Assembly: GCA_000026125.1 (NCBI GenBank)
Contig: CU207211.1
Coordinates: 2,480,001 to 2,544,000 of the forward strand
Length of the DNA: 64,000 nt
DNA from: Herminiimonas arsenicoxydans
GTDB taxonomy: Bacteria > Pseudomonadota > Gammaproteobacteria > Burkholderiales > Burkholderiaceae_D
Direction of reading: 5' to 3'
Part shown: piece by piece, positions 1-64,000 of the stretch
Position numbering within the stretch: the stretch's first letter is position 1
How the letters are laid out: every line of letters begins with the position of its first letter
Position numbers and translations under genes: made by a program
Notes under the pieces: model-generated
Database searches by the model: none
Seen by the model: the letters and a program-made list of their open reading frames with translations, nothing else
Told to the model about the DNA's origin: nothing

Positions 1-825
1 CGCCGGCAAGGGCGCATTGCTATCGCTGGCGGGCCTGATCGGTGAAGTCCCGAAATCGTTCGGCAGATAAGTTCCGATCCGGAATTCCAGACCCGCATTT
101 GCATACGTCTTCACGTTACCCAGACTGAAACCGTAATGCGTGATGGCGTCGATCTTCGGGCCGCCCGGATGGGATATCTGCAAGATCCTCTTTTTTCTTT
201 CCTTCACGAACTGGATTCCCAGCTCGTTATTGAGTTGATTGCTCCAACCGTTAAAACGGTCTATACCACGCACTTTATGTATGAAATTCTGCGACTCACG
301 TGCCAGCGAGGACGGCCCGACCATGCCGATATCGATTTCCACCGTATCCATGTGCCTGTCATCGCGCGCGTTGTAAGCCAGACCAAGATACAGCCAGCCG
401 GCATAAGGGCGATCATCGGTAATCAGGTCGCTACGCACTTTGTCGGTTGGCGTATACATCGCCTGCCCCAGACTGACCACCATGTTGCGTGAATCGAAAT
501 CCCCCGGCTGTACCTTTTCCGAAACCTGATTCAGATGTCGCACCCATTTTGGCAGGCAGGGATCGTTGATGTAATCTTCCAGATTGGCCGAGATCCACGA
601 AAACTTCGCCCCGCTGGTGTAATTATGGTCGGTCCCCGTGAACATATCGTTTTCGTAATAGAAATTGAATACATCCGGATAATTTTTCAGCGCCCTGACA
701 CCCGGTTTGAACGAACAGCTTTCCACGTCCGGCTCCTGAGCCTGCGCCGTAGTGCCAAAAATAATAATGGATGTCGCAAGAGAAAACTGGAGAAAAACTG
801 TTTTGGAAAACCGCGCTATATGCAT
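1..825 (-). CDS. lpxR: Lipid A deacylase, LpxR family (C-terminus beyond window)
   Basis: Reading the minus strand from an ATG at 825 gives 275 codons open to the window edge. An N-terminal signal peptide ends near AQAQ (residue 30). It is followed by the family hallmark YYENDMFTGTDHNYTSG (about residues 56-72), whose Asn59-Asp60 match the catalytic Asn-Asp of the DUF2219/LpxR outer-membrane barrel. A later GPSSLARESQNFIHKV block supplies the expected catalytic His. Family knowledge: LpxR removes the 3'-acyloxyacyl group of lipid A at the outer membrane, altering immune recognition and permeability. The 3' end is missing, so the last strands of the barrel cannot be judged. It is divergent from the lipoprotein gene at 1070. 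Substrate specificity is inferred from family only. Confidence 0.85.
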   Translation of the reverse strand, partial: MHIARFSKTVFLQFSLATSIIIFGTTAQAQEPDVESCSFKPGVRALKNYPDVFNFYYENDMFTGTDHNYTSGAKFSWISANLEDYINDPCLPKWVRHLNQVSEKVQPGDFDSRNMVVSLGQAMYTPTDKVRSDLITDDRPYAGWLYLGLAYNARDDRHMDTVEIDIGMVGPSSLARESQNFIHKVRGIDRFNGWSNQLNNELGIQFVKERKKRILQISHPGGPKIDAITHYGFSLGNVKTYANAGLEFRIGTYLPNDFGTSPIRPASDSNAPLPA

Positions 826-1069
826 TGAATGTAAATTTGGAAGTGACTTGAATGTTTGCTGAAAGAATGGAAACGCATCAGCCTGCCTCATTATCTCTCG
901 ATACAGCAAGGCAGAGACTACTGGGGCACACCTGTCCCGTCAAGACATCGATACAGACAGAATGCGGGCAAGAACCCGGAAAAGCCGACGCACTTACGCG
1001 TTAAACTGAACGCTCAATCAATTTGTGCATCTATCAATTTATTCACCCATCATTTTTCAGGACTGCAAG

Positions 1070-1765
1070 ATGACAAGAAATTATTCCCTGATCGCCTTGC
1101 TGGCCGCAAGCCTGCTTGCCACGGGCTGCGCAAAAAAACTCAAGCCGGACAATCTTCCCGCCCTTTCCGGCAATGTGACAGGTAGCGTCATCTACCGCGA
1201 ACGCATCGCGCTGCCACCGGATTCCAGGATAGTCGTAAACCTGGAAGACGTCAGCCGCGCGGACAAAAGCGGCGTATTCATTGCCCAGCAAACATTGCGT
1301 CCCGGAGTGCAGGTTCCAGCCCCATTCAATCTGCGCTATATCCCGTCGGCCATCAACAGAAGCCATCGCTATGCAGTGCGCGCATCGATACTGGATAGCC
1401 AGGACGAGTTGCTGTGGACTTCGACCGAAGCCCATCCGGTTTTGCTCAATGAAGCCGATAAGCCGCTCACCATCATGGTGGAACGCGTCGCCAATGCAAA
1501 TACGGTTGCGCCCCCGCTTGCCAGCAAAGGCGTCGCATTCAAGTGCGACGAGCTTGAATTTATTGCAAAGTTTGAAGCGAACAAGGTGCAGATACTGCTG
1601 GCAGGCCGCAGCCTGACGCTGCCACAGGTGATTTCCGGTTCCGGTGCGCGTTACACGGATGGCAGCACGACATTCTGGAACAAGGGCGATACGGCATTGC
1701 TGGAAATGAATGGCGTCAATTACAAAGGCTGCAAAACCGATACGCTGCCGACGCCGGCCAAATAA
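1070..1765 (+). CDS. Lipoprotein with YbaY-like and MliC-like domains
   Basis: The 231-residue product starts at ATG 1070; an upstream in-frame TTG would spoil the signal peptide. MTRNYSLIALLAASLLATGC is a lipoprotein signal with the lipid-bearing Cys at residue 20. Residues about 30-140 resemble the YbaY/type III secretion lipoprotein-chaperone fold (GSVIYRERIALPPDSRIVVNLEDVS). Residues about 155-225 (FKCDELEFIAKFEANKVQILLAGR, a GSGARYTDG turn, then a late Cys) match the MliC/PliC C-type lysozyme-inhibitor fold with its paired cysteines. The inferred role is an outer-membrane-anchored periplasmic protein protecting peptidoglycan from lysozyme. Both domain assignments rest on motif resemblance. 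It is convergent with the next gene, with only 2 bp between stops. Confidence 0.75.
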   Translation: MTRNYSLIALLAASLLATGCAKKLKPDNLPALSGNVTGSVIYRERIALPPDSRIVVNLEDVSRADKSGVFIAQQTLRPGVQVPAPFNLRYIPSAINRSHRYAVRASILDSQDELLWTSTEAHPVLLNEADKPLTIMVERVANANTVAPPLASKGVAFKCDELEFIAKFEANKVQILLAGRSLTLPQVISGSGARYTDGSTTFWNKGDTALLEMNGVNYKGCKTDTLPTPAK

Positions 1766-1767
1766 CT

Positions 1768-2361
1768 TCAGATGCGCTGCCACACCAGCAGGCGATTATT
1801 GGCAGGCATCGCATGATCTGCCTGCATGACAAATCCCTGCGCGTACGCCAGCGACTGCATGGCTTCGATGTCGCGTATGCCCATATGCGGCGCTTGCGCA
1901 CGCAAAGAGGCATCGAACTGCGCATTGCCGGGGCTGGTAAATTTACCTGCGTAATTGAAGGGCCCGTAGACGCATAGTTTTCCGCCCGGCGGCAAAATAT
2001 GCGCTGCGCCGGCGAACAGGGCCTCGACCTGCGGCCACGCCATGATGTGGCAGGTATTGGCAGTAAAGACGGCATCAAAACGTTCGCTCGGCCATGCTGC
2101 ATCCGTCATATCGAGCACGATGGGCGGCAACACATTCGGCAGTCCGGCTTCCTGTATCCAGGCGTGAATGCTCGGATGATTCTGCGCCAGATCGCTGGTT
2201 TGCCACATCAGCTGCGGCAACTGTGCGCCAAAGAACACCGCATGCTGGCCGGTACCGCTGCCGATTTCGAGCACGCGCGTGCAAGCGGCGAGCTCATCTT
2301 TCAATACATCGAGTATCGGTTGCCGGTTGCGCTCGCAGGCGCTGGAAAATTGCTTGCTCAT
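1768..2361 (-). CDS. DUF938 family SAM-dependent methyltransferase
   Basis: A 197-residue class I methyltransferase-like protein. Motif I is VLEIGSGTGQHAVFF (about residues 30-44), followed by an acidic loop in WQTSDLAQNH, and NTCHIMAWPQVEALF, which is characteristic of DUF938. PPGGKLCVYGPFNY forms the later strand-turn. The cofactor is SAM by fold; the substrate is unknown for the family. Its length is normal and no truncation is seen. It lies 20 bp upstream of the GIY-YIG gene's stop on the same strand and is convergent with the lipoprotein gene. Confidence 0.85.
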   Translation of the reverse strand: MSKQFSSACERNRQPILDVLKDELAACTRVLEIGSGTGQHAVFFGAQLPQLMWQTSDLAQNHPSIHAWIQEAGLPNVLPPIVLDMTDAAWPSERFDAVFTANTCHIMAWPQVEALFAGAAHILPPGGKLCVYGPFNYAGKFTSPGNAQFDASLRAQAPHMGIRDIEAMQSLAYAQGFVMQADHAMPANNRLLVWQRI

Positions 2362-2381
2362 TTACTTGCCTCTACACTTGT

Positions 2382-2684
2382 TTATCCCTGGTTGACACGG
2401 TCTGCAGCAGCGCCTGGCCAGTGCAAGCACCACAAGACATTGCGCTGCAGGCAGAAGCCGCGTTTTTCCGCTGCACTCAAACGCTTCATTTCATATTCGG
2501 CTTTGGAGGCAGCGGAGCGATCTGCATATTCAATGACCGCCAGCAGGCGGCGCGGCGGATGCGAACGCGTGTAACGCGCGCCCTTGCCTTTTTCATGCGC
2601 GGCATAGCGCGCCGCCACATCGACCGCAATGCCGGTGTAAATACTGCCATCACGGCATTCGAGCAAATAAAGAAACCATGTCAT
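2382..2684 (-). CDS. GIY-YIG nuclease superfamily protein (UPF0213/YhbQ type)
   Basis: A small 100-residue protein starting at ATG 2684 (MTWFLYLLECRDGSIYTG). The GIY-YIG signature appears as YLLECRDGSIYTGIA, and the conserved Arg/His/Gly positions follow in AARYAAHEKGKGARYTRS. A catalytic-type Glu sits in SAASKAEYEMKRLS. Such stand-alone domains are probable DNA endonucleases of uncertain role, implicated in DNA repair in E. coli YhbQ. An in-frame ATG 57 bp upstream would add a basic non-conserved leader and was not chosen. Confidence 0.85.
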   Translation of the reverse strand: MTWFLYLLECRDGSIYTGIAVDVAARYAAHEKGKGARYTRSHPPRRLLAVIEYADRSAASKAEYEMKRLSAAEKRGFCLQRNVLWCLHWPGAAADRVNQG

Positions 2685-2802
2685 GGCATCCAGTATAAAG
2701 AGCTTTCGTGGCAGCTGATACGATCCCCTCCTGCCGCGCAAAACAAATGTGCCGAGAAGTTTGGCTATACTGCAGCGACTTCATCTGCAAACTCTGCGCG
2801 AT

Positions 2803-3636
2803 ATGAAAACCCTCTTCTCTCCCGCTGTCCGTGCATTCCTGCTGTGCATGTCCGCATGGCTGCTCTGTGCCGCCGGCAATCCGGCGCAAGCAGCAGAACC
2901 GGTGCTGGAACTGTCGTTCAGCAAACAGCAGCAGCGACTGACGCGTGCCGATTTGCTCAGGCATCCGGACGTGCGCACGATAGAAGTTCCAGCCGATTCC
3001 GCCTACAAGCAGCCGATGAAATATCGCGCGCTGCCCTTGCTGTCCATCCTGCGCAATGTACGTGACGTCGATGTACTGCAGTTCAGGGCGGAAGATGGCT
3101 TCGTCGCCAACATCCCGACGGCATTGCTATCCGGCGGCGCCCAGCCGTGGCTCGCCATCGAACCTGCTCATACGCCATGGCCGGCATTGAAGACTGGCGG
3201 ACGCAGCGCCGGGCCGTTTTATCTGGTCTGGCTGGCGCCGGAAAAAAGCGGCATCACACCCGAACTATGGCCGTACCAGATTGCTGCCATCAGCGCAGTG
3301 ACGCCGCTGCAAAATCGCTATCCGCAAATTCTGCCTGCAGCCTCCAGCGCGGCCGACAGCGCCGAATATCGTGGCATGCATATTTACACCATGCAGTGCG
3401 CCGCCTGCCACCAGATCAACGGCGGCGGCGATGCAACAGTCGGGCCGGATTTGAATCTACCCTTCAATCCGACCGAGTATTTTCAGGGTGATTTTTTACG
3501 TCGATACATACGCAATCCGTCAGCGGTGCGCAGCTGGCCGCACATGACGATGCCGGGATTTTCAGAGCAGGTATTGAGCGAGTCGCAAATGGATGATTTG
3601 CTGGCTTATCTGCGTCACATGACGCAACGCAGATAA
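2803..3636 (+). CDS. Periplasmic c-type cytochrome with extra N-terminal domain
   Basis: A 277-residue exported protein with a signal peptide cleaved near AQAAEP (residue 30). Residues about 35-180 form a domain without haem motifs (TRADLLRHPDVRTIEV, a GGRSAGPFYLVWLAP stretch) that loosely resembles the molybdopterin-oxidoreductase-like fold found beside cytochromes. A single haem site CAACH lies at Cys199-His203 in a class I cytochrome c domain, with a probable axial Met in HMTMPGF. It is likely a periplasmic electron carrier; its partner is unknown. ATG 2803 is chosen because it puts the signal peptide at the N-terminus. The gene is monocistronic and convergent with the methyltransferase gene. 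Confidence 0.8.
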   Translation: MKTLFSPAVRAFLLCMSAWLLCAAGNPAQAAEPVLELSFSKQQQRLTRADLLRHPDVRTIEVPADSAYKQPMKYRALPLLSILRNVRDVDVLQFRAEDGFVANIPTALLSGGAQPWLAIEPAHTPWPALKTGGRSAGPFYLVWLAPEKSGITPELWPYQIAAISAVTPLQNRYPQILPAASSAADSAEYRGMHIYTMQCAACHQINGGGDATVGPDLNLPFNPTEYFQGDFLRRYIRNPSAVRSWPHMTMPGFSEQVLSESQMDDLLAYLRHMTQRR

Positions 3637-3675
3637 TTTCCCTTGTTCGATGCAGTCTTGATAGCGCGCCTATGA

Positions 3676-4557
3676 TTACGGCTGCTCTGCTTTCGTGCCG
3701 GTAAAAAAGCGTGTTTGCATTTCTTCCAGTCCCAGTGTCTGCAGTACTTCCTGCAATCGTTCGCTCGGGCGCTTGCGCGGCAAGTCCCTGTAACTGGCGA
3801 TGATCAATTCGTTTTTCATCGAATGTTCCCAGCCGACCAGCTCGGTCACGTTGACTTGATAACCATGCGCTTCCAGTTGCAGGCAGCGCAATACATTCGT
3901 GACCTGGCTGCCGAACTCGCGCGTGTGCAGCGGATGGCGCCAGATTTCAGTCAGCGCACTCTTCGCCAGCGTCTTGCCCTTGTTCTTTTTCAGCACTGAT
4001 GCAACTTCAGCCTGGCAGCACGGCACCAGCACAATGAATTTTGCCTGCTTCTGCAAGGCAAAATGAATCGCGTCGTCGGTGGCGGTATTGCATGCATGCA
4101 GCGCAGTGACGATATCTATTTTTTCCGGCAGTCTATCCGAGGTGATCGATTCGGCGACCGACAGATTCAGGAAGGACATGCCGGGGAAATCGAGTTTCTT
4201 CGCCAGCGCCTCAGACTTCTGCACCAGTTCGTCGCGCGTTTCTATGCCGTAGATGCGCGAATTGTCCTTGCGCTCCTTGAAGAACAGGTCGTACAGAATA
4301 AAGCCGAGATAGGATTTGCCCGCACCGTGATCGGCCAGCGTGATGTCGGGATGATCGTTCTGGATTTCCTGCAGCAAGGGTTCGATGAACTGGTACAGGT
4401 GATATACCTGCTTGAGTTTGCGCCGGCTATCCTGATTCAGCTTGCCGTCGCGCGTCAGGATATGCAATTCCTTCAGCAGCTCGATCGATTGGCCGGGCCG
4501 TATTTCATGCGCCTGTGTTGTTTCTTTTTCTTTTTTAGTTTCTTGCGATTTACTCAT
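3676..4557 (-). CDS. SAM-dependent methyltransferase (Methyltransf_32-like)
   Basis: A 293-residue cytosolic protein starting at ATG 4557 (MSKSQETKKEKE). The open frame extends far upstream to 5334, but that part is antisense to tamA and lacks coding character. Motif I is ADHGAGKSYLGFILYDLFF, followed by IYGIETRDELV (acidic loop) and DIVTALHACNTATDDAIHF. VPCCQAEV resembles the P-C-C motif of METTL25/RRNAD1-like methyltransferases. The N-terminus is Lys/Glu-rich, perhaps for RNA binding. The substrate is unknown; tRNA or rRNA is a guess. The promoter region at 4558-4776 is shared with divergent tamA and contains inverted repeats. Confidence 0.8.
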   Translation of the reverse strand: MSKSQETKKEKETTQAHEIRPGQSIELLKELHILTRDGKLNQDSRRKLKQVYHLYQFIEPLLQEIQNDHPDITLADHGAGKSYLGFILYDLFFKERKDNSRIYGIETRDELVQKSEALAKKLDFPGMSFLNLSVAESITSDRLPEKIDIVTALHACNTATDDAIHFALQKQAKFIVLVPCCQAEVASVLKKNKGKTLAKSALTEIWRHPLHTREFGSQVTNVLRCLQLEAHGYQVNVTELVGWEHSMKNELIIASYRDLPRKRPSERLQEVLQTLGLEEMQTRFFTGTKAEQP

Positions 4558-4588
4558 CTGCTGTTTCCATGATTCTGCTGTGCGCCCA

Positions 4589-4726
4589 CTATAGGGATAT
4601 TGCCGGCAACCGGCAAGCTTGGTCCCAACGCGAGGACTCTGCCTATCCCTATAGGCAAATGCTGATATTCTTGCATGTCCGGACAAAACAGTTGTCATAC
4701 CTTGTTGCTTGCCTGAACGGTATGAC
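4589..4726. promoter_or_regulatory. Inverted repeats in the divergent methyltransferase/tamA promoter region
   Basis: Three perfect inverted repeats lie in this 219-bp divergent gap. CTATAGGGATA (4589-4599) pairs with TATCCCTATAG (4644-4654). Nested inside it, TTGCCGG (4600-4606) pairs with CCGGCAA (4610-4616) across CAA. Closer to tamA, GTCATACC (4694-4701) pairs with GGTATGAC (4719-4726). They could be operators or leader hairpins. No T-run follows on either strand, so a terminator is unlikely. The function is inferred. Confidence 0.4.
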
Positions 4727-4776
4727 TGCCTTGCCATGGCGATTTCGCCCTTATTCCCGAACTTGCCTACATTATT

Positions 4777-6546
4777 GTGCTGAAACGATTCACTTTCCAC
4801 CCAAGCCTGGCCTGGCAATCCGCATTGTGCGCTCTTCTGTTTGCATTTTTCCTGCCGCTGCAGGTGCAGGCTGCGCCCCAGTATGCGGTTGCCATCAACG
4901 GCGCGGGCAGTCTCACTTCCTTGCTGACCGACAATCTGGAAATCACCCGACGCCTGTCTACCGATGACATGAACGCGGACGAAGTACAGCGCCTGGTCGA
5001 TATTGCGCCGGAACAGATACGCTCGCTGCTGGCGACTGAAGGCTATTTTTCTCCCGCCATTACCCAGGAATTCGATCAGCAGACGACTCCGTGGCAAGTG
5101 CGTTTCACTATCGTGCCAGGCGCGTCGACGACGATCAACTCGGTAGAGATTGTTTTCAGCGGCGATGTCATGCAAAAAAATCCGCAACGCACAGAACGCC
5201 TGCGCCGGCAATGGGGTCTGCCGGTCGGCGACGTGTTTCGTCAAAAAGCATGGGATGAAGCCAAAAGTTCGCTGCTGAAAGCGCTGCTGGTCAGGGATTA
5301 TCCAGCCGCCGCCATCACGCACAGCCAGGCGCACATAGATCCCGATACCAATAGCGCAGCCTTGACGCTGACAGTCGATTCCGGTCCCGCCTTTACCTTT
5401 GGCACATTGCAGATCGAAGGCTTGCAGCGCTATGCGCGCAGCATGATAGATGAACTGAATCCGATCCGGCCGGGCGAACCATATTCGCAGGAAAAACTCA
5501 ACGAGTTACAGGCACGCGTGCAGGACACCGGCTATTTCCGCTCCGCCTTTGCAACTGTCGACATCGATCCTGCCCAGCCGAATAATGTGCCGATCCGTCT
5601 GGACCTGAATGAGAACGAACGCAAGCGCCTGTCGCTGGGTCTGGGCTTCTCGACAGACTCCGGCGCCAGAGGGCAGATCAAATGGCTGAACCGGAATTTT
5701 CTCGGCCGCGATTGGCGCCTGGAATCGCAAATGCGAGTCGACCGGGATACACGACTGCTGGGTTCGGATGTCTATCTGCCGGCAATCAGCAATGGCTGGC
5801 ACCCGAGCCTGGGCGCGCATTACGAATACACGGACAATGCGGGTGAGATCAATAATAAAATTCTGACCGGTGCCCGCCTGACCAGTCCGGACAAGAACGA
5901 CGAAAAAGTCTGGGCCATTTCCTTCCTCGCGGATCAGCAGCGCATAGGCGATGTCTATGCCGCCAATCGCGAAGCGCTGATCGGTTCCTTTAGCTACACC
6001 CGGCGCCGCATCGACAATCTGATCGCGCCGCGTCGCGGCGGCTATGTGGCATCGATAGAATTAAGCGCAGGGCCGGCAGGACTCGCCAACAAGAAAAGTC
6101 TGGCGCGCGTGGTCGGCCGCGCCACCTGGCTGTCGCGCAACTATGGCAATTTTCAAACCGTGCTGCGCGGCCAGGTCGGCCAGGTATTCGGCGCCAGCCG
6201 CGACACCGTGCCGGGCGACTTGCTGTTCCGCACCGGCGGCGATCAAACGGTACGCGGTTATGGTTACAACACTCTGGGGGTGGCGCAAAACGGCGCCATC
6301 GTCGGCGGCACAGTCAGCGCAGTCATCAGCGCGGAGCTGGTATATGACATCACGCCGCAATGGGGTGCTGCGGTGTTTACCGACGCCGGCAATGCCGCCG
6401 ATAGCTGGAACGGTTTTCGTTTGAAACAGGGCAGCGGTGTCGGCGCGCGCTGGCGCAGCCCGATCGGCCCGGTCAATCTAGACCTCGCTTACGGTCACGA
6501 AACACACGAACCCCGCATACACTTTTCGATTGGCTATGGTTTCTAA
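4777..6546 (+). CDS. tamA: TamA, Omp85-family outer-membrane translocation component
   Basis: 589 residues, close to the usual TamA length (about 577 in E. coli). The start is GTG 4777 (no ATG nearby), giving a signal peptide cleaved after VQAAP. Three POTRA-like domains occupy about residues 35-270 and a C-terminal 16-stranded barrel follows. The Omp85 lid-lock motif VRGY is at residues 492-495 (TVRGYGYNTLGV), and the last residues, HFSIGYGF, form a barrel-closing C-terminal signal. With TamB it moves autotransporters and phospholipids between periplasm and outer membrane. It overlaps tamB by 11 bp, so the two are translationally coupled. Confidence 0.93.
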   Translation: MLKRFTFHPSLAWQSALCALLFAFFLPLQVQAAPQYAVAINGAGSLTSLLTDNLEITRRLSTDDMNADEVQRLVDIAPEQIRSLLATEGYFSPAITQEFDQQTTPWQVRFTIVPGASTTINSVEIVFSGDVMQKNPQRTERLRRQWGLPVGDVFRQKAWDEAKSSLLKALLVRDYPAAAITHSQAHIDPDTNSAALTLTVDSGPAFTFGTLQIEGLQRYARSMIDELNPIRPGEPYSQEKLNELQARVQDTGYFRSAFATVDIDPAQPNNVPIRLDLNENERKRLSLGLGFSTDSGARGQIKWLNRNFLGRDWRLESQMRVDRDTRLLGSDVYLPAISNGWHPSLGAHYEYTDNAGEINNKILTGARLTSPDKNDEKVWAISFLADQQRIGDVYAANREALIGSFSYTRRRIDNLIAPRRGGYVASIELSAGPAGLANKKSLARVVGRATWLSRNYGNFQTVLRGQVGQVFGASRDTVPGDLLFRTGGDQTVRGYGYNTLGVAQNGAIVGGTVSAVISAELVYDITPQWGAAVFTDAGNAADSWNGFRLKQGSGVGARWRSPIGPVNLDLAYGHETHEPRIHFSIGYGF

Positions 6547-9500
6547 CACTCCCGACCAGGCATCTGCGAACCTGCCCAGGCGCACGCGACGCATATGGCT
6601 GCCGCTCATCGCCGTACTCACTATCACGCTAGGCGCCGGCCTGACATGGCTGCTCAATAGCGAACGCGGTGCACAGTTCGCGTTATCGACGGCAAGCACA
6701 TTGTCGAATGGCGTGCTGCAGACCCGCGATGTCAGCGGCCGCTTGAATGGTTCGCTGCATATCGGTCAGCTCGGCATCCAGCTGGAAAACCAGAACATCG
6801 TGCTCGACGATATACAACTGGACACACAACTGACAAAACTACTGACAGGAAAACTGCATGTCACCGCACTGCAAATCGGCAAGCTCGGTATCGTCAACAA
6901 GATCGATCAGGTCAAGGAAGCCGCGAAGCTGCCAGACAGCATCTCGTTGCCGCTGCGCCTGCAGATCGACAAGGTAAAAGTCCGCGGCGGCGAAATCGGC
7001 TGGGGGCCGCTCAATGTCGTCACGCTGGGCGCCTTTGCTTTCGATCTTGATTTTGACGGCAAACGCTATGTCTTGAATCTGGATCAGCTCAGCGCGCGCG
7101 GCACGGCCAGTAGCGCTGCCTTCGATGGCAGTTTCCAGGGTCAGGCCACGCTTGCAACGAGCAAGCCATATGCGTTGCAGGCGACGATTGCCAGCTATAG
7201 CGAAGCGCATATAGACAATCGCAATATCGGCGCCAACGGACAGCTCGACCTGCGCGGTTCACTGCAGGAACTCGCTGCCGCCATCAATCTGCAGATCGGC
7301 CAGGCGACGGTAAAAGGGCAAGCCATCCTGCGCCCGTTCGCCGAGCAGTTGCTGGGCGCAACCGATTTGACCGCACAAGCACTCGATCTGGCCGTGTTGA
7401 ATACAGACTTGCCGAAGACGACAATGCATATCCAGTTGAGTGCAGCCGAAAACGGCAGCGGCAATTTGACGATGGAAAATACTGCCGCCGGTTTGCTGAA
7501 CGATGCACGCCTGCCGCTCAAAAAACTACGCATCGATTTCACGCAAAACGACGAACAATTCAATTTCAAGCACATCCTCGCCGAACTCGGCAGCACGAAC
7601 CAAAGCGCCGGCAAGCTTGAAGGTAATGGACATTACGCCAAGGGCGCGCTCGCGTTGAACTTGCAAACCGATGCGCTGGATGTGAAAAAACTGGATAGCC
7701 GCATGCGCGCCAGCAGGCTCAGCGGCAGTCTCGATATGCGTCATGCGGACGGCAAGCAGAATTTCACGCTGGCCCTGAGCGAGCCTTTGAAAAAAAGCAA
7801 ACTGACGCTGAATGCGCAAGCCCTCATCGCGGATGAAGGCATCACCATCAGTAAAGCGGAACTGCGCGCAGGCAATGGCGAAATGAATGCGTCTGCGCAT
7901 TATGCGCTGAATGGCAAACAGGCTTTTGACGCGAAGGGCATCGTGCGCAACTTCCAGTTGCGCGATCTGGGGGACTTTCCGCAATTGCCTGCCCTGCACA
8001 TCAATGGCGATTTTTCATTGCGCGGCGCGCGATTGCCGACGCTGGAAACCGATATTGCATTGCACATTCGCGACAGTCAGCTCGCCGGCCAGCCATTAAA
8101 CGGTGAAGTCCAGGCCCAGTTGCACGGCGATACGCTGCTGGTCTCGAAACTGTTATTGAATGCCGGCGACAATCGTCTCACTGCACAAGGCAAGCTGGCA
8201 GATGACAATGCCCGCGTCGTGTTTGCATTGCACGCGCCCACCCTCGCCCAGCTCGGCAGCGGTTTTGGCGGTGCGCTGCAGATAGACGGCGAAATCCGCG
8301 GCAAGGTGCAGCAACCGCGCATCGTCGCCACATGGCAAGGCAGGCAAATCCGTCTGCCCGGACCGGTGCAGATAGACGGTACAGAAGGCAAGGCCGATGT
8401 CGCACTCAACCTTGATGCAAGTCGCAGCCCATCCCTGCTCAACAGCGCCAATGTCCATGCCACTGCGCACGGCATCAATGCGGGCGGAGAACGCATCGCC
8501 ACCTTGAGCGCGCAAACGCAATTTGCACTGCCTGCCCAGGCACCCATTGCCGTGATCGTGCGTGCCGACGGCATTACCGGCCAGCGTCTGCGGGCAGAAA
8601 GCTTCACGCTGGATGTCAGCGGCAGCACGAGCAGGCATGCCGTGAGCGCCACGCTGCTGGAACGCGAACAGAAATGGCAGCTGACCGCCAGCGGCGGCTT
8701 GCATTCAGGCAAGCGCGAACTGCGCTGGCAGGGCGCCATCAATACGCTGAATGCAAGCGGCAAAGTGACCGCAAAACTGGCCGCACCCGCCCCGCTGCTG
8801 GTGTCGCAAAAGGTGGTGCAACTCGATCATTTCCGTATCGATAGCGATCACGCCAACATTGTGCTGGAACAGTTCATCCGCAATGAACGCGGCATCGCGA
8901 CACGCGGCACATTCGAGCATGTACAGATCGCGCCATTGCTGCGCTCTCTGCAAGCGGCACCAGCGATCGCCGGCGATCTGAAACTGGCCGGCGCATGGAA
9001 TCTGAACCTGTACGACCAGGCGGACGGCACATTCAGCGTACGGCGTGAAAGCGGCGATATCGTGATGCACAACAATGCTGCCATCGCGCTGGGCTTGAAT
9101 ACCCTGAACGCAACGGCCAGCGTTAGCAAGGGGCGCGTTACCGCCCGCTTGCTGGCCGACGGCAGGCAAAGCGGGCAGATAGACGTCAGCCTCAACACCA
9201 ACATAGGCGGCGCCACGCGATTTTCCATCGCACCGAATGCTCCGCTGTCCGGCCGTTTGCGCATCAATACGCCAACGCTGGGATGGCTGGGCCCGATGAT
9301 TTCTCCCACCCTGATGACCGAGGGCAGCCTGCAAAGCGATGTCACGCTCGCCGGCACATTCGCACAACCGCAACTTGCGGGCCCTGTCACTGCCGACAAA
9401 TTGCGCCTGCGTTTTACCGATACCGGCATCGATCTGAAACAAGGCACGCTGCGCAGCGAATTCAGGAACGACCAACTCCTCATCAGCAATCTCGGTTTTC

Positions 9501-10495
9501 AAAATGAGGGCAGCCTGACTATTTCCGGCCCGCTCAGCCTGGTGCGCGAACAGCTGGCGCTGGAACTTGCCATCAAGGCCGAGCATTACAAGCTGATCGA
9601 TCGCTCCGATCGCAAGCTGGTCATCAGCGGCAGCAGCGTAGTCGGCTGGCGTGACGGCAGCGCCAAGGCGAATGGAAAATTCGAAGTCAATTCCGGCTTC
9701 GTCGATATCAGCGCCAGCGATGCACCCACCCTGTCGGACGATGTCGTGATTGCCGGCCGCAGCGACAGCCAGGGCAAGAAAGCCGTCGTCGCCCTCGATA
9801 TTGAAATCGGACTCGGCGACGGCATCCGCTTGCGCGGACGCGGCATAGACGCGCTGCTGGTCGGCCAGTTGCATCTGCTGGCCAGCGCCGGCGACAACTT
9901 GCGGGCACAAGGCAACTTGCGCATTGCGTCCGGCACATTCAAGGCTTACGGACGCGAACTGGCGATAGAACAAGGCTTGCTGCGTTTCAGCGGTCCTCTG
10001 AATAATCCGGCACTCGATTTTCTGGCAATGCGGCGCGGACAGGAAGTCGAAGCCGGCGTCGCGGTACGCGGCACGGTACTGTCGCCGCGTATTACGCTGG
10101 TATCCGAACCGACGGTGCCCGATGCCGAAAAATTGTCATGGCTGGTGCTGGGGCGCGGCTTGTCCGGCACCACGGATAGCGATCTCGGTGTGCTGCAAAG
10201 TGCCGCCAGCTCACTGCTGACACAAGGTGCGGCAGGAGGGCTGCAATCGCAAATCGCCACCGCATTCGGGCTCGACGATTTCAGCATAGGCAGCAGCGAT
10301 AGCAATCTGCAGGAACGCATCGTCATGCTCGGCAAGCAAATATCGTCCAAGCTCTATGTCAGCTACAAGCAGGGGCTGGAAAGCGCGAGCAGTGTGCTGT
10401 TGCTGCGCTATACGCTGACGCCGCGCATCACGCTGGAAGGTGAAGCAGGCACCAGCAGTGCACTCTCGCTGTTCTACAATTTCGCCTTCGACTGA
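6536..10495 (+). CDS. tamB: TamB, inner-membrane anchored translocation/assembly protein
   Basis: 1319 residues from ATG 6536 (MVSNTPDQ); a TTG two codons earlier is less likely. A single N-terminal anchor (IWLPLIAVLTITLGAGLTWLL) is followed by a very long repetitive beta-taco region (AsmA/DUF490 class). The family-defining C-terminal TamB domain occupies about residues 950-1319, including GRGLSGTTDSDLG and a terminal SALSLFYNFAFD resembling a barrel strand that docks with TamA. Family knowledge: TamB spans the periplasm as a hydrophobic groove carrying phospholipids or assisting outer-membrane protein assembly. It is the second gene of the tamAB operon. No frameshift is seen across the 4 kb. 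Confidence 0.93.
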   Translation: MVSNTPDQASANLPRRTRRIWLPLIAVLTITLGAGLTWLLNSERGAQFALSTASTLSNGVLQTRDVSGRLNGSLHIGQLGIQLENQNIVLDDIQLDTQLTKLLTGKLHVTALQIGKLGIVNKIDQVKEAAKLPDSISLPLRLQIDKVKVRGGEIGWGPLNVVTLGAFAFDLDFDGKRYVLNLDQLSARGTASSAAFDGSFQGQATLATSKPYALQATIASYSEAHIDNRNIGANGQLDLRGSLQELAAAINLQIGQATVKGQAILRPFAEQLLGATDLTAQALDLAVLNTDLPKTTMHIQLSAAENGSGNLTMENTAAGLLNDARLPLKKLRIDFTQNDEQFNFKHILAELGSTNQSAGKLEGNGHYAKGALALNLQTDALDVKKLDSRMRASRLSGSLDMRHADGKQNFTLALSEPLKKSKLTLNAQALIADEGITISKAELRAGNGEMNASAHYALNGKQAFDAKGIVRNFQLRDLGDFPQLPALHINGDFSLRGARLPTLETDIALHIRDSQLAGQPLNGEVQAQLHGDTLLVSKLLLNAGDNRLTAQGKLADDNARVVFALHAPTLAQLGSGFGGALQIDGEIRGKVQQPRIVATWQGRQIRLPGPVQIDGTEGKADVALNLDASRSPSLLNSANVHATAHGINAGGERIATLSAQTQFALPAQAPIAVIVRADGITGQRLRAESFTLDVSGSTSRHAVSATLLEREQKWQLTASGGLHSGKRELRWQGAINTLNASGKVTAKLAAPAPLLVSQKVVQLDHFRIDSDHANIVLEQFIRNERGIATRGTFEHVQIAPLLRSLQAAPAIAGDLKLAGAWNLNLYDQADGTFSVRRESGDIVMHNNAAIALGLNTLNATASVSKGRVTARLLADGRQSGQIDVSLNTNIGGATRFSIAPNAPLSGRLRINTPTLGWLGPMISPTLMTEGSLQSDVTLAGTFAQPQLAGPVTADKLRLRFTDTGIDLKQGTLRSEFRNDQLLISNLGFQNEGSLTISGPLSLVREQLALELAIKAEHYKLIDRSDRKLVISGSSVVGWRDGSAKANGKFEVNSGFVDISASDAPTLSDDVVIAGRSDSQGKKAVVALDIEIGLGDGIRLRGRGIDALLVGQLHLLASAGDNLRAQGNLRIASGTFKAYGRELAIEQGLLRFSGPLNNPALDFLAMRRGQEVEAGVAVRGTVLSPRITLVSEPTVPDAEKLSWLVLGRGLSGTTDSDLGVLQSAASSLLTQGAAGGLQSQIATAFGLDDFSIGSSDSNLQERIVMLGKQISSKLYVSYKQGLESASSVLLLRYTLTPRITLEGEAGTSSALSLFYNFAFD

Positions 10496-10637
10496 ACTGC
10501 AAAATCTCAATCGAAACTGTTGCAATGCGATCAATATGCTTTATGCTTGTTTCATCGCATCAACAAGGCCCGGATCGCATGCGATCCCGCCCCGCACGTT
10601 TGCAAAGAATTTCAAACAGCATTGGGGAGTTTCATTC

Positions 10638-12020
10638 ATGACTAACAGCCACATTGAAGGAAGTGCAGACACGACTACCACACAGCAACGATCCGGTACT
10701 GGCGACGCGCCGCATCGCATCGTGATCGTAGGCGGCGGCGCCGGCGGACTGGAACTGGCCACCACGCTCGGCAACAAGCTGGTCAAAAGCGGCAGGATCA
10801 GCGTCGTGCTGGTCGATCGCTCATCGACGCATATATGGAAACCCCTGCTGCACGAAGTCGCAGCCGGCAGCATGGATGCCAACACGCACCAACTCGAATA
10901 CGCCGCGCAGGCGCGCTGGCATCGCTTCGTGTTCCAGCAAGGCGAACTCAAGGGACTGGATCGCACACGCAAAACCATCTCCATCGCCAGCCTGGCGGAT
11001 GAAGATGGCATCGAGCTGCTGCCGGAACGCGAGATTGCCTACGACACGCTGATACTCGCAATCGGCAGCGTCACCAATTTCTTCAACGTCCCGGGTGCGG
11101 CACAACATGCGATTGCGGTTGATACGCTGAGTGAAGCCGAGCATTTCCGCCGACGCATGATAGGCATGTGCATGCGCGCCGAACACGCGATCGACACGCA
11201 TGCGGGCCAGGAACATCCGAAGCTCAATATTGCCATCATCGGCGCCGGTGCAACCGGGGTCGAACTATCGGCAGAGTTGCGCAATACTGCAGAAGTACTC
11301 GGCGCCTACGGCTTGCATCAACTCGATCCGCTGCACGATATCCGCATCACCGTAGTCGAGGCCGGCACGCGCATCCTGTCCGGTCTGCCGGAACCCGTGT
11401 CCGTCAAGACCACCGCGCTGCTGAACAAGCTGGGGATAGATGTGCTGACCGATGCCAAAGTATCGGAGGTACGGAAAGATGCCGTGCTGTTCGCGAATGG
11501 CGGCAGCATTCCGGCCGATCTGACCGTATGGGCGGCCGGCATACGCGCACCGGCAATACTCGGCGAGCTCGGCCTGGCCGTCAACCGGCTCGGCCAGATC
11601 ATCGTCACGCAAACGCTGCAAAGCGAAACCGATCCCGATATCTTTGCCTTCGGCGACTGCGCCGCCTGTCCGTGGCCGGAAAAAAACAGCACGATACCGC
11701 CGCGCGCCCAGGCCGCGCATCAGCAGGCCGATTTTCTGTTTAATGCCATCAAGAAACGACTCGCTCAGCAGCCTTTGCCGGCGTTTGAATATCGCGATCT
11801 CGGTTCGCTGGTGTCGCTGGGCCGTTTCGATGCAGTCGGCAATTTGATGGGGCCGCTGATAGGCAGCACGTTATTCATCGAAGGCATCATGGCGCGCATG
11901 CTGTATCTGTCCCTGTATCGCATGCATTTGATGGCGCTGCACGGCCTAGTACGCACAATTGCCGATACGCTGGGGCACTGGCTGCACCGCAAAACATCTC
12001 CGCGCGTGAAATTGCATTAA
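10638..12020 (+). CDS. ndh: Type II NADH:quinone oxidoreductase (NDH-2)
   Basis: 460 residues from ATG 10638, preceded by GGGGAG at 10624-10629. The first Rossmann motif is VIVGGGAGGLELA (FAD, about residues 30-42) and the second is IAIIGAGATGVELSAEL (NADH, about 200). FAFGDCAACPW near the C-terminal third is the conserved FAD-binding GD motif. The C-terminus is amphipathic (RMLYLSLYRMHLMALHG) and likely inserts into the membrane surface. It oxidises NADH with ubiquinone without pumping protons. No partner gene is adjacent. Confidence 0.92.
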   Translation: MTNSHIEGSADTTTTQQRSGTGDAPHRIVIVGGGAGGLELATTLGNKLVKSGRISVVLVDRSSTHIWKPLLHEVAAGSMDANTHQLEYAAQARWHRFVFQQGELKGLDRTRKTISIASLADEDGIELLPEREIAYDTLILAIGSVTNFFNVPGAAQHAIAVDTLSEAEHFRRRMIGMCMRAEHAIDTHAGQEHPKLNIAIIGAGATGVELSAELRNTAEVLGAYGLHQLDPLHDIRITVVEAGTRILSGLPEPVSVKTTALLNKLGIDVLTDAKVSEVRKDAVLFANGGSIPADLTVWAAGIRAPAILGELGLAVNRLGQIIVTQTLQSETDPDIFAFGDCAACPWPEKNSTIPPRAQAAHQQADFLFNAIKKRLAQQPLPAFEYRDLGSLVSLGRFDAVGNLMGPLIGSTLFIEGIMARMLYLSLYRMHLMALHGLVRTIADTLGHWLHRKTSPRVKLH

Positions 12021-12428
12021 ACGCATCTATCAGTCGCGCAGACCGGGAAGACGATCAATTACTCTATAATCTGCGCGGCTTCATGGCTTTATCTGACCAG
12101 GCCCAGTAAAAAAGTACGCGACTTTTTTCCATAACTGCTGCTACACTTTCCGCAGTTCAAATTTATAAAACGGTATCTCCGTTAATTAACACACAGTCTT
12201 TTCGCCGCACTGCCGGATGATGCATACATGTATCACGGCACTGTAAAACCGGATGACACTTGCAATACAGCATGTGAGCCGCCCGGAAATATCCGCGAAT
12301 GAAGCCGAGCTTCCCGTCTTCCGGTCGCCATGCTGTACTGCCAACAATATTGACAGTATGGCTTGCCACAACACTATGCGTGATTCAACTCGCTTGAAAC
12401 GCTTGATATTTAATTTGCCGGGAACAAC
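12021..12428. other. 408-bp intergenic region, no supported gene
   Basis: No convincing coding frame lies here. An A/T-only stem (AAAAAAGT, loop ACGCG, ACTTTTTT) near 12106-12127 could weakly terminate ndh, but it has only one G-C pair. The remainder presumably holds the promoter of the antiporter gene at 12429; no strong consensus box is seen. Confidence 0.5.
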
Positions 12429-13631
12429 ATGACATCACATAGTTTTTTTCCGATCCTGCCGCATGCATTGAATGTACTGACCGCAACCGGCGTACTGCTG
12501 ATTGCCGGCGTACTGGGTGCGCATTTATTGCGCCGCGTATTTCCGCAAGTGCCTGCGATCACCGGTTATGTATTGACCGGCTTGCTGATCGGCCCCTCTG
12601 CACTCAATCTGATCGATGTACCGCTGTTGAGTGAAATCGGTTTACTGGTCGATCTTGCACTGGGGCTGGTGCTGTTTGAACTCGGGCGCCGTGTCGATTA
12701 CAAATGGCTGCTGCGTGAACGCGGCTTGCTCATTACCGGCGTGGCATTGAGCATCACGACCTTCGTCGCATTGTTCATATTGCTGACGCAATTCGGCGTC
12801 ACCAAACTGGTCGCCAGCATGGTGGCCGCACTGGGCATGGCCACCTCGCCGGCAGTGATTCTCAACGTGGTGCGTGAAGTCAAGGCGGAAGGTCAGTTGA
12901 CCGAACGCATGCTGAATATTGTCGTCATCGGCAATGCGCTGGCCTTCGTGGTTTTTTCCATGGGGCTGGCCGCCGTTCATGTCGAATATGAAGCAGGCTG
13001 GGAAAGTTATATCCTGCATCCCCTGTATCTGTTGCTGGGCTCGGCAGCGCTGGGGTGGATCATCAGCCGCCTGCTGGTATGGATAGGCCAATGGCTGGGG
13101 CGCGACAGCCAGGCGCAATTGATTCTGGTACTGGCGCTGATCGCCAGCACGGTCGGCATTGCCGTGATGCTGAATCTGTCTGCGCTGATCGCGTTGCTGG
13201 TCTTCGGCATCGCCAGCCGCAGCCATGATGCGCGCCATGCGATCGTCGAACCGGACCTGAGCCAGTTCAGCGGATTGTTTTATGTCGCACTGTTCGTGTT
13301 TGCCGGCGCCAAGCTGGAGCTGTCGCATTTGCTTACACTATGGCCGGCCGCACTCGCCTTCATCCTCTTGCGCCTGTTCATCGCGATGGCGATGACTACC
13401 GGCATGGCGCGGCTGAATGGTGTGACCTTGCGCAAGGGCGCTCTGCTCGGGCTCGGCCTGGTGCCGCTGTCGGGCTTTAACATCATCATGGTGCAACATG
13501 CAGTCGGCTACTATCCGCAGTTCGGTGCACAGCTCAGCGCGCTGGTGGTATCGATACTCGTCATCCTGGAACTGCTGGGCCCGATCTGCACCCGCTACGC
13601 GCTGGTGGCTTCGGGCGAAGCAAAAAGCTGA
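12429..13631 (+). CDS. CPA2-family cation:proton antiporter (KefB/Na+-H+ exchanger type)
   Basis: A 400-residue polytopic membrane protein of about 11-12 helices. Typical CPA2 stretches include VPAITGYVLTGLLIGPSAL near the N-terminus, SEIGLLVDLALGLVLFELGRR and ALGMATSPAVILNVVRE. It ends at the membrane domain: the cytoplasmic RCK/TrkA-N domain of full-length Kef systems is absent, so it is the short exchanger form. The transported ion (Na+ or K+) cannot be told from sequence. It lies 15 bp upstream of ybdK on the same strand and is probably co-transcribed with it. Confidence 0.85.
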   Translation: MTSHSFFPILPHALNVLTATGVLLIAGVLGAHLLRRVFPQVPAITGYVLTGLLIGPSALNLIDVPLLSEIGLLVDLALGLVLFELGRRVDYKWLLRERGLLITGVALSITTFVALFILLTQFGVTKLVASMVAALGMATSPAVILNVVREVKAEGQLTERMLNIVVIGNALAFVVFSMGLAAVHVEYEAGWESYILHPLYLLLGSAALGWIISRLLVWIGQWLGRDSQAQLILVLALIASTVGIAVMLNLSALIALLVFGIASRSHDARHAIVEPDLSQFSGLFYVALFVFAGAKLELSHLLTLWPAALAFILLRLFIAMAMTTGMARLNGVTLRKGALLGLGLVPLSGFNIIMVQHAVGYYPQFGAQLSALVVSILVILELLGPICTRYALVASGEAKS

Positions 13632-13646
13632 TCAAGGAAAATTTTT

Positions 13647-14759
13647 ATGCTGGAATTCAACAACTCGACGCCGCTGACCATGGGCGTGGAACTGGAACTG
13701 CAAATCGTCAATCGGCGCGACTACAATCTGACGCGCGGTTCCGACGATCTGCTGCAGATCATCAACAAGACCGAGCACGGCTACGATATCAAGCCGGAAA
13801 TCACCGAGAGCATGATAGAGATCGCCACTGCCGTGCATACCGACCATGTCGAGATGCTGGCGGAATTGACGGCGATGCGCACCTTGCTGGTAACGGCTGC
13901 CAACAAGCTCAATCTCGGCCTGGCAGGCGGTGGCGCGCATCCGTTCCAGCACTGGGAAGACCAGAGAATCTATCCGACCGATCGCTATCGTCTGGTATCC
14001 GAACTGTACGGCTATCTGGCCAAGCAATTCACCGTATACGGCCAGCATATACATATCGGCTGCGCCAGCGGTGATGATGCGATCCGGCTGACGCACCTGC
14101 TGGCGCGCCAGATACCGCATTTCATCGCGCTGTCTGCGTCATCGCCCTTCTATCAGGGCGTGGATACCAGCTTCCAATCCTCGCGCCTGACCAGCATCAA
14201 TGCATTTCCGCTAAGCGGCACCATGCCTTTCGTCAGCGATTGGGAAGCCTTCAATACCTATTTCATCAAGATGTCGCATCTGGGCATCGTCGCCAGCATG
14301 AAGGACTTTTACTGGGATATACGTCCCAAGCCGGAATACGGCACGGTCGAAATCCGCGTCTGCGATACGCCGCTGGCCATAGAGACTGCAGTCGCATTGG
14401 GCGCCTATGCGCAAACCCTGAGCAAATACTATTTTGCGCATACAGAGCTGGAGCCGACGCAGGATACCTACCTGACTTATTCCTACAATCGCTTTCAGGC
14501 TTGCCGCTTTGGCTTGAATGGCGCACTGATCAATCCAATCACCGGCACGCAATCGTCGATCAAGGACGATATTCTGCAAACCTTTGAATTGCTGAAAGAT
14601 GTCGCCGAGGAATTGGGCACCACCGACGCCATTGAATTGCTGCGCCAGCGCGTGCTATCGGGCCAATCGGATGCCGACTGGTTACGCGCAAGCTATGAAA
14701 AAAGCGGCTCGCTGAGCGATGCCGTGCGCCAGCAAAGTGCCGTATGGATGGCCACATAA
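13647..14759 (+). CDS. ybdK: YbdK-type carboxylate-amine ligase (GCS2 family)
   Basis: 370 residues with the GCS2 signature: an N-terminal LTMGVELELQIV (catalytic-type Glu residues), HIHIGCASGDDAIRL near residue 135 and RPKPEYGTVEIRVCDTPL near 235. Family knowledge: YbdK has weak glutamate-cysteine ligase activity and its physiological substrate is uncertain. Its length matches the family. It lies 15 bp after the antiporter gene behind AAGGAAA. Confidence 0.9.
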   Translation: MLEFNNSTPLTMGVELELQIVNRRDYNLTRGSDDLLQIINKTEHGYDIKPEITESMIEIATAVHTDHVEMLAELTAMRTLLVTAANKLNLGLAGGGAHPFQHWEDQRIYPTDRYRLVSELYGYLAKQFTVYGQHIHIGCASGDDAIRLTHLLARQIPHFIALSASSPFYQGVDTSFQSSRLTSINAFPLSGTMPFVSDWEAFNTYFIKMSHLGIVASMKDFYWDIRPKPEYGTVEIRVCDTPLAIETAVALGAYAQTLSKYYFAHTELEPTQDTYLTYSYNRFQACRFGLNGALINPITGTQSSIKDDILQTFELLKDVAEELGTTDAIELLRQRVLSGQSDADWLRASYEKSGSLSDAVRQQSAVWMAT

Positions 14760-14902
14760 CACCGCATTCCATCCGATCCTCCCCTTTCCCTTGTAAGCGC
14801 AATCCCACAAGAGAATCGGAAAACCGCCGATTCTGAAAGTTTTTCAATCCGCGCACAATCGATCCTGTAAAAGTTGCATCATATTTCACAGAGGAGAAGC
14901 CA

Positions 14903-15994
14903 ATGTCGGATGGATTGAGCGTATGCGGCAATGCCGCCATACCGGGCGCACAGACGCTGTCCCAGTTGCAGGAAGCCACTTCCCTGTTCAAAAACCCTGA
15001 TCATTGTGGCGATCTCTACGGTACATCCGAGCCCATGCGCCATTTGTTCCAGATGATAGAGAAGGTTGCACCGACCAGCGCCAATGTCCTGATCGTCGGC
15101 GAAAGCGGCACCGGCAAGGAGCTGGTCGCCCGTGTCATCCATCAAATGAGCCAGGCAGAAGACAAGGCCTTTGTCGCATTGAATTGCGGTGCCGTATCGC
15201 CGCAATTGATAGAAGCAGAACTGTTCGGCTACGAACGCGGCAGCTTTACCGGCTCGGTGCGCATGCAAAAAGGCTGCTTTGAACGCGCCGACGGCGGCAC
15301 GCTGTTTCTCGATGAAGTCACCGAGATGTCGCTCGACATGCAAGTCAAGCTGCTGCGCGTACTGGAGACCAACCGCTTCTATCGCATCGGCGCCGAGCAG
15401 GAAACCGAAGTCAAGGTACGCGTCGTTGCCGCCACCAATCGTGATCCGCTCGAAGCGATGGCCAACGGCAGTTTGCGCAGCGATCTCTTCTACCGCCTGG
15501 CCGTGTTCCCCATCCATGTGCCCACCCTGCGTCAACGCGGTGAAGATATACGTCTGCTGGCCACACTCTTTCTCGACGAATTCAATGCGGAAGACGGAAA
15601 CAGAAAATATTTTTCAAAGGCTTCGTATCGGATGCTCAATGAATACCGCTGGCCCGGCAATGTGCGCGAATTGAAAAATGTTGTGCATCGTGCCTACATT
15701 CTTGCCGATCAGGAACTGGATATCCGGCCGGGAATAGACTCGGGCAAAACCGGCGCCAGCGATCATGCCGGCGAATGCGTCACGGTACAGCTAGGCAGCA
15801 AGCTGGCCGATGCGGAACAGCGCCTGATTTGTGCCACGCTGGGCCACTGTGGCGGGAATAAAACGCTGACGGCAGAGGTGCTAGGAGTGAGTCTTAAAAC
15901 GCTTTACAATCGCCTCAATGAATATCAGAGCAAGCTGTTTTTGCATGATGCCATCAGCCATCCGCAACCATACAATATGCAAGCTCGCAATTAG
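14903..15994 (+). CDS. Sigma-54-dependent transcriptional activator without receiver domain
   Basis: A 363-residue bacterial enhancer-binding protein. The short N-terminus (about 37 residues) has no receiver, GAF or PAS domain. The AAA+ domain has Walker A GESGTGKE (66-73), a sigma-54 contact loop GSFTGS (113-118) that deviates from GAFTGA at two positions, Walker B GGTLFLDEV (131-139) and YRWPGNVRELKNV. The C-terminus ends in a Fis-type helix-turn-helix (GNKTLTAEVLGVSLKTLYNRL). It probably drives RpoN promoters; the sigma-54 box at 21111 is a candidate target (inference). GAGGAG lies 9 nt upstream of the ATG. It is the first gene of a signalling block with two response regulators downstream. 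Confidence 0.9.
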   Translation: MSDGLSVCGNAAIPGAQTLSQLQEATSLFKNPDHCGDLYGTSEPMRHLFQMIEKVAPTSANVLIVGESGTGKELVARVIHQMSQAEDKAFVALNCGAVSPQLIEAELFGYERGSFTGSVRMQKGCFERADGGTLFLDEVTEMSLDMQVKLLRVLETNRFYRIGAEQETEVKVRVVAATNRDPLEAMANGSLRSDLFYRLAVFPIHVPTLRQRGEDIRLLATLFLDEFNAEDGNRKYFSKASYRMLNEYRWPGNVRELKNVVHRAYILADQELDIRPGIDSGKTGASDHAGECVTVQLGSKLADAEQRLICATLGHCGGNKTLTAEVLGVSLKTLYNRLNEYQSKLFLHDAISHPQPYNMQARN

Positions 15995-16013
15995 CGTTCG
16001 CAGGAGGAACGCT
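15993..16013 (+). promoter_or_regulatory. Hairpin placing the Shine-Dalgarno in its loop
   Basis: AGCGTTC (15993-15999) and GAACGCT (16007-16013) are perfect inverted repeats. They bracket GCAGGAG, so the strong SD (AGGAGG, 16002-16007) lies in the loop and at the edge of the stem. The distance from SD to the ATG at 16022 is 14 nt, longer than usual. The hairpin may tune translation of the response regulator relative to the upstream activator. A regulatory role is inferred. Confidence 0.4.
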
Positions 16014-16021
16014 CATTCATC

Positions 16022-16654
16022 ATGATAAAAATTCTGGTAGTTGATGATCACGCAGTAGTTCGCGCCGGCGTGCAGTATTTCATTGCACAGGTGCCGGACA
16101 TGTGTATCGAAGGCGAAGCCGCCACTGCGCAGGAAGCCATACGCCTGGTTCGGGCACAGGATTGGGATATCGTTTTGCTCGATATCAATATGCCGGACAA
16201 AAGCGGTGTCGAAGTATTAAAACAGATCAAGCGTGAAAAACCGGAACTGCCGGTACTGATCCTGAGCATGCATCCCGAGAGTCGCTATGCCGTGCAGATT
16301 CTGCGCAGCGGGGCCAGCGGCTATGTGCAGAAGGAAGCATTGGCGGAAGAACTGGTGACGGCGATTCAAACCATTTTGCGCGGCCATAAATACATCAGTC
16401 ACACGGTGGCGGAATTACTGACGGCAGAAGTCGATCCCAATGCCGACAAGCCGCTGCACGAAACCCTGTCCAAACGCGAGTACGAGATTTTCTACAAATT
16501 ATGCCAGGGTCATGGCGTGACCAAGATCGCCGATGAGCTCTGTCTCAGTGTGAAAACGGTCAGTACCTATAGGGCGCGTGTTTTGCAGAAAATGAATATG
16601 GAAAACAATGCAGGAATCATTTATTACGCCATCAAACAGAATTTGATCGATTAG
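16022..16654 (+). CDS. NarL/FixJ-family response regulator
   Basis: 210 residues. The N-terminal receiver has acidic Asp8-Asp9, phospho-acceptor Asp54 (DIVLLDINMPDKSG) and a conserved Lys in GYVQKEAL. The C-terminal LuxR-type helix-turn-helix has LSKREYEIFYKLCQGH and ADELCLSVKTVSTYRARVLQ. The likely kinase partner is the HisKA_3 sensor at 17224-19239, since that kinase class pairs with NarL-type regulators. It lies 27 bp downstream of the sigma-54 activator with an SD hairpin between them. Confidence 0.92.
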   Translation: MIKILVVDDHAVVRAGVQYFIAQVPDMCIEGEAATAQEAIRLVRAQDWDIVLLDINMPDKSGVEVLKQIKREKPELPVLILSMHPESRYAVQILRSGASGYVQKEALAEELVTAIQTILRGHKYISHTVAELLTAEVDPNADKPLHETLSKREYEIFYKLCQGHGVTKIADELCLSVKTVSTYRARVLQKMNMENNAGIIYYAIKQNLID

Positions 16655-16723
16655 ATTGAATACTGTTAATGGGATTCCTTTTTGTCCGGATTGCCAACCG
16701 CTAGCTGTATATATGGTTCAAAT

Positions 16724-17158
16724 ATGAATGAAATGAATAAGATTTCGGTAGATGCCGGCTGCAATCCCCTCCATATTTTTCTGGTGGAAGATTCACTCGA
16801 TGTACGGGAATTGATGATAGAGAATCTGGCGATGATTCCCGGTGTCGTCGTCAGCGGCGTATCGGAATCGGAAAGCGATGCATTGGCGCAGCTGGACATG
16901 CAGCCTTGCGATATTTTGATCGTTGATATACAGCTCAAAAAAGGCAATGGCATCAATCTGTTGCGCCAGTTATCGGAGCGCAGAACATCCGATCTGGTAA
17001 AAATCATCTGCAGCAACAATTCGACGGAAATATTTCGTCGCGTCGGCCGTCAATACGGCGTCGATCATTTTTTCGACAAGACTTCCGAGTTTCCGCAATT
17101 GTTCAATCTGGTCAGGGATTTGAGCAGCGCCCATTACGAATGCCAGGGACATCTTTGA
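16724..17158 (+). CDS. Single-domain response regulator (receiver only)
   Basis: A 144-residue receiver with no output domain. Acidic pair Glu22-Asp23 (HIFLVEDSLDVREL), phospho-acceptor Asp68 (DILIVDIQLKKGNG), Ser98 at the switch Ser/Thr position and Lys119 (FFDKTSEFPQL) are all present, so it should be phosphorylatable. ATG 16724 is chosen over an upstream TTG because the added residues are not receiver-like. It is probably a phosphate sink or a CheY-like adaptor in the same circuit. It is convergent with the sensor kinase gene, leaving a 65-bp gap. Confidence 0.88.
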   Translation: MNEMNKISVDAGCNPLHIFLVEDSLDVRELMIENLAMIPGVVVSGVSESESDALAQLDMQPCDILIVDIQLKKGNGINLLRQLSERRTSDLVKIICSNNSTEIFRRVGRQYGVDHFFDKTSEFPQLFNLVRDLSSAHYECQGHL

Positions 17159-17223
17159 TCGCTGTGTAGCGTAAGACATTCAGTCCGGCAATCGGACCAG
17201 CCATCCCTACCGGCATGGCTGCT

Positions 17224-19239
17224 TCAATGGCTCTCCCCCTCCACCGCTTCTGCCGCTTCCCCGGTATTTTCTGCCGTCTTCGGAATAGTGACAACGATCG
17301 TCGTTCCCTTTCCTTCCGCCCCGCCTATCCTGACTGTGCCGCCCAGATAAGCCACCCGTTCACGCATGCCGCGCAAGCCATGCGTAATCATATTGTTCGG
17401 TCTGCTCAGGGGAATGCCGATTCCGTTGTCGCGTACCGTGAGAACGATTTCATCATCGGTATCGTCCAGCACCACATCGACGTGGCTCGCCTTGGCATGC
17501 TTGGCGATATTGTTCAAGGCTTCCTGCACGATCCTGAACAATGCAATATCAACGCGTGCGGCATAGGTCAGCTGATCGTCCGGCAAATTCACATTGCAGA
17601 CCACGCCGGTATATTTTTCAAATTCTGCCGCCTGCTCGGCAATCGCAATCTTGATGCCGAATACATCCAGCTTGTCCGGGCGCAAACCATTCTGGATGCG
17701 TCGCGTCGCATCGGTAATTGAACTCAGCAAGGCCTTGATCTTGACTGAACGTTCGGTAAATTTGGGCTCTGCCGGCATCTGCTGGAAGATCAGGGAAAGA
17801 TGCATGTTCAAAGCTGTCAGGGCGGCGCCCAGATCATCGTGCAACTCGCGCGCAATCGCACGTTTTTCTTCTTCCCGCGTGGTTTCCAGATGCCCGATCA
17901 ATTCGCTGACTTCCATCGTGCGTGCCGCCACCAGCGCCTCGAGTTGCGTTTCATGCGCCTTCAGTGCGTCTTCCATGCGCTTGCGCTCGGTAATATCGGT
18001 GCTGATGCCGACCAGCCCCATGAGGCGGCCGTTGGCATCCAGCCACGGTGCCTTCGTCGAGTGCATGGTGCGCACGCCATGCACATATTTTGTCGTGGTT
18101 TCAAATGTCCTCGGCTCGCCGCTCTCTATCACGCTCCGGTCTTCTATGATGACGCGTTCTGCATCTTGCATTTCCAGATAGAGTTCCTCGCTACGCAAAC
18201 CGATGACCTCTTCGCGCTCCTTGCCGAGCAGACGCAGTTTGGCGGGATTGGCAAATATCATGCGTCCGCTACGGTCTTTGACAAAGATGGCATCCGGTGT
18301 GTTGTCGCTGACCGCACGCAGCAAGGCATTGCTTTCCGCCAGCGCCGCTTCACCGATCTGACGGTCTTCGTATTCGCGATTCAGCAGCGCAGCGGTTCGG
18401 CAAAACATGATGAACAAGACCATACCACTGAGCAGTATCAATAACGGTGATGCCTTGTCCTGATCGTAAAAATGATGTCTCACACCCCATTTGATTGCAA
18501 AGTCGAGAAATACCAGCAGCAACAGGCTGTTAGGCAGCAGACGACGCAGAATAGGCCCGCCAGGCGACGTACTGTTCCACAGTTTCATCAGCCGGTGCAT
18601 GGGACGTGCAGACAGCATGCCCAGCGCCAGAATCAGGAAGGTGACGGAGATGAAAGGCAGCATCGCGCGGGCAGCATCCGCTACATCGACCGCCATCACG
18701 TTGTACAAGTGACCGATCAGGGGAATGCCCATGACGCCCACCAGCGTGAATGCCACGTATTCGGATGGATAATGGCCACCGGAAGTACGATAATCCAGCA
18801 GCAACAGCCCCGTACCAGCCAGCGCAAAACCGAAGGCCGTGAGCGGTGCCTGCTTGATCCATGAGTTGTCTGCCCAGCCCATTTTTACAAACAGGTATTC
18901 CAAACCGGCATCGATACCAAAAAAGTATCGCAGCAATGCCGACACGCCGGCCCAGGCAACCAGCAGCGCCAGCGCAGACGCCAGTACCGTTATCATCGTT
19001 CTGGCTATTCCGCGCTCCATGTGCAGGGAACGCAATGCCAGTGCACATCCGGTCACGATGAAAATAATTCCCACAGGTGTACGTATCGGCAGCAAATCCT
19101 GGAGCCGGTAATTCAGCAGCCACAAATCCTGCGATGCGTTGTAGATGGCAAAGACACCGACAGCAGTGATGAACAAGGCCGACAGAAAAGGCGCAAGCAG
19201 GATGGCGAAGGACTTGCGATATCCTGACGATAGGAACAT
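17224..19239 (-). CDS. Membrane sensor histidine kinase (7-8 TM, PAS, HisKA_3)
   Basis: 671 residues from ATG 19239 with GGAG 9 nt upstream. Residues about 1-300 hold seven or eight membrane helices forming an integral sensor domain. A PAS domain follows (about 310-430: LLRAVSDNTPDAIFVKD and GLVGISTDITERKRME), then a short coiled coil. The HisKA_3 dimerisation domain has phospho-acceptor His467 (AIARELHDDLGAALTAL). The HATPase domain has QEALNNIAKHAKASH (N box), VRDNGIGIP (G1) and HGLRGMRERV. This NarX/DegS-like architecture matches the NarL-type regulator at 16022. The signal sensed is unknown; a membrane-integral sensor suggests a hydrophobic or membrane-state cue. Confidence 0.9.
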   Translation of the reverse strand: MFLSSGYRKSFAILLAPFLSALFITAVGVFAIYNASQDLWLLNYRLQDLLPIRTPVGIIFIVTGCALALRSLHMERGIARTMITVLASALALLVAWAGVSALLRYFFGIDAGLEYLFVKMGWADNSWIKQAPLTAFGFALAGTGLLLLDYRTSGGHYPSEYVAFTLVGVMGIPLIGHLYNVMAVDVADAARAMLPFISVTFLILALGMLSARPMHRLMKLWNSTSPGGPILRRLLPNSLLLLVFLDFAIKWGVRHHFYDQDKASPLLILLSGMVLFIMFCRTAALLNREYEDRQIGEAALAESNALLRAVSDNTPDAIFVKDRSGRMIFANPAKLRLLGKEREEVIGLRSEELYLEMQDAERVIIEDRSVIESGEPRTFETTTKYVHGVRTMHSTKAPWLDANGRLMGLVGISTDITERKRMEDALKAHETQLEALVAARTMEVSELIGHLETTREEEKRAIARELHDDLGAALTALNMHLSLIFQQMPAEPKFTERSVKIKALLSSITDATRRIQNGLRPDKLDVFGIKIAIAEQAAEFEKYTGVVCNVNLPDDQLTYAARVDIALFRIVQEALNNIAKHAKASHVDVVLDDTDDEIVLTVRDNGIGIPLSRPNNMITHGLRGMRERVAYLGGTVRIGGAEGKGTTIVVTIPKTAENTGEAAEAVEGESH

Positions 19240-19615
19240 GAATTTACTCCACTGCGAATAAGGTATGGATGATGCTGAAAAATAGATCCAGTACTCAGGG
19301 CTGCATTGTCTGTCTGCACTGCACACTGCGGTATGGCATTTATTTCTGTGTGAAATTCAGTATGAAAAATGTGCGCCAGCATGAATCATGCAGCTGACCA
19401 TGCTTCACAATCACTGCAGATCCTGCGTATTTGACTGAATATTATTTTTTATTCAAGAGCAGGATAGCAGCATCCATGCTGCGTGAAAACGCTTTCCATC
19501 AATCAACGAAGCTTGCTCGCTGCTTTACTCTGGAATTTTTCATGCCTGAAAAAGCATAGAACAAAAAACACGCACTCCGGTTTTTTTATTCCATGAAAAA
19601 TCGCGCCGGCTGTTT

Positions 19616-19643
19616 AAAAAAACCGACCTCTCTGGGTCGGTTT
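19616..19643 (-). terminator. Rho-independent terminator of the 24-residue peptide gene
   Basis: AAACCGACC (19620-19628) pairs with GGTCGGTTT (19635-19643) around a 6-nt loop. On the minus strand the stem runs into a seven-T tract (19616-19622 region). The stem overlaps the stop codon of the small gene at 19642. The flanking A/T runs make it look bidirectional. Confidence 0.8.
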
Positions 19644-19716
19644 AAAAAATCAGATAAATGAGTACCAGAACAACTACCGGCACACCAAAAAGCCAAGCCA
19701 GAAAATACTTACCCAT
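19642..19716 (-). CDS. 24-residue hydrophobic membrane peptide
   Basis: A short gene: ATG at 19716, 24 codons and TAA at 19642-19644. The product begins MGKYFLAWLFGVP and continues as an unbroken hydrophobic helix ending in IYLIF, so it should be a single-span inner-membrane peptide with one Lys at the N-terminus. GAAGAGG lies about 8 nt upstream of the ATG, and an intrinsic terminator starts at the stop codon. RBS, ORF and terminator together make a compact autonomous gene. I do not recognise a named family. The setting next to a sensor kinase, yihY and csbD suggests a stress or envelope role (inference). Confidence 0.6.
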   Translation of the reverse strand: MGKYFLAWLFGVPVVVLVLIYLIF

Positions 19717-20005
19717 AAATATGCCTCTTCAAAAAATTTTCATAGAAAACAGGTAATGCCGTGCTGTCTTGCATTACGAGCAGGTTATTGTGTTTTATCC
19801 GTGAGGCATCGTAACAGTCTCAAAAACCAAGCCCTATAGGAAATGAACTGATACAGACGTAGGAAAACAAGAAGGCTGCATCACGTTGCGCCATCCTCGC
19901 CGGCAACTTTCCAGTGCGTAAGCACTCAGACAGATAGCTGATGCACATCCTGCGTAACTGCTCACAAGAAGACAAATCTCTGACTCGCTTCCAATCTGGA
20001 GCCAT

Positions 20006-20947
20006 ATGAATACGCAAAATACTTCTGCTGAAAAGCTGTCCGTATGGCGGCGCATACGCATCGTGGTGGTCTGCTCCATGATGGAATGGTTTGCCCAGCG
20101 CGGCGGCAGCAAAGGCGCGGCAGTTGCGTTCTATACGCTGTTTTCGATGGCGCCGATTCTTATACTGGCGATTGCAATCGCAGGTGCGGTATTCGGCGCG
20201 CAGGCTGCGCGCGGCGAAATTTTTGCGCAGTTGAGTGGACTGGTCGGCCCGAACGGCGCACAAGCCATAGAAATGCTGCTGGCAAATGCACACAATCCGC
20301 ATACCGGTGTCACTGCGACCCTGATCGCCACCATTATCCTGCTGGTAGGCGCAACCACCATTTTCGCCGAACTGAAAGACAGCCTGGATGAAATATGGCA
20401 TGTACCCAAAGCACGCGAGTCCGGCTGGCTGGAAGTGTTGCGTGTGCGCCTGTTATCGTTCGGGCTGGTTCTGGTACTCGCATTTTTACTACTGGTATCG
20501 CTGATCATCAGTGCGGCTCTTGCGCTGCTGGAGCGTTATTGGGGCGGCTTGTGGCAGGACGCTTCATTTATCCTGACACCCGCTTCCAATATCATTTCCT
20601 ATCTGGTGATCGCCTGCCTGTTTGCCGTCATCTATAAAACGCTGCCGCAAGTCAAGCTGTCCTGGCATGACGTAGCGATAGGTTCACTGGGCACTGCAGC
20701 GCTCTTCATCTTCGGTAAATATCTGATCGGCGTCTATCTCGGCAATAGCGGCGTGGCCAGCAGTTACGGCGCAGCCGGTTCGCTGGTCGCGCTCCTCTTG
20801 TGGGTCTATTACTCGGCACAGATTTTTTTTCTCGGCGCCAGTTTCACGCGGCAATACGCATTGTGGTTCGGGACGCTGCGCAATGATGTACATGCGCATG
20901 ATGTGCAAGCTGCCACGCAAAAAACTTCATCAGATTACGTTCCGTGA
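20006..20947 (+). CDS. YihY/BrkB family inner-membrane protein
   Basis: 313 residues with about six membrane helices. Family motifs include GGSKGAAVAFYTLFSMAPILIL (first helix region), LVGATTIFAELKDSLDEIWHV and GAAGSLVALLLWVYYSAQIFFLGA with the conserved Gln near the last helix. YihY/BrkB proteins were once mis-assigned as RNase BN; their function is poorly defined and transport is suspected. The ATG is preceded by TGGAG. It sits among stress genes (csbD downstream). Confidence 0.88.
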   Translation: MNTQNTSAEKLSVWRRIRIVVVCSMMEWFAQRGGSKGAAVAFYTLFSMAPILILAIAIAGAVFGAQAARGEIFAQLSGLVGPNGAQAIEMLLANAHNPHTGVTATLIATIILLVGATTIFAELKDSLDEIWHVPKARESGWLEVLRVRLLSFGLVLVLAFLLLVSLIISAALALLERYWGGLWQDASFILTPASNIISYLVIACLFAVIYKTLPQVKLSWHDVAIGSLGTAALFIFGKYLIGVYLGNSGVASSYGAAGSLVALLLWVYYSAQIFFLGASFTRQYALWFGTLRNDVHAHDVQAATQKTSSDYVP

Positions 20948-21110
20948 CGGTAACGCTGCATTGCCAACACATGCACTTCTTCCGACGTTTTCCTTTTCCC
21001 CGACAAAACCATTCCTGCTTTCTCACATGTAGCGTTTGCAACGCACACGGGAATATTTACAAATAAATAATATTATTTTTATAAGCCTTTGATTTTTATA
21101 AGTTAAATAC

Positions 21111-21128
21111 CTGGCCCGCACCTTGCAT
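21111..21128 (+). promoter_or_regulatory. Sigma-54 (RpoN) promoter of csbD
   Basis: CTGGCCCGCACCTTGCAT matches YTGGCACGN4TTGCW with the required GG (21113-21114) and GC (21125-21126) separated by 10 bp. It ends 54 bp before the csbD start. The 50 bp upstream (21060-21110) are very A/T-rich, as expected for IHF-assisted bending. A sigma-54 activator is encoded at 14903. Confidence 0.7.
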
Positions 21129-21182
21129 ACGTCAAGCACAGGCACTTTCGCCGTAACGCTGGAATTCTTTAAGGAGAATCAT

Positions 21183-21401
21183 ATGAATTGGGACGTTATC
21201 GAAGGTAACTGGAAGCAACTCAAGGGTAGTGTCAAAGAACAGTGGGGCAAACTCACAGATGACCACCTCGACACGATTGCCGGCAAACGCGATCAACTCG
21301 TCGGCAAGATCCAGGAAGCATATGGCGTCAACAAAGATGAAGCTGAAAAGCAAATCAAGGCGTTTGAAGAACGTAATCGCGACGACAAGCGTTTTCTCTA
21401 A
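21183..21401 (+). CDS. CsbD family stress protein
   Basis: A 72-residue hydrophilic protein starting MNWDVIEGNWKQLKG, the CsbD consensus, with WGKLTDDHLDTIAGKRDQLVGKIQ through the middle. It is a helical bundle without membrane segments. Family knowledge: abundant, stress-induced, cytosolic and of unknown mechanism (sigma-B controlled in Bacillus). Here it has a strong AAGGAGA SD and the sigma-54 promoter at 21111, unusual control for this family. The next gene, 80 bp downstream, may be co-transcribed. Confidence 0.92.
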   Translation: MNWDVIEGNWKQLKGSVKEQWGKLTDDHLDTIAGKRDQLVGKIQEAYGVNKDEAEKQIKAFEERNRDDKRFL

Positions 21402-21481
21402 ACATCAGAGCGCGCATTACATCCCTGCATGTCGCCTTTGCGCTGCAGGATTTGATTAAAAATAAATCAAGGACATACAAC

Positions 21482-22018
21482 ATGAAAAAAACCCTCTCCA
21501 TGCTCCTGCTCGCCTCGGCCAGCTTTGGTTTTGTCGCAGTGTCGCACGCATCGCCAGCCGAATTAAAGGCAACGTATGACGCCACCAAGAAACAAGCGGA
21601 TGCCGATTACAAGGCAGCCAAAGCAGCATGTGACAGTCACAAAGGCAATGCCAAGGATGTCTGCCAAAAAGAAGCCAAGCTGGCTCACGTGAAAACCATC
21701 GCCGAAGCCGAAGCTACGTACAAAGGCACCGACAAGGCGCATAAAAAAGCGCGTATGGACATTGCCGATGCCAACTATGAACTCGCCAAGGAAAAATGCG
21801 ACGATCAGACCGGCAACAACAAGGACGTCTGCGTGAAAGAAGCCAAGGCTGCAAAAACGGCAGCGGTAGCCGATGCCAAGGCAAGCAAGGAAATTTCCGC
21901 AGCGCGCAAGGAAGCACGTGAAGACAAGGCTGATGCCAACGCCTCTGTGCAAAAAGAGAAGTGCGATGCATTGGCCGGCGCTGAAAAAACACGTTGCCTG
22001 GATGCAGTCAAAAAATAA
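21482..22018 (+). CDS. Exported helical protein with three Cys-pair repeats
   Basis: 178 residues, signal peptide cleaved near SHASP (about residue 24). The mature part is Ala/Lys/Glu/Asp-rich and predicted all-helical. Three repeats of about 55 residues each carry one cysteine pair spaced 11 apart (Cys50/61, 106/117, 161/172), the first two in a GNxKDxC context. Such proteins are sometimes labelled TolA-like because of composition, but no TolA C-terminal domain is present. A periplasmic coiled-coil rod with three disulphides is my inference. AAGGACA lies upstream and an intrinsic terminator follows at 22083. Confidence 0.75.
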   Translation: MKKTLSMLLLASASFGFVAVSHASPAELKATYDATKKQADADYKAAKAACDSHKGNAKDVCQKEAKLAHVKTIAEAEATYKGTDKAHKKARMDIADANYELAKEKCDDQTGNNKDVCVKEAKAAKTAAVADAKASKEISAARKEAREDKADANASVQKEKCDALAGAEKTRCLDAVKK

Positions 22019-22082
22019 GACCAACGGCGCAAGCCTGTAGTCTTGTCTTGCGGCTGCTGTCATCAGCCGCCGATATGGAAGC

Positions 22083-22115
22083 ACGGCCCCGCCAAATATT
22101 TGGCGGGGCCGTTTT
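22083..22115 (+). terminator. Intrinsic terminator after the Cys-repeat protein gene
   Basis: ACGGCCCCGCC (22083-22093) pairs perfectly with GGCGGGGCCGT (22102-22112) around AAATATTT, followed by TTTTAT on the plus strand. It separates the csbD region from convergent fumC. Confidence 0.85.
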
Positions 22116-22177
22116 ATATCAACTTCACCTGCCGCTGTACGCTGGCGGAATACCGCTCGCGCTCACCCCGGGTGACT

Positions 22178-23566
22178 TCAGGATGGATGTAGCATGTCCT
22201 GCGGTTGCACCCAGCGATCAAATTCTTCGCTACTCACAAAGCCCAGCGCAAGCGCCGTTTCCTTCAGGGTTGTGCCGTCGTGATGTGCCTGCTTGGCAAT
22301 CTGTGCCGCCTTGTCGTAACCGATGTGCGGCGTCAGCGCCGTCACCAGCATCAATGAGCGCGCCATCAGATCGGCGATGCGTTCGCGATTGGCAGCAATA
22401 CCTTGCGCACAATGTTCATCGAAGCCGTGTATGCCGTCGCTCAGCAGTCGCACGCTTTGCAGAAAATTATGCGCCATCAGGGGCTTGAACACATTCAACT
22501 CGAAATTTCCCGATGCGCCGCCGAAGTTGAGTGCGACATCATTGCCGAATACCTGGCAACACAGCATCGTCACCGCTTCGCTTTGCGTCGGATTGACCTT
22601 GCCCGGCATGATGGAACTGCCAGGCTCATTCTCGGGAATGCTGAGTTCACCCAGACCGGAACGCGGCCCGGAAGCCAGCCAGCGTACATCGTTGGCGATT
22701 TTCATCATGCTGGCTGCCAGCGTTTTCAAGCCGCCGTGCACACTGACCAGCGCATCGTGCGCGGCCAGTGCCGCAAACTTGTTGGCCGCACTTTTGAAAT
22801 GCACGCCGCTACGTTGCGTCAGCTCGGCTGCCACGCGCGTGCCGAATTCCGGATGCGTGTTCAAACCGGTACCGACCGCCGTACCGCCGACCGCCAGCTC
22901 ATGCAGCGGCGGCAGCAACACCACAATCCCGAGTTCGGCATGATGCAACTGGGCGACATAGCCGGAAAATTCCTGCCCCAGGGTCAACGGCGTCGCATCC
23001 TGCAAATGCGTGCGTCCGATCTTGACGATATCGGCAAACTCTTCCGCCTTGCGCTGCAGCGTCACGCGCAAGGCATGTATCGCCGGCAGCAGTTTCTGCG
23101 TGATGCTGACACTGGCGGCCACATACATCGCCGTGGGGAAAATATCGTTGGATGACTGCCCGAGATTAACGTCGTCATTCGGATGTACCAGACGTTGCTC
23201 GCCGCGTTCGCCGCCCAGCAATTCTGAAGCGCGATTGGCCAGCACCTCGTTCATGTTCATATTGGTTTGCGTGCCGGAGCCGGTTTGCCACAAGGCGAGC
23301 GGAAACTCATGCGGATGCTGACCGGCAATCACCTCCTCTGCCGCGCTGACGATGGCATCGGCTTTTTTCCTGTCCAGCTTTCCCAGTCCCAGATTGGCCA
23401 GCGCAGCCGCACGCTTGACTTCGGCCAGTGCAACGATCAGTTCCTGCGGCATGCGTTCGGTCGAAATCTTGAAATGTTCAAGCGAGCGCTGCGTTTGCGC
23501 ACCCCACAAGCGCTCATCATTGACTGCGATCGGACCGAAAGTATCGCGCTCTATTCTTGTTTTCAT
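22178..23566 (-). CDS. fumC: Class II fumarate hydratase
   Basis: 462 residues from ATG 23566 ([15 protein letters not shown]) behind AGGAG. The fumarase/aspartase signature [13 protein letters not shown] is present (about residues 315-330), preceded by [18 protein letters not shown] and the substrate-site [16 protein letters not shown]. It catalyses fumarate + water to malate in the TCA cycle, in the cytosol. Class II enzymes lack Fe-S clusters and so resist oxidants, which fits the stress neighbourhood. It appears monocistronic. Confidence 0.95.
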
Positions 23567-23653
23567 GATGAACTCCTGCTGGCTGGATGAAGGATAAGTA
23601 TGATGCAAAGCCCCTGGTGCACTGCCTGGAAAAATCCGATATGCGACATCAAC

Positions 23654-24316
23654 TCAAACGTTTTCAGCCAGCGGACTGCGATCCAGATGGTAGAGCGCAA
23701 CGATCAATCCTGCCGTCGACAAGAATAGAAACAGGGGGCCGAACAGCCAGAATGTCAGCGGCACCGCGACGAAAAATGCGCGCATGCCCAGTGTGTAAAA
23801 CACGCCCGCACTATTCAGGCGCTGTGCGATACGTTGCGGCGACAGGGAGCCTTGCGCATCGGCCTCCGGCAAATTCACCATGAAGACCACGTGATTGAGC
23901 AGGCGCAGGGTCATCGAGAAGGCAAAGAATGCGACCAGCAACACCGACAGCAGGCACATGATCTTGATTACCCACAAATCTGCGGCGCGGGAACCGGCAA
24001 TATCGAGCACATGCCAGGCCTTGGCCATATTCTCTGCCTGGCCGGACAGCGTCAGGGTCCCGAGTATCAGCAGGATAGAAGACGATGCCTTGAACGTCGC
24101 CGTCATGCCGAAGTTGCGCAGCGTCTGCACCGCCATCACGTCCTTCTTGCCCTGGCTGCGCATGACATCCATCACCCACAGCGCGCGCGCCTTCTGGTTG
24201 ACCGAATGCACAGTGAAATTCGGATCGCGCTTGACGCGCATCATCAGGAACAGGTAATACGCCAGCAGCAGCAATCCGCTGGCCAGCAATGCAATGACGT
24301 CGATATCGATACCCAT
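23654..24316 (-). CDS. DUF599 family membrane protein
   Basis: 220 residues from ATG 24316 (MGIDIDVIALLASG) behind AAAGGGAAAA. About four or five helices are visible: the N-terminal helix, then KASSSILLILGTLTL, IKIMCLLSVLLVAFFAF and a C-terminal WLFGPLFLFLSTAGLIVALY. The conserved DUF599 stretch VNQKARALWVMDVMRSQGKK lies after the first helix. Function is unknown for the family. The gap to fumC is 87 bp; co-transcription is possible but unproven. Confidence 0.85.
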   Translation of the reverse strand: MGIDIDVIALLASGLLLLAYYLFLMMRVKRDPNFTVHSVNQKARALWVMDVMRSQGKKDVMAVQTLRNFGMTATFKASSSILLILGTLTLSGQAENMAKAWHVLDIAGSRAADLWVIKIMCLLSVLLVAFFAFSMTLRLLNHVVFMVNLPEADAQGSLSPQRIAQRLNSAGVFYTLGMRAFFVAVPLTFWLFGPLFLFLSTAGLIVALYHLDRSPLAENV

Positions 24317-24585
24317 TTTTCCCTTTCGTTGAGTCCGCTTGCAATACGTTTTCCATACGATAGCAGACAGCACCCGCATGGTCGGACTAATCCTGAACCT
24401 GGCTGCGTTCCCGGTCTGTCATGAGCTGTGGTTGCAAGGATTTTCCGACAGCTTGGACATGATCGCAGCGGGCTGCATATAGATACGCGCAACGCGTCTG
24501 CACCGGTATTTCTTGCGCCATGTTGCCGCAAGAAATACAAACAAATTACCTGGTTGCAATTCAATATTTTATTGATGATCTTCTT

Positions 24586-24599
24586 TTGATATGGATCAT
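24586..24599 (+). promoter_or_regulatory. FNR/Anr-like box upstream of the dodecin operon
   Basis: TTGATATGGATCAT differs from the TTGAT-N4-ATCAA consensus at only the last base. Its centre is about 67 bp upstream of the dodecin ATG at 24660, compatible with class II activation (box near -41.5) with a short leader. The rest of the 343-bp gap 24317-24659 holds no gene that I can support. Confidence 0.65.
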
Positions 24600-24659
24600 T
24601 AACTATTCAAGATTCCAGGGTCTACAGTGAATAAATTAACGCTATCGAGGAATTTCATC

Positions 24660-24866
24660 ATGACGTTTCTTAAAGTACTGGAAGCATTGGCAGAGTCTGA
24701 CAAGAGTTGGGAAGATGCGGCACAGCATACAAGGCATCACGGAGCCAAAACGATGCACAACATCAAGTCCATCTACATCAAGGAAATAGAAGCCAGCGCC
24801 AACCAAAACAAGATCGTCAAATATCGGAGCCATGCAAAAAATTCATTCTTGCCGGATGAATCATAG
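24660..24866 (+). CDS. Dodecin family flavin-binding protein
   Basis: A 68-residue protein starting MTFLKVLEALAESDKSWEDAA, the dodecin pattern in which SxxSWEDAA follows the first strand; KTMHNIKSIYIKEIEAS then gives the second strand. ATG 24660 is chosen because GAGG lies 9 nt upstream. Dodecins form dodecamers that store or buffer riboflavin/FMN in the cytosol. The Trp of the flavin sandwich is not obvious in the second strand, so binding is uncertain and this may be a dodecin-like variant. It leads a likely three-gene operon behind an FNR-like box. Confidence 0.75.
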   Translation: MTFLKVLEALAESDKSWEDAAQHTRHHGAKTMHNIKSIYIKEIEASANQNKIVKYRSHAKNSFLPDES

Positions 24867-24920
24867 CTTGCCGCAAACAGGTTGGCATCCATTTTTCACA
24901 AGACTGTCGGGAGCACGACA

Positions 24921-26282
24921 ATGAACCAGATCGGCGGAACGATACGCTTTACGAACAGGACGCAAGCCGGAATATTGCTGGCGCAAAAACTCGCGGCGTA
25001 CGCGGGACGGCGCGATGTAGTCGTGCTGGCCTTGCCGCGCGGCGGCGTTCCTGTCGCCTTTGAGATCGCCCGGGCGCTGGAAGCCCCGCTCGATATTTTA
25101 CTGGTACGTAAGCTGGGCGTGCCCGGGCATGAGGAATATGCAATGGGAGCCATTGCAAGCGGCGGCGTATGCATCCTGCAGTCCGATGTGATCAGGCAGT
25201 TGGAGATACCACAGGCCGTCGTCGATGCCTTGGTGCAGCGTAAGCTGGAAGAAATGGCACAGCGCGAAAGACTGTATCGCAGCAACCGTCCCGCGCCAAA
25301 ACTGGAAGGCAACGTCGTGATTCTGGTCGATGATGGTCTGGCGACCGGTTCGACGATGCTGGCGGCAATTCACGCCTTGCGTCAATCCAGGCCGGCACGC
25401 ATGATCATCGCGATACCCGTCGGTGCGCGGGAATCGATAGGGAGCCTGCAAGCTGAGGTTGACGAAATTGTCTGTCTGTCGATCCCGGAATATTTTCAGG
25501 CGGTCGGCATGTCGTACAAAGATTTCAATCAAACCAGCGATGATGAAGTCATACACTTGCTCGACGAAGCCGCGCGTCTGCAGGCACGCGGTCGCCCTGC
25601 AGCGGAGGGACGGAAGATGCGGCCAGCGCACCATCAATTGATCGGCATACAAGCCAATGGCGTGCACATGGAAGGCATGCTCGAATTACCGCCGGATGCA
25701 GTCGGCATCGTCCTGTTTGCCCACGGCAGCGGCAGCAGTCGCCTCAGTCCGCGCAACAATTTCGTCGCCCGCTATCTGCATCAGGCGCGCATCGGTACCC
25801 TGCTGCTCGACCTGCTAACGGTGCAGGAAGACCGGAACTATGCCACGCGTTTCGATATTGCATTGCTGACGCGCCGCTTGAGTATCGCCTCTGACTGGCT
25901 GGGAACAAATGACAGCACGACAGGCCTGCCACTGGGCTTGTTCGGCGCCAGTACCGGTGCCGCAGCGGCACTGCAAGTCGCCGCTGCACGCGGCACCCGC
26001 ATTGCCGCCGTCGTGTCACGCGGTGGCCGGCCGGATCTGGCGGGTCTCATGGCGCTGCAGAACGTCAGCGCACCTACGCTGTTGATAGTCGGCGGCAATG
26101 ATGGTGGCGTGATCGAATTGAACCAGAGCGCTTATGCCGCGCTACGCTGCGAAAAAAAGTTGGAAATCGTTCCCGGTGCAACCCATCTGTTTGAGGAGCC
26201 CGGCACACTGGAAAAAGTGGCAGAACTTGCCTCCGCATGGTTCACACGGCATTTGACCCGGCCCGTGTCACCAGGGCAATGA
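24921..26282 (+). CDS. Phosphoribosyltransferase / dienelactone hydrolase-like fusion
   Basis: A 453-residue two-domain protein. Residues about 8-215 form a type I phosphoribosyltransferase with PRPP loop VDDGLATGST (Asp137-Asp138 onwards). Residues about 230-453 form an alpha/beta hydrolase with nucleophile Ser344 (GASTGA), Asp394 (GGNDGG) and His422 (GATHLF), an intact triad. Neither substrate is known. This fusion recurs in stress-gene clusters of Burkholderiales and Pseudomonas beside erythromycin-esterase-like genes, as here. The start at 24921 follows GGGAG. It lies 54 bp after the dodecin gene and 49 bp before the esterase gene. Confidence 0.88.
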   Translation: MNQIGGTIRFTNRTQAGILLAQKLAAYAGRRDVVVLALPRGGVPVAFEIARALEAPLDILLVRKLGVPGHEEYAMGAIASGGVCILQSDVIRQLEIPQAVVDALVQRKLEEMAQRERLYRSNRPAPKLEGNVVILVDDGLATGSTMLAAIHALRQSRPARMIIAIPVGARESIGSLQAEVDEIVCLSIPEYFQAVGMSYKDFNQTSDDEVIHLLDEAARLQARGRPAAEGRKMRPAHHQLIGIQANGVHMEGMLELPPDAVGIVLFAHGSGSSRLSPRNNFVARYLHQARIGTLLLDLLTVQEDRNYATRFDIALLTRRLSIASDWLGTNDSTTGLPLGLFGASTGAAAALQVAAARGTRIAAVVSRGGRPDLAGLMALQNVSAPTLLIVGGNDGGVIELNQSAYAALRCEKKLEIVPGATHLFEEPGTLEKVAELASAWFTRHLTRPVSPGQ

Positions 26283-26331
26283 TCTGGCGTGGGGCGACAA
26301 CAGGATCCTCAATTTCTGGAAAGGTCTCAAC

Positions 26332-27663
26332 ATGACTACGCTCAATACAATTACCTCCTGTGCCCAGGTTTTGACGGGCGCCAGGAATGACTATGATGCG
26401 CTGCTGGAGCAGATAGGCGACGCGCGTTTCGTCTTGCTGGGCGAAGCCAGCCACGGCACGCATGAGTTTTACCGCGAACGTGCGCTGATTACGCAGCGCC
26501 TGATCAAAGAATGCCATTTCACCGCTGTCGCAGTCGAAGCCGACTGGCCCGACGCCTATCGCGTCAATCGCTATGTCTGCAATCAGAGTGATGATGAAAA
26601 CAGCGAACAGGCGCTGATCGGATTCAAGCGTTTCCCGACCTGGATGTGGCGCAATACCGATGTCGTCGACTTTGTCGACTGGCTGCGCGACCACAACGAT
26701 GGCATTTCGCCGCAAGTCCCCAAGACAGGTTTTTACGGCCTCGATCTGTACAGCATGTTCACCTCGATGGAAGAAGTACTGCATTACCTGGACAAGGTGG
26801 ATCCGGCTGCCGCAGCACAGGCCCGGGCTCGCTACGCATGCTTCGATCACTTCGACCGCGACAGCCAGAGTTACGGTTATGCAACCAGCATCGGCATGTC
26901 AACCTCTTGCGAAAACGCCGTGGTGCAGCAATTAAGCGAACTCCTCAAGCAGTCAGAAAAATACCTGCAACACGATGGCGCTGCCGCAAGTAATGCCTTT
27001 TTTTACGCACAGCAGAATGCGCGCCTCGTCATCAACGCCGAACAGTACTATCGCACTATGTTCCGCGGCCGCATCTCATCGTGGAACCTGCGCGACAGCC
27101 ACATGACCGAGACGCTGGAAGCGCTGGGGCAGCATCTATTGCAGGTAAACCAGGAGCAGGCGAAGATTGTGGTCTGGGCGCACAACTCGCATCTGGGCGA
27201 TGCGCGTGCCACCGAAGCCAAGCAGCGCGGCGAATGGAATGTAGGCCAGCTGGTGCGTCAGTTGCATGGCGGGCAGGCATTTTCGGTCGGCTTCATGGCG
27301 AACAGTGGAACGGTGACTGCCGCGTCCGGCTGGGATGAAGTAGCCGAGCGCAAGCGTGTCCGCCCTGCCCTGGCGGGCAGTTATGAAGCACTCTTCCATC
27401 AAGCCGGCATGGAGCGCTTCATGCTGCCCTTGCGCGGCAAAAGCGCAGCGACGCAAGCATTGATGCAGCCGCATCTGGAACGTGCAATCGGTGTCATTTA
27501 CGCGCCTGAAACTGAAAGGCAGAGTCACTATTTTTATGCGACCCTGCCGCAGCAATTCGATGCCCTGCTGTACTTCGATCAGACGCACGCAGTCAAACCG
27601 CTGGAGTTAAGCAGTCACTGGGTAAATGGAGAAGCACCGGAAACCTTCCCGCTCGGCATCTAG
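26332..27663 (+). CDS. Erythromycin esterase family protein
   Basis: 443 residues with the Ere signature LLGEASHGTHEFYRER (about residues 33-48, containing the essential His) and later AVAVEADWPDAYRVN, AHNSHLGDARATE and VGFMANSGTV. Characterised members (EreA/EreB) hydrolyse macrolide lactones. Chromosomal members in stress clusters, like this one, are probably hydrolases of unknown natural substrate, so macrolide resistance should not be assumed. It is the third gene of the FNR-box operon. No signal peptide is seen, so it is cytosolic. GGAAAGG precedes the ATG. Confidence 0.88.
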   Translation: MTTLNTITSCAQVLTGARNDYDALLEQIGDARFVLLGEASHGTHEFYRERALITQRLIKECHFTAVAVEADWPDAYRVNRYVCNQSDDENSEQALIGFKRFPTWMWRNTDVVDFVDWLRDHNDGISPQVPKTGFYGLDLYSMFTSMEEVLHYLDKVDPAAAAQARARYACFDHFDRDSQSYGYATSIGMSTSCENAVVQQLSELLKQSEKYLQHDGAAASNAFFYAQQNARLVINAEQYYRTMFRGRISSWNLRDSHMTETLEALGQHLLQVNQEQAKIVVWAHNSHLGDARATEAKQRGEWNVGQLVRQLHGGQAFSVGFMANSGTVTAASGWDEVAERKRVRPALAGSYEALFHQAGMERFMLPLRGKSAATQALMQPHLERAIGVIYAPETERQSHYFYATLPQQFDALLYFDQTHAVKPLELSSHWVNGEAPETFPLGI

Positions 27664-28247
27664 ATCCGTTCATGCCCGCGGCACCGGCAGCTGCATGGAC
27701 GGATCAATGCAGACTGGCGCCTTCTCGCCCCTGCTCATTCGACAATCCATTAAATGAATGCGCTGCATCCGAACGGGGATAAGCAGGGAGGAGGCGATTG
27801 CGCATATCGATTTGATGACACGACAGAACTCTGCCATGGTGCAGCCATGGGCAGCAGGAACCCAGTCTTTGTAAAGCCAGGTCGATGGTGTCAGCAATTC
27901 CATGCGCATGCTCCGTCTTGCTACCGGCGAAATGAGGCTATCGCAGATTGATGCGCCGAGTCCGCAAATTACTGCAGGATGAAACTTGAGTGGAACGTAA
28001 CAAATGCAGAAAGAAAAGAATGGCCGGGGAACTACGGAACCATTTTCCTTTCAGACACATGGATGAAAAGTTCTTGATGGATTGCAGACTTGCGGTATCT
28101 GATATGGTTTGACCAGACACTCGCCCCTGCCTCCCTTCTTTTTGACGAGAACGAAATCGAAGCCCGGGATGCGCATTTGGTGGGCGCTTGCTTGTCCCCC
28201 TACTGGATACAAGGTATTTCCCGCTTAATCAAACAGAATGGAAATGG
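27664..28247. other. 584-bp intergenic region, no supported gene
   Basis: Short open frames occur on both strands but none has convincing coding character. An imperfect inverted repeat (GATCCGTTCATG at 27663 and CATGGACGGATC near 27693) sits just past the esterase stop and could form a hairpin, but no T-run follows. The segment may be decayed sequence. Confidence 0.5.
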
Positions 28248-29057
28248 ATGACCTCATCTTTACAAATCGGTCCGCTTGCGGTGCCGTACTCGCTTATTTT
28301 GATTGCCGCAGCAGTTTTCTTCGGCAACCTCATTGCGAGGCGCGTGGACAAGGGTGCTGAAAAAACCATCGAAAATCATTTTTTCTGGATCCTCATGGTC
28401 GCGGTACTGTCGGCTCGCGTCGCATTTGTCATTCAGTACAAAACAGCTTACCTTTCCATTCCATTAGACATTATTGACATCCGCGATGGCGGCTGGAACG
28501 CGCAGGCGGGCGTGATAGCTGCATGGGCATACGCACTTCTGCTGATGAAAGGAAAAGCTTGCCTGAGGAAGCCGCTCCTCCTCGTGATGTTCGGTTCCAG
28601 TCTGGTGTGGATAGGCGGAACGATCGCCCTGGCAGCGCTGACCAAGGACCCGTCCCCTATTCCGGATTTGAAACTTCAATCAATGAATGGGGATGAGGTT
28701 TATCTGGCCAGGTTTGACGGCAAGCCAACAGTCATCAATCTTTGGGCAACTTGGTGCCCTCCTTGTCAGAGAGAGATGCCCGTGTTTGCGAAAGCGCAGC
28801 AACAGAATCCCGGCATTCATTTTGTGTTTATCAACCAGGGCGAATCAAGGTTGCTGGTTGAGCAGTTTCTGACAAAAAACAAGCTGACGATGCAAAATGT
28901 ACTCATCGATGCATCGGGTGCCGCCGGGAAGGCATTTGAAGTGAAAGGGATGCCTTCGACCTATTTTTTCGATGCAAACGGCAAGCTGCTAGACTCTCGC
29001 CTTGGAGAGGTATCCGACGCAAGCCTGATGGAAAAGCTGCAGAAAATAAATCCTTAG
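28248..29057 (+). CDS. Lgt-like membrane domain fused to a TlpA-type thioredoxin
   Basis: A 269-residue protein from ATG 28248. Residues 1-130 contain four hydrophobic helices and resemble a shortened Lgt (prolipoprotein diacylglyceryl transferase) membrane domain: LQIGPLAVPYSLILIAA, then LSARVAFVIQY and DGGWNAQAGVIAAW. Residues 135-269 are a TlpA/ResA thioredoxin domain with the redox motif WCPPC (Cys170, Cys173) and a cis-Pro in KGMPSTYFF. The thioredoxin domain should be periplasmic and probably reduces or isomerises disulphides. Key Lgt catalytic residues are not obvious, so the membrane part may only be an anchor or electron conduit. Confidence 0.8.
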   Translation: MTSSLQIGPLAVPYSLILIAAAVFFGNLIARRVDKGAEKTIENHFFWILMVAVLSARVAFVIQYKTAYLSIPLDIIDIRDGGWNAQAGVIAAWAYALLLMKGKACLRKPLLLVMFGSSLVWIGGTIALAALTKDPSPIPDLKLQSMNGDEVYLARFDGKPTVINLWATWCPPCQREMPVFAKAQQQNPGIHFVFINQGESRLLVEQFLTKNKLTMQNVLIDASGAAGKAFEVKGMPSTYFFDANGKLLDSRLGEVSDASLMEKLQKINP

Positions 29058-29379
29058 TACTATCCTCCCAGGGAATATCCAAGATTTCCAATCGAATACT
29101 TGATCTTGTACCAAGTCTTTAAGCCGCAGAAAACTGGGGCCTCCAGAACGTTTTTGCATTGCTGGCGACGCAGTGCAGGCACAAGTGCCATATGCCAGCT
29201 GCCGGGCCACAGGATGTGAAATGCGCAAGAGTGTTTCATGTACTCGTTCAGCACAGTTAGCCACACCTTCCTTGCTCTGATCGGCATAATTCCCTGTGCT
29301 TCTTGAAGGCAGGACCTTAACCGGCTCTGCATGCATAAGCCCGATGGGTTGCTGTGCTTCTGCCAACCCTCAAAAAATC
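29058..29379. other. 322-bp intergenic region, no supported gene
   Basis: I see no convincing gene, terminator or consensus promoter here. The segment presumably carries the promoter of the MFS gene at 29380. Confidence 0.45.
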
Positions 29380-30609
29380 ATGAAAACAGAATTTACGTAC
29401 AACGAAGCAGACATCAACCTGGAAGCAACGGGCAAGATCGCGAAGCAGAAGCTGCCGCTGTCATCACTCCTTGCCTTGACCATGGCGAGCTTCATCGTCA
29501 TTCTCACAGAGGTACTGCCCGCCGGCCTGCTGCCGCAGATCGCAGCCAGCCTGAATAGCTCCGAGGCTTTGATGGGGCAACTGATCACCGTCTACGCGCT
29601 CGGCTCGCTGGTGTCGGCTATTCCCCTTGCTGCTGCGACGCAGGGCGTCGATCGTCGTACGCTTCTGGTGATAGCCATTGCCGGCTTCGGCATCGTCAAC
29701 ACCATCACCGCGGTATCCGATAACCTGATAGTCATCTTCGTGGCCCGATTCCTGGGCGGCGTTGCCGCCGGGCTGGTATGGTCGATGATTGCCGGCTATG
29801 CCGCCCGCATGGTTCCTGAAAATCAGAAAGGTCGTGCGATTGCGATCGCCATGGCGGGCACGCCGCTCGCCCTCACTATGGGTATTCCGATAGGTGCCTT
29901 TTTGGGTAATTTCGTAGGCTGGCGCATTGCGTTCGGCCTGATCAGCGCGCTCGCTCTATTGCTGATCTTCTGGATCATGGCAAAACTGCCCGCGTTCCCA
30001 ACGAACGGCGAGGAAAAGCGCCAGAACGTCGCCGGCGTTTTCGTGCTCCCCGGCATGCGGCCTGTCATGGCAACCATGCTCCTGTACGTTCTCGCGCACA
30101 GCATTCTTTACACCTATATTGCGCCCCTCCTGGCTTTGGCAGAGCTGGTGCAAAGTACGGACTTCATCCTGCTGGTCTTTGGCGGTACCTCGCTCGTCGG
30201 ACTGCTCCTGGTCGGCATTCTCGTAGACCGCTGGTTGCGTCAGCTGGCATTAACCAGTACTGCGCTGTTTCTGTTTGCAAGTGTCCTGTTTGTCTTGTTT
30301 CCTGCCTCACCATCTGTCGTCTACGTCTCGGTAGGACTGTGGGGCCTCGCGTTCGGCGGGGTCGCAACCTTGTTCGTGACCGCGATAGCCAACGCGGCAG
30401 GCCCGGCGCAGGACGTTGCTCAATCCATTACAACCACGGTCTGGAATACAGCCATCGGCGCCGGCAGCCTCGTGGGAGGCATGCTGCTGGACCGGTTCGG
30501 CGCACATTCCTTCTCGTATGCCGCGACGGCGACCTTGCTTGCCGCGCTGCTGATAAGCTGGCTTACCCGCAACAAGTTCTACTGGCGCGGAGCGACAGCT
30601 CTGGCGTGA
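29380..30609 (+). CDS. MFS transporter, DHA1/AraJ-like efflux type
   Basis: 409 residues with 12 predicted helices. The first helix is LLALTMASFIVILTEVLPAGLLPQ, typical of AraJ/YdhP/sugar-efflux type members. The motif-A-like region between helices 2 and 3 is ATQGVDRRTLL, and RFLGGVAAGLVWSMIAGYAAR matches the DHA1 motif in helices 4-5. It likely exports small drugs or sugars with proton antiport; the substrate is unknown. ATG 29380 is preferred over upstream starts because they add non-conserved residues, though the SD is poor. Confidence 0.85.
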   Translation: MKTEFTYNEADINLEATGKIAKQKLPLSSLLALTMASFIVILTEVLPAGLLPQIAASLNSSEALMGQLITVYALGSLVSAIPLAAATQGVDRRTLLVIAIAGFGIVNTITAVSDNLIVIFVARFLGGVAAGLVWSMIAGYAARMVPENQKGRAIAIAMAGTPLALTMGIPIGAFLGNFVGWRIAFGLISALALLLIFWIMAKLPAFPTNGEEKRQNVAGVFVLPGMRPVMATMLLYVLAHSILYTYIAPLLALAELVQSTDFILLVFGGTSLVGLLLVGILVDRWLRQLALTSTALFLFASVLFVLFPASPSVVYVSVGLWGLAFGGVATLFVTAIANAAGPAQDVAQSITTTVWNTAIGAGSLVGGMLLDRFGAHSFSYAATATLLAALLISWLTRNKFYWRGATALA

Positions 30610-30639
30610 TCGGCAAATGAAATATTGAGTGAATATTCA

Positions 30640-30923
30640 ACATTTTTCATGGCGCACTGTCATGCAATTTTCCATTTCAGTCCACGCCAGCAGTACTTAG
30701 TGTAAGCGCTCCATCGCGCCGCTATTTCGCAAGGCTGGACGCGCGAAATCGGCATGCACATCTGCTCTTCGATTGGCCGGGCGAGAGCCTGAGTAAGGTC
30801 TTTATGCTAAATAAAGGCAAGCTCGCGGGGCATGATCTGCGAAAGGCGGGCTGCCGCGATCAGAACATCGGCCAGCCCGTTGAAACGCGCGTCTATCGCG
30901 GCCATACGAATACCAGACGTTGA
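30640..30923 (+). other. Possible decayed tyrosine-recombinase 3' end
   Basis: One plus frame is open from about 30660 to a TGA at 30921-30923 without a proper start. Near its end it reads SLSKVFMLNKGKLAGHDLRKAG (codons from 30786), where GHDLRK resembles the HxLR box of tyrosine integrases. The downstream Tyr motif is not intact. The frame overlaps the minus-strand gene at 30893 by about 30 bp. It is weak evidence for an integrase relic at the border of an accessory segment. Confidence 0.2.
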
Positions 30924-31303
30924 TGCGTTCCTTTTTTTATCAGGACTCTCTGCAATTTGCGCAGGTCATTCTGTATCGCTTCGACCTGATAACTCCCATC
31001 AGGCAAGTTAGCGAGAAAAAACGGTCCTTCCGACACGGCATCGACTACAGTCTTGCCGGTCTTGTCTCGTATAAGAATACGGAAATCGGCTGTGTATTCT
31101 TCCCGTGGTTCAGTCTTCACCACAGACACGACTTCCAATGCATACCGGGAAGCCATCGATTTCATTTCTGCAGCTTCGTCCGAACCAACGCCGCCTGAGA
31201 TATAGGTAGCCTGTCCAGAGGTGACTTCGCTCGGTGCTGCGCCCGCTACCGGGATTTGCATCAGTGCCAGGATGAGGAGAAGGTATGAAGATCGCGTAGA
31301 CAT
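30893..31303 (-). CDS. Secreted protein of unknown function, carboxypeptidase-regulatory-like
   Basis: 136 residues from ATG 31303; AGGGGT lies upstream. A signal peptide ends near VAGAAPS (about residue 23). The mature part contains ISGGVGSDEAAEMKSMASRY and a beta-rich region (FRILIRDKTGKTVVDAVSEG, FFLANLPDGSYQVEAIQND) resembling the prealbumin-like carboxypeptidase-regulatory fold. No catalytic residues are evident. An FNR-like box lies about 105 bp upstream, as for neighbouring genes, so induction at low oxygen is plausible. Confidence 0.7.
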   Translation of the reverse strand: MSTRSSYLLLILALMQIPVAGAAPSEVTSGQATYISGGVGSDEAAEMKSMASRYALEVVSVVKTEPREEYTADFRILIRDKTGKTVVDAVSEGPFFLANLPDGSYQVEAIQNDLRKLQRVLIKKGTHQRLVFVWPR

Positions 31304-31401
31304 AATAGTTACCCCTAAGAGGTAGACAAGAAAGTCAAACAACGGGCAAGCGATGCAAGGTCATCGCAAGTTCAAGGATAGTTCCACGGCAGGCCGGCTA
31401 T

Positions 31402-31415
31402 ATGATCCATGTCAA
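31402..31415 (-). promoter_or_regulatory. FNR/Anr-like box upstream of the secreted-protein gene
   Basis: Read on the minus strand, TTGACATGGATCAT fits TTGAT-N4-ATCAA with two mismatches and shares its N4 (ATGG) with the box at 24586. It is about 105 bp upstream of the ATG at 31303. The 31304-31652 gap contains no other supported gene. Confidence 0.45.
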
Positions 31416-31591
31416 ATGCGTAAACAAATTACAGGCTGGGCATGAGGTCGCTGGTCATGCTCTACTGTGCCGCCAGAAAAATTCGCCCGTCTCGCATGAA
31501 GGCCAGGCCAAGCGGGCGCTTGACTACGGCAATGCGCGCCATCCGTCGCCTGCGTCCCACCATGCACCAAGGGATCCGTTTTGAAAGCCTT

Positions 31592-31632
31592 GCTTCACTG
31601 ACAGCCCGTGGCTTCACGGCTGTCAGTGAAGC
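31592..31632 (-). terminator. Perfect 15-bp inverted repeat downstream of the glycine-zipper lipoprotein gene
   Basis: GCTTCACTGACAGCC (31592-31606) and GGCTGTCAGTGAAGC (31618-31632) are perfect inverted copies with an 11-nt loop. They lie 20 bp past the stop of the minus-strand gene at 31653. There is no T-run on either side, so it may stabilise the 3' end or terminate inefficiently rather than act as a classical intrinsic terminator. Confidence 0.55.
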
Positions 31633-31652
31633 TCTTCGACAACAATGCCAGA

Positions 31653-32081
31653 TCAACGAATTATCGGCACATTATTGCCCTTCGCGTACATGCATTGCGC
31701 ATAGCTAATATCGTACGAACGCTGGGCGCCGTACGTTCCATACTGTGACGCGTTGGCACCGGCGGCGCTGCCAACCAGCAAGCCTGCGCCGGCACCAGTA
31801 CCGGCACCCCGGTGACTGCCACCGATTGCAGCTCCCGCCGCTGCGCCGATCACCGTGCCAATCGCTGCACTTCCTACCGCTTTATTATTGGCCGACTGCA
31901 CCGCTCCGCCAGTTTGGTTGGCGGCATATTGACGGCAGACAATGTCGTCGACGTTAAATTGTTCAAAGCTCTTGCCTGCACCCGGCATCACCGCAATACT
32001 TGGGCCGGTGGGCGCGCTTGCACATCCAGCCAACAACACTAACAGCATGGCGCTCATTAAAGGCACATCTATGGATTTCAT
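31653..32081 (-). CDS. Glycine-zipper lipoprotein
   Basis: A 142-residue lipoprotein: signal MKSIDVPLMSAMLLVLLAGC with the lipidated Cys at residue 20. Residues about 65-115 form a glycine-zipper membrane segment (IGTVIGAAAGAAIGG, GAGAGLLVGSAAGA) like SlyB/OmpA-associated proteins. A C-terminal SYDISYAQCMYAKGNNVP motif carries one Cys, which could pair with the Cys in VDDIVCRQYA. The likely location is the outer membrane inner leaflet. It follows the Gly/His/Tyr-rich secreted gene by 54 bp, so it is probably operonic with the Spy-like gene upstream. Confidence 0.8.
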   Translation of the reverse strand: MKSIDVPLMSAMLLVLLAGCASAPTGPSIAVMPGAGKSFEQFNVDDIVCRQYAANQTGGAVQSANNKAVGSAAIGTVIGAAAGAAIGGSHRGAGTGAGAGLLVGSAAGANASQYGTYGAQRSYDISYAQCMYAKGNNVPIIR

Positions 32082-32135
32082 CTTTTTTCCTCTTATGCAA
32101 AAAATACCGCTTGCCGGTGGCAAACAAGTTGCATC

Positions 32136-32645
32136 TCATCTCCCGGGAATTGGTGCTGGCGGAATGGCTGGAACGACTTGCCAGCCTTCCGGACATTGAC
32201 TCACATAGGGGGAATAAGTTTTCGCCGATGCGCAGTAGTACCAATTCGCATTCGCCGGGACAGTAGTGGATGGCGGAGCCGTTTGATAGACGGGAGCGCC
32301 CTCGATAACCACGGCAGGTGGGACTGGATAATAGTAGTAATCGGGATATGGGTAACCATAATAGGAAAGATCCCATCCCAAGCCTATTCCCAAACCGACG
32401 CCCCACCAAATCGGAGCTCCTCCGTACCGCCGCCCGCCACCGCGCCAGCCTTCGTTTGGATGGACGACGCCTGGATGGACGACACCTGGATGGATGGCGC
32501 GATGAGAGAGGCCGGAATGTATGCCGCCCATACTGCCGGAAACACGACCTCCACCATGCGCTTGCGCGAAGGCCGGGAGAGAGCTGCCAGCCAACGCCAA
32601 TGCCGCAGCCAGAAACACGACGCGCTTCAATATTTGCTTATTCAT
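32136..32645 (-). CDS. Secreted Gly/His/Tyr-rich protein with C-terminal WYYC motif
   Basis: 169 residues from ATG 32645; signal peptide cleaved at AFAQA (about residue 28). A low-complexity Gly/His/Pro/Tyr-rich middle (repeated HPGVVHPGVVHP) precedes a compact C-terminal domain with NWYYCASAKTYSPYV and CPEGWQVVP, a two-Cys pattern repeatedly seen in small secreted proteobacterial proteins. Function is unknown. The His-rich segment could bind metal ions (inference). It lies 66 bp downstream of the Spy-like gene and upstream of a glycine-zipper lipoprotein gene. Confidence 0.75.
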   Translation of the reverse strand: MNKQILKRVVFLAAALALAGSSLPAFAQAHGGGRVSGSMGGIHSGLSHRAIHPGVVHPGVVHPNEGWRGGGRRYGGAPIWWGVGLGIGLGWDLSYYGYPYPDYYYYPVPPAVVIEGAPVYQTAPPSTTVPANANWYYCASAKTYSPYVSQCPEGWQVVPAIPPAPIPGR

Positions 32646-32711
32646 GATCGTATCCACTAGAGATTGGAATTCGGATAGTCTTGCATCCGCCGTCTCGATC
32701 AAGCGATTGAA

Positions 32712-33224
32712 TTACTCACGGCAAGGCCCGGAAACCCTGTGATACATCACATGCCAGAATAGATCGAAGATAGTCTTTTGATTTGAGTCCAAGACATCGT
32801 AGAAAGTTTTTGTGCGGACCTGTGCAGCTTCGAGCTGCGCCAAATGGGCTTGCATCCAAGTCGTTTCCGCGCGCAGACAGGCGATGCCGCGCGTCATCTG
32901 ATCCGGCGTACTCTCGCTAATCCAGCCATTGGAATGCCGCATCGTTCGATGGCACTCTTCGGCGCGTGCGCCGAATTGCCTATGGGCATCGCCCAAGACA
33001 CCAGCAGACCAGGCACTCCAAGCGGAACCTTGCGCGGGAGTCAGATTCAGTTTCGCTTTCAATTCATCCAGCGTGACCTGGGTATGCTTGACCCAGTCAA
33101 ACTGCGCTTGCCCCATACCGCGCTGAGATGGCATCGTCGCACCAGCTGCCGCCATCGACGACAAGGGGACGGAGCAGATAAGCAACATCAGATATTGAAT
33201 CACAACGCTTGATAAGTTTCTCAT
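32712..33224 (-). CDS. Spy/CpxP-like LTXXQ periplasmic protein
   Basis: 170 residues from ATG 33224 behind AAAGGAG. A signal peptide ends near SSMAAAG (about residue 27). The LTXXQ-type motif KLNLTPAQGSAWSAW lies at about residues 60-75, and the rest is helical, as in Spy/CpxP chaperones that bind unfolded periplasmic proteins. An in-frame ATG at 33311 would bury the signal peptide. It is the first gene of a minus-strand secreted/lipoprotein set. An FNR-like box at 33291 lies about 73 bp upstream. Confidence 0.78.
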   Translation of the reverse strand: MRNLSSVVIQYLMLLICSVPLSSMAAAGATMPSQRGMGQAQFDWVKHTQVTLDELKAKLNLTPAQGSAWSAWSAGVLGDAHRQFGARAEECHRTMRHSNGWISESTPDQMTRGIACLRAETTWMQAHLAQLEAAQVRTKTFYDVLDSNQKTIFDLFWHVMYHRVSGPCRE

Positions 33225-33290
33225 CGCGCACTCCTTTGAAGCAGGGGGGAACCTACTTGATGAAGTATAAGTAGCGTCGAACACTGCAAT

Positions 33291-33304
33291 GTGATCTATG
33301 TCAA
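33291..33304 (-). promoter_or_regulatory. FNR/Anr-like box for the Spy-like gene cluster
   Basis: On the minus strand TTGACATAGATCAC matches TTGAT-N4-ATCAA with two mismatches. It is centred about 73 bp upstream of the ATG at 33224. A second, perfect box for the divergent gene lies 57 bp away. Confidence 0.45.
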
Positions 33305-33361
33305 ACCGCACTTACTCGGCCTGATCAAGCCGATATGTAATTTGCACGTTGCATGGCTTCC

Positions 33362-33375
33362 TTGATCCACATCAA
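33362..33375 (+). promoter_or_regulatory. Perfect FNR/Anr box upstream of the OYE-nitroreductase pair
   Basis: TTGATCCACATCAA is an exact match to TTGAT-N4-ATCAA. Its centre is about 65 bp upstream of the ATG at 33434, nearly the same spacing as the dodecin box. A near-palindrome TCGGCCTGATCAAGCCGA (33316-33333) lies between the two divergent FNR boxes and could be a second operator. Confidence 0.75.
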
Positions 33376-33433
33376 TCGACGGCACACAAAGCAATGCAAC
33401 ATTGCGATCCTGAGCAACAGGAAGGATGCTGCC

Positions 33434-34540
33434 ATGGCTACTTTGTTTGAACCATTAAAGTTGCGCGACATCAAGTTGAGGAACCGGATCGGCATACCGC
33501 CGATGTGTCAGTACTCAGCGCAAGATGGTATGCCGTCGGCATGGCATACCGTGCACTATGGAAGTCGTGCCATCGGTGGTGCCGGCTTGATGATCCTGGA
33601 GGCGACTGCTGTTTCCGAAGATGGACGAATCAGCACAGGCGACTTGGGCATCTGGAAGGATGCGCACATCGAGCCCTTGTCCCACATCGCACGCTTCGCA
33701 ACGGAAAACGAATGTGCTGCCGCAATTCAGCTCGCCCACGCAGGTCGCAAAGCAGGCGTGGCACTCGGTTGGCAGGAGCAAGGGAGCCTGCCACCGAACG
33801 AGGGCGGCTGGCGTACACATGCGCCTTCGCCGATCGCCTTCGGCCCGAAGTTCGCGACGCCAGTCGAATTAAACGTGAATGAAATAACGACGATTGTTGC
33901 GACGTTCGCATCTGCCGCCCGACGTGCTCTCGCTGCCGGTTTTCCGGTCATAGAAATCCATGCCGCGCACGGCTACCTGCTGCACCAGTTCCTTTCCCCG
34001 CTTTCCAACAAGCGCACTGATGACTACGGCGGCAGCTTTATCAATCGAACCCGCATGCTGCGCGAAGTAATCACTTCTGTACGTGCAGTATGGCCGGACA
34101 GGCTACCGATGCTGGTGCGACTTTCCGCGACGGATTGGGCCGATCATGGTTGGAATATAGAGGAAACGATAGAACTGTGCCGGCAGATGGCGCCACTGGG
34201 GGTCGATCTGGTCGATGTATCGTCGGGCGGACTGGTTCCCGATGTGACGGTCCCCGAAGGCCCAGGCTATCAAACCGAGTTCTCCGCAAGAATTCGCCGC
34301 GAGTCGGGCATGCGGACTTCGGCGGTCGGGATGATCACTTCACCAGAACAGGCCGATCACGTCATTCGCAGCGAACAGGCAGACCTGGTATTGATCGGTC
34401 GTGAAATATTGCGCGATCCGTATTGGCCTTTGCACGCGGCACGCGCTCTGGGATTTTCAATCGAATGGCCGGCACAGTATGGGCGCGCGGCTCCGCCAGG
34501 ATCGACATCGAGAATGCGACACGCGGTGTGTGCGCCATAA
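33434..34540 (+). CDS. Old yellow enzyme (NADH:flavin oxidoreductase, YqjM/XenA-like)
   Basis: A 368-residue TIM-barrel flavoprotein from ATG 33434 behind AGGAAGG. Signature elements are PPMCQYSAQDG near residue 23 (Cys that tunes the flavin in XenA/YqjM), QLAHAGRKAG (active-site His), EIHAAHGYLLHQFLSP, RTDDYGGSFINR and LVLIGREILRDPYWP. It reduces activated C=C bonds using FMN and NAD(P)H. The partner nitroreductase is 40 bp downstream, so the pair forms a flavin-dependent reductase operon behind a perfect FNR box. Its C-terminal tail is slightly extended. Confidence 0.93.
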   Translation: MATLFEPLKLRDIKLRNRIGIPPMCQYSAQDGMPSAWHTVHYGSRAIGGAGLMILEATAVSEDGRISTGDLGIWKDAHIEPLSHIARFATENECAAAIQLAHAGRKAGVALGWQEQGSLPPNEGGWRTHAPSPIAFGPKFATPVELNVNEITTIVATFASAARRALAAGFPVIEIHAAHGYLLHQFLSPLSNKRTDDYGGSFINRTRMLREVITSVRAVWPDRLPMLVRLSATDWADHGWNIEETIELCRQMAPLGVDLVDVSSGGLVPDVTVPEGPGYQTEFSARIRRESGMRTSAVGMITSPEQADHVIRSEQADLVLIGREILRDPYWPLHAARALGFSIEWPAQYGRAAPPGSTSRMRHAVCAP

Positions 34541-34580
34541 CGCAAGCCGTAGCGGAAATTTTTCAAATGAGGAGAACGAC

Positions 34581-35147
34581 ATGGAATTATTTGATGCAAT
34601 CCAAAATCGTCGCGCCATTCGCGAATACACCACACAAGGCGTGGATGAAGGCACCGTTAGAAAGTTGATCGATGCGGCAATTCATGCGCCGAGCGCAGTC
34701 AATGAGCAGCCCTGGACATTTACCATTGTGCGCGATCAGGCCAAGCTCGATGAATTATCCACCCAGGCAAAAGCTCATATGCTGAAGACCATGTCCGATG
34801 ATCCAAGGGCGCCACATTTTCGCTCGTACCTGGAGTCGCCTGACTTTCATATTTTTTACCATGCACCGGCACTGATTGTGATTTCGTCAGCGGACAAGGG
34901 ACCTTGGGCCGTCGAAGATTGTACGCTCGCCGCACAAAATTTGATGCTTGCTGCCCACGGCTTGGGATTGGGCTCGTGCTGGATCGGCTTTGCACAACAG
35001 TACCTGAACACCGATGCAGGGAAAGCCATGTTGAATCTTCCCCAGGAATGGCTTGCGGTTGCCCCCATCATCGTTGGACATCCGAGCAACAAGGTTCCTG
35101 CCACCCCACGCAAGGAACCCGTGATCTACTGGGTCGGCCATGATTAG
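34581..35147 (+). CDS. Nitroreductase family FMN protein
   Basis: 188 residues from ATG 34581 behind GAGGAGA. The FMN-binding N-terminus AIQNRRAIREYT (about residues 6-17) and AAIHAPSAVNEQPWTF (about 33-48) are typical, followed by AAQNLMLAAHGLGLGSCWIG. It is a dimeric cytosolic enzyme reducing nitro compounds or quinones. It is probably co-transcribed with the OYE gene and hence under the same FNR-like control. Confidence 0.92.
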   Translation: MELFDAIQNRRAIREYTTQGVDEGTVRKLIDAAIHAPSAVNEQPWTFTIVRDQAKLDELSTQAKAHMLKTMSDDPRAPHFRSYLESPDFHIFYHAPALIVISSADKGPWAVEDCTLAAQNLMLAAHGLGLGSCWIGFAQQYLNTDAGKAMLNLPQEWLAVAPIIVGHPSNKVPATPRKEPVIYWVGHD

Positions 35148-35237
35148 TCTCCGGCGCGGAAAATAACAGATGACGGACTGATTCGGATTCAACAGCGCAA
35201 CGTCGAAGTCCTTGCCTGTTGAGTCACATATAAGCCA

Positions 35238-36014
35238 TCACGTTTCTTTCGAAAAATGATTGACCAGCTGGAAAGAAGGCGTCAGTTTCGCTAACTCCAG
35301 ATCAAAGCGTTGATCCAGTTTTTGCGCACGATTAAACAGCATCGAACGAAATACACCTGCATCATTTCCTTTGACGAAAAAGGCGATGTAGTTGTAGCTG
35401 TCATCGGTCCTGCACCACCATATACGCCAATCGGTTTCCAGTAGCGCATCTGCAATAGCCGGGGCCATGGAGGTCGGGCGATCCCACAAATTGGATACCA
35501 GAACTCCTTGCGGAGCAAGAGTGTGCAGACAGGCTCGATAGAAATCACTCGTACCTAGTTCGGATGCTGGCCCATCGGCAGAAAAGCCGTCCAGCATGAT
35601 GACATCAGCGATGCCTTCCGGCTGATCCCGCATATATACAGCGGCGTCAGCCTGGATGATTTCAAGGCGTTGGTCATCAGCCGGGATCATGAAATGGTCG
35701 CGCAACGCAATGACTTCAGCGTGCAGCTCCAATACGGTGATGCGGGTGGAAGGAAAATGCCGATAGCAATACTTGACCAGCGACCCACCGCCCAGACCGA
35801 CCATCAAGATGTGTTTTGGCGCTGGCTGGAACAACAGGAAACCCATCATGGCCCGCGTGTAGCTCAGCAGCAGCTTGTCAGGTGCGGAAATCGACATCGC
35901 GCTCTGTATGTATTGGTGGTCGAAATGCAGCGTGCGCATGCCATCGTTATCGAAGACAAAGGGCTTGCCTCCACTTTGCCGAAGCAGCAATTCGAAGGGG
36001 CTAGGATTCGTCAT
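35238..36014 (-). CDS. Spermidine synthase-like methyltransferase-fold protein
   Basis: 258 residues with a spermidine-synthase-type Rossmann domain: ILMVGLGGGSLVKYCYRH (motif I, about residues 69-86), VLELHAEVIALRDHF, QADAAVYMRDQPEG and DVIMLDGFSADGP. The N-terminal beta-domain of true SpeE is short and the DGE-type catalytic loop is not evident, so polyamine synthesis is uncertain. Related stand-alone proteins are usually called polyamine-aminopropyltransferase-like. It is convergent with the nitroreductase gene. Confidence 0.82.
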   Translation of the reverse strand: MTNPSPFELLLRQSGGKPFVFDNDGMRTLHFDHQYIQSAMSISAPDKLLLSYTRAMMGFLLFQPAPKHILMVGLGGGSLVKYCYRHFPSTRITVLELHAEVIALRDHFMIPADDQRLEIIQADAAVYMRDQPEGIADVIMLDGFSADGPASELGTSDFYRACLHTLAPQGVLVSNLWDRPTSMAPAIADALLETDWRIWWCRTDDSYNYIAFFVKGNDAGVFRSMLFNRAQKLDQRFDLELAKLTPSFQLVNHFSKET

Positions 36015-36142
36015 GTGAGGTGGGAGTGCAGCATGTTGCCGAGGTGGCGGTCCACCTGGTTGGCGCGCTCGCTGCTACTGAGCAGGCGCAAATAATGTAG
36101 CGACATATGTTGTTATCGGAATCCTTAACCTAAAAAGGGATA

Positions 36143-36496
36143 TCACACCAATACGTGGCGTACCTGCCTGAAATAGCGATAGACCCCCTCTTCAACTTCG
36201 GGGGCAACCATTACTTCAGGCCGCCTGCCATTTGGACAGGCCAGCTTCGGCGTCGTTCCAAACAGCCGGCAGACCAGCGGCCGTTCGTCATATACCTGGC
36301 AGCCATCGGCTCCTAAATGCGGACAGCTCAATGCGGCAAGTGCGGCGTCCTGCTCCTGTTCACTCTTGCGCGGCAGACGCGCCATTTCAACACTGGACGC
36401 CAGCACCGGGCCACAGCAATCGTGGCATCCCGGAACGCAGGCAAATGCGGGGATGCGTTGCCTGAAAAACTTGATTGTCTGGCTGTGTTTATCCAT
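36143..36496 (-). CDS. YkgJ family cysteine-cluster protein
   Basis: 117 residues with the Zn/Fe-S-like Cys cluster: ACVPGCHDCCGPV (about residues 19-31), SCPHLGADGCQVYDERPLVCRLFG (about 68-91) and a later LACPNGR. This CxxC(x)n pattern defines the family (CxxCxxxCC-type). The metal and function are unestablished; some members are rRNA-associated. No operon partner is adjacent. Confidence 0.88.
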   Translation of the reverse strand: MDKHSQTIKFFRQRIPAFACVPGCHDCCGPVLASSVEMARLPRKSEQEQDAALAALSCPHLGADGCQVYDERPLVCRLFGTTPKLACPNGRRPEVMVAPEVEEGVYRYFRQVRHVLV

Positions 36497-36618
36497 TAAC
36501 TACTAACGCCTGCGAGATTTCATGTGCCTTGCGAAACATGACAATGTAATGATCATCATCTGATTACGTATGATCATAGCAGTCTGCTGCCAACGGCTGC
36601 GGATTCAACAATGGTGTA

Positions 36619-36885
36619 TGTTGATTTACAGCGAAACTGACCTGTGTTTAGAACACTATCCTACTTAGCAAAGCGAGCAGGATGTATGGGTTGATCGACG
36701 TTCCCCGACTTCTCTCAACAAATGCGCGTTCAAGCTTTCAGCCTGGATAAAGATCGCGGCAACAAAGTCACGCAAGCAACGTCGGACCTTGAAACAAATA
36801 CCCATCAACTTGTGTGCATTGGGATATGAAGGGGCGGCGTATAACCGGGTTGCCGCCTTCGCCAGACAGTGGAAAGTGGATCAAA
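36619..36885 (+). mobile_element. Decayed IS21-family left end with istA fragment (copy 1)
   Basis: Begins TGTTGATTTACA, an IS21-type terminus also present at 39347. The following sequence aligns by eye with copy 2: GATCGACGTTCCCCGACTTCTCTC, then the segment encoding QIPINLCALGYEG and RVAAFARQWKVDQ, homologous to IstA. About 145 bp of istA 5' sequence are missing. The gap is explained by deletion between two ATCGACGT repeats that both survive in copy 2 (39422-39429 and 39567-39574). The reading frame is broken, and istB and the right end are absent. Confidence 0.75.
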
Positions 36886-36893
36886 GTGTCGAA

Positions 36894-37021
36894 ATTCATT
36901 TATCTCTAAAGTCTGTTTTGCCCAGAATCAATGAGTTAGCAACTCCGTACTCATTCAAGTTTGAACCCAATATTCACTTATCTCTGAACTTTTACGGTTT
37001 ACGTTCATTTATCTCTGAACT
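36894..37021 (+). repeat. Three direct copies of a 19-bp motif (TTCATTTATCTCTGAACT type)
   Basis: Copies lie at 36894-36910 (ATTCATTTATCTCTAAA), 36972-36990 (ATTCACTTATCTCTGAACT) and 37003-37021 (GTTCATTTATCTCTGAACT). Two further copies in inverse orientation follow the second IS21 remnant at 39811-39850. They may be terminal repeats of a lost mobile element; the element type is not identified. Confidence 0.6.
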
Positions 37022-37216
37022 GAGTGAGCACTTGATAACCCTAGTCAGAATTATCAGTTTTATAAAAAACAGGAGTTGAGGCTGGCGTTCAGTAGCCGAT
37101 GTTTGCCTTCGACCCAAAGCGGACATCGCAAAAATTGGAGGATTTTCAGTAGTGTAACGCTGTGCCGAATGGGCGGCACGCCTAGCCTCATGCCATGGCA
37201 TTCTGCTCAAGTTAAA

Positions 37217-38023
37217 TCAAAAGCGATAGCTGATGCCGACACGAAGAGTACTTAGAGTCCAATCCGTAGTGGCAAGGGCTGATGAACTGGCAACGAAGCC
37301 AGTTGCTGGCGCCCTGGAGGTGACGTTATAACTCTGACTACTTTTTCCTAAATCGTAATATAAATATTCGACGCGGACAGCCCAGTTCTTTGCTATAGCA
37401 TATTCAGCTCCTGCGCCCAAAACAAAGCCAAGCCGGGTAGACCTACTACCGGCATTTAAATCATCAAAAACTATCGTGGGAGCTGATAGGTAACTCCCTT
37501 TATAGTTGATGTTCGTATTGACACGTCCAACTGCCACTCCTCCTGTTCCGTAGAGGAGCCATTGGTCATTTACATACCCAATACGACCTCGCAAGGTGAC
37601 CAGATAATCGACTGTATTGACCTGTCGCACATTGGCAGACATTGGATTGCCGGGATATCCCGTTACCGGATTGATTGTATTGAGTGCGGCATTGTCCTTT
37701 AGGTCGGTAAATTGAATGTCTGATTCCAGCCCCAAGAATATTTTTCCACTAGGCCAGTTATAGCCAAGATGCGCCCCAACAGCGCCGCCCTTGTGACTGC
37801 TTGCATAACGGCCTGTGAGACTGCTGGCCTGTGCTATTGCGCCGCTTGCATCTCCACCGACTCCGGCAAAGTAGCCTGGAACCCCACGGCTGTCGGTTTC
37901 CGCTTGAACATCCCCCTGTCCCACATTCACTCCGAAATAAGCACCCTTCCACTGCTCGGCCTGTACGAAAGGTGCAATAGTAATCATCGTAAGAAAAAAG
38001 AAACAACGTTTAACCAACTTCAT
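37217..38023 (-). CDS. Omp25/Opa-like outer-membrane beta-barrel protein
   Basis: 268 residues from ATG 38023; signal peptide MKLVKRCFFFLTMITIAP ending at VQAEQ. The mature chain starts with WKGAYFGVNVGQG and alternates amphipathic strands (GGAVGAHLGYNW, KIFLGLESDIQFTDL, TLRGRIGYVNDQWLLYGTGG, GFVLGAGAEYAIAKNWAVRVEYLYYDLG). It ends in a C-terminal Phe (LRVGISYRF), as expected for an 8-stranded barrel of the OmpA/Omp25 porin-like superfamily. Role unknown: surface protein or adhesin-like. It lies between IS remnants, suggesting acquisition with them. Its own stretch is somewhat more A/T-rich than flanking core genes. Confidence 0.85.
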   Translation of the reverse strand: MKLVKRCFFFLTMITIAPFVQAEQWKGAYFGVNVGQGDVQAETDSRGVPGYFAGVGGDASGAIAQASSLTGRYASSHKGGAVGAHLGYNWPSGKIFLGLESDIQFTDLKDNAALNTINPVTGYPGNPMSANVRQVNTVDYLVTLRGRIGYVNDQWLLYGTGGVAVGRVNTNINYKGSYLSAPTIVFDDLNAGSRSTRLGFVLGAGAEYAIAKNWAVRVEYLYYDLGKSSQSYNVTSRAPATGFVASSSALATTDWTLSTLRVGISYRF

Positions 38024-38390
38024 ATAACAGCACCTTTCAATATCTGCTTGCATTTCTGACAATTTTTACCGCAGCGATTATCTTGTAAATTTTCGTTTCT
38101 GTAAATTACTGACACCTGGTATGCGATATGAGAAAAAGCGATTCAGCCCAAGCCTGAACTGAGGACGCTTGCCGGCTCATAACCGAAAAACAAAAACTTA
38201 ACTGCAAGAAATGAAGCCATAAAGTCCGCTTCTGGCCGATAGCTGACGTCCGCGCAAGACACAGTGCGACAGACTTCGTATAAATTGAAAACAAGCCCTC
38301 AAAGTGCACTGCCGATATTGGAATAGCTAATGCGTAACATCGCCCTTGGTAGTTATTTGTGTTGCACTATGGGATAAGTTATATTGCCGC
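38024..38390. repeat. Intergenic region with dispersed-repeat remnant
   Basis: No gene is supported in this 367-bp gap. AAAGTCCGCTTCTGGCCGATA around 38219-38240 resembles, in reverse, the stretch GTTCAGTAGCCGATGTTTGCC...AAAGCGGACATCG near 37085-37130, on the other side of the barrel gene. Both resemble a widespread non-coding repeat seen in many proteobacterial genomes, so the barrel gene is flanked by inverted repeat relics. The match is by eye and imperfect. Confidence 0.4.
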
Positions 38391-38987
38391 ATGGAAAAAA
38401 CAATCTCGATACCGATGGCTTCAAAGTACTCCGGATTGACCGCAGCCGTGGGGGCCTTGCACGCTGCCCTTGACGAACGCGACGAATACACTCGATTTCA
38501 TTCTGACCGCGTAGTCACACTTGCCACCAAACTAGGTGCTGCTTGCGGCATTCCACTCGTCGACATGCCTGTACTGAGACTTGCGGCGCAATTTCATGAC
38601 ATCGGAAAGATTGGCGTGCCGGACAATGTACTGAAAAAGCCGGGGCCGCTAACGCAGGAAGAATGGGTACTCATGCGCTCGCACACGGAGCGGGGTGAGC
38701 GAATTTTTCGTGCCACTGGCCTTCCCATTGCTGACAGAATCGCCCCCATCATTCGGCATCATCATGAGGTTATCAACGGAACTGGTTATCCCGATGGACT
38801 ACAGGGTGAAGAAATTCCCCTGATGTCTCGTATCCTCGCTGTCGCTGATGCCTATGATGCGATGACAACCACCCGTCCATACCGAGAGGCGCTTACGCAT
38901 CGGCAGTCCTTAGACTTCATTGAATTGGATAAAGGCGTCAAGTTCGATACCGCCATTGTTGGCGTTTTTTTCAAGATGGTCACTTAG
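38391..38987 (+). CDS. HD-GYP domain protein, probable c-di-GMP phosphodiesterase
   Basis: 198 residues from ATG 38391. The HD pair is His69-Asp70 (AAQFHDIGKIGVPD), with further metal ligands in RSHTERG, the HHHE cluster near 123-126 and the GYP motif at 132-134 (GTGYPDGLQGEEIPLMSR), then DAYDAMTTTRPYR. All metal-binding residues look intact, so hydrolysis of cyclic-di-GMP is likely. It has no sensory or receiver domain, so control must come from expression or partners. It sits between IS remnants, an accessory position. The SD is weak. Confidence 0.87.
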   Translation: MEKTISIPMASKYSGLTAAVGALHAALDERDEYTRFHSDRVVTLATKLGAACGIPLVDMPVLRLAAQFHDIGKIGVPDNVLKKPGPLTQEEWVLMRSHTERGERIFRATGLPIADRIAPIIRHHHEVINGTGYPDGLQGEEIPLMSRILAVADAYDAMTTTRPYREALTHRQSLDFIELDKGVKFDTAIVGVFFKMVT

Positions 38988-39046
38988 TCCACGCGCGGCA
39001 AAAAAATAAAAACTCACAATTGCAGGAAAAGTGGAGTTGCCAGGAT

Positions 39047-39346
39047 TTAATAGACGCCTGATTTCCGCTTGCGATGCGCGGTTTCAAACTTATTCGGACT
39101 GACGCCGCCAAGATGACTGTGTCGTCTTACCATATTGTAGAAGTCATCAATGTATTCGGCCAGATCAAGTGTAGCGGTTTCGCGATCAGCATAAATACGC
39201 TTCTTGATACGCTCTTTCTTTAAACTGCTGAAGAAGGACTCTGCCACAGCGTTATCCCAGCAATTCGCTCGTCTACTCATACTCGGTTCGAGATGATTGG
39301 CCTCGCAGAATCGTCGCCAGGCGTCGCTGCCGCACTGCGTTCCTTG
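39047..39346 (-). pseudogene. IS3-family transposase (orfB) 3' fragment
   Basis: The minus frame encodes the C-terminal DDE region: GTQCGSDAWRRFCEANH, LEPSMSRRANCWDNAVAESF (with the catalytic Glu), then EYIDDFYNMVRRHSHLGG and a normal C-terminus with stop at 39047. The frame runs upstream past 39280 to 39346, where it is cut exactly by the IS21-type terminus TGTTGATTTGCA. The IS3 copy was therefore older and was interrupted by IS21. It is inactive, lacking orfA and most of orfB. Confidence 0.85.
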
Positions 39347-39760
39347 TGTTGATTTGCATCGAAAACTGACCCACGCTTAGAACACAATCCTACTTACCAA
39401 AGTGAGTGGGAGATTGGAGTAATCGACGTGGCATTACTTGGAATTATTCGACGCTGGCACCTTCGTGACCAGGTCTCATTGAGGGAAGTATCCAAACGAC
39501 TAAGTATCTCTCGAAATACCGTTAGACGGTATCTACGCGCTGAAACTGTCGAGCCAGCGTACGCTGATCGACGTTCCCCGACTTCTCTCGACAAATATGC
39601 GTTCAAGCTTTCAGCCTGGTTAACGACTGAGACAACGAAGTCACGCAAGCAACGACGGACTTTGAAACAGATGCATATCGATCTATATGCATTGGGATTT
39701 GAAGGGTCGTATGACCGGGTCGCAGCCTTCGACAGACAGTGGAAGGCGGATCAGTTAGAG
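39347..39760 (+). mobile_element. IS21-family left end with truncated istA (copy 2)
   Basis: Starts TGTTGATTTGCATCGAAAAC at 39347, inside the IS3 fragment. From 39428 it encodes the N-terminus of an IstA-like transposase: MALLGIIRRWHLRDQVSLRE, an HTH (SKRLSISRNTVRRYLRA), then LKQMHIDLYALGFEGSYDRV. The match to copy 1 ends near 39755 and the frame closes at 39823. IstB and the right end are missing. It retains the two ATCGACGT repeats that explain the deletion in copy 1. Confidence 0.82.
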
Positions 39761-39810
39761 AGGGTCAACTCTGCGAGCAAATCAACACAAGTAAGGAAAA
39801 AAGCCATCGT

Positions 39811-39850
39811 AGCTCAGAGATAAAAGAATGAAGTTCAGAGATAAAAGAAT
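39811..39850 (-). repeat. Two inverted-orientation copies of the 19-bp motif
   Basis: AGCTCAGAGATAAAAGAAT (39811-39829) and AGTTCAGAGATAAAAGAAT (39832-39850) are tandem, 21 bp apart, and are the reverse complement of the motif at 36894-37021. They end 35 bp before the groES promoter. Confidence 0.6.
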
Positions 39851-39885
39851 TTCGCCAACAGACTTTATTCTTTTCGATCATCTCA

Positions 39886-39915
39886 CTTGAATTATCGAAC
39901 AACCGTCCCTATACT
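39886..39915 (+). promoter_or_regulatory. groESL promoter (sigma-70 overlapping sigma-32-like)
   Basis: TTGAAT (39887-39892) and TATACT (39910-39915) are spaced by 17 bp, a near-consensus sigma-70 promoter. The overlapping CTTGAA (39886-39891) and CCCTATAC (39907-39914), spaced by 15 bp, also fit a sigma-32 heat-shock promoter. The CIRCE operator begins at the -10 end. Confidence 0.75.
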
Positions 39916-39941
39916 TAGCACTCACCGGAAGAGAGTGCTAA
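39915..39941 (+). promoter_or_regulatory. CIRCE operator (HrcA binding site)
   Basis: TTAGCACTC (39915-39923), a 9-bp spacer and GAGTGCTAA (39933-39941) match the CIRCE consensus exactly. It overlaps the transcription start region of groESL, so HrcA should repress until heat shock. hrcA itself is not in the window. Confidence 0.95.
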
Positions 39942-40051
39942 CAACTTTCCCCGACTGACCAACTTTCTAGTGCGGCAGGTATGCACTGTAAAGCACGCTT
40001 TGCAGCCCATGCCGCAAATCACCATAACCTATTGAAAACTAAGGAGTTTGT

Positions 40052-40342
40052 ATGAACCTTCGTCCTTTGCACGATCGCGTCATCGTCAAGCGCCTCGACC
40101 AGGAAACAAAAACTGCGTCCGGCCTCATCATTCCTGAAGCAGCTGCTGAAAAGCCTGATCAAGGTGAAGTTCTGGCTATCGGTAACGGCAAAATCCTCGA
40201 TGACGGCAAAGTTCGTCCACTCGACGTGAAAGTCGGCGACCGCGTTTTGTTCGGCAAATATGCTGGTCAATCGGTCAAAGTCGATGGCAACGAAGTCCTC
40301 GTGATGCGCGAAGAAGACATCATGGCAATCGTACAAAAGTGA
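40052..40342 (+). CDS. groES: GroES co-chaperonin
   Basis: A 96-residue protein with the chaperonin-10 signature [18 protein letters not shown] and mobile loop [20 protein letters not shown], followed by [26 protein letters not shown]. It forms the heptameric lid of GroEL. The ATG follows AAGGAG. Promoter and CIRCE lie about 110-165 bp upstream; groEL follows after 122 bp in the same operon. Confidence 0.98.
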
Positions 40343-40413
40343 TGCCGCTTTTCGACCGTCGCGGCAATGCCGATGCGCTCGAAACCGGTTTCATCCTAGT
40401 GGACACTTGGTGA

Positions 40414-42105
<1,692 letters not shown>

Positions 42106-42150
42106 GTACCGGCTCTGCAGGAATGGGCTAGTCTCAGTCCTCACGAGCAT

Positions 42151-42189
42151 AAAAAATCCCGCAAGGCTCGCGCTTTGCGGGATTTTTTT
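42151..42189 (+). terminator. Intrinsic terminator of groESL
   Basis: AAAAAATCCCGCAA (42151-42164) pairs with TTTGCGGGATTTTTTT (42174-42189); the T-run is on the plus strand. The remaining 42190-42423 gap has no supported gene and holds the promoter of the BCCT gene. Confidence 0.9.
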
Positions 42190-42423
42190 ATTAAAAGCGC
42201 AATCGGAGGATAACTTGCCATTGCCATCAGACATTCTTGCTGCATCTGATATTTTTGAATTTTCACATGGTCACCTTCGATGACATTTCTTCGTTCGCTT
42301 GTGCCATGCTCTTCCAGTCATTTGCATCTCGTCGATCATCATTCGGCCGACAGCGATTAGAATGTTGCTGCAAGCCTTGCAAGCGTCAGCAAGCATTCCT
42401 CAACCGCACGCACAGAGGCCTAT

Positions 42424-43941
42424 ATGCAATTGATTTTCTCCGCTGGATTGATTTTACTGGTCGTGCTGTGGGGCGTTTTTTCACCCCTATCGCTGAGCGC
42501 CGTATTCGACACGGCACTGGTCAGCGTTACCAAAAATTTTGGCTGGCTCTATCTCTGGACTGTTCTGGCCCTCGTTGCATTCGCTTTTTTTCTGGCTGTC
42601 AGTCGCTATGGAAACTTAAAGCTTGGCGGCGAAGACGATGAACCGGAGTTTTCCATCAGCGCCTGGTTCTCCATGCTCTTTGCTGCCGGCATGGGTATCG
42701 GGCTGGTGTTCTGGGGTGTCGCCGAACCGATCTCCCATTATTCTTCCGCCCCTCCCGGCATTCAATCCGGCACGCCGGAAGCGGCTAACGCGGCCATGCG
42801 CTACGCATTCTTCCATTGGGGGCTGCACCCATGGGCCGTGTACGGCATTGTCGCGCTTGCGATTGCCTTCTTCCAGTATCGGCGACAGGGCGTTGCGCTC
42901 ATCAGCGAGTCGACCAGGGCTTTACCGTGGGCGCCAATTCAACGGATGTCGGGGCTATTCAATGTCCTCGCGATAGTCGCCACTGCATTTGGCGTTGCCG
43001 CCTCCTTGGGAATGGGCGCGCTGCAGATCAATAGCGGCCTTGAAGCCGTATTCGGGCTGCCGGTCAGCAAGACAGCGCAAGTCGGCATTATTCTGGTCAC
43101 CACTGCGGTATTCGTCACTTCTGCCGTTACCGGAGTCGCCAAGGGCATCAAAATGCTTTCCTCGCTCAATATGCTGGTTGCTGCCGCATTGACACTTGCC
43201 GTATTCCTGCTTGGTCCTACCGTTGCCATCATCGATACGCTGACCAATACGCTCGGTTCCTATCTCAGCGAATTTATCCGCATGAGCTTGCGCATGACAC
43301 CCTTCCGCGACAGCAGCTGGGTCGGCGGATGGACATTGTTTTATTGGGCCTGGTGGATTTCATGGTCACCATTTGTCGGGCTGTTTATTGCCCGCGTATC
43401 GCGCGGCCGTACCATACGCGAATTTATTATCGGTACCGTGCTTGCGCCTTCACTCGCTGCATTCATCTGGTTTTCGGTATTCGGCGGGACTGCTTTATAT
43501 ATGGAAATTTGGGGGCATGTGCCTATCGTCGATGCAGTCAAAGCCGATGTATCGACAGCTCTCTTTACCATGTTTAGCGCCATGCCTTTGGGCATGCTGA
43601 TGTCCATCGTCGCGACGCTGCTGGTATTCGTGTTCTTCGTTACTTCGGGCGATTCGGCCACGCTGGTGCTGGGCATCATGAGTACGGGCGGCAATCCCGA
43701 CCCTTCTGCCAAAATCAAGATGATATGGGGTGTACTGGTTGCGGGTATCGCCATCAGCCTGCTGCTCGCCGGCGGCCTCAAGGCCATACAGACGGCAACC
43801 ATTCTGTTCGCGCTGCCATTTACGCTCGTGATTCTTTTGATGGTGGTATCGCTGTGGCGCGCGATCCGCGAAGACTGGGATGAAGAACAGCGACAGGAAA
43901 GAGAGTTGCGCCGGCGCATACGGGAAATGACATCAAAATAA
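42424..43941 (+). CDS. BCCT family betaine/choline/carnitine-type transporter
   Basis: 505 residues with 12 helices. BCCT hallmarks: FAAGMGIGLVFWGVAEPISHY (about residues 80-100) and the Trp-rich segment WTLFYWAWWISWSPFVGLFIARVSRGRTIREF (about 302-333), plus SGDSATLVLGIMSTGG. It takes up quaternary ammonium compounds with Na+ or H+; choline, betaine or carnitine cannot be distinguished. The C-terminal tail is short (EEQRQERELRRRIREM), so osmosensory control is doubtful. It lies 23 bp upstream of an MFS gene on the same strand. Confidence 0.92.
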   Translation: MQLIFSAGLILLVVLWGVFSPLSLSAVFDTALVSVTKNFGWLYLWTVLALVAFAFFLAVSRYGNLKLGGEDDEPEFSISAWFSMLFAAGMGIGLVFWGVAEPISHYSSAPPGIQSGTPEAANAAMRYAFFHWGLHPWAVYGIVALAIAFFQYRRQGVALISESTRALPWAPIQRMSGLFNVLAIVATAFGVAASLGMGALQINSGLEAVFGLPVSKTAQVGIILVTTAVFVTSAVTGVAKGIKMLSSLNMLVAAALTLAVFLLGPTVAIIDTLTNTLGSYLSEFIRMSLRMTPFRDSSWVGGWTLFYWAWWISWSPFVGLFIARVSRGRTIREFIIGTVLAPSLAAFIWFSVFGGTALYMEIWGHVPIVDAVKADVSTALFTMFSAMPLGMLMSIVATLLVFVFFVTSGDSATLVLGIMSTGGNPDPSAKIKMIWGVLVAGIAISLLLAGGLKAIQTATILFALPFTLVILLMVVSLWRAIREDWDEEQRQERELRRRIREMTSK

Positions 43942-43964
43942 CTTTATGGATGATTGAATACTAG

Positions 43965-45242
43965 ATGGAGAAAAACTCTTTGGCAGGACAGGCAATAGCG
44001 GGTTTATTACTCCCGCTCTCCTCTCTGCTCAGCGGTGCCGGCTTGCTGGTAGTTGGCGTCGGCCTGCTTTTTTCCGTTCTCGGTTTGCGCGCGGTCATGG
44101 CGGATTTTTCGACCATGGTGACCGGGCTGATCATGTCGGCCTATTTTGTCGGCTATATTCTCGGCACCTATCTCTGTCCTGCCATCATCCGGCGCGTGGG
44201 ACATATACGTGCGTTTGCTGCCATGGCCTCCATCGCATCGACCGTCCCTATTCTGCACGCCCTGTGGGTGGATCCATGGTTCTGGGGTGCGTTGCGGCTG
44301 ATTGCAGGCATTTGCCTGGTCGGACTTTACATCGTCATTGAAAGCTGGCTGAACGCACTTGCACCCAGCAATCACCGCGGCAAGGTATTTTCCATCTATA
44401 TGTCAGTGACCTTTATCGCGCTGGCTCTGGGGCAGTGGCTGATTCTGGTGGGCGAAAAAAACGGCTTCGTGCAATTTGCTCTGGTCTCCGTCCTGTTTTC
44501 GTTTGCCCTGCTGCCCATTACCCTCACCCCGATCAAGGAACCGGTCTCCGTAGCGCCGCCCCAACTGGGATTACGCAATCTCTACCATATTTCGCCGCTC
44601 GGATTTGTCGGTGCAATCGCTTCCGGTTTATTGAATGGTGCATTCTATGGAATGGGCGCCGTCTATGCGCAGGCTGTCGGCTTTAGCGACATGGGCGTTG
44701 CCACCTTCATGGCGGCCACCATTCTGGGCGGCGCGCTCTTCCAATGGCCGGTAGGCCATTATTCAGACCGGCATGATCGGCGCTTCCTCATGCTATGGAT
44801 TTGTATCGGCAGCGCATGTCTGGCGACACTCGGCTTTTTCTTCTCCAGAGCATCGGAAGAAACCCTGATTCTGATCGGCATTCTTTACGGCGGTTTTGTC
44901 TTTACGCTGTACGGCTTGAGCGTTGCGCACGTTAACGATTTGATCGATCCCTCCCGCGTGCTTGAAGTGACCGGCGGCCTCTTGCTGTTGCACGGTATCG
45001 GTGCGGTCATCGGCCCGACAGTTGCCGGCGCCATGATGGATATCCTGAATCCGGAAAGTCTGATGCTTTATTTTGCGCTGGTACTCAGCCTGTTCGCCGT
45101 GTTTGCCGTCTATCGCATCAAGGCTGCACCTGCAGTACCGGAATCGGAAAAATCTCACTACGTCGTCATGACAGGCAGCTCACCCGTCATTCTGCAAGTC
45201 GATTCATTGGCAAACGCGAATGAAGAAAACGTTAACGAATGA
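43965..45242 (+). CDS. MFS transporter (YcaD-like)
   Basis: 425 residues with 12 helices. A YcaD/UMF-like N-terminal half (GLLFSVLGLRAVMADFSTMVTGL, GYILGTYLCPAIIRRVGHIR) is followed by VGLYIVIESWLNALAP and ALFQWPVGHYSDRHDRRFLM (MFS motif A in the second half). The hydrophilic C-terminal tail of about 45 residues is unusual. The substrate is unknown. The gene overlaps nothing but closely follows the BCCT gene, so the two are probably co-transcribed. Confidence 0.86.
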   Translation: MEKNSLAGQAIAGLLLPLSSLLSGAGLLVVGVGLLFSVLGLRAVMADFSTMVTGLIMSAYFVGYILGTYLCPAIIRRVGHIRAFAAMASIASTVPILHALWVDPWFWGALRLIAGICLVGLYIVIESWLNALAPSNHRGKVFSIYMSVTFIALALGQWLILVGEKNGFVQFALVSVLFSFALLPITLTPIKEPVSVAPPQLGLRNLYHISPLGFVGAIASGLLNGAFYGMGAVYAQAVGFSDMGVATFMAATILGGALFQWPVGHYSDRHDRRFLMLWICIGSACLATLGFFFSRASEETLILIGILYGGFVFTLYGLSVAHVNDLIDPSRVLEVTGGLLLLHGIGAVIGPTVAGAMMDILNPESLMLYFALVLSLFAVFAVYRIKAAPAVPESEKSHYVVMTGSSPVILQVDSLANANEENVNE

Positions 45243-45589
45243 ACTGGCGGGTCGCAACAAAGCTGCCGCACATACATTAAATTCAATATACAAGATAAAA
45301 CAGGCCTCCATTACATACCCATGCAGTAATCGAATGCTCAATTATTTTGCTGATTTAAGGAACCAAAAATCAGCCCATTCGTTCCAACAGCAACAAGTAA
45401 AAACTTTTACAGAATTTGCATCTACAGGTGTAATCTTTCAATCATCAAGCGATACCCGACGCAATACACCTTGATAGCAACACCCGTTCCTCAGAGCGCA
45501 CGCCAAAATAAGCATCACTGTAATAACTGATCGATAGCACCGTAGCACTAGCAGTATTTCCCGAGAAATACGACCAAGGCGAGGGCATC
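45243..45589. other. 347-bp intergenic region, no supported gene
   Basis: A/T-richer than its neighbours. No open frame has coding character. It should contain the porin promoter; no consensus box or terminator is clear. Confidence 0.45.
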
Positions 45590-46768
45590 ATGACGGCGAG
45601 AAATTTCGTGGTACTTGTGGCGGCACTCACGCTATACACAGGCGTACTGCAGAATGCCGGCGCACAAAATGGCGTCACTATCTACGGCATTGCCGACGTC
45701 GCCATGGTCTACAGCAGCAACCAGGGCGGCGCATCGAATACTTATATGCGTAGCGGTAACCTGGCGGGCAGTCGGATCGGTTTCAAGGGAACGGAAGATC
45801 TGGGTGGCGGAACGCAAGCCATCTTCCAGTTGGAAAGCGGATTCAATCTCGATACTGGAGAAATGAGTTCATCCAGCACCCTGTTTAACCGGCAGGCTTT
45901 TGTCGGCATCAACAATACACGTTACGGCGCCCTGACTGCAGGCAGGCAATACACGCCTTACTATCTGTTTGTCGGCCCTATCGGCCCCACCAACTCGCTG
46001 ACCGGCGCAACCGGCGCCCATCCGGGTGATATCGACGGACTGGATACGACGATACGCAGCAATAACTCGATTACCTATACCTCCCCCGTCTGGAACGGCC
46101 TACAAGTCAGCGCACTGGCCGGCTTTGGCGAAACGGCAGGCGATATGGGTTCTGGCAGAACAATCAGTGCAGCCATCAAATACGACATCAACAACTGGAA
46201 TTTTGCCCTCGGTTACCAAAGGCTGAACAATAGCAATAATCCAGGCGGCGTCTGGAGCCCGAATGCCTCGGCCAACTTCAATACCTCGCCCGTCAATAAC
46301 GGCTATCTGTCAGCCGATTCGGCGCAATATCTTGCTGGCGCCGCACGCTACACGATGGGCAAAGTAATAGTGGGTGCAAATGCATCCAGAGTCGAATATC
46401 GTCCGAACGGCAATTCCCTGTTCACGCAAAAAGCCACCTTCGACACCCTCGGTCTGCTCACCGGTTATCAAATGACGCCGGTATTTTTCGTGAGTGTCGG
46501 CTATAGCTACACCAAGGAAAAAGCCGCCAACGGCATTTCCGATCCTGCCAAATACCATCAACTGGCACTTGAGCAAACCTATTCGTTCTCCAAACGCACC
46601 GCGATTTACTTCCTGGAAGCCTATCAGGTCGCCAAAGGAAACACGCTGGGCTTAGGCGGCAGCGGTCCGGTAAGAGCGGTTGCCGTGGTGGGCGACTCGC
46701 AAAACGGAACACCGTCGGATGGCGCCAATCAGGCCGTGTTCATGGTTGGCATACGTCATTCGTTCTGA
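45590..46768 (+). CDS. Gram-negative porin (Burkholderiales OmpC type)
   Basis: 392 residues; signal peptide ends at NAGAQN (about residue 25). The mature start GVTIYGIADVAMVYSS and SRIGFKGTEDLGGGTQAIFQLESGF match betaproteobacterial trimeric porins. It ends MVGIRHSF with the C-terminal Phe needed for Bam recognition. A 16-stranded barrel is expected. Lying 91 bp upstream of the dehydrogenase genes, it may supply their substrate to the periplasm (inference). Confidence 0.92.
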   Translation: MTARNFVVLVAALTLYTGVLQNAGAQNGVTIYGIADVAMVYSSNQGGASNTYMRSGNLAGSRIGFKGTEDLGGGTQAIFQLESGFNLDTGEMSSSSTLFNRQAFVGINNTRYGALTAGRQYTPYYLFVGPIGPTNSLTGATGAHPGDIDGLDTTIRSNNSITYTSPVWNGLQVSALAGFGETAGDMGSGRTISAAIKYDINNWNFALGYQRLNNSNNPGGVWSPNASANFNTSPVNNGYLSADSAQYLAGAARYTMGKVIVGANASRVEYRPNGNSLFTQKATFDTLGLLTGYQMTPVFFVSVGYSYTKEKAANGISDPAKYHQLALEQTYSFSKRTAIYFLEAYQVAKGNTLGLGGSGPVRAVAVVGDSQNGTPSDGANQAVFMVGIRHSF

Positions 46769-46859
46769 CCCCTCACGATTGCACGAATCACGCATATAAA
46801 CCGCACGCAGCAAACACTCTGGCATCTCGGCAGCATCCTAAATAAGGACCACATTTGTC

Positions 46860-47393
46860 ATGGATACCTTAGGCAAAAACGCTGACACTCTCCCATTTGT
46901 ACCGACGCGACGCCGCCTGTTAGTCGGCATGCTGTCTGCCTACACCGCATCACTGATACCTTGGGCATGGTCACAGCCGGTAAGAGATGACAAGCAGGGC
47001 GCATTCCTCGCCGTGTCTGCCATTCTTGTTGGCCGTACTTCTCTGGATGCGATACAGGCCAAGCGCTTGTATGACGCGCTCACTGCCAACGACAGCGAAT
47101 TTCCGAAGAAGACACAGGCCTTGCTTGTCCTCATAGAGCAGCGAAAGATCGACCCGCTTCAACTGCAGCAAACCCTGGATACCGAGCATTCCGCACTAGC
47201 GGATATACCACGCAAAATCGCCACTGCCTGGCTCCTCGGCATAGTCGGCGACGGTGTAAAGGCACGTGCATTCGCGTACGAAACCGCACTCAATGCAGTC
47301 ATCGTTTCGGATGTCCTGAAGCCTCCAACATATTGCTTCGGCGCATATGGCAGCTGGGGTAAAAAACCAATAAAAGGAGCATCAGATGCCTAA
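46860..47393 (+). CDS. Small (gamma) subunit of a membrane FAD sugar/polyol dehydrogenase
   Basis: 177 residues with a Tat-like signal (TRRRLLVGMLSAY, about residues 17-29) that can carry the folded flavin subunit across the membrane. The mature part (AFLAVSAILVGRTSLDAIQAKRLYDAL; TAWLLGIVGDGVKARAFAYETAL) matches the sorbitol/gluconate 2-dehydrogenase small-subunit family. Its last codons overlap the GMC gene by 8 bp, so it is operonic and probably stoichiometric. Confidence 0.85.
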   Translation: MDTLGKNADTLPFVPTRRRLLVGMLSAYTASLIPWAWSQPVRDDKQGAFLAVSAILVGRTSLDAIQAKRLYDALTANDSEFPKKTQALLVLIEQRKIDPLQLQQTLDTEHSALADIPRKIATAWLLGIVGDGVKARAFAYETALNAVIVSDVLKPPTYCFGAYGSWGKKPIKGASDA

Positions 47394-49038
47394 CGATTTG
47401 TCCGCAGATTTTGTCGTTATCGGCTCGGGAATTATCGGTTCTTTAACCGCACACAAGCTCTTGAAGGCTGGCGCTTCCGTCATCATTCTGGAAGCAGGTC
47501 CACGCGTCACACGCGGCGAACTGGTAGCGCGCTTCAGAAATTCGCCACGTCGTAGTGACTGGATGTCGCCCTACCCGTCACTGGATCACGCGCCACACCC
47601 GATCTACCAGCCGGTCAAGAACAACTATCTGGTACAAGCCGGACCTTATCCCTATGAAGCCGAATATATACGCATGGTCGGCGGTACCTCGTGGCACTGG
47701 GCAGCACACGCGTGGCGTAATGTACCTAACGATTTCAAGATCAAAAGTCTGTATGGCGTCGGTGTCGACTGGCCCATCAGCTATGAAGACCTGGAACCGT
47801 TTTATCAGGAGGCGGAAGAAATCATGGGTGTTTCAGGCGCACCCAACACAGGTTCGCCACGCACGAAAGCTTTTCCGATGGAACCGGTCACCGAACCGTA
47901 TGCGATGCGCCGCATACGCGAACGTCTGGCCTCGACTTACGAGGTGGTCAGCAACACCGTTGCACGCAATAGCCACAGTTATGACGGCCGTCCCGCCTGT
48001 TGCGGCAATAACAGTTGCCAGCCGATTTGCCCTATCGATGCGCAATACCACGGCGGCATTGCAGCCGACTCGGCAGAAAAAGCGGGCGCCAAACTGATGG
48101 CCAACGCCAACGTCTACAAGCTGGAACACGATGACAAAGGCCACGTTGTCGCTGCCCTGTATTACGATGCCGAAAAAAAATCGCATCGCGTCACCGGCAA
48201 GACCTTCATCGTTGCCGCCAACGGCATTGAAAGTCCGCGCCTGCTCCTGCTTTCGGCCAGCGAGAAATTCCCCAAAGGCCTAGCGAATCATCACGACATG
48301 GTAGGCCGTAACTTGATGGATCATCCCAGCACATCGCTGACCTTCGATGCGGAAGAAGAGCTATGGCTCGGTCGCGGGCCGCAAAGTCCAAGTTCCATCA
48401 ATGCCATGCGCGATGGTGCTTTCCGTACCGAACATGCGCCTTATCGACTCGACTTCACGAATATCTCCCGCGTTGATGGCAGCACCCGTTCGCTGATCGC
48501 AGAAGGCGTGTATGGCGTGGAATTCGAGAAACGGCTGCGACATAGTGCGGCGCATGAGCTAAATGTCAAAAACGTGCTGGAAGTATTGCCGCTACCGGAA
48601 AATCGCATTACGCTCAGCAGCGAAAAGGATTCGATGGGCATTCCAAAACCGCAGGCGCACTATGCGATCGACGACTATACCCGCAAGGGTCATGAACGCT
48701 CCAAGGAAGACTTCAAGCGCATCGCGGAATTGATGGGCGGCACCAATCTGCGCTTCAGCAAGGAAGGCGTGTTTTCCAACAACCAGCACATCTGCGGCAC
48801 GCTCAGCATGGGCAGCGATCCGCAGACTTCCGTCTGCGATCAGTGGGGGCGTGCGCATGGCCACGACAATCTGTTCCTTGCGAGTACCGGTGTTTTACCG
48901 ACTTCTTCGACCTGCAACTCGACCTTGAACGGTATCGCGGTAGCGCTACGTACGGCACAACACATCATTGAACAGATGGGCAAGTCAAGAACACCGTCTG
49001 CTGCGAATGAGTCAGCTACGGAAAGGCGGCCAGCATGA
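47386..49038 (+). CDS. GMC-family FAD dehydrogenase, catalytic subunit
   Basis: 550 residues with Rossmann motif VVIGSGIIGS (about 10-19) and LEAGPRVTRGE. A cysteine cluster at 205, 206, 211 and 215 (CCGNNSCQPIC) matches the 3Fe-4S site of FAD-glucose, gluconate and fructose dehydrogenases. The C-terminal His-Asn pair is in NQHICGTLSMG and TCNSTLNGIA. No signal peptide is seen: export should ride on the Tat signal of the small subunit. Electrons pass to the triheme cytochrome encoded next, which overlaps by 4 bp. The exact sugar, sugar acid or polyol substrate is unknown. Confidence 0.92.
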   Translation: MPNDLSADFVVIGSGIIGSLTAHKLLKAGASVIILEAGPRVTRGELVARFRNSPRRSDWMSPYPSLDHAPHPIYQPVKNNYLVQAGPYPYEAEYIRMVGGTSWHWAAHAWRNVPNDFKIKSLYGVGVDWPISYEDLEPFYQEAEEIMGVSGAPNTGSPRTKAFPMEPVTEPYAMRRIRERLASTYEVVSNTVARNSHSYDGRPACCGNNSCQPICPIDAQYHGGIAADSAEKAGAKLMANANVYKLEHDDKGHVVAALYYDAEKKSHRVTGKTFIVAANGIESPRLLLLSASEKFPKGLANHHDMVGRNLMDHPSTSLTFDAEEELWLGRGPQSPSSINAMRDGAFRTEHAPYRLDFTNISRVDGSTRSLIAEGVYGVEFEKRLRHSAAHELNVKNVLEVLPLPENRITLSSEKDSMGIPKPQAHYAIDDYTRKGHERSKEDFKRIAELMGGTNLRFSKEGVFSNNQHICGTLSMGSDPQTSVCDQWGRAHGHDNLFLASTGVLPTSSTCNSTLNGIAVALRTAQHIIEQMGKSRTPSAANESATERRPA

Positions 49039-50429
49039 GATCGTCCTATCGCCTACACGGCTTTTTCGGCCTCATGCTGCTTGCGTTTACCATTATGAAC
49101 GCCCATGCAGCGGCTGACGCCGATCAGATCACGCGCGGACAATACCTGGCCACGGCCGGCGACTGTATCGCCTGCCACAGCGTGCCGGGCGGCAAGCCGA
49201 TGGCCGGTGGCCTGGCCTTGCCTACGCCTATAGGCAACATCATCGCCACCAACATCACGCCATCGAAAACCCACGGCATCGGCAATTACACGCTGGAACA
49301 ATTCAGTGCTGCCTTGCGCAAAGGCGTACGCGCAGACGGCCAGCGCCTGTATCCGGCGATGCCTTACACCTCGTATGCGCAAGTGTCGGACGAAGATGTC
49401 CAGGCCATGTATGCGTACTTCATGCAAGGCGTGACGGCAGTCGACGCAGCGCCGGCCGAAAGTACCGCCTTGCCCTTCCCCTTCAACATTCGCTGGTCGA
49501 TGGCAGCCTGGAATATGCTCTTCCTCAACAGCAAGCCATTCGTCGCCGATAGCAGTAAAAGCGTGGAATGGAATCGCGGCGCGTATCTGTCACGCGGTCT
49601 GGCGCATTGCAGCACCTGCCATACGCCGCGCAATGTACTGATGGCGGAAGATGTATCGCGTGAACTGGCCGGCGGCGAGGTCGGCACCTGGCATGCGCCG
49701 AATATCACAGCGGATGCAAACAGCGGCGTCGGCGGCTGGAGCGTGGCTGAACTGGTCGAATACATGCGCGATGGTCGCACTGCGGCCAAGGGTCAGGCAT
49801 CAGGACCCATGGCAGAAGCAGTTGATCACAGCTTCCGGCATTTGACGCCGGCAGACTTGCAGGCAATTGCCGTCTATGTGAAAAGCGTTCCTGCAATACG
49901 CGATGCAGCAGATACCAAACCGGTATACGCCTGGGGTGAAGCGAATAATCAGTTAAACAGCATACGCGGTGTGGACTTGCCAAAAGATTTGAGTCAGATG
50001 ACCGGCCCGCAACTGTACGACGCACATTGTGCGACTTGCCATCAGGCCAGCGCACAAGGCAGTTTTGATGGCGCGTTACCTCCTTTGTCGCACAACACCG
50101 CCCTCGGTCGCAGCAACTCGAATAATGTCGTGATGGTGATACTGGATGGCATACAACGGCATACAGCTACGTCCGATATATTGATGCCGGACTTTAGAAA
50201 CACCTTGTCGGATCAGCAGATTGCGACGCTGGGTACGTACCTGTCTGCACAATATGGCAATCCCGCTGCCAAGGTCACTGCAGCGCAGGTAAAAGAGTTG
50301 CGTAGCGGCGGTACATCCAATCTGGTCGCGCTGGTGCAAGGCGGGATGGCGGTCGCTGTGCTGGTGCTGATTGCAGCCCTATTCTTCTTCATGCGACGCA
50401 AACGTCGCAATACACAATCCACGACGTAA
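49035..50429 (+). CDS. Triheme cytochrome c subunit of the membrane dehydrogenase
   Basis: 464 residues with a signal peptide ending near NAHAAAD (about 28). Three haem sites, CIACH (Cys44), CSTCH (Cys192) and CATCH (Cys332), are typical of alcohol/gluconate dehydrogenase cytochrome subunits. A C-terminal helix (LVQGGMAVAVLVLIAALFFFM) followed by basic residues anchors it in the inner membrane. It transfers electrons from the FAD subunit to ubiquinone. It is the last gene of the porin-small-large-cytochrome set, terminated at 50471. Confidence 0.93.
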   Translation: MRSSYRLHGFFGLMLLAFTIMNAHAAADADQITRGQYLATAGDCIACHSVPGGKPMAGGLALPTPIGNIIATNITPSKTHGIGNYTLEQFSAALRKGVRADGQRLYPAMPYTSYAQVSDEDVQAMYAYFMQGVTAVDAAPAESTALPFPFNIRWSMAAWNMLFLNSKPFVADSSKSVEWNRGAYLSRGLAHCSTCHTPRNVLMAEDVSRELAGGEVGTWHAPNITADANSGVGGWSVAELVEYMRDGRTAAKGQASGPMAEAVDHSFRHLTPADLQAIAVYVKSVPAIRDAADTKPVYAWGEANNQLNSIRGVDLPKDLSQMTGPQLYDAHCATCHQASAQGSFDGALPPLSHNTALGRSNSNNVVMVILDGIQRHTATSDILMPDFRNTLSDQQIATLGTYLSAQYGNPAAKVTAAQVKELRSGGTSNLVALVQGGMAVAVLVLIAALFFFMRRKRRNTQSTT

Positions 50430-50470
50430 AAATGCAATGCTGTCAGCTGCCGCACCTCATTCATCCAACA

Positions 50471-50504
50471 AAAAACCCGCAAGTTTTATACCTTGCGGGT
50501 TTTT
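50471..50504 (+). terminator. Intrinsic terminator after the dehydrogenase operon
   Basis: AAACCCGCAAG (50473-50483) pairs with CTTGCGGGTTT (50492-50502), followed by more T. The A-run on the other side makes it usable for the convergent GTPase gene as well. Confidence 0.9.
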
Positions 50505-50526
50505 GATATTTATTGCTGAGGCTTAT

Positions 50527-51477
50527 TTAACGACGGTGTGAAAATGCATCGTCACGATTTTCTTCCGGCGCATCTTCTGCACTCTCGTCTGCCACATCGC
50601 TCAACGATGGCGGTGGCTGGAAGGTGGTCAGCAACTCGACGCGACTTTCCGGCGTCTCCAGGCTGATACGCCCCAGCAGGCCGGTACGATAATCCTGCAG
50701 AAAAATATGCGCGGCTTTTTCCAGATCGAGTTCGCCGCCCTTGATGCGCAAGCCGCGACGTACAGCCACGCCTTCGATCACACTGACGCCATCTATACCT
50801 TCGGTCTTCATGCCATAACGTGCTGCCACCAGCGCGGGATAACGCGCCAGAATGATATCGGCAAGAAAGGTCGCGACTTCTTCCTCGATCAACGCATTAC
50901 TGCCGATTGCATGGCTGGCCGCCAGCATCAGGCCGTCGCTCGGATACGCTATTTTTGGCCACATCATGCCCGGCGTGTCGGTCAGCACAATGTTATTGCC
51001 CAGATACAGGCGCTGCTGCATCTTGGTCACGGCAGGTTCATCACCCACCTTGGCGACTCGCTTCTTGAGCAACGCATTCATCAAAGTCGATTTGCCGACG
51101 TTGGGTATACCCATGATCATGATGCGCAACGGTTTGAGCGCGGTGCCGCGATGCGGTGCGATCTTCATGCTCAGCGCAGGAATCTTCGCCACGTCGGATG
51201 GCTTCTTGCAGCTCAAGGCGACGGCGTGCACGTTCTTCTGCTTGTTGTAAAAATCGAGCCACTGCTGGGTTGCGGCGGGATCAGCCAGATCGCTCTTGTT
51301 GAGGATCTTCAGGCAAGGCCGCTGCCGGAACGTGCGCAATTCTTCTATCATCGGATTGCAACTGGCTTGCGGCACGCGCGCATCCAGCACTTCGATGATC
51401 ATATCGACCTTTTCCATGGCCTCCGCCGCTTTCTTGCGGGCGGCGTTCATGTGGCCTGGGTACCATTGTATGGACAT
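50527..51477 (-). CDS. ylqF: YlqF/RbgA-type ribosome biogenesis GTPase
   Basis: 316 residues from ATG 51477 (MSIQWYPGHMNAARK); longer starts add unconserved residues. It is a circularly permuted GTPase: G4 NKSD (about residue 57) comes before G1 GIPNVGKST (about 122-130) and G3 DTPG (about 168-171). The N-terminal WYPGHM motif is typical of YlqF. Bacillus RbgA matures the 50S subunit. An acidic C-terminal tail (DESAEDAPEENRDD) is an additional feature. Confidence 0.93.
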   Translation of the reverse strand: MSIQWYPGHMNAARKKAAEAMEKVDMIIEVLDARVPQASCNPMIEELRTFRQRPCLKILNKSDLADPAATQQWLDFYNKQKNVHAVALSCKKPSDVAKIPALSMKIAPHRGTALKPLRIMIMGIPNVGKSTLMNALLKKRVAKVGDEPAVTKMQQRLYLGNNIVLTDTPGMMWPKIAYPSDGLMLAASHAIGSNALIEEEVATFLADIILARYPALVAARYGMKTEGIDGVSVIEGVAVRRGLRIKGGELDLEKAAHIFLQDYRTGLLGRISLETPESRVELLTTFQPPPSLSDVADESAEDAPEENRDDAFSHRR

Positions 51478-51820
51478 GCGTGACTTTATCTGAGGGAAGC
51501 AAGCCGCTATTTTACTCGCTCGCAGCCCTGCCCGAAGCAAACCATGCCTGCCATTCTGCAGATTGCAGGCAAGCAGCCATTCCCGATTGTCATATCCATG
51601 TCATATCCCGGGCGCAGCATAGCCCTGCAGCGCCAACGGAGTCTGGCGCGGAAATGACTCCGACCAATTCCCGCACGGCGTCTTTTCAGCGGTTTTCAGC
51701 CATCAATAACGCTGCGCCGTCAGAAAAATTGTCTATTGTGCATCGTCTCCCCACCCTTTCCTATTTCAGCATGCTGTTCTCCCGCGACGCTTGCAAACCT
51801 GCCTGCACTGCGAGACTGCA
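51478..51820. other. 343-bp divergent intergenic region, no supported gene
   Basis: It lies between the divergent YlqF-type GTPase and zntB genes and should hold both promoters. I see no clear consensus box, repeat or RNA gene in it. Confidence 0.45.
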
Positions 51821-52855
51821 ATGATCGCTGCCAGCGGCTTGAGCTATGGCTCCGATCAATCCGGCCTGATCTGGGGCTATTTGTTCAGGCCTGCAACTCA
51901 GAATGAAACGCAGGCGGTGCTGCTCAGTTCCGCCGCCGCGCTGGCATGGCTGAAGAATCCGCAAGAACGTGCATCCGGCGAATTCATCTGGCTGCATTTC
52001 AATCTGAGCAATACCGCCAGCGAAAAATGGATGAGCGAGCATGCACACGTCGCCGCTGAATTCAATGAGGCACTGCACGATGGTTCGCGTTCGACCCGCA
52101 TAGAACTGGCCGATGACACATTGATTGCAGTCGTCAATGATGTACTGCACAACTTCTCGCTGGATTCTGCCGATACCGCAACCTTATGGCTGAGCGTGAC
52201 GCAGCATGTCGTCATCAGCGCGCGCCGCACGCCGCTGAAATCGATAGAGCGTTTGCGGCAGGCGGTAGAGCGCGGCGATGCCATACGCTCGTCAGTGGAG
52301 CTGCTGGTACATCTGCTGCGCGATCAGGCGGATGTCCTGGTCAGGATAGTGCGCGATGCAGTGGCGCGGGTCGATCAGGTAGAAGACAATCTGCTCGCAG
52401 GCCGCCTGAACAAGCAGCGCACGGATCTCGGTGCGCTGCGCCGCATACTGGTGCGTCTGCAGCGTCTGCTGGCGCCGGAACCGGCCGCCCTGTTTCGCCT
52501 GCTGCAAAAGCCGCCGGGCTGGGTGGCCGAACTCGATACGCAGGAATTGCGTCAATCAACCGAGGAATTCTCCGTCGTCCTGAGCGACATGAGTTCGCTG
52601 CAGGAACGCATCAAGTTGCTGCAGGAAGAAATCGCCGCCCAGGTCAATGAGGAAAATAGCCGCAGCCTGTATGTTCTGACCATCGTCACGGTGCTGGCGC
52701 TGCCGATCAATATCATTGCCGGCTTGCTGGGCATGAATGTCGGTGGCGTGCCGCTGGCAGATCACACATACGGCTTCTGGATCGTGGCCGGAATCGTCGC
52801 CACCTTTACCGTGGTGGCCGGCTGGTTTGTCGTGCGCAAGCAAAAACAGGATTGA
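51821..52855 (+). CDS. zntB: ZntB-like CorA-superfamily metal transporter
   Basis: 344 residues. A large cytoplasmic N-terminal domain (to about 285) with a long helix (IRSSVELLVHLLRDQADVLV onward) precedes two C-terminal membrane helices. The pore signature GMNVGGVPL (ZntB style, versus GMN-FE in CorA) lies between them. It mediates zinc transport (in E. coli ZntB, uptake or efflux depending on the report). ATG 51821 is chosen over earlier starts because MIAASGLSYGSDQ fits the family N-terminus. Confidence 0.88.
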   Translation: MIAASGLSYGSDQSGLIWGYLFRPATQNETQAVLLSSAAALAWLKNPQERASGEFIWLHFNLSNTASEKWMSEHAHVAAEFNEALHDGSRSTRIELADDTLIAVVNDVLHNFSLDSADTATLWLSVTQHVVISARRTPLKSIERLRQAVERGDAIRSSVELLVHLLRDQADVLVRIVRDAVARVDQVEDNLLAGRLNKQRTDLGALRRILVRLQRLLAPEPAALFRLLQKPPGWVAELDTQELRQSTEEFSVVLSDMSSLQERIKLLQEEIAAQVNEENSRSLYVLTIVTVLALPINIIAGLLGMNVGGVPLADHTYGFWIVAGIVATFTVVAGWFVVRKQKQD

Positions 52856-52980
52856 TCGCTGGTCCGACATACTCCAGAGCAAGTCAATCTCGCATAAAAT
52901 CTGACAGCCATTACAAATTCTGCCAGGCCTGCCTCCAAAGCCAGGCTGCGCCACTCTTCAAACCGTCCACGGAAGAATCC

Positions 52981-53901
52981 ATGTTCGCCAAAGTGCATGC
53001 AGTTGCAAAACAGGTCAGTGAAATTGTCGTCGGCAAGGACACGCAAATCCGCCAGGCTCTGGTATGCCTGCTGGCCGGCGGCCATCTGCTGATCGAGGAT
53101 GTACCCGGCGTCGGCAAAACCACGCTGGCCCATGCGCTGGCAATTTCCCTGGGCCTGCAATTCAACCGCCAGCAGTTCACCAGCGATCTGCTGCCGGCCG
53201 ATGTGGTCGGCATTTCTATCTTCGATCGCGAAAAAAATACGTTCGTGTTCCATCCCGGCCCCATCTTCACGCAAGTGTTGCTGGCCGATGAAATCAATCG
53301 CGCCACGCCGAAGGCACAGTCTGCATTGCTGGAAGCGATGGAAGAACGGCAAGTGACTTCCGACGGCGTGACGCGCAACCTGCCGCAGCCTTTCTTCGTC
53401 ATCGCCACCCAGAATCCGACGCATCAGATCGGCACCTTCCCTTTGCCGGAATCGCAAATGGATCGATTCCTGATGTGTCTTTCACTCGGCTACCCGGATG
53501 CCGCTTCCGAGCGCGCCCTGCTGCTGGGCGAAGACCGGCGCACGCTGCTGAAAGCCATGCGCATGGCCATGCAGCCGGCCGACCTGCTTGCTGCGCAGGC
53601 CGAACTGAAAAAGATACATGCCTCGGCTTCGCTGATCGATTACATCCAGGCGCTGGCACAGGCCTCGCGCCAGAACGGCATGTTCGCCGAAGGCTTGAGT
53701 CCGCGCGCAACGATCGCCTTGCTGCAGGCAGCGCGTGCATGGGCAGCCATGGAAGGACGCAATCACGTGATCCCCGAAGATGTGCAAGCGGTGCTGGTAC
53801 CGGTCGCCGCCCATCGTCTGCGCCCCTTGAAATCGGTAGCCGGCAGCGCCTTGAGCAGCCGCGATCTGGTGTTGCAATTGATGAAATCAGTCAGCGTGTA
53901 A
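52981..53901 (+). CDS. MoxR family AAA+ ATPase
   Basis: 306 residues from ATG 52981. Walker A is GVGKT (in EDVPGVGKTTLAHAL), Walker B LLADEINRATPKAQSALLEAM and sensor 1 FFVIATQNPTHQIGTFPLPESQMDRF, all diagnostic of MoxR. It acts as a chaperone-like ATPase with a DUF58/VWA partner, here encoded 27 bp downstream. It begins a MoxR-DUF58-TgpA-mltB operon related to cell-envelope maintenance. Confidence 0.94.
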   Translation: MFAKVHAVAKQVSEIVVGKDTQIRQALVCLLAGGHLLIEDVPGVGKTTLAHALAISLGLQFNRQQFTSDLLPADVVGISIFDREKNTFVFHPGPIFTQVLLADEINRATPKAQSALLEAMEERQVTSDGVTRNLPQPFFVIATQNPTHQIGTFPLPESQMDRFLMCLSLGYPDAASERALLLGEDRRTLLKAMRMAMQPADLLAAQAELKKIHASASLIDYIQALAQASRQNGMFAEGLSPRATIALLQAARAWAAMEGRNHVIPEDVQAVLVPVAAHRLRPLKSVAGSALSSRDLVLQLMKSVSV

Positions 53902-53928
53902 ACCTGCGCGCATGCACACGCAGCATTC

Positions 53929-54927
53929 ATGAGCAATTCTTTGCACAAAATGTTTCAGCTATGGACAGCCCGCTGGCTGTTCAGGCTGGGCGATGCAGAA
54001 GTGGGTGAAGTATTTTTGAATCAGCGCCGCGTCTTCATCGTGCCTACCCGCGCCGGCCTCACGTTCGTCGTGATGCTGGTGGTGCTTTTCCTGTGCTCGG
54101 TCAACTACAGTCTCAGTCTCGGTTTTGCACTGACGTTTTTGCTGGGCGGCTGCGCCATTATCGACATGCACCTGACCTTCCGTAACCTGGCGTATCTTTA
54201 TCTGCGTCCGGGTCGTGCCCCAGCCGTGTTCGCCGGCACCAATGCACAGTTCGAATTGCATCTGGAAAATCGTCACAAACATGACCGCTATGCGATCTGG
54301 CTCGCTTTCATCGGCGATGACTTGCCCGTGCGCGAGCATGTCACCGATATTGCCGCCGACAATAGCAATATCGTCATGCTCAGCGCGCCCACGCAAAAAC
54401 GCGGTTGGCTAGATGCGCCGCGCATCCGCTTGCAGACACGCTTTCCGCTAGGCTTGTTCCGCGCCTGGAGTTACTGGCAACCGGCGATGCGCGTGCTGGT
54501 TTATCCGCAGCCGGAAGCAGACGGCCCACCGTTGCCCCTGCATGAAGATGAAACAGCAGATGGTCGCGGCCATGTCGGCCATGACGATTTCGCCGGCATA
54601 CGCGCTTATCAGGCCGGCGATTCGATACGCCATCTGGCGTGGCGACAAATTGCGCGCATCGACGGCGGTGCATTGGTGACCAAGCAGTTTGAGGGCGGCG
54701 CCAGCAGCGAGCTGGCCATCGATTATGCGAAATTGCCCCGGACTATGGATGTGGAATTGAAGCTGTCGCGCATGACGCACTGGGTGCTGGCGGCAGAAAT
54801 GCGCGGCCTGCCCTATGCCTTCCGTCTCGGCAGCAACGACTTCCCGCCGGCTATCGGAGCGGCGCATCAGGCTGCATGCCTGAGCGCGCTGGCGCTATTC
54901 GAACGAACGTCGGAGCGTGCAGCATGA
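53929..54927 (+). CDS. DUF58 domain protein, MoxR partner
   Basis: 332 residues. Two N-terminal membrane helices (GLTFVVMLVVLFLCSVNYSL, FALTFLLGGCAIIDMHL) precede a beta-rich region. The core DUF58 motif GHVGHDDFAGIRAYQAGDSIRHLAWRQIAR lies at about 207-236, as expected for a vWA-like fold without an obvious MIDAS. Its stop overlaps the start of the transglutaminase gene (ATGA), so translation is coupled. Function: an adaptor of the MoxR ATPase; substrate unknown. Confidence 0.9.
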   Translation: MSNSLHKMFQLWTARWLFRLGDAEVGEVFLNQRRVFIVPTRAGLTFVVMLVVLFLCSVNYSLSLGFALTFLLGGCAIIDMHLTFRNLAYLYLRPGRAPAVFAGTNAQFELHLENRHKHDRYAIWLAFIGDDLPVREHVTDIAADNSNIVMLSAPTQKRGWLDAPRIRLQTRFPLGLFRAWSYWQPAMRVLVYPQPEADGPPLPLHEDETADGRGHVGHDDFAGIRAYQAGDSIRHLAWRQIARIDGGALVTKQFEGGASSELAIDYAKLPRTMDVELKLSRMTHWVLAAEMRGLPYAFRLGSNDFPPAIGAAHQAACLSALALFERTSERAA

Positions 54928-56945
54928 GTTTTCTGCACAGGATTTTCCCATCCTCTACGCGCCCGATGTCGCGCGACAAGGCCGACACCCTGCTCCTGCT
55001 GTTCGCTTGCGGCCTGGTGCTGGCCCCCCATGCATTGCATCTGCCCTTGTGGATTACCGGCCTCGGCATGGCATTGATGCTATGGCGCGGCTGGATCACC
55101 TTTCGCGGCAATCGCATGCCGCCGCGTTGGCTGTTGTTGCCGATTGCGGTTGCGGCAATGGCCGGCGTATATCTCAGCTTCAAAATGTTTTTCGGCCAGG
55201 ATGCCGGCGTGGCAATGCTGGTGCTGCTGCTAACATTCAAACTGCTGGAGATGCATGCCGGCCGCGATTTGTTTGTCGTCGTGTTTCTGAGTTTTTTCCT
55301 GCTGCTGACAAATTTCTTTTATTCGCAAACCATCGTTACCGCCTTGCTGATGAGCGCAGCCGTGATTGCGATTCTGACCGCGCAACTGTCGTTTCAATAT
55401 ACCGGCGCGGTACCGCCACTGCGCAAGCGCCTGCGGCTAGGCGCCACGATCTTTGCGCTGGCGGTGCCGCTGACAATCGTGCTGTTCCTCCTGTTTCCGC
55501 GCATACAAGGTCCGCTGTGGGGCATGCCGGGCGCTGCCAACTCCGCACGCAGCGGTTTGTCCGACAGCATGGCGCCGGGAAATATCTCGCAGCTTGCGCT
55601 ATCCGGCGAGATTGCATTTCGCGTCAAATTCATCGATCCGGCGCCGGACAACGCCAGGCTGTATTGGCGCGGCATCGTGCTCGGTCAATACGACGGCCGT
55701 ACGTGGAGCCGGCAGTCGCCGCGCAATCAGGTAAATTCGCCGCTGCAATGGGAACCGCGCGGCCAGCCCTTGCGCTATCAAGTCACGCAGGAACCCACTT
55801 CACGCCGCTGGCTGTTTGCACTGGAGCTGCCGCAGTCTGCACCGCAGTTGCCCAACAACCGCAGCGGCATCACACCCGATTTTCAACTGGTAGCGCAACG
55901 CCCGATTGCAGATCGTGTACGTTACGATGTGACGTCCTATCTGGACTACACTCTGCAGCCGAATGAAAGCCAGCTTGCCTTGCAACAGTGGCTGGAACTG
56001 CCGGCAAGCTACAACCCGCAGACACTGGCCTTCGCCGCCGACCTGCGCAAGACCTCGGAAGATGACCTGAAGCTGGTCAACAAGGTCCTGCAATTTTTCC
56101 GGCAGGAAAAATTCAGCTATACCCTGCAACCGCCGCTGCTGGGCCGCAACAGCGTCGATGAATTCCTGTTTTCCACCCGTGCCGGTTTTTGCGAACATTA
56201 CGCGGGCGCTTTCGTGGTGCTGATGCGGGCGATGAATATCCCTGCACGTGTCGTGACCGGTTATCAGGGCGGGCAGATCAACCCCGTGGATGACTACATG
56301 ACCGTACGTCAATCGGATGCGCATGCGTGGGCTGAAGTCTGGATAGAAAAACGCGGCTGGCTGCGGGTAGATCCGACTGCCGCCGTTGCACCCGAGCGGA
56401 TAGAGCGCAACCTTGCCGGTGCCGCGACGACAACCGCATTCGGCGGCCTGCTCAATGTGAATATCGGTCCCGACTCATGGCTGCGAAAAATGCGCTTTCG
56501 CTGGGATGCCGTCAACAATGGCTGGAATCAGTGGGTATTGAATTACACGCCGGAACAGCAAAAGAGTTTGCTACGCACGCTGGGCTTCGGTAACATCGAC
56601 TGGCGCGCGATGACGGCATGGATGTTTGCGTTCGGCGCTGCGCTCATGTTGCTGATTGCACTCGTATCAAGTGCCAATCGCAAAAAAATCGATCCCATCG
56701 ATGCCTGCTATGCAAAGCTCTGCAAGCAAATGGCGCAAGGGGGTTATCCACGTCATGCGCATGAAGGGCCGCGTTCCTACTCCAGACGATTGCTGAGCTC
56801 TGCTTCCACGCTCACGCAAGAGCAGAAACAAGCCCTCAAGAATTTTCTGATGCTGTATGAAGCAGCACGTTACCGTCCGCTTGAGAAATCTTCGCTGCCA
56901 GACGTGCTGTCCAAACTCAAAACACTATTGAAGCTATCCCGATGA
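54924..56945 (+). CDS. TgpA-type membrane transglutaminase-like protein
   Basis: 673 residues from ATG 54924. The N-terminal half has about six helices. A periplasmic transglutaminase-like domain follows, with catalytic Cys in RAGFCEHYAGAFVVLM (about residue 424), His in SDAHAWAEVWIEKRGW and Asp in RVDPTAAV. A further helix and a cytoplasmic C-terminal DUF4129-like tail (SYSRRLLSSASTLTQEQK) complete the TgpA architecture. In Pseudomonas aeruginosa TgpA is essential and periplasmic. ATGA overlaps on both sides couple it to DUF58 and mltB. Confidence 0.92.
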   Translation: MSFLHRIFPSSTRPMSRDKADTLLLLFACGLVLAPHALHLPLWITGLGMALMLWRGWITFRGNRMPPRWLLLPIAVAAMAGVYLSFKMFFGQDAGVAMLVLLLTFKLLEMHAGRDLFVVVFLSFFLLLTNFFYSQTIVTALLMSAAVIAILTAQLSFQYTGAVPPLRKRLRLGATIFALAVPLTIVLFLLFPRIQGPLWGMPGAANSARSGLSDSMAPGNISQLALSGEIAFRVKFIDPAPDNARLYWRGIVLGQYDGRTWSRQSPRNQVNSPLQWEPRGQPLRYQVTQEPTSRRWLFALELPQSAPQLPNNRSGITPDFQLVAQRPIADRVRYDVTSYLDYTLQPNESQLALQQWLELPASYNPQTLAFAADLRKTSEDDLKLVNKVLQFFRQEKFSYTLQPPLLGRNSVDEFLFSTRAGFCEHYAGAFVVLMRAMNIPARVVTGYQGGQINPVDDYMTVRQSDAHAWAEVWIEKRGWLRVDPTAAVAPERIERNLAGAATTTAFGGLLNVNIGPDSWLRKMRFRWDAVNNGWNQWVLNYTPEQQKSLLRTLGFGNIDWRAMTAWMFAFGAALMLLIALVSSANRKKIDPIDACYAKLCKQMAQGGYPRHAHEGPRSYSRRLLSSASTLTQEQKQALKNFLMLYEAARYRPLEKSSLPDVLSKLKTLLKLSR

Positions 56946-58045
56946 CATCTTCCTTTTTTTCCAGCCGCGCTTCGCTATTCGCACTCTCCTCCGTTCTCGC
57001 CCTCAGCGGCTGCGCCTTTGCCCATGAAGGCGGCAAGAAACCGCAGGCCACGGTCAAGGCAAAGAAAGTTGTCAAACCGGTACAGGGCGATGAATTCGCC
57101 AACTTCAACCAATGGCGCGATGTAGCGGATTTTATCGACCGGATGGCGGAAAAGAACGGCTTCGACAAGAAGGAACTGCAAAACACACTGAGCAAAACGC
57201 ATTACGTCGATAGCGCCATCCAGCTCATGAAACCGGCGCCGCCCGGCAAGCCGAAAAACTGGGCCGCTTACCGTAGCCGCTTCGTCGAGCCGGTGCGCAT
57301 TGATGCCGGCGTCGCCTTCTGGAATACTTATGCCGATGCACTGACGCGCGCCGAAAAACTGTATGGCGTCCCGGCTGAAATCATCGTCGCCATCATCGGC
57401 GTGGAAACGGTGTACGGCCGCAATACCGGCAACTTCCGCGTGATGGACGCCATCACGACGCTGGCATTTGCCTATCCCGACACACCGAATCGCAGCACAC
57501 GCATGGCGTATTTCCGCGGCGAACTGGAAAACACCCTGCTGTTCGCGCGCGACGAAAAAATCGATCCGTTTTCATTGCTGGGTTCGTATGCCGGCGCCAT
57601 CGGCTGGCCGCAATTCATGCCCGGCAGCATACGAAAATTTGCCGTCGATTTCGACGGCAATGGTCATATCGATTTGCGCAATTCACCGGTCGATGCCATC
57701 GGCAGCGTCGCCAACTTTCTGGTGCAGCACGGCTGGCGCACCGGCGAACCTGCAGTCTTTCCCGCCACCGTGGACATGACGGAAAACTGGCAGCGCTTTA
57801 TCGGCCAGGGGCTGGAAGCAAAATTCAGCGTGGCGGAATTAAAGGCTGCCGGCGTCACGCCGACGATAGAGCCGCCGTCCGACATGCTGTTCGGTCTGGT
57901 GGATTTGCAAAATGGTGCCGAGGCCAGCGAATACTGGCTGGGCGCACCCAACTTCTTTGCGATCACGCAATACAATCGCAGCTTTTTTTATGCGATGTCG
58001 GTGATCGACCTGAGCCGCGCAGTGCGTGCGGCGCGCAATTACTGA
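56942..58045 (+). CDS. mltB: Membrane-bound lytic murein transglycosylase B
   Basis: 367 residues. The signal with lipobox LSGC (about residues 20-23) predicts a lipoprotein. The catalytic Glu155 lies in IIGVETVYGRNTGNFRVMDA and is followed by AFAYPDTPNRSTRM and GSYAGAIGWPQFMPGS, all MltB hallmarks. It cleaves peptidoglycan to form anhydromuropeptides. It is the last gene of the MoxR-DUF58-TgpA-mltB set, overlapping tgpA by 4 bp. The combination suggests a shared role in cell-wall remodelling. Confidence 0.93.
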   Translation: MTSSFFSSRASLFALSSVLALSGCAFAHEGGKKPQATVKAKKVVKPVQGDEFANFNQWRDVADFIDRMAEKNGFDKKELQNTLSKTHYVDSAIQLMKPAPPGKPKNWAAYRSRFVEPVRIDAGVAFWNTYADALTRAEKLYGVPAEIIVAIIGVETVYGRNTGNFRVMDAITTLAFAYPDTPNRSTRMAYFRGELENTLLFARDEKIDPFSLLGSYAGAIGWPQFMPGSIRKFAVDFDGNGHIDLRNSPVDAIGSVANFLVQHGWRTGEPAVFPATVDMTENWQRFIGQGLEAKFSVAELKAAGVTPTIEPPSDMLFGLVDLQNGAEASEYWLGAPNFFAITQYNRSFFYAMSVIDLSRAVRAARNY

Positions 58046-58087
58046 AACAATATCGAAATGTGAATACGCGCGTTTCCGCTCGCTGTC

Positions 58088-58642
58088 TTATCGTGCAGCA
58101 GCCGCCGGCGCTTTCAATGTCAGTAAATCGATCAGCAGAGACTCACCGTCGCCGTTGATCCAGACTTGGGCATCCTGTATCGTGCATTGCAACTGCATAT
58201 TGCGTTGCGCGAGTTTGGCCAGCGCCTGGCTGGTGGCGGCAGGAAGATTGAATACACTCAGATTTTTCGCCCGCTCGACTTTACCAGCGGTTTGATTCCA
58301 CCAGATATTGCTCATGCCGCTGTAGCTGTAAATGATGACCTGGCTGGAACGGCCGCAGGCTTTCATGATGCGTTTTTCATCCGGCTGGCCGACTTCTATC
58401 CACAGATCAATCGCGCCGGTCAAATCCTTGCGCCACAGATCCGGCTCATCATCCGCGCTCAAGCCCTTGCCGAATGCCAGCGCTTCGCTTGCGTGCAGCA
58501 CGAAGGCCAGAATTCTCACCATCATGCGTTCATCGGTTTCAGAAGGGTGACGCGCAATCGTCAGCATGTGACCGTCATAATATTGCCGGTCCATGTCTGC
58601 GATTTGCAGATCAGCTTTGAAAATGGTGGATTTGAGGGCCAT
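58088..58642 (-). CDS. yaeQ: YaeQ family protein
   Basis: 184 residues from ATG 58642 (MALKSTIFKADLQIADMDR), the standard YaeQ start; longer frames add unrelated residues. Conserved elements include HPSETDERMMVRILAFVLHA, LDLWIEVGQPDEKRI-like residues near 100 and the C-terminal MQLQCTIQDAQVWI. The fold is PD-(D/E)XK nuclease-like, but the function is unproven (E. coli YaeQ suppresses rfaH loss). It is convergent with mltB. Confidence 0.92.
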   Translation of the reverse strand: MALKSTIFKADLQIADMDRQYYDGHMLTIARHPSETDERMMVRILAFVLHASEALAFGKGLSADDEPDLWRKDLTGAIDLWIEVGQPDEKRIMKACGRSSQVIIYSYSGMSNIWWNQTAGKVERAKNLSVFNLPAATSQALAKLAQRNMQLQCTIQDAQVWINGDGESLLIDLLTLKAPAAAAR

Positions 58643-58815
58643 GAATTTGCTCTTGATGAAAATGTCAGGATGAAGCGCTACGCTTAACGGTGGCAAGAAT
58701 AGCCGATCTGTCACTCTCGTAGCGATCATTTTTTCATCTGAACTGAGTTTGCAGTATTGCTGCACCTATAAAATCTGCAATGAATGCAAACGTTTAAAAT
58801 AGAGGCTCTATTGAA

Positions 58816-59391
58816 ATGAGCCAAATGCATACATCTACTCCCCCCGCATCCCCTGATGCGATTGTCGCCGCGACTCAAGCGTGGCTTGAAAAAGCTGTTA
58901 TCGGCTTGAACCTCTGTCCGTTTGCCAAAGCCGTACATATCAAGAATCAAATCCGTTACGTCGTCAGCAAGGCACGGAACGTGGATGCCTTGCTGGACGA
59001 TCTGGAAGCTGAGTTGAAAACTTTGCATGCGGCGGATGCTGCCAATATCGATACAATCCTGTTAATACATCCCGACGTGCTGCAGGACTTCCTGGATTAC
59101 AACGATTTTCTGGAAATCGCCGACGAGCTTGTTGAAGAGCTGGAGCTGGATGGAGAAATCCAGATTGCCAGTTTTCATCCGCACTACCAGTTTGCCGGTA
59201 CCGCCGCAAACGATATAGAAAACTACACCAACCGTTCACCGTATCCTATTCTGCATTTATTACGGGAATCCAGCATTGAGCGTGCAGTAGAAGCGTTTCC
59301 GCAGGCAGAAACCATCTTTGAAAAAAACATGGAAACCTTGCGCGAACTGGGGCTGGAAGGCTGGCGACAACTGGACTTGAGCAAGCCCTGA
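58816..59391 (+). CDS. DUF1415 family protein
   Basis: 191 residues. The family pattern AWLEKAVIGLNLCPFAKAVH (about 16-35) contains the conserved Cys, followed by TILLIHPDVLQDFLDYNDFL and ASFHPHYQFAGT. It is cytosolic, of unknown function and widespread in proteobacteria. A perfect palindrome AATAGAGGCTCTATT (58798-58812) overlaps the putative SD GAGG and could be an operator or an RNA structure. Confidence 0.9.
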   Translation: MSQMHTSTPPASPDAIVAATQAWLEKAVIGLNLCPFAKAVHIKNQIRYVVSKARNVDALLDDLEAELKTLHAADAANIDTILLIHPDVLQDFLDYNDFLEIADELVEELELDGEIQIASFHPHYQFAGTAANDIENYTNRSPYPILHLLRESSIERAVEAFPQAETIFEKNMETLRELGLEGWRQLDLSKP

Positions 59392-59767
59392 ATCAGGGTC
59401 CGGCCACGATAACATTGCCGCTCTCATTGAGATCGGCTTGAATTTACAATGATAAATTACTTATTTGATAACAAAACAAGTCAGACATACGCTCGCAAAA
59501 TAATGTTGTAAAAAGAAAGCTTGTTTTCGGGAACTCTTGCCTCACTATATAGACATAGAAGATATAAAAAGAGCATCTAGTTTTAATTGCTTTTTTGGAA
59601 TTTTTTGCTATATTGGTTGCTCATGGTTAATTTTTTCATATGTAATATTGAAAAAATGCATCTTCGTTTGCAACTTTACCAACGTGACAACGCTCCAATA
59701 GTAGCCGATGAAATTGCAGTAGCTTGCATTTCCCCATCCTCCTTTGACACTTTGAATCGAAGACATT
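59392..59767. other. 376-bp A/T-rich intergenic region, no supported gene
   Basis: Markedly A/T-richer than its flanks (59440-59690), which suits a promoter with upstream bending or silencing. No gene is supported; the open frame at 59587 has no coding character. The -10-like TATATT near 59609 could serve the HTH gene. Confidence 0.45.
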
Positions 59768-60100
59768 ATGACTACTACAGATAGCCAAACAACCAGCAAC
59801 CGACTCGCTGATCAGGTTGCCTATGATCCCAATCACCTGCTGGATTCGCTGATTGAAAAACTGCATCTGAAAAACGATGCGGCCCTGTCGCGCGCATTGG
59901 AAGTCGCTCCTCCGGTGATCAGCAAAATCCGCCATCGCCGCTTGCCGGTAGGCGCATCGCTGCTGATTCGCATGCATGAAGTGAGTGACTTGAGCATTCG
60001 CGATTTGCGCATTCTGATGGGTGATCGTCGCGATAAATTCCGTATCAGCGACAAACAGTTCAAGCCGAAGGATGGCGTGGCGGTAGAGCAGTCAGAATAA
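59768..60100 (+). CDS. Small HTH (Cro/C1-like) DNA-binding protein
   Basis: A 110-residue, mostly helical protein. Residues about 20-80 (DSLIEKLHLKNDAALSRALE, then APPVISKIRHRRLPVGASLL) form a lambda-repressor-like helix-turn-helix with no recognisable effector domain. The C-terminus is hydrophilic and ends VEQSE. It is likely an orphan regulator or nucleoid-type protein conserved among relatives; no target is known. It is convergent with cysM. Confidence 0.72.
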   Translation: MTTTDSQTTSNRLADQVAYDPNHLLDSLIEKLHLKNDAALSRALEVAPPVISKIRHRRLPVGASLLIRMHEVSDLSIRDLRILMGDRRDKFRISDKQFKPKDGVAVEQSE

Positions 60101-60128
60101 AAACAGTCAGCGTAACAATACGCTGACT
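60098..60128 (-). terminator. Intrinsic terminator of cysM
   Basis: AGTCAGCGTA (60105-60114) pairs with TACGCTGACT (60119-60128) around ACAA. On the minus strand it is followed by GTTTTTATT. It lies 26 bp past the cysM stop. Confidence 0.82.
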
Positions 60129-60153
60129 CATGTCTGGCTTGATCCTTCCCGGT

Positions 60154-61056
60154 TCAGGCCGGGAAAACGCCTGTTGAAAGATAGCGATCGCCACGGTCGC
60201 AGACAACGAATACAATCGTCGCATTTTCAGTCGTTTGAGAAATTCGCAGCGCGACTTCGCACGCGCCTGCCGCGGAAATTCCGCAGAAAATCCCTTCTTC
60301 CATTGCCAGACGTCGCGCCATTCGCTCGGCAACCCCCTGGCTGACATATTCCAGCTGATCGACCTTGCTTGCATCATAAATCTTGGGCAGATAGGCTTCC
60401 GGCCATTTTCTGATACCGGGAATCTGTGAACCCTCTTCCGGCTGCACGCCAATGATTCTGATGTCCGGATTTTTTTCCTTCAGGTATTCGGACACACCAA
60501 TGATGGTGCCGGTAGTGCCCATCGCACTAATGAAATGAGTGATTTTCCCGCCGGTATCACGCCAGATTTCCGGCCCGGTAGTTTCATAATGCGAACGTGG
60601 ATTGTCGGGATTGGCAAACTGGTCGAGAATCAAACCTTCGCCATTTTTCTGCATTTGCTCCGCCAGATCGCGTGCATATTCCATGCCGCCAGCTTTCGGC
60701 GTCAGCACAATTTTCGCACCATACGCAGCCATCGCCTGGCGACGCTCTTCACTTAAATTTTCCGGCATCAGCAAGATCATCTTGTATCCGCGCATCGCCG
60801 CAACCATCGCCAGTGCGATGCCGGTATTGCCGCTGGTTGCCTCGATCAAGGTATCACCTGGCTTGATGGTGCCGCGTTCTTCTGCATGCTTGATCATGGA
60901 TAAGGCAGGCCGGTCTTTCACCGAACCGGCGGGATTGTTGCCCTCCAGCTTTCCGAGAATGACGTTGTTGCGACGCGCCGACTCTTCGCCGTCCATGCGC
61001 TTGAGTTGCACCAGCGGCGTGTTGCCTATGGTGTCTTCGATAGTCAAATATTGCAT
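60154..61056 (-). CDS. cysM: Cysteine synthase B (O-acetylserine/thiosulfate sulfhydrylase)
   Basis: 300 residues from ATG 61056 (MQYLTIEDTIGNTPLVQL). The PLP Lys is Lys47 (NPAGSVKDRPA), the phosphate loop is EATSGNTGIALA, and the CysM-like C-terminal half ends VVCDRGDRYLSTGVFPA. It makes cysteine from O-acetylserine and sulfide, or S-sulfocysteine from thiosulfate. CysM rather than CysK is favoured by the GVQPEEGSQIPGIRKWPEAYLP segment. Confidence 0.93.
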   Translation of the reverse strand: MQYLTIEDTIGNTPLVQLKRMDGEESARRNNVILGKLEGNNPAGSVKDRPALSMIKHAEERGTIKPGDTLIEATSGNTGIALAMVAAMRGYKMILLMPENLSEERRQAMAAYGAKIVLTPKAGGMEYARDLAEQMQKNGEGLILDQFANPDNPRSHYETTGPEIWRDTGGKITHFISAMGTTGTIIGVSEYLKEKNPDIRIIGVQPEEGSQIPGIRKWPEAYLPKIYDASKVDQLEYVSQGVAERMARRLAMEEGIFCGISAAGACEVALRISQTTENATIVFVVCDRGDRYLSTGVFPA

Positions 61057-61143
61057 AAGGGAGATTGAATTTTTCCTGAGGAATGTCATTTTAATCGACT
61101 GCGCCAGTGCGCGTACTAATCCGATTGTAAATGGTACGCGCAA

Positions 61144-61174
61144 TAAAAAGCCCTGGCGATTGTGATCGCCAGGG
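61144..61174 (-). terminator. Intrinsic terminator of the ComEA-like gene
   Basis: CCCTGGCGAT (61151-61160) pairs with ATCGCCAGGG (61165-61174); the minus strand continues CTTTTTATT. It lies 50 bp past the ComEA stop. Confidence 0.85.
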
Positions 61175-61223
61175 TCACAGTCCTCACACGCCGGGAATTT
61201 TCATTACAACAGCCTCTTGAAGA

Positions 61224-61589
61224 TCACTGCTTGACCGTCTTTTTCGGTTCGACCGCCTTGTCGCCCGCTACCTTTTTGGCTTTATCAGTTTTACCTGCGA
61301 CAGGCTTTGTAACGCCTGGCTTGGCAATGCCATTCACGGTCAAACCTGCCTGTGAAAATTTTTCCGAACTCTTGTCACCTACGCCCTTCACACGTGTTTG
61401 CAGATCATTCCAGTCCTTGAAATTCCCACCTTTTTTGCGCTCTTCCAGAATGGCCTTCGAAGTTGTCGGGCCTATACCCTTGATGCCGTCGAGCGCAGCC
61501 TGATCGGCTTGATTGACTTCAACATCCGCAAACGCAAAACTGATAGAAACGAACAAACCTGCAAGCACCAGCAATAATTTATTCAACAT
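61224..61589 (-). CDS. comEA: ComEA-like helix-hairpin-helix DNA-binding protein
   Basis: 121 residues. A signal peptide (LLLVLAGLFVSISFAFA) is followed by the two-hairpin HhH domain VNQADQAALDGIKGIGPTTS and a variable Lys/Ala-rich tail. ComEA binds incoming DNA in the periplasm during natural transformation; members outside a competence operon, like this one, may have that or another role. It is monocistronic between lapB and cysM. Confidence 0.87.
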   Translation of the reverse strand: MLNKLLLVLAGLFVSISFAFADVEVNQADQAALDGIKGIGPTTSKAILEERKKGGNFKDWNDLQTRVKGVGDKSSEKFSQAGLTVNGIAKPGVTKPVAGKTDKAKKVAGDKAVEPKKTVKQ

Positions 61590-61742
61590 GGGAAGTCTCC
61601 AGTTTATTGATGAAAAAGCTCAGGAATGACAGGCATAACGCCCGAACTTATTGCCTATAAAGCAATAAATCGACTTGAACTTTAGCAGCAATTCAATAGG
61701 CTGCCTTCCCATATACAGGTGAGTTTTCGTAATGGAGGAGAT

Positions 61743-61770
61743 AAAAAAAATGCCAGTGATGACACTGGCA
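61743..61770 (-). terminator. Intrinsic terminator of the lap operon
   Basis: TGCCAGTG (61751-61758) pairs with CACTGGCA (61763-61770) and runs into TTTTTTTT on the minus strand. Confidence 0.87.
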
Positions 61771-61801
61771 TGAGGTACTTGGCAGGCATGCCATGCGAAC
61801 G

Positions 61802-62977
61802 TCAATTCATGACATTCAATTCTTCAGTGCGACGCGGCGGATAACTTTCCCATTTGCTGCAGCCGGGACATTGCCAGTAATACTGGCGTGCCTTGAAACC
61901 ACAATTGCTGCACTGATAGCGCGCCAGTTTTTGCGTATAGCCGTGCACCAGATTCTTGACCATCGACAGCTCGGAACGCATCTCCGGCGGCGCATCCAGC
62001 AAACGTGCTTCCAGCAGCTTGTCCAGTCCCAGCAAGGTCGGCGTCCGGCGCAGTTCATCGCTGACCATTTGCGTTGCTGCATCCACACCTTCCAGCTCCA
62101 GCACAGCCTGAAACACGACTTCCAGCAAATCGATGGAAGAGGCTTCTGCCAGATAGAATTTAAGCAGGTTCACGCCTTCCTGCGGCCTTCCTACCGCACG
62201 ATAACCATCCATCAAGCGTTGCGCCACCAGTGCCACATGCGGCACGCTTTGATGTTCCACGCGACGCCATGCCAGCAGTGCGGCTTCGATATCATCCTTG
62301 GCGAGGAAGGCATCGCCCATCAGCATCGTTGCACGTACGTTCTTGCGATCGGCCGCCAAGGCTTTTTCCAGCAGCACAATGGCGGCATCGGCGTGGGTAT
62401 GCACCAGCTCATCCTGCGCCAGCTCGCAATAGAATTGCGCAATTTCCTTTTGTCGACCACCGGCACCCGATTCCTGTAGCGCACCGGCCGCTTCGATGGC
62501 GCGCGTCCATTCTTTTTCACGCTGATAGATTTCCAGCAGGGCGCGATGCGCCTGTGCACTGTATTGTGTCTCGACGAGCAGATTGAAGGTTTCTTCCGCG
62601 CGATCCAGCAAACCTGCATTCAGATAATCCTGCCCCAATTCATACTGCGCATGCACCTTGTGCTCCTGCGGCAAATCGGGACGCGCAAGCAGGTTTTGAT
62701 GGACGCGAATCGCCCGCTCAGTCTCGCCGCGACCACGAAACAGATTGCCGAGAGCGAAATGCAGCTCGACAGTCTCCGGGTCCAGCTTGACGATTTCAAT
62801 GAAAGCGTCGATTGCCTTGTCGGGCTGCTCGTTGAGCAGAAAATTCAAGCCCTTGAAATAGCCGCGCGGCAAAGTGCGCGACTCGGAAACCAGTTGTTTG
62901 ATATCCACGCGTGCAGCAATCCAGCCCAGGGTAAAAAAAGCGGGGATAGCGAGCAACCACCAGTTTTCAAATTCCAT
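61802..62977 (-). CDS. lapB: LapB (YciM), LPS assembly regulator
   Basis: 391 residues. The N-terminal anchor WWLLAIPAFFTLGWIAAR and following RVDIKQLV are typical. TPR repeats occupy about 40-350 (for example ELHFALGNLFRGRGETERAI). The C-terminal rubredoxin-like metal site is YQCSNCGFKARQYYWQCPGC (two CxxC). LapB adjusts LpxC degradation through FtsH and thus LPS level. It is downstream of lapA in the usual lapAB order. Confidence 0.95.
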   Translation of the reverse strand: MEFENWWLLAIPAFFTLGWIAARVDIKQLVSESRTLPRGYFKGLNFLLNEQPDKAIDAFIEIVKLDPETVELHFALGNLFRGRGETERAIRVHQNLLARPDLPQEHKVHAQYELGQDYLNAGLLDRAEETFNLLVETQYSAQAHRALLEIYQREKEWTRAIEAAGALQESGAGGRQKEIAQFYCELAQDELVHTHADAAIVLLEKALAADRKNVRATMLMGDAFLAKDDIEAALLAWRRVEHQSVPHVALVAQRLMDGYRAVGRPQEGVNLLKFYLAEASSIDLLEVVFQAVLELEGVDAATQMVSDELRRTPTLLGLDKLLEARLLDAPPEMRSELSMVKNLVHGYTQKLARYQCSNCGFKARQYYWQCPGCSKWESYPPRRTEELNVMN

Positions 62978-63025
62978 GCAATGTCGTATTCATGATTGAT
63001 TGATCAAATTGGCAAAACACGCCAC

Positions 63026-63340
63026 TTAGAGCGGCGTCACCGCATCCGGCTGTGGCGGCTGGGATTTGGCCTGCAGTTGCGCCTGCGCTTCATCCTGTAT
63101 GGCCACCAGTGCTTTCTTGTTCTTTGCGACTTCCCTGCGGGAGCGGAACACCATAGGCAACATGGCCAATACGCCGAGTACCGCGCCGGCAACGAAAAAA
63201 CCCAGCAGCAATAAAACCAGTGGTCCCTGTATGACGTAACCCAGGAAAAACCGCAATGTCACTTCGTCCGTATTTTTCAGGGCGAAGCCGAAAAAGATGA
63301 TGAAGAATATAAGAGCAAGGATTCTGAACAGGATCTTCAT
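63026..63340 (-). CDS. lapA: LapA (DUF1049) inner-membrane protein
   Basis: 104 residues with two helices (IFFIIFFGFALKNTDEV region, LLLLGFFVAGAVLGVLAML) and a cytoplasmic tail (RSRREVAKNKKAL). It partners LapB in LPS assembly control. The lapA-lapB gap is 48 bp. Confidence 0.93.
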   Translation of the reverse strand: MKILFRILALIFFIIFFGFALKNTDEVTLRFFLGYVIQGPLVLLLLGFFVAGAVLGVLAMLPMVFRSRREVAKNKKALVAIQDEAQAQLQAKSQPPQPDAVTPL

Positions 63341-63474
63341 GATACTGATTCCTTTATTTAGGCGGAATGGATGGCCTTTACGCCGACCAAATCGATATAA
63401 CTTTAACTAGCGAAATTGTACGTGAAAAAACAGCATCTTCGGATGGCGTAAAAAACGGCATCTTCGAATAAGGT

Positions 63475-63502
63475 AAAAAAAACGGCATCCGAAGATGCCG
63501 TT
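63475..63502 (-). terminator. Intrinsic terminator of ihfB with decayed tandem copies
   Basis: AACGGCATC (63481-63489) pairs with GATGCCGTT (63494-63502) and the minus strand continues with a T-run. Two degenerate copies of the CGGCATCTTCGGATGG arm lie at about 63431 and 63457, suggesting a small tandem expansion in the ihfB-lapA gap. Confidence 0.8.
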
Positions 63503-63522
63503 CTTATTTCGCTGCAAACAAC

Positions 63523-63828
63523 TCAGTCTTCAATGATCGGTTGCCCTACCATCGCATCCACTCGCTCCCGCAACTGCTTGCCAGGCTTGAAGTGTGGCAC
63601 CCGTTTTTCCGGAACCATCACCTTGTCACCCGACTTCGGGTTGCGACCGATACGCGGCGGGCGGCTATTGAGTGCAAAGCTGCCAAAACCACGGATCTCG
63701 ATGCGCTGTCCGGTCGCCAGGGCGTCGGACATTGCGTCGAGGATGGTTTTGACTGCGTAATCCGCATCCTTGGCTACCAGTTGCGGATAACGCTCAGCCA
63801 AACGAGCAATGAGCTCCGACTTTGTCAT
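63523..63828 (-). CDS. ihfB: Integration host factor beta subunit
   Basis: 101 residues: [17 protein letters not shown], then the IHF/HU signature region [24 protein letters not shown] and a C-terminal [14 protein letters not shown]. It bends DNA with IhfA, including at sigma-54 promoters such as the one at 21111. It lies 11 bp downstream of rpsA and is probably co-transcribed. Confidence 0.95.
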
Positions 63829-63839
63829 TGATGCTGAAC

Positions 63840-64000
63840 TTAGTTCTTGCTGTTATCGAGCTTGGCTTTGAGCAATGCGCCGAGGCTGGTCGTACCGGAT
63901 GCAGCATTCGAATCCGACGACATTTTTTGCATTGCTTCCTGCGTTTCAACATTGTCTTTTGCTTTGATCGACAGTTGAATACCGCGTGCTTTGCGGTCAA
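63840..64000 (-). CDS. rpsA: 30S ribosomal protein S1, C-terminal end (partial)
   Basis: The last 52 residues ([15 protein letters not shown] to LDNSKN) match the end of the final S1 domain and tail, with stop at 63840-63842; the rest lies outside the window. The rpsA-ihfB order is the classical proteobacterial one. Confidence 0.93.

Follow-up and report, generated by a model that had tools for sequence, protein, structure and literature searches.

Does the region of the Herminiimonas arsenicoxydans genome analysed here hold genes that an oxygen-sensing FNR/Anr protein switches on, and if so, what links these genes? The window, that is, the whole stretch of DNA analysed, comprises 64,000 nt (CU207211.1, positions 2,480,001-2,544,000), and feature positions follow its numbering. 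In the accessible text of PMC4505428 and PMC6588701, the FNR/Anr box is given as TTGATNNNNATCAA. We consider it likely that four boxes in the window are binding sites of such a protein, which would activate the genes at low oxygen, and that the window belongs to the periphery of the FNR regulon.

The four boxes and the genes they precede

A preliminary description of this DNA placed FNR/Anr-like boxes at 24586, 31402, 33291 and 33362, and pattern matching bore out all four positions. Compared with TTGATN4ATCAA, box 33362 (TTGATCCACATCAA) has no mismatch, 24586 (TTGATATGGATCAT) has one, and 31402 (ATGATCCATGTCAA) and 33291 (GTGATCTATGTCAA) have two each. Read on the gene strand, box 33291 is TTGACATAGATCAC and box 31402 is TTGACATGGATCAT, the latter being one base from TTGACATGGATCAA, which occurs at genome positions 2322530 and 2341652. 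The box sequences are real, and their reading as FNR boxes is well supported in silico. The features are listed below; the functions suggested by family names are predictions.

24586..24599, plus strand: FNR box TTGATATGGATCAT, likely promoter of the dodecin, PRT::hydrolase and esterase genes; centre 67.5 bp before the ATG
24623-24628, plus strand: -10-like TACAGT, centre +33 from box 24586
24660..24866, plus strand: dodecin-family protein, 68 aa, 66% identical to its paralogue in the lxa-like locus
24921..26282, plus strand: phosphoribosyltransferase (PRT)::alpha/beta (dienelactone-type) hydrolase fusion, start codon picked by eye
26332..27663, plus strand: erythromycin-esterase-family protein (PF05139), under the EreB/EreD cut-offs
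30893..31303, minus strand: small protein with a signal-like N-terminus, without a Pfam match; presumed target of box 31402
31375..31380, minus strand: -10-like TATCCT, 31 bp from box 31402 (centre to centre)
31402..31415, minus strand: FNR box TTGACATGGATCAT (gene strand), weakest of the four; centre 105.5 bp before the ATG
31653..32081, minus strand: glycine-zipper protein (PF13441), perhaps a later gene of the Spy-like unit
32136..32645, minus strand: secreted-looking protein, no Pfam match, downstream of the Spy-like gene
32712..33224, minus strand: Spy/LTXXQ-like protein (PF07813)
33264..33269, minus strand: -10-like TATACT, 31 bp from box 33291 (centre to centre)
33291..33304, minus strand: FNR box TTGACATAGATCAC (gene strand), likely Spy-like promoter; centre 73.5 bp before the ATG
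33362..33375, plus strand: perfect FNR box TTGATCCACATCAA, likely promoter of the OYE and nitroreductase genes; centre 65.5 bp before the ATG; poor -10 (AACATT or CAACAT)
33434..34540, plus strand: Old-yellow-enzyme (OYE) family, NamA-like, just below the NamA cut-off
34581..35147, plus strand: nitroreductase family, beginning 40 bp past the OYE stop

Two boxes had been described as lying some 66-67 bp from their start codons; the box-centre distances of 67.5 bp (dodecin) and 65.5 bp (OYE) confirm this similar spacing, and those of the Spy-like and 30893 genes are 73.5 and 105.5 bp. The OYE and nitroreductase genes probably form one operon. Ahead of the glycine-zipper gene lies a terminator-like hairpin (32107-32127), recognised by consensus match only. 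Calling the PF05139 protein an erythromycin esterase went too far, as it falls well short of the EreB and EreD cut-offs (40.6 versus 750 and 24.6 versus 800 bits). Nor is the PRT::hydrolase fusion a special feature, since the best 120 of 8000 scored homologues mostly have the full fused length.

Box enrichment and promoter architecture

Sites were scored with a matrix trained on 25 boxes of the same genome, none from the window. Box 33362 scored 19.9, 24586 14.7, 33291 13.8 and 31402 12.7; of the five highest-scoring promoter-zone sites in the window, four are these boxes. The boxes had been said to occur nowhere else in it, which is inexact: the fifth site, at 39349, was overlooked although it scores slightly above 31402 (12.9), and another at 61509 scores 11.3. 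Site 39349 adjoins IS remnants.

A check of the kind proposed in the preliminary description, a matrix scan with an enrichment test, gave five sites of at least 12.7 in the 13.7 kb of promoter zone in the window versus one in 93 kb from 20 evenly spread stretches of the same genome (3.64 versus 0.11 per 10 kb, about 33-fold). Promoter boxes matching TTGATN4ATCAA, the mark of an FNR/Anr regulon, are present in the window beyond chance. The best observed score was reached by 13 of 3000 dinucleotide shuffles of the region upstream of the dodecin gene (box 24586), by 9 of 3000 for box 31402 and by none of 3000 for the region 33225-33433. Counting sites with up to two mismatches (42 observed versus a mean of 31.7 expected, with 2 of 100 shuffles reaching 42) was too weak to decide, and the outside-trained matrix was used instead; the reversed pattern was dropped as a background because its composition differs. 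Of the perfect boxes in the genome, 17 out of 26 lie between genes or no more than 100 nt from a called start, such zones making up 209,800 of the 864,000 bases of our own-genome sample, half of which was picked around boxes and regulator genes.

When offsets of +30 to +33 were searched, the best -10-like hexamer fell at +31 or +32 in all 27 box-to-gene directions tried, and 14 of these reached a score of at least 4.5, versus 5.2% of random intergenic positions. Training box 2453529 was excluded from this test, and the -10 matrix was built without the two lowest-scoring of the 27 hexamers (the plus direction of 1566793 and 1452893) and is therefore slightly too favourable. In the Spy-like and 30893 promoters, a -10-like hexamer lies 31 bp from the box centre (scores 5.6 and 4.7), as it does at other boxes of this genome; in the dodecin promoter the distance is 33 bp, and the hexamer of the OYE promoter is poor. 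The dodecin box scores slightly better facing away from its own gene (17.1 versus 16.7). When box and -10 scores were combined, the four boxes were the four top-ranked sites of the window. An ordinary -35 reading of the TTGACA within box 33291 was ruled out because TATACT lies 29 bp beyond it.

Not all four boxes need be functional. It is possible, if rather doubtful, that only 33362, 24586 and perhaps 33291 work and that 31402, together with 39349, is a chance or decayed site, which would be compatible with FNR control of the other genes. Box 31402 has the weakest score and lies far from its start codon, 23 within-gene positions of the 864 kb own-genome sample score as high, and no box of at least 10 was found within 600 bp of the 30893 gene at any of the 29 other loci returned (48 other genomes matched). 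However, with TATCCT at +31 it scores 18.1, and only 0.06 sites of at least 18 are expected in a promoter zone the size of the window's.

Candidate regulators and box conservation in relatives

The genome encodes two FNR proteins, near 1.636 and 2.321 Mb, which score above the NCBIfam cut-off and carry CxxCx5C and ESISR, the three N-terminal cysteines having been read from the sequence. None of the genome's five PF13545 matches lies in the window; an FNR gene is present within the lxa-like core discussed below. Perfect or near boxes also precede ccoN, two hemN genes and a NarX/NarQ-like gene, and boxes precede 5 of the 13 USP matches of the genome. Both ccoN and hemN are classical FNR/Anr targets.

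At low oxygen, one or both FNR proteins would hold a stable iron-sulphur cluster, and the dimer would bind the boxes, most likely activating from a class II position, in which the box centre lies about 41.5 bp before the transcription start. It would turn on the dodecin-like, PRT::hydrolase and esterase-family genes; OYE and nitroreductase; the Spy-like protein, perhaps with the secreted proteins behind it; and the small secreted-looking 30893 protein.

We think it improbable that the boxes are instead read by another Crp/Fnr-family protein, such as an NO-responsive Dnr-type regulator, in which case the signal would not be oxygen itself. Dnr-type proteins bind nearly the same motif as FNR, and two of the four PF13545 matches that pass the cut-off lack the cysteine motif; one cysteine-free regulator, near 1.6846 Mb, has an upstream box (1685502). 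Its best match, however, is FtrB, below the cut-off, and the fourth protein matches no NCBIfam family, whereas the boxes before ccoN and hemN and the FNR gene inside the lxa-like core point to FNR.

Conservation of the boxes in relatives differs between genes. A box lies at most 650 bp before PRT in Collimonas, Herbaspirillum RV1423, H. fonticola and genome G022; at the fourth-nearest esterase locus (G021, 70%), no box of at least 13.5 was found within 1.5 kb. Across all taxa, 61 loci carried PRT in the operon, and at only 8 of them, nearest relatives included, was a box present within 1.5 kb (seven loci on already-included contigs were omitted, and L198 and L199, without the esterase, were dropped). 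Among nitroreductase relatives, two of the four found (G037 and G019) carry an FNR box in the nitroreductase promoter itself, and 1 of 10 relatives' loci has one at the Spy-like gene. No box of at least 12 was found in the promoters of dodecin genes at six loci of other genomes, or in the 450 bp upstream of OYE at the 29 other loci returned (86 other genomes matched). A single oxygen switch for all these genes, as first proposed, was an inference unsupported as stated, the OYE and 30893 boxes not being found in relatives. Among the papers listed in a literature search, none was found that links the window genes to FNR or low oxygen.

That the motifs are fortuitous and the genes without common control is very unlikely: two-mismatch counts barely exceed shuffles and the search in relatives yielded no OYE or 30893 box, but the roughly 33-fold promoter-zone density, a -10 spacing common to two or three of the four boxes and the boxes before related operons of Collimonas, Herbaspirillum and Herminiimonas all argue against it.

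The lxa-like locus, the trio and comparison with known systems

The window genes had been likened to the low-oxygen-activated (lxa) locus of Burkholderia. In the accessible text of PMC6127331 and PMC4505428, lxa of Burkholderia cenocepacia (BCAM0275-0323) comprises USPs, a heat shock protein, BON, cytochrome c, PhbB and the FNR BCAM0287. Its counterpart in H. arsenicoxydans is the 2.319-2.347 Mb locus, which has USPs, Hsp20, BON, cytochrome c, PHB synthase and its own FNR, thus sharing with lxa, as far as those texts describe it, the USP, heat shock/Hsp20, BON, cytochrome c, PHB and FNR genes. The window has none of these and is linked to lxa only through the core's dodecin; its own content is dodecin, PRT::hydrolase, esterase, OYE, nitroreductase and secreted proteins. 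Among the predicted proteins of 2.31-2.35 Mb, dodecin alone has a relative in the window (tblastn, E 1e-4), where no lxa-type Hsp20, BON, PHB or cytochrome c gene was found by that comparison and none of the genome's 13 USP matches lies. We therefore reject the window as the lxa locus and place the lxa counterpart elsewhere.

The resemblance nevertheless survives indirectly, because in H. fonticola the PRT-hydrolase-esterase trio lies inside such a locus. There (locus L207), the three genes come after a remnant molybdo-oxidase/cytochrome c gene in the core, with an FNR box ahead of them and their order as in the window, and PRT and hydrolase are separate genes. The window copies are about 174 kb away from the molybdo-oxidase of the core and next to dodecin, and their PRT and hydrolase are fused. 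The trio may have moved beside the dodecin paralogue, a probable copy of the core's dodecin, keeping FNR control. A fuller scenario is tentative: having left an ancestral lxa-like locus, the trio would have landed some 170 kb from it, downstream of a duplicated non-flavin dodecin gene under FNR control that now supplies its promoter, while the OYE, nitroreductase, Spy-like and 30893 genes around it would have gained boxes of their own, giving a second low-oxygen island around the relocated promoter.

Acquisition of the trio by horizontal transfer, rather than by a move within the Herminiimonas lineage, concerns its history and not its control; we consider it possible, though less likely than not. 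Collimonas is closer than H. fonticola for the esterase (77 versus 73%) and the hydrolase (71 versus 64-65%), the hydrolase tree sets the window apart from Herminiimonas, and genes at 28-39 kb, near IS remnants, mostly have low codon-usage percentiles. However, the esterase tree joins the window to H. fonticola (0.985) and the PRT tree joins it to Herminiimonas (0.76), and codon usage is average for PRT::hydrolase (percentile 0.45) and esterase (0.52).

Flavin handling, once proposed for the window, is unsupported for the dodecin. The protein belongs to PF07311, as do the flavin-binding dodecins, but alignment with PDB dodecins places Ser at the flavin-stacking Trp and Arg at the aligned Gln, residues that bind flavin in those proteins. 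The same Ser and Arg occur in all 120 listed sequences, the window's and 119 homologues (674 were found), and a role as flavin handler was rejected. The window dodecin had no PDB match at E 0.001; among solved structures, its paralogue matched 3onr best, an entry labelled SecE2. The lxa reading, like the flavin reading, was right only in part.

FNR control would link oxygen limitation to a non-flavin dodecin subfamily and to a little-studied trio (phosphoribosyltransferase, alpha/beta hydrolase and esterase-family protein), regulon membership seemingly being kept despite operon relocation, and the analysis also singles out another part of the genome as an lxa-like locus. Low-oxygen survival programmes of this kind are already known from related bacteria, and the window genes look like a minor, outlying set within one. 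This genome has in common with the regulons of E. coli FNR and Pseudomonas Anr the box, the cysteine motif, boxed ccoN and hemN and, at the Spy-like and 30893 promoters, a class II-like spacing; the difference is that the predicted targets in the window are stress and redox genes.

FNR-like boxes and their promoter architecture

The genome is a single contig of 3,424,307 bases, the window covering its positions 2,480,001-2,544,000, and the four FNR-like boxes of the preliminary description are all present where it placed them. A count of window sites at up to two mismatches (42 versus 31.7 expected) gave weak evidence, so a scoring matrix was trained instead on 25 boxes, all outside the window, matching a strict core in promoter zones. 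These zones comprise bases outside script-called genes and bases no more than 100 nt from a called start. The gene-calling script missed five genes of the window, and these were masked by hand. In the 13,733 zone bases of the window, five sites scored at least 12, versus 0.39 expected under a first-order Markov background; the fifth, at 39349, had been overlooked when the four were described as the only boxes present.

Window sites scoring at least 12, with the best -10-like hexamer of the four boxes (distance from box centre, score, rate at random intergenic positions)
24586, dodecin: 14.7; TACAGT at +33, 4.9, between 1.7 and 5.2%
31402, gene 30893 (small protein with a signal-like N-terminus): 12.7; TATCCT at +31, 4.7, between 1.7 and 5.2%
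33291, Spy-like protein: 13.8; TATACT at +31, 5.6, 0.8% (positions scoring at least 5.5)
33362, OYE-nitroreductase: 19.9; AACATT at +32, 3.7, between 15 and 29%
39349: 12.9

The boxes are enriched here: the window holds its five sites of at least 12.7 in 13,733 zone bases, versus one, itself a training site, in 93,121 zone bases from 20 stretches distributed more or less evenly over this genome. Twenty stretches picked around perfect boxes and regulator genes held 36 such sites in 102,946 zone bases. All 26 perfect boxes of the genome fell within the 864,000 bases sampled, and 17 of them lay between genes or no more than 100 nt from a called start, zones that make up 209,800 of those bases.

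For 24 of the 25 training boxes (27 directions toward neighbouring genes), -10 hexamers were sought between +30 and +33 relative to the box centre. The best hexamer lay at +31 or +32 in all 27 directions and scored at least 4.5 in 14, versus 5.2% of random intergenic positions. Such a spacing is expected of a class II FNR promoter. A test promoter of class II with FNR at -41.5 is mentioned in PMC4505428. On a combined box and -10 score, whose -10 matrix was built without the two lowest-scoring training hexamers, the four boxes were the window's top four (21.7, 20.2, 18.1, and either 17.1 or 16.7), with 39349 next at 16.4; the dodecin box scored slightly better in the direction opposite to its gene. 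In a zone of this size, a Markov background predicts 0.16 positions of at least 16 and 0.06 of at least 18. Between 24300 and 36600, simple scanning for promoters and terminators gave no excess over shuffles.

FNR regulators and probable functions of the boxed genes

Five PF13545 matches were found in the genome, four above the cut-off. Two of these four, near 1.636 and 2.321 Mb, carry CxxCx5C and an ESISR helix, with NCBIfam Fnr scores of 263.7 and 246.1 (cut-off 228). A box stands upstream of ccoN and of two hemN genes (each above its family cut-off), of a NarX/NarQ-like sensor gene (match below cut-off) and of 5 of 13 USP matches (box score at least 12, within 400 bp). Because FNR proteins are encoded and the same box stands at these genes, we infer that the motif marks a genuine FNR/Anr regulon in this genome, in agreement with the identity first proposed for the boxes. 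At genome position 1685502 (stretch L041), the box TTGACCTGGATCAA lies upstream of a cysteine-free Crp/Fnr regulator, perhaps forming a regulatory cascade.

In the window dodecin's subfamily, Ser takes the place of the aligned Trp and Arg that of the aligned Gln (all 120 homologues listed, of 674), and no solved-structure relative of the window protein was found at E 0.001. Its paralogue in this genome, preceded by a perfect box, has 3onr, labelled SecE2, as best solved match. The esterase-family protein falls far below macrolide-esterase cut-offs, and the OYE scores 408.9 for NamA versus a cut-off of 431. The genes' common theme is likely stress of redox balance and envelope when oxygen is low, the observations comprising only sites, spacing, regulators and gene orders. 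In an H. arsenicoxydans arsenic transcriptome study (PMC3022917), two uspA genes are reported as arsenite-induced; the terms HEAR24, HEAR25 and FNR are absent from its main text.

Box conservation and probable origin of the PRT-hydrolase-esterase trio

PRT has a box within 650 bp upstream in Collimonas, Herbaspirillum RV1423, H. fonticola and the related genome G022. Four of the five loci with esterase identity of at least 69% carry a box of at least 13.5 within 1.5 kb, among them G087, where it lies more than 1.3 kb upstream, before an Hsp20 gene; G021 has none. Among 111 esterase loci of any taxon, a box occurred in 8 of the 61 with PRT in the operon and 2 of the 50 others; control chunks gave 13/435 for the same loci and 2/57 for OYE loci. 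Nitroreductase had a promoter box in two of four relatives, and an 87% copy in Collimonas one about 530 bp upstream, with a better -10 pointing away. The Spy-like gene had a box in 1 of 10 relatives' loci. Among the matches listed, OYE and 30893 had none in 29 other loci each (86 and 48 other genomes with a match, respectively). Dodecin had no box of at least 12 in six loci of other genomes, with one at 11.9 and one at 10.4.

The H. fonticola low-oxygen cluster reads nitroreductase(-), box, USP(-), third gene(-), box, 111-residue ORF, PRT, hydrolase, esterase. This ORF (L207:8120-8455) joins a molybdo-oxidase start to a cytochrome c gene end and looks like an in-frame deletion scar. In the present genome, both genes still stand at 2.330-2.332 Mb behind a box; PRT, hydrolase and esterase had no match at E 1e-5 in 40 sampled stretches including that interval, and when the genome was searched with thresholds of E 1e-50 and 1e-60, a single copy each of the PRT fusion and the esterase turned up, both in the window.

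The simplest reading is that the trio relocated inside the Herminiimonas lineage, the window grouping with Herminiimonas in the esterase (0.985) and PRT (0.76) trees. Acquisition by horizontal transfer, which we consider possible though not probable, would fit the hydrolase tree, where the window is set apart from Herminiimonas, but not the other two. IS remnants also occur in the window:

36789-37079, 39047-39280 and 39428-39823: two pieces resembling IstA of IS21, and a fragment of an IS3-type transposase

They border the genes of an outer-membrane protein and an HD-domain protein, and box 39349 adjoins them. Codon-usage percentiles are mostly low for genes at 28 to 39 kb, which, with the IS remnants, suggests that this DNA was acquired.

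Comparison with the lxa locus

The published lxa locus, as described in PMC6127331, comprises six USPs, a heat shock protein, a BON protein, cytochrome c, PhbB, an alcohol dehydrogenase and others; its FNR protein is BCAM0287 (PMC4505428) and strain H111 lacks the locus (PMC3759415). The resemblance proposed for the window holds for this genome elsewhere: dodecin is the only predicted protein of the 2.319-2.347 Mb core with a window relative (tblastn E 1e-4; 66%), and the core itself is lxa-like. It encodes Hsp20, BON, USP, PHB synthase, short-chain reductase, molybdo-oxidase, cytochrome c, nitroreductase and an FNR protein, with 10 promoter-zone FNR sites of at least 12.7, training sites included, in its two stretches (L023-L024). 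By gene content it is a low-oxygen locus of the lxa type that carries an FNR gene of its own, having USP, BON, cytochrome c and FNR in common with lxa of Burkholderia.
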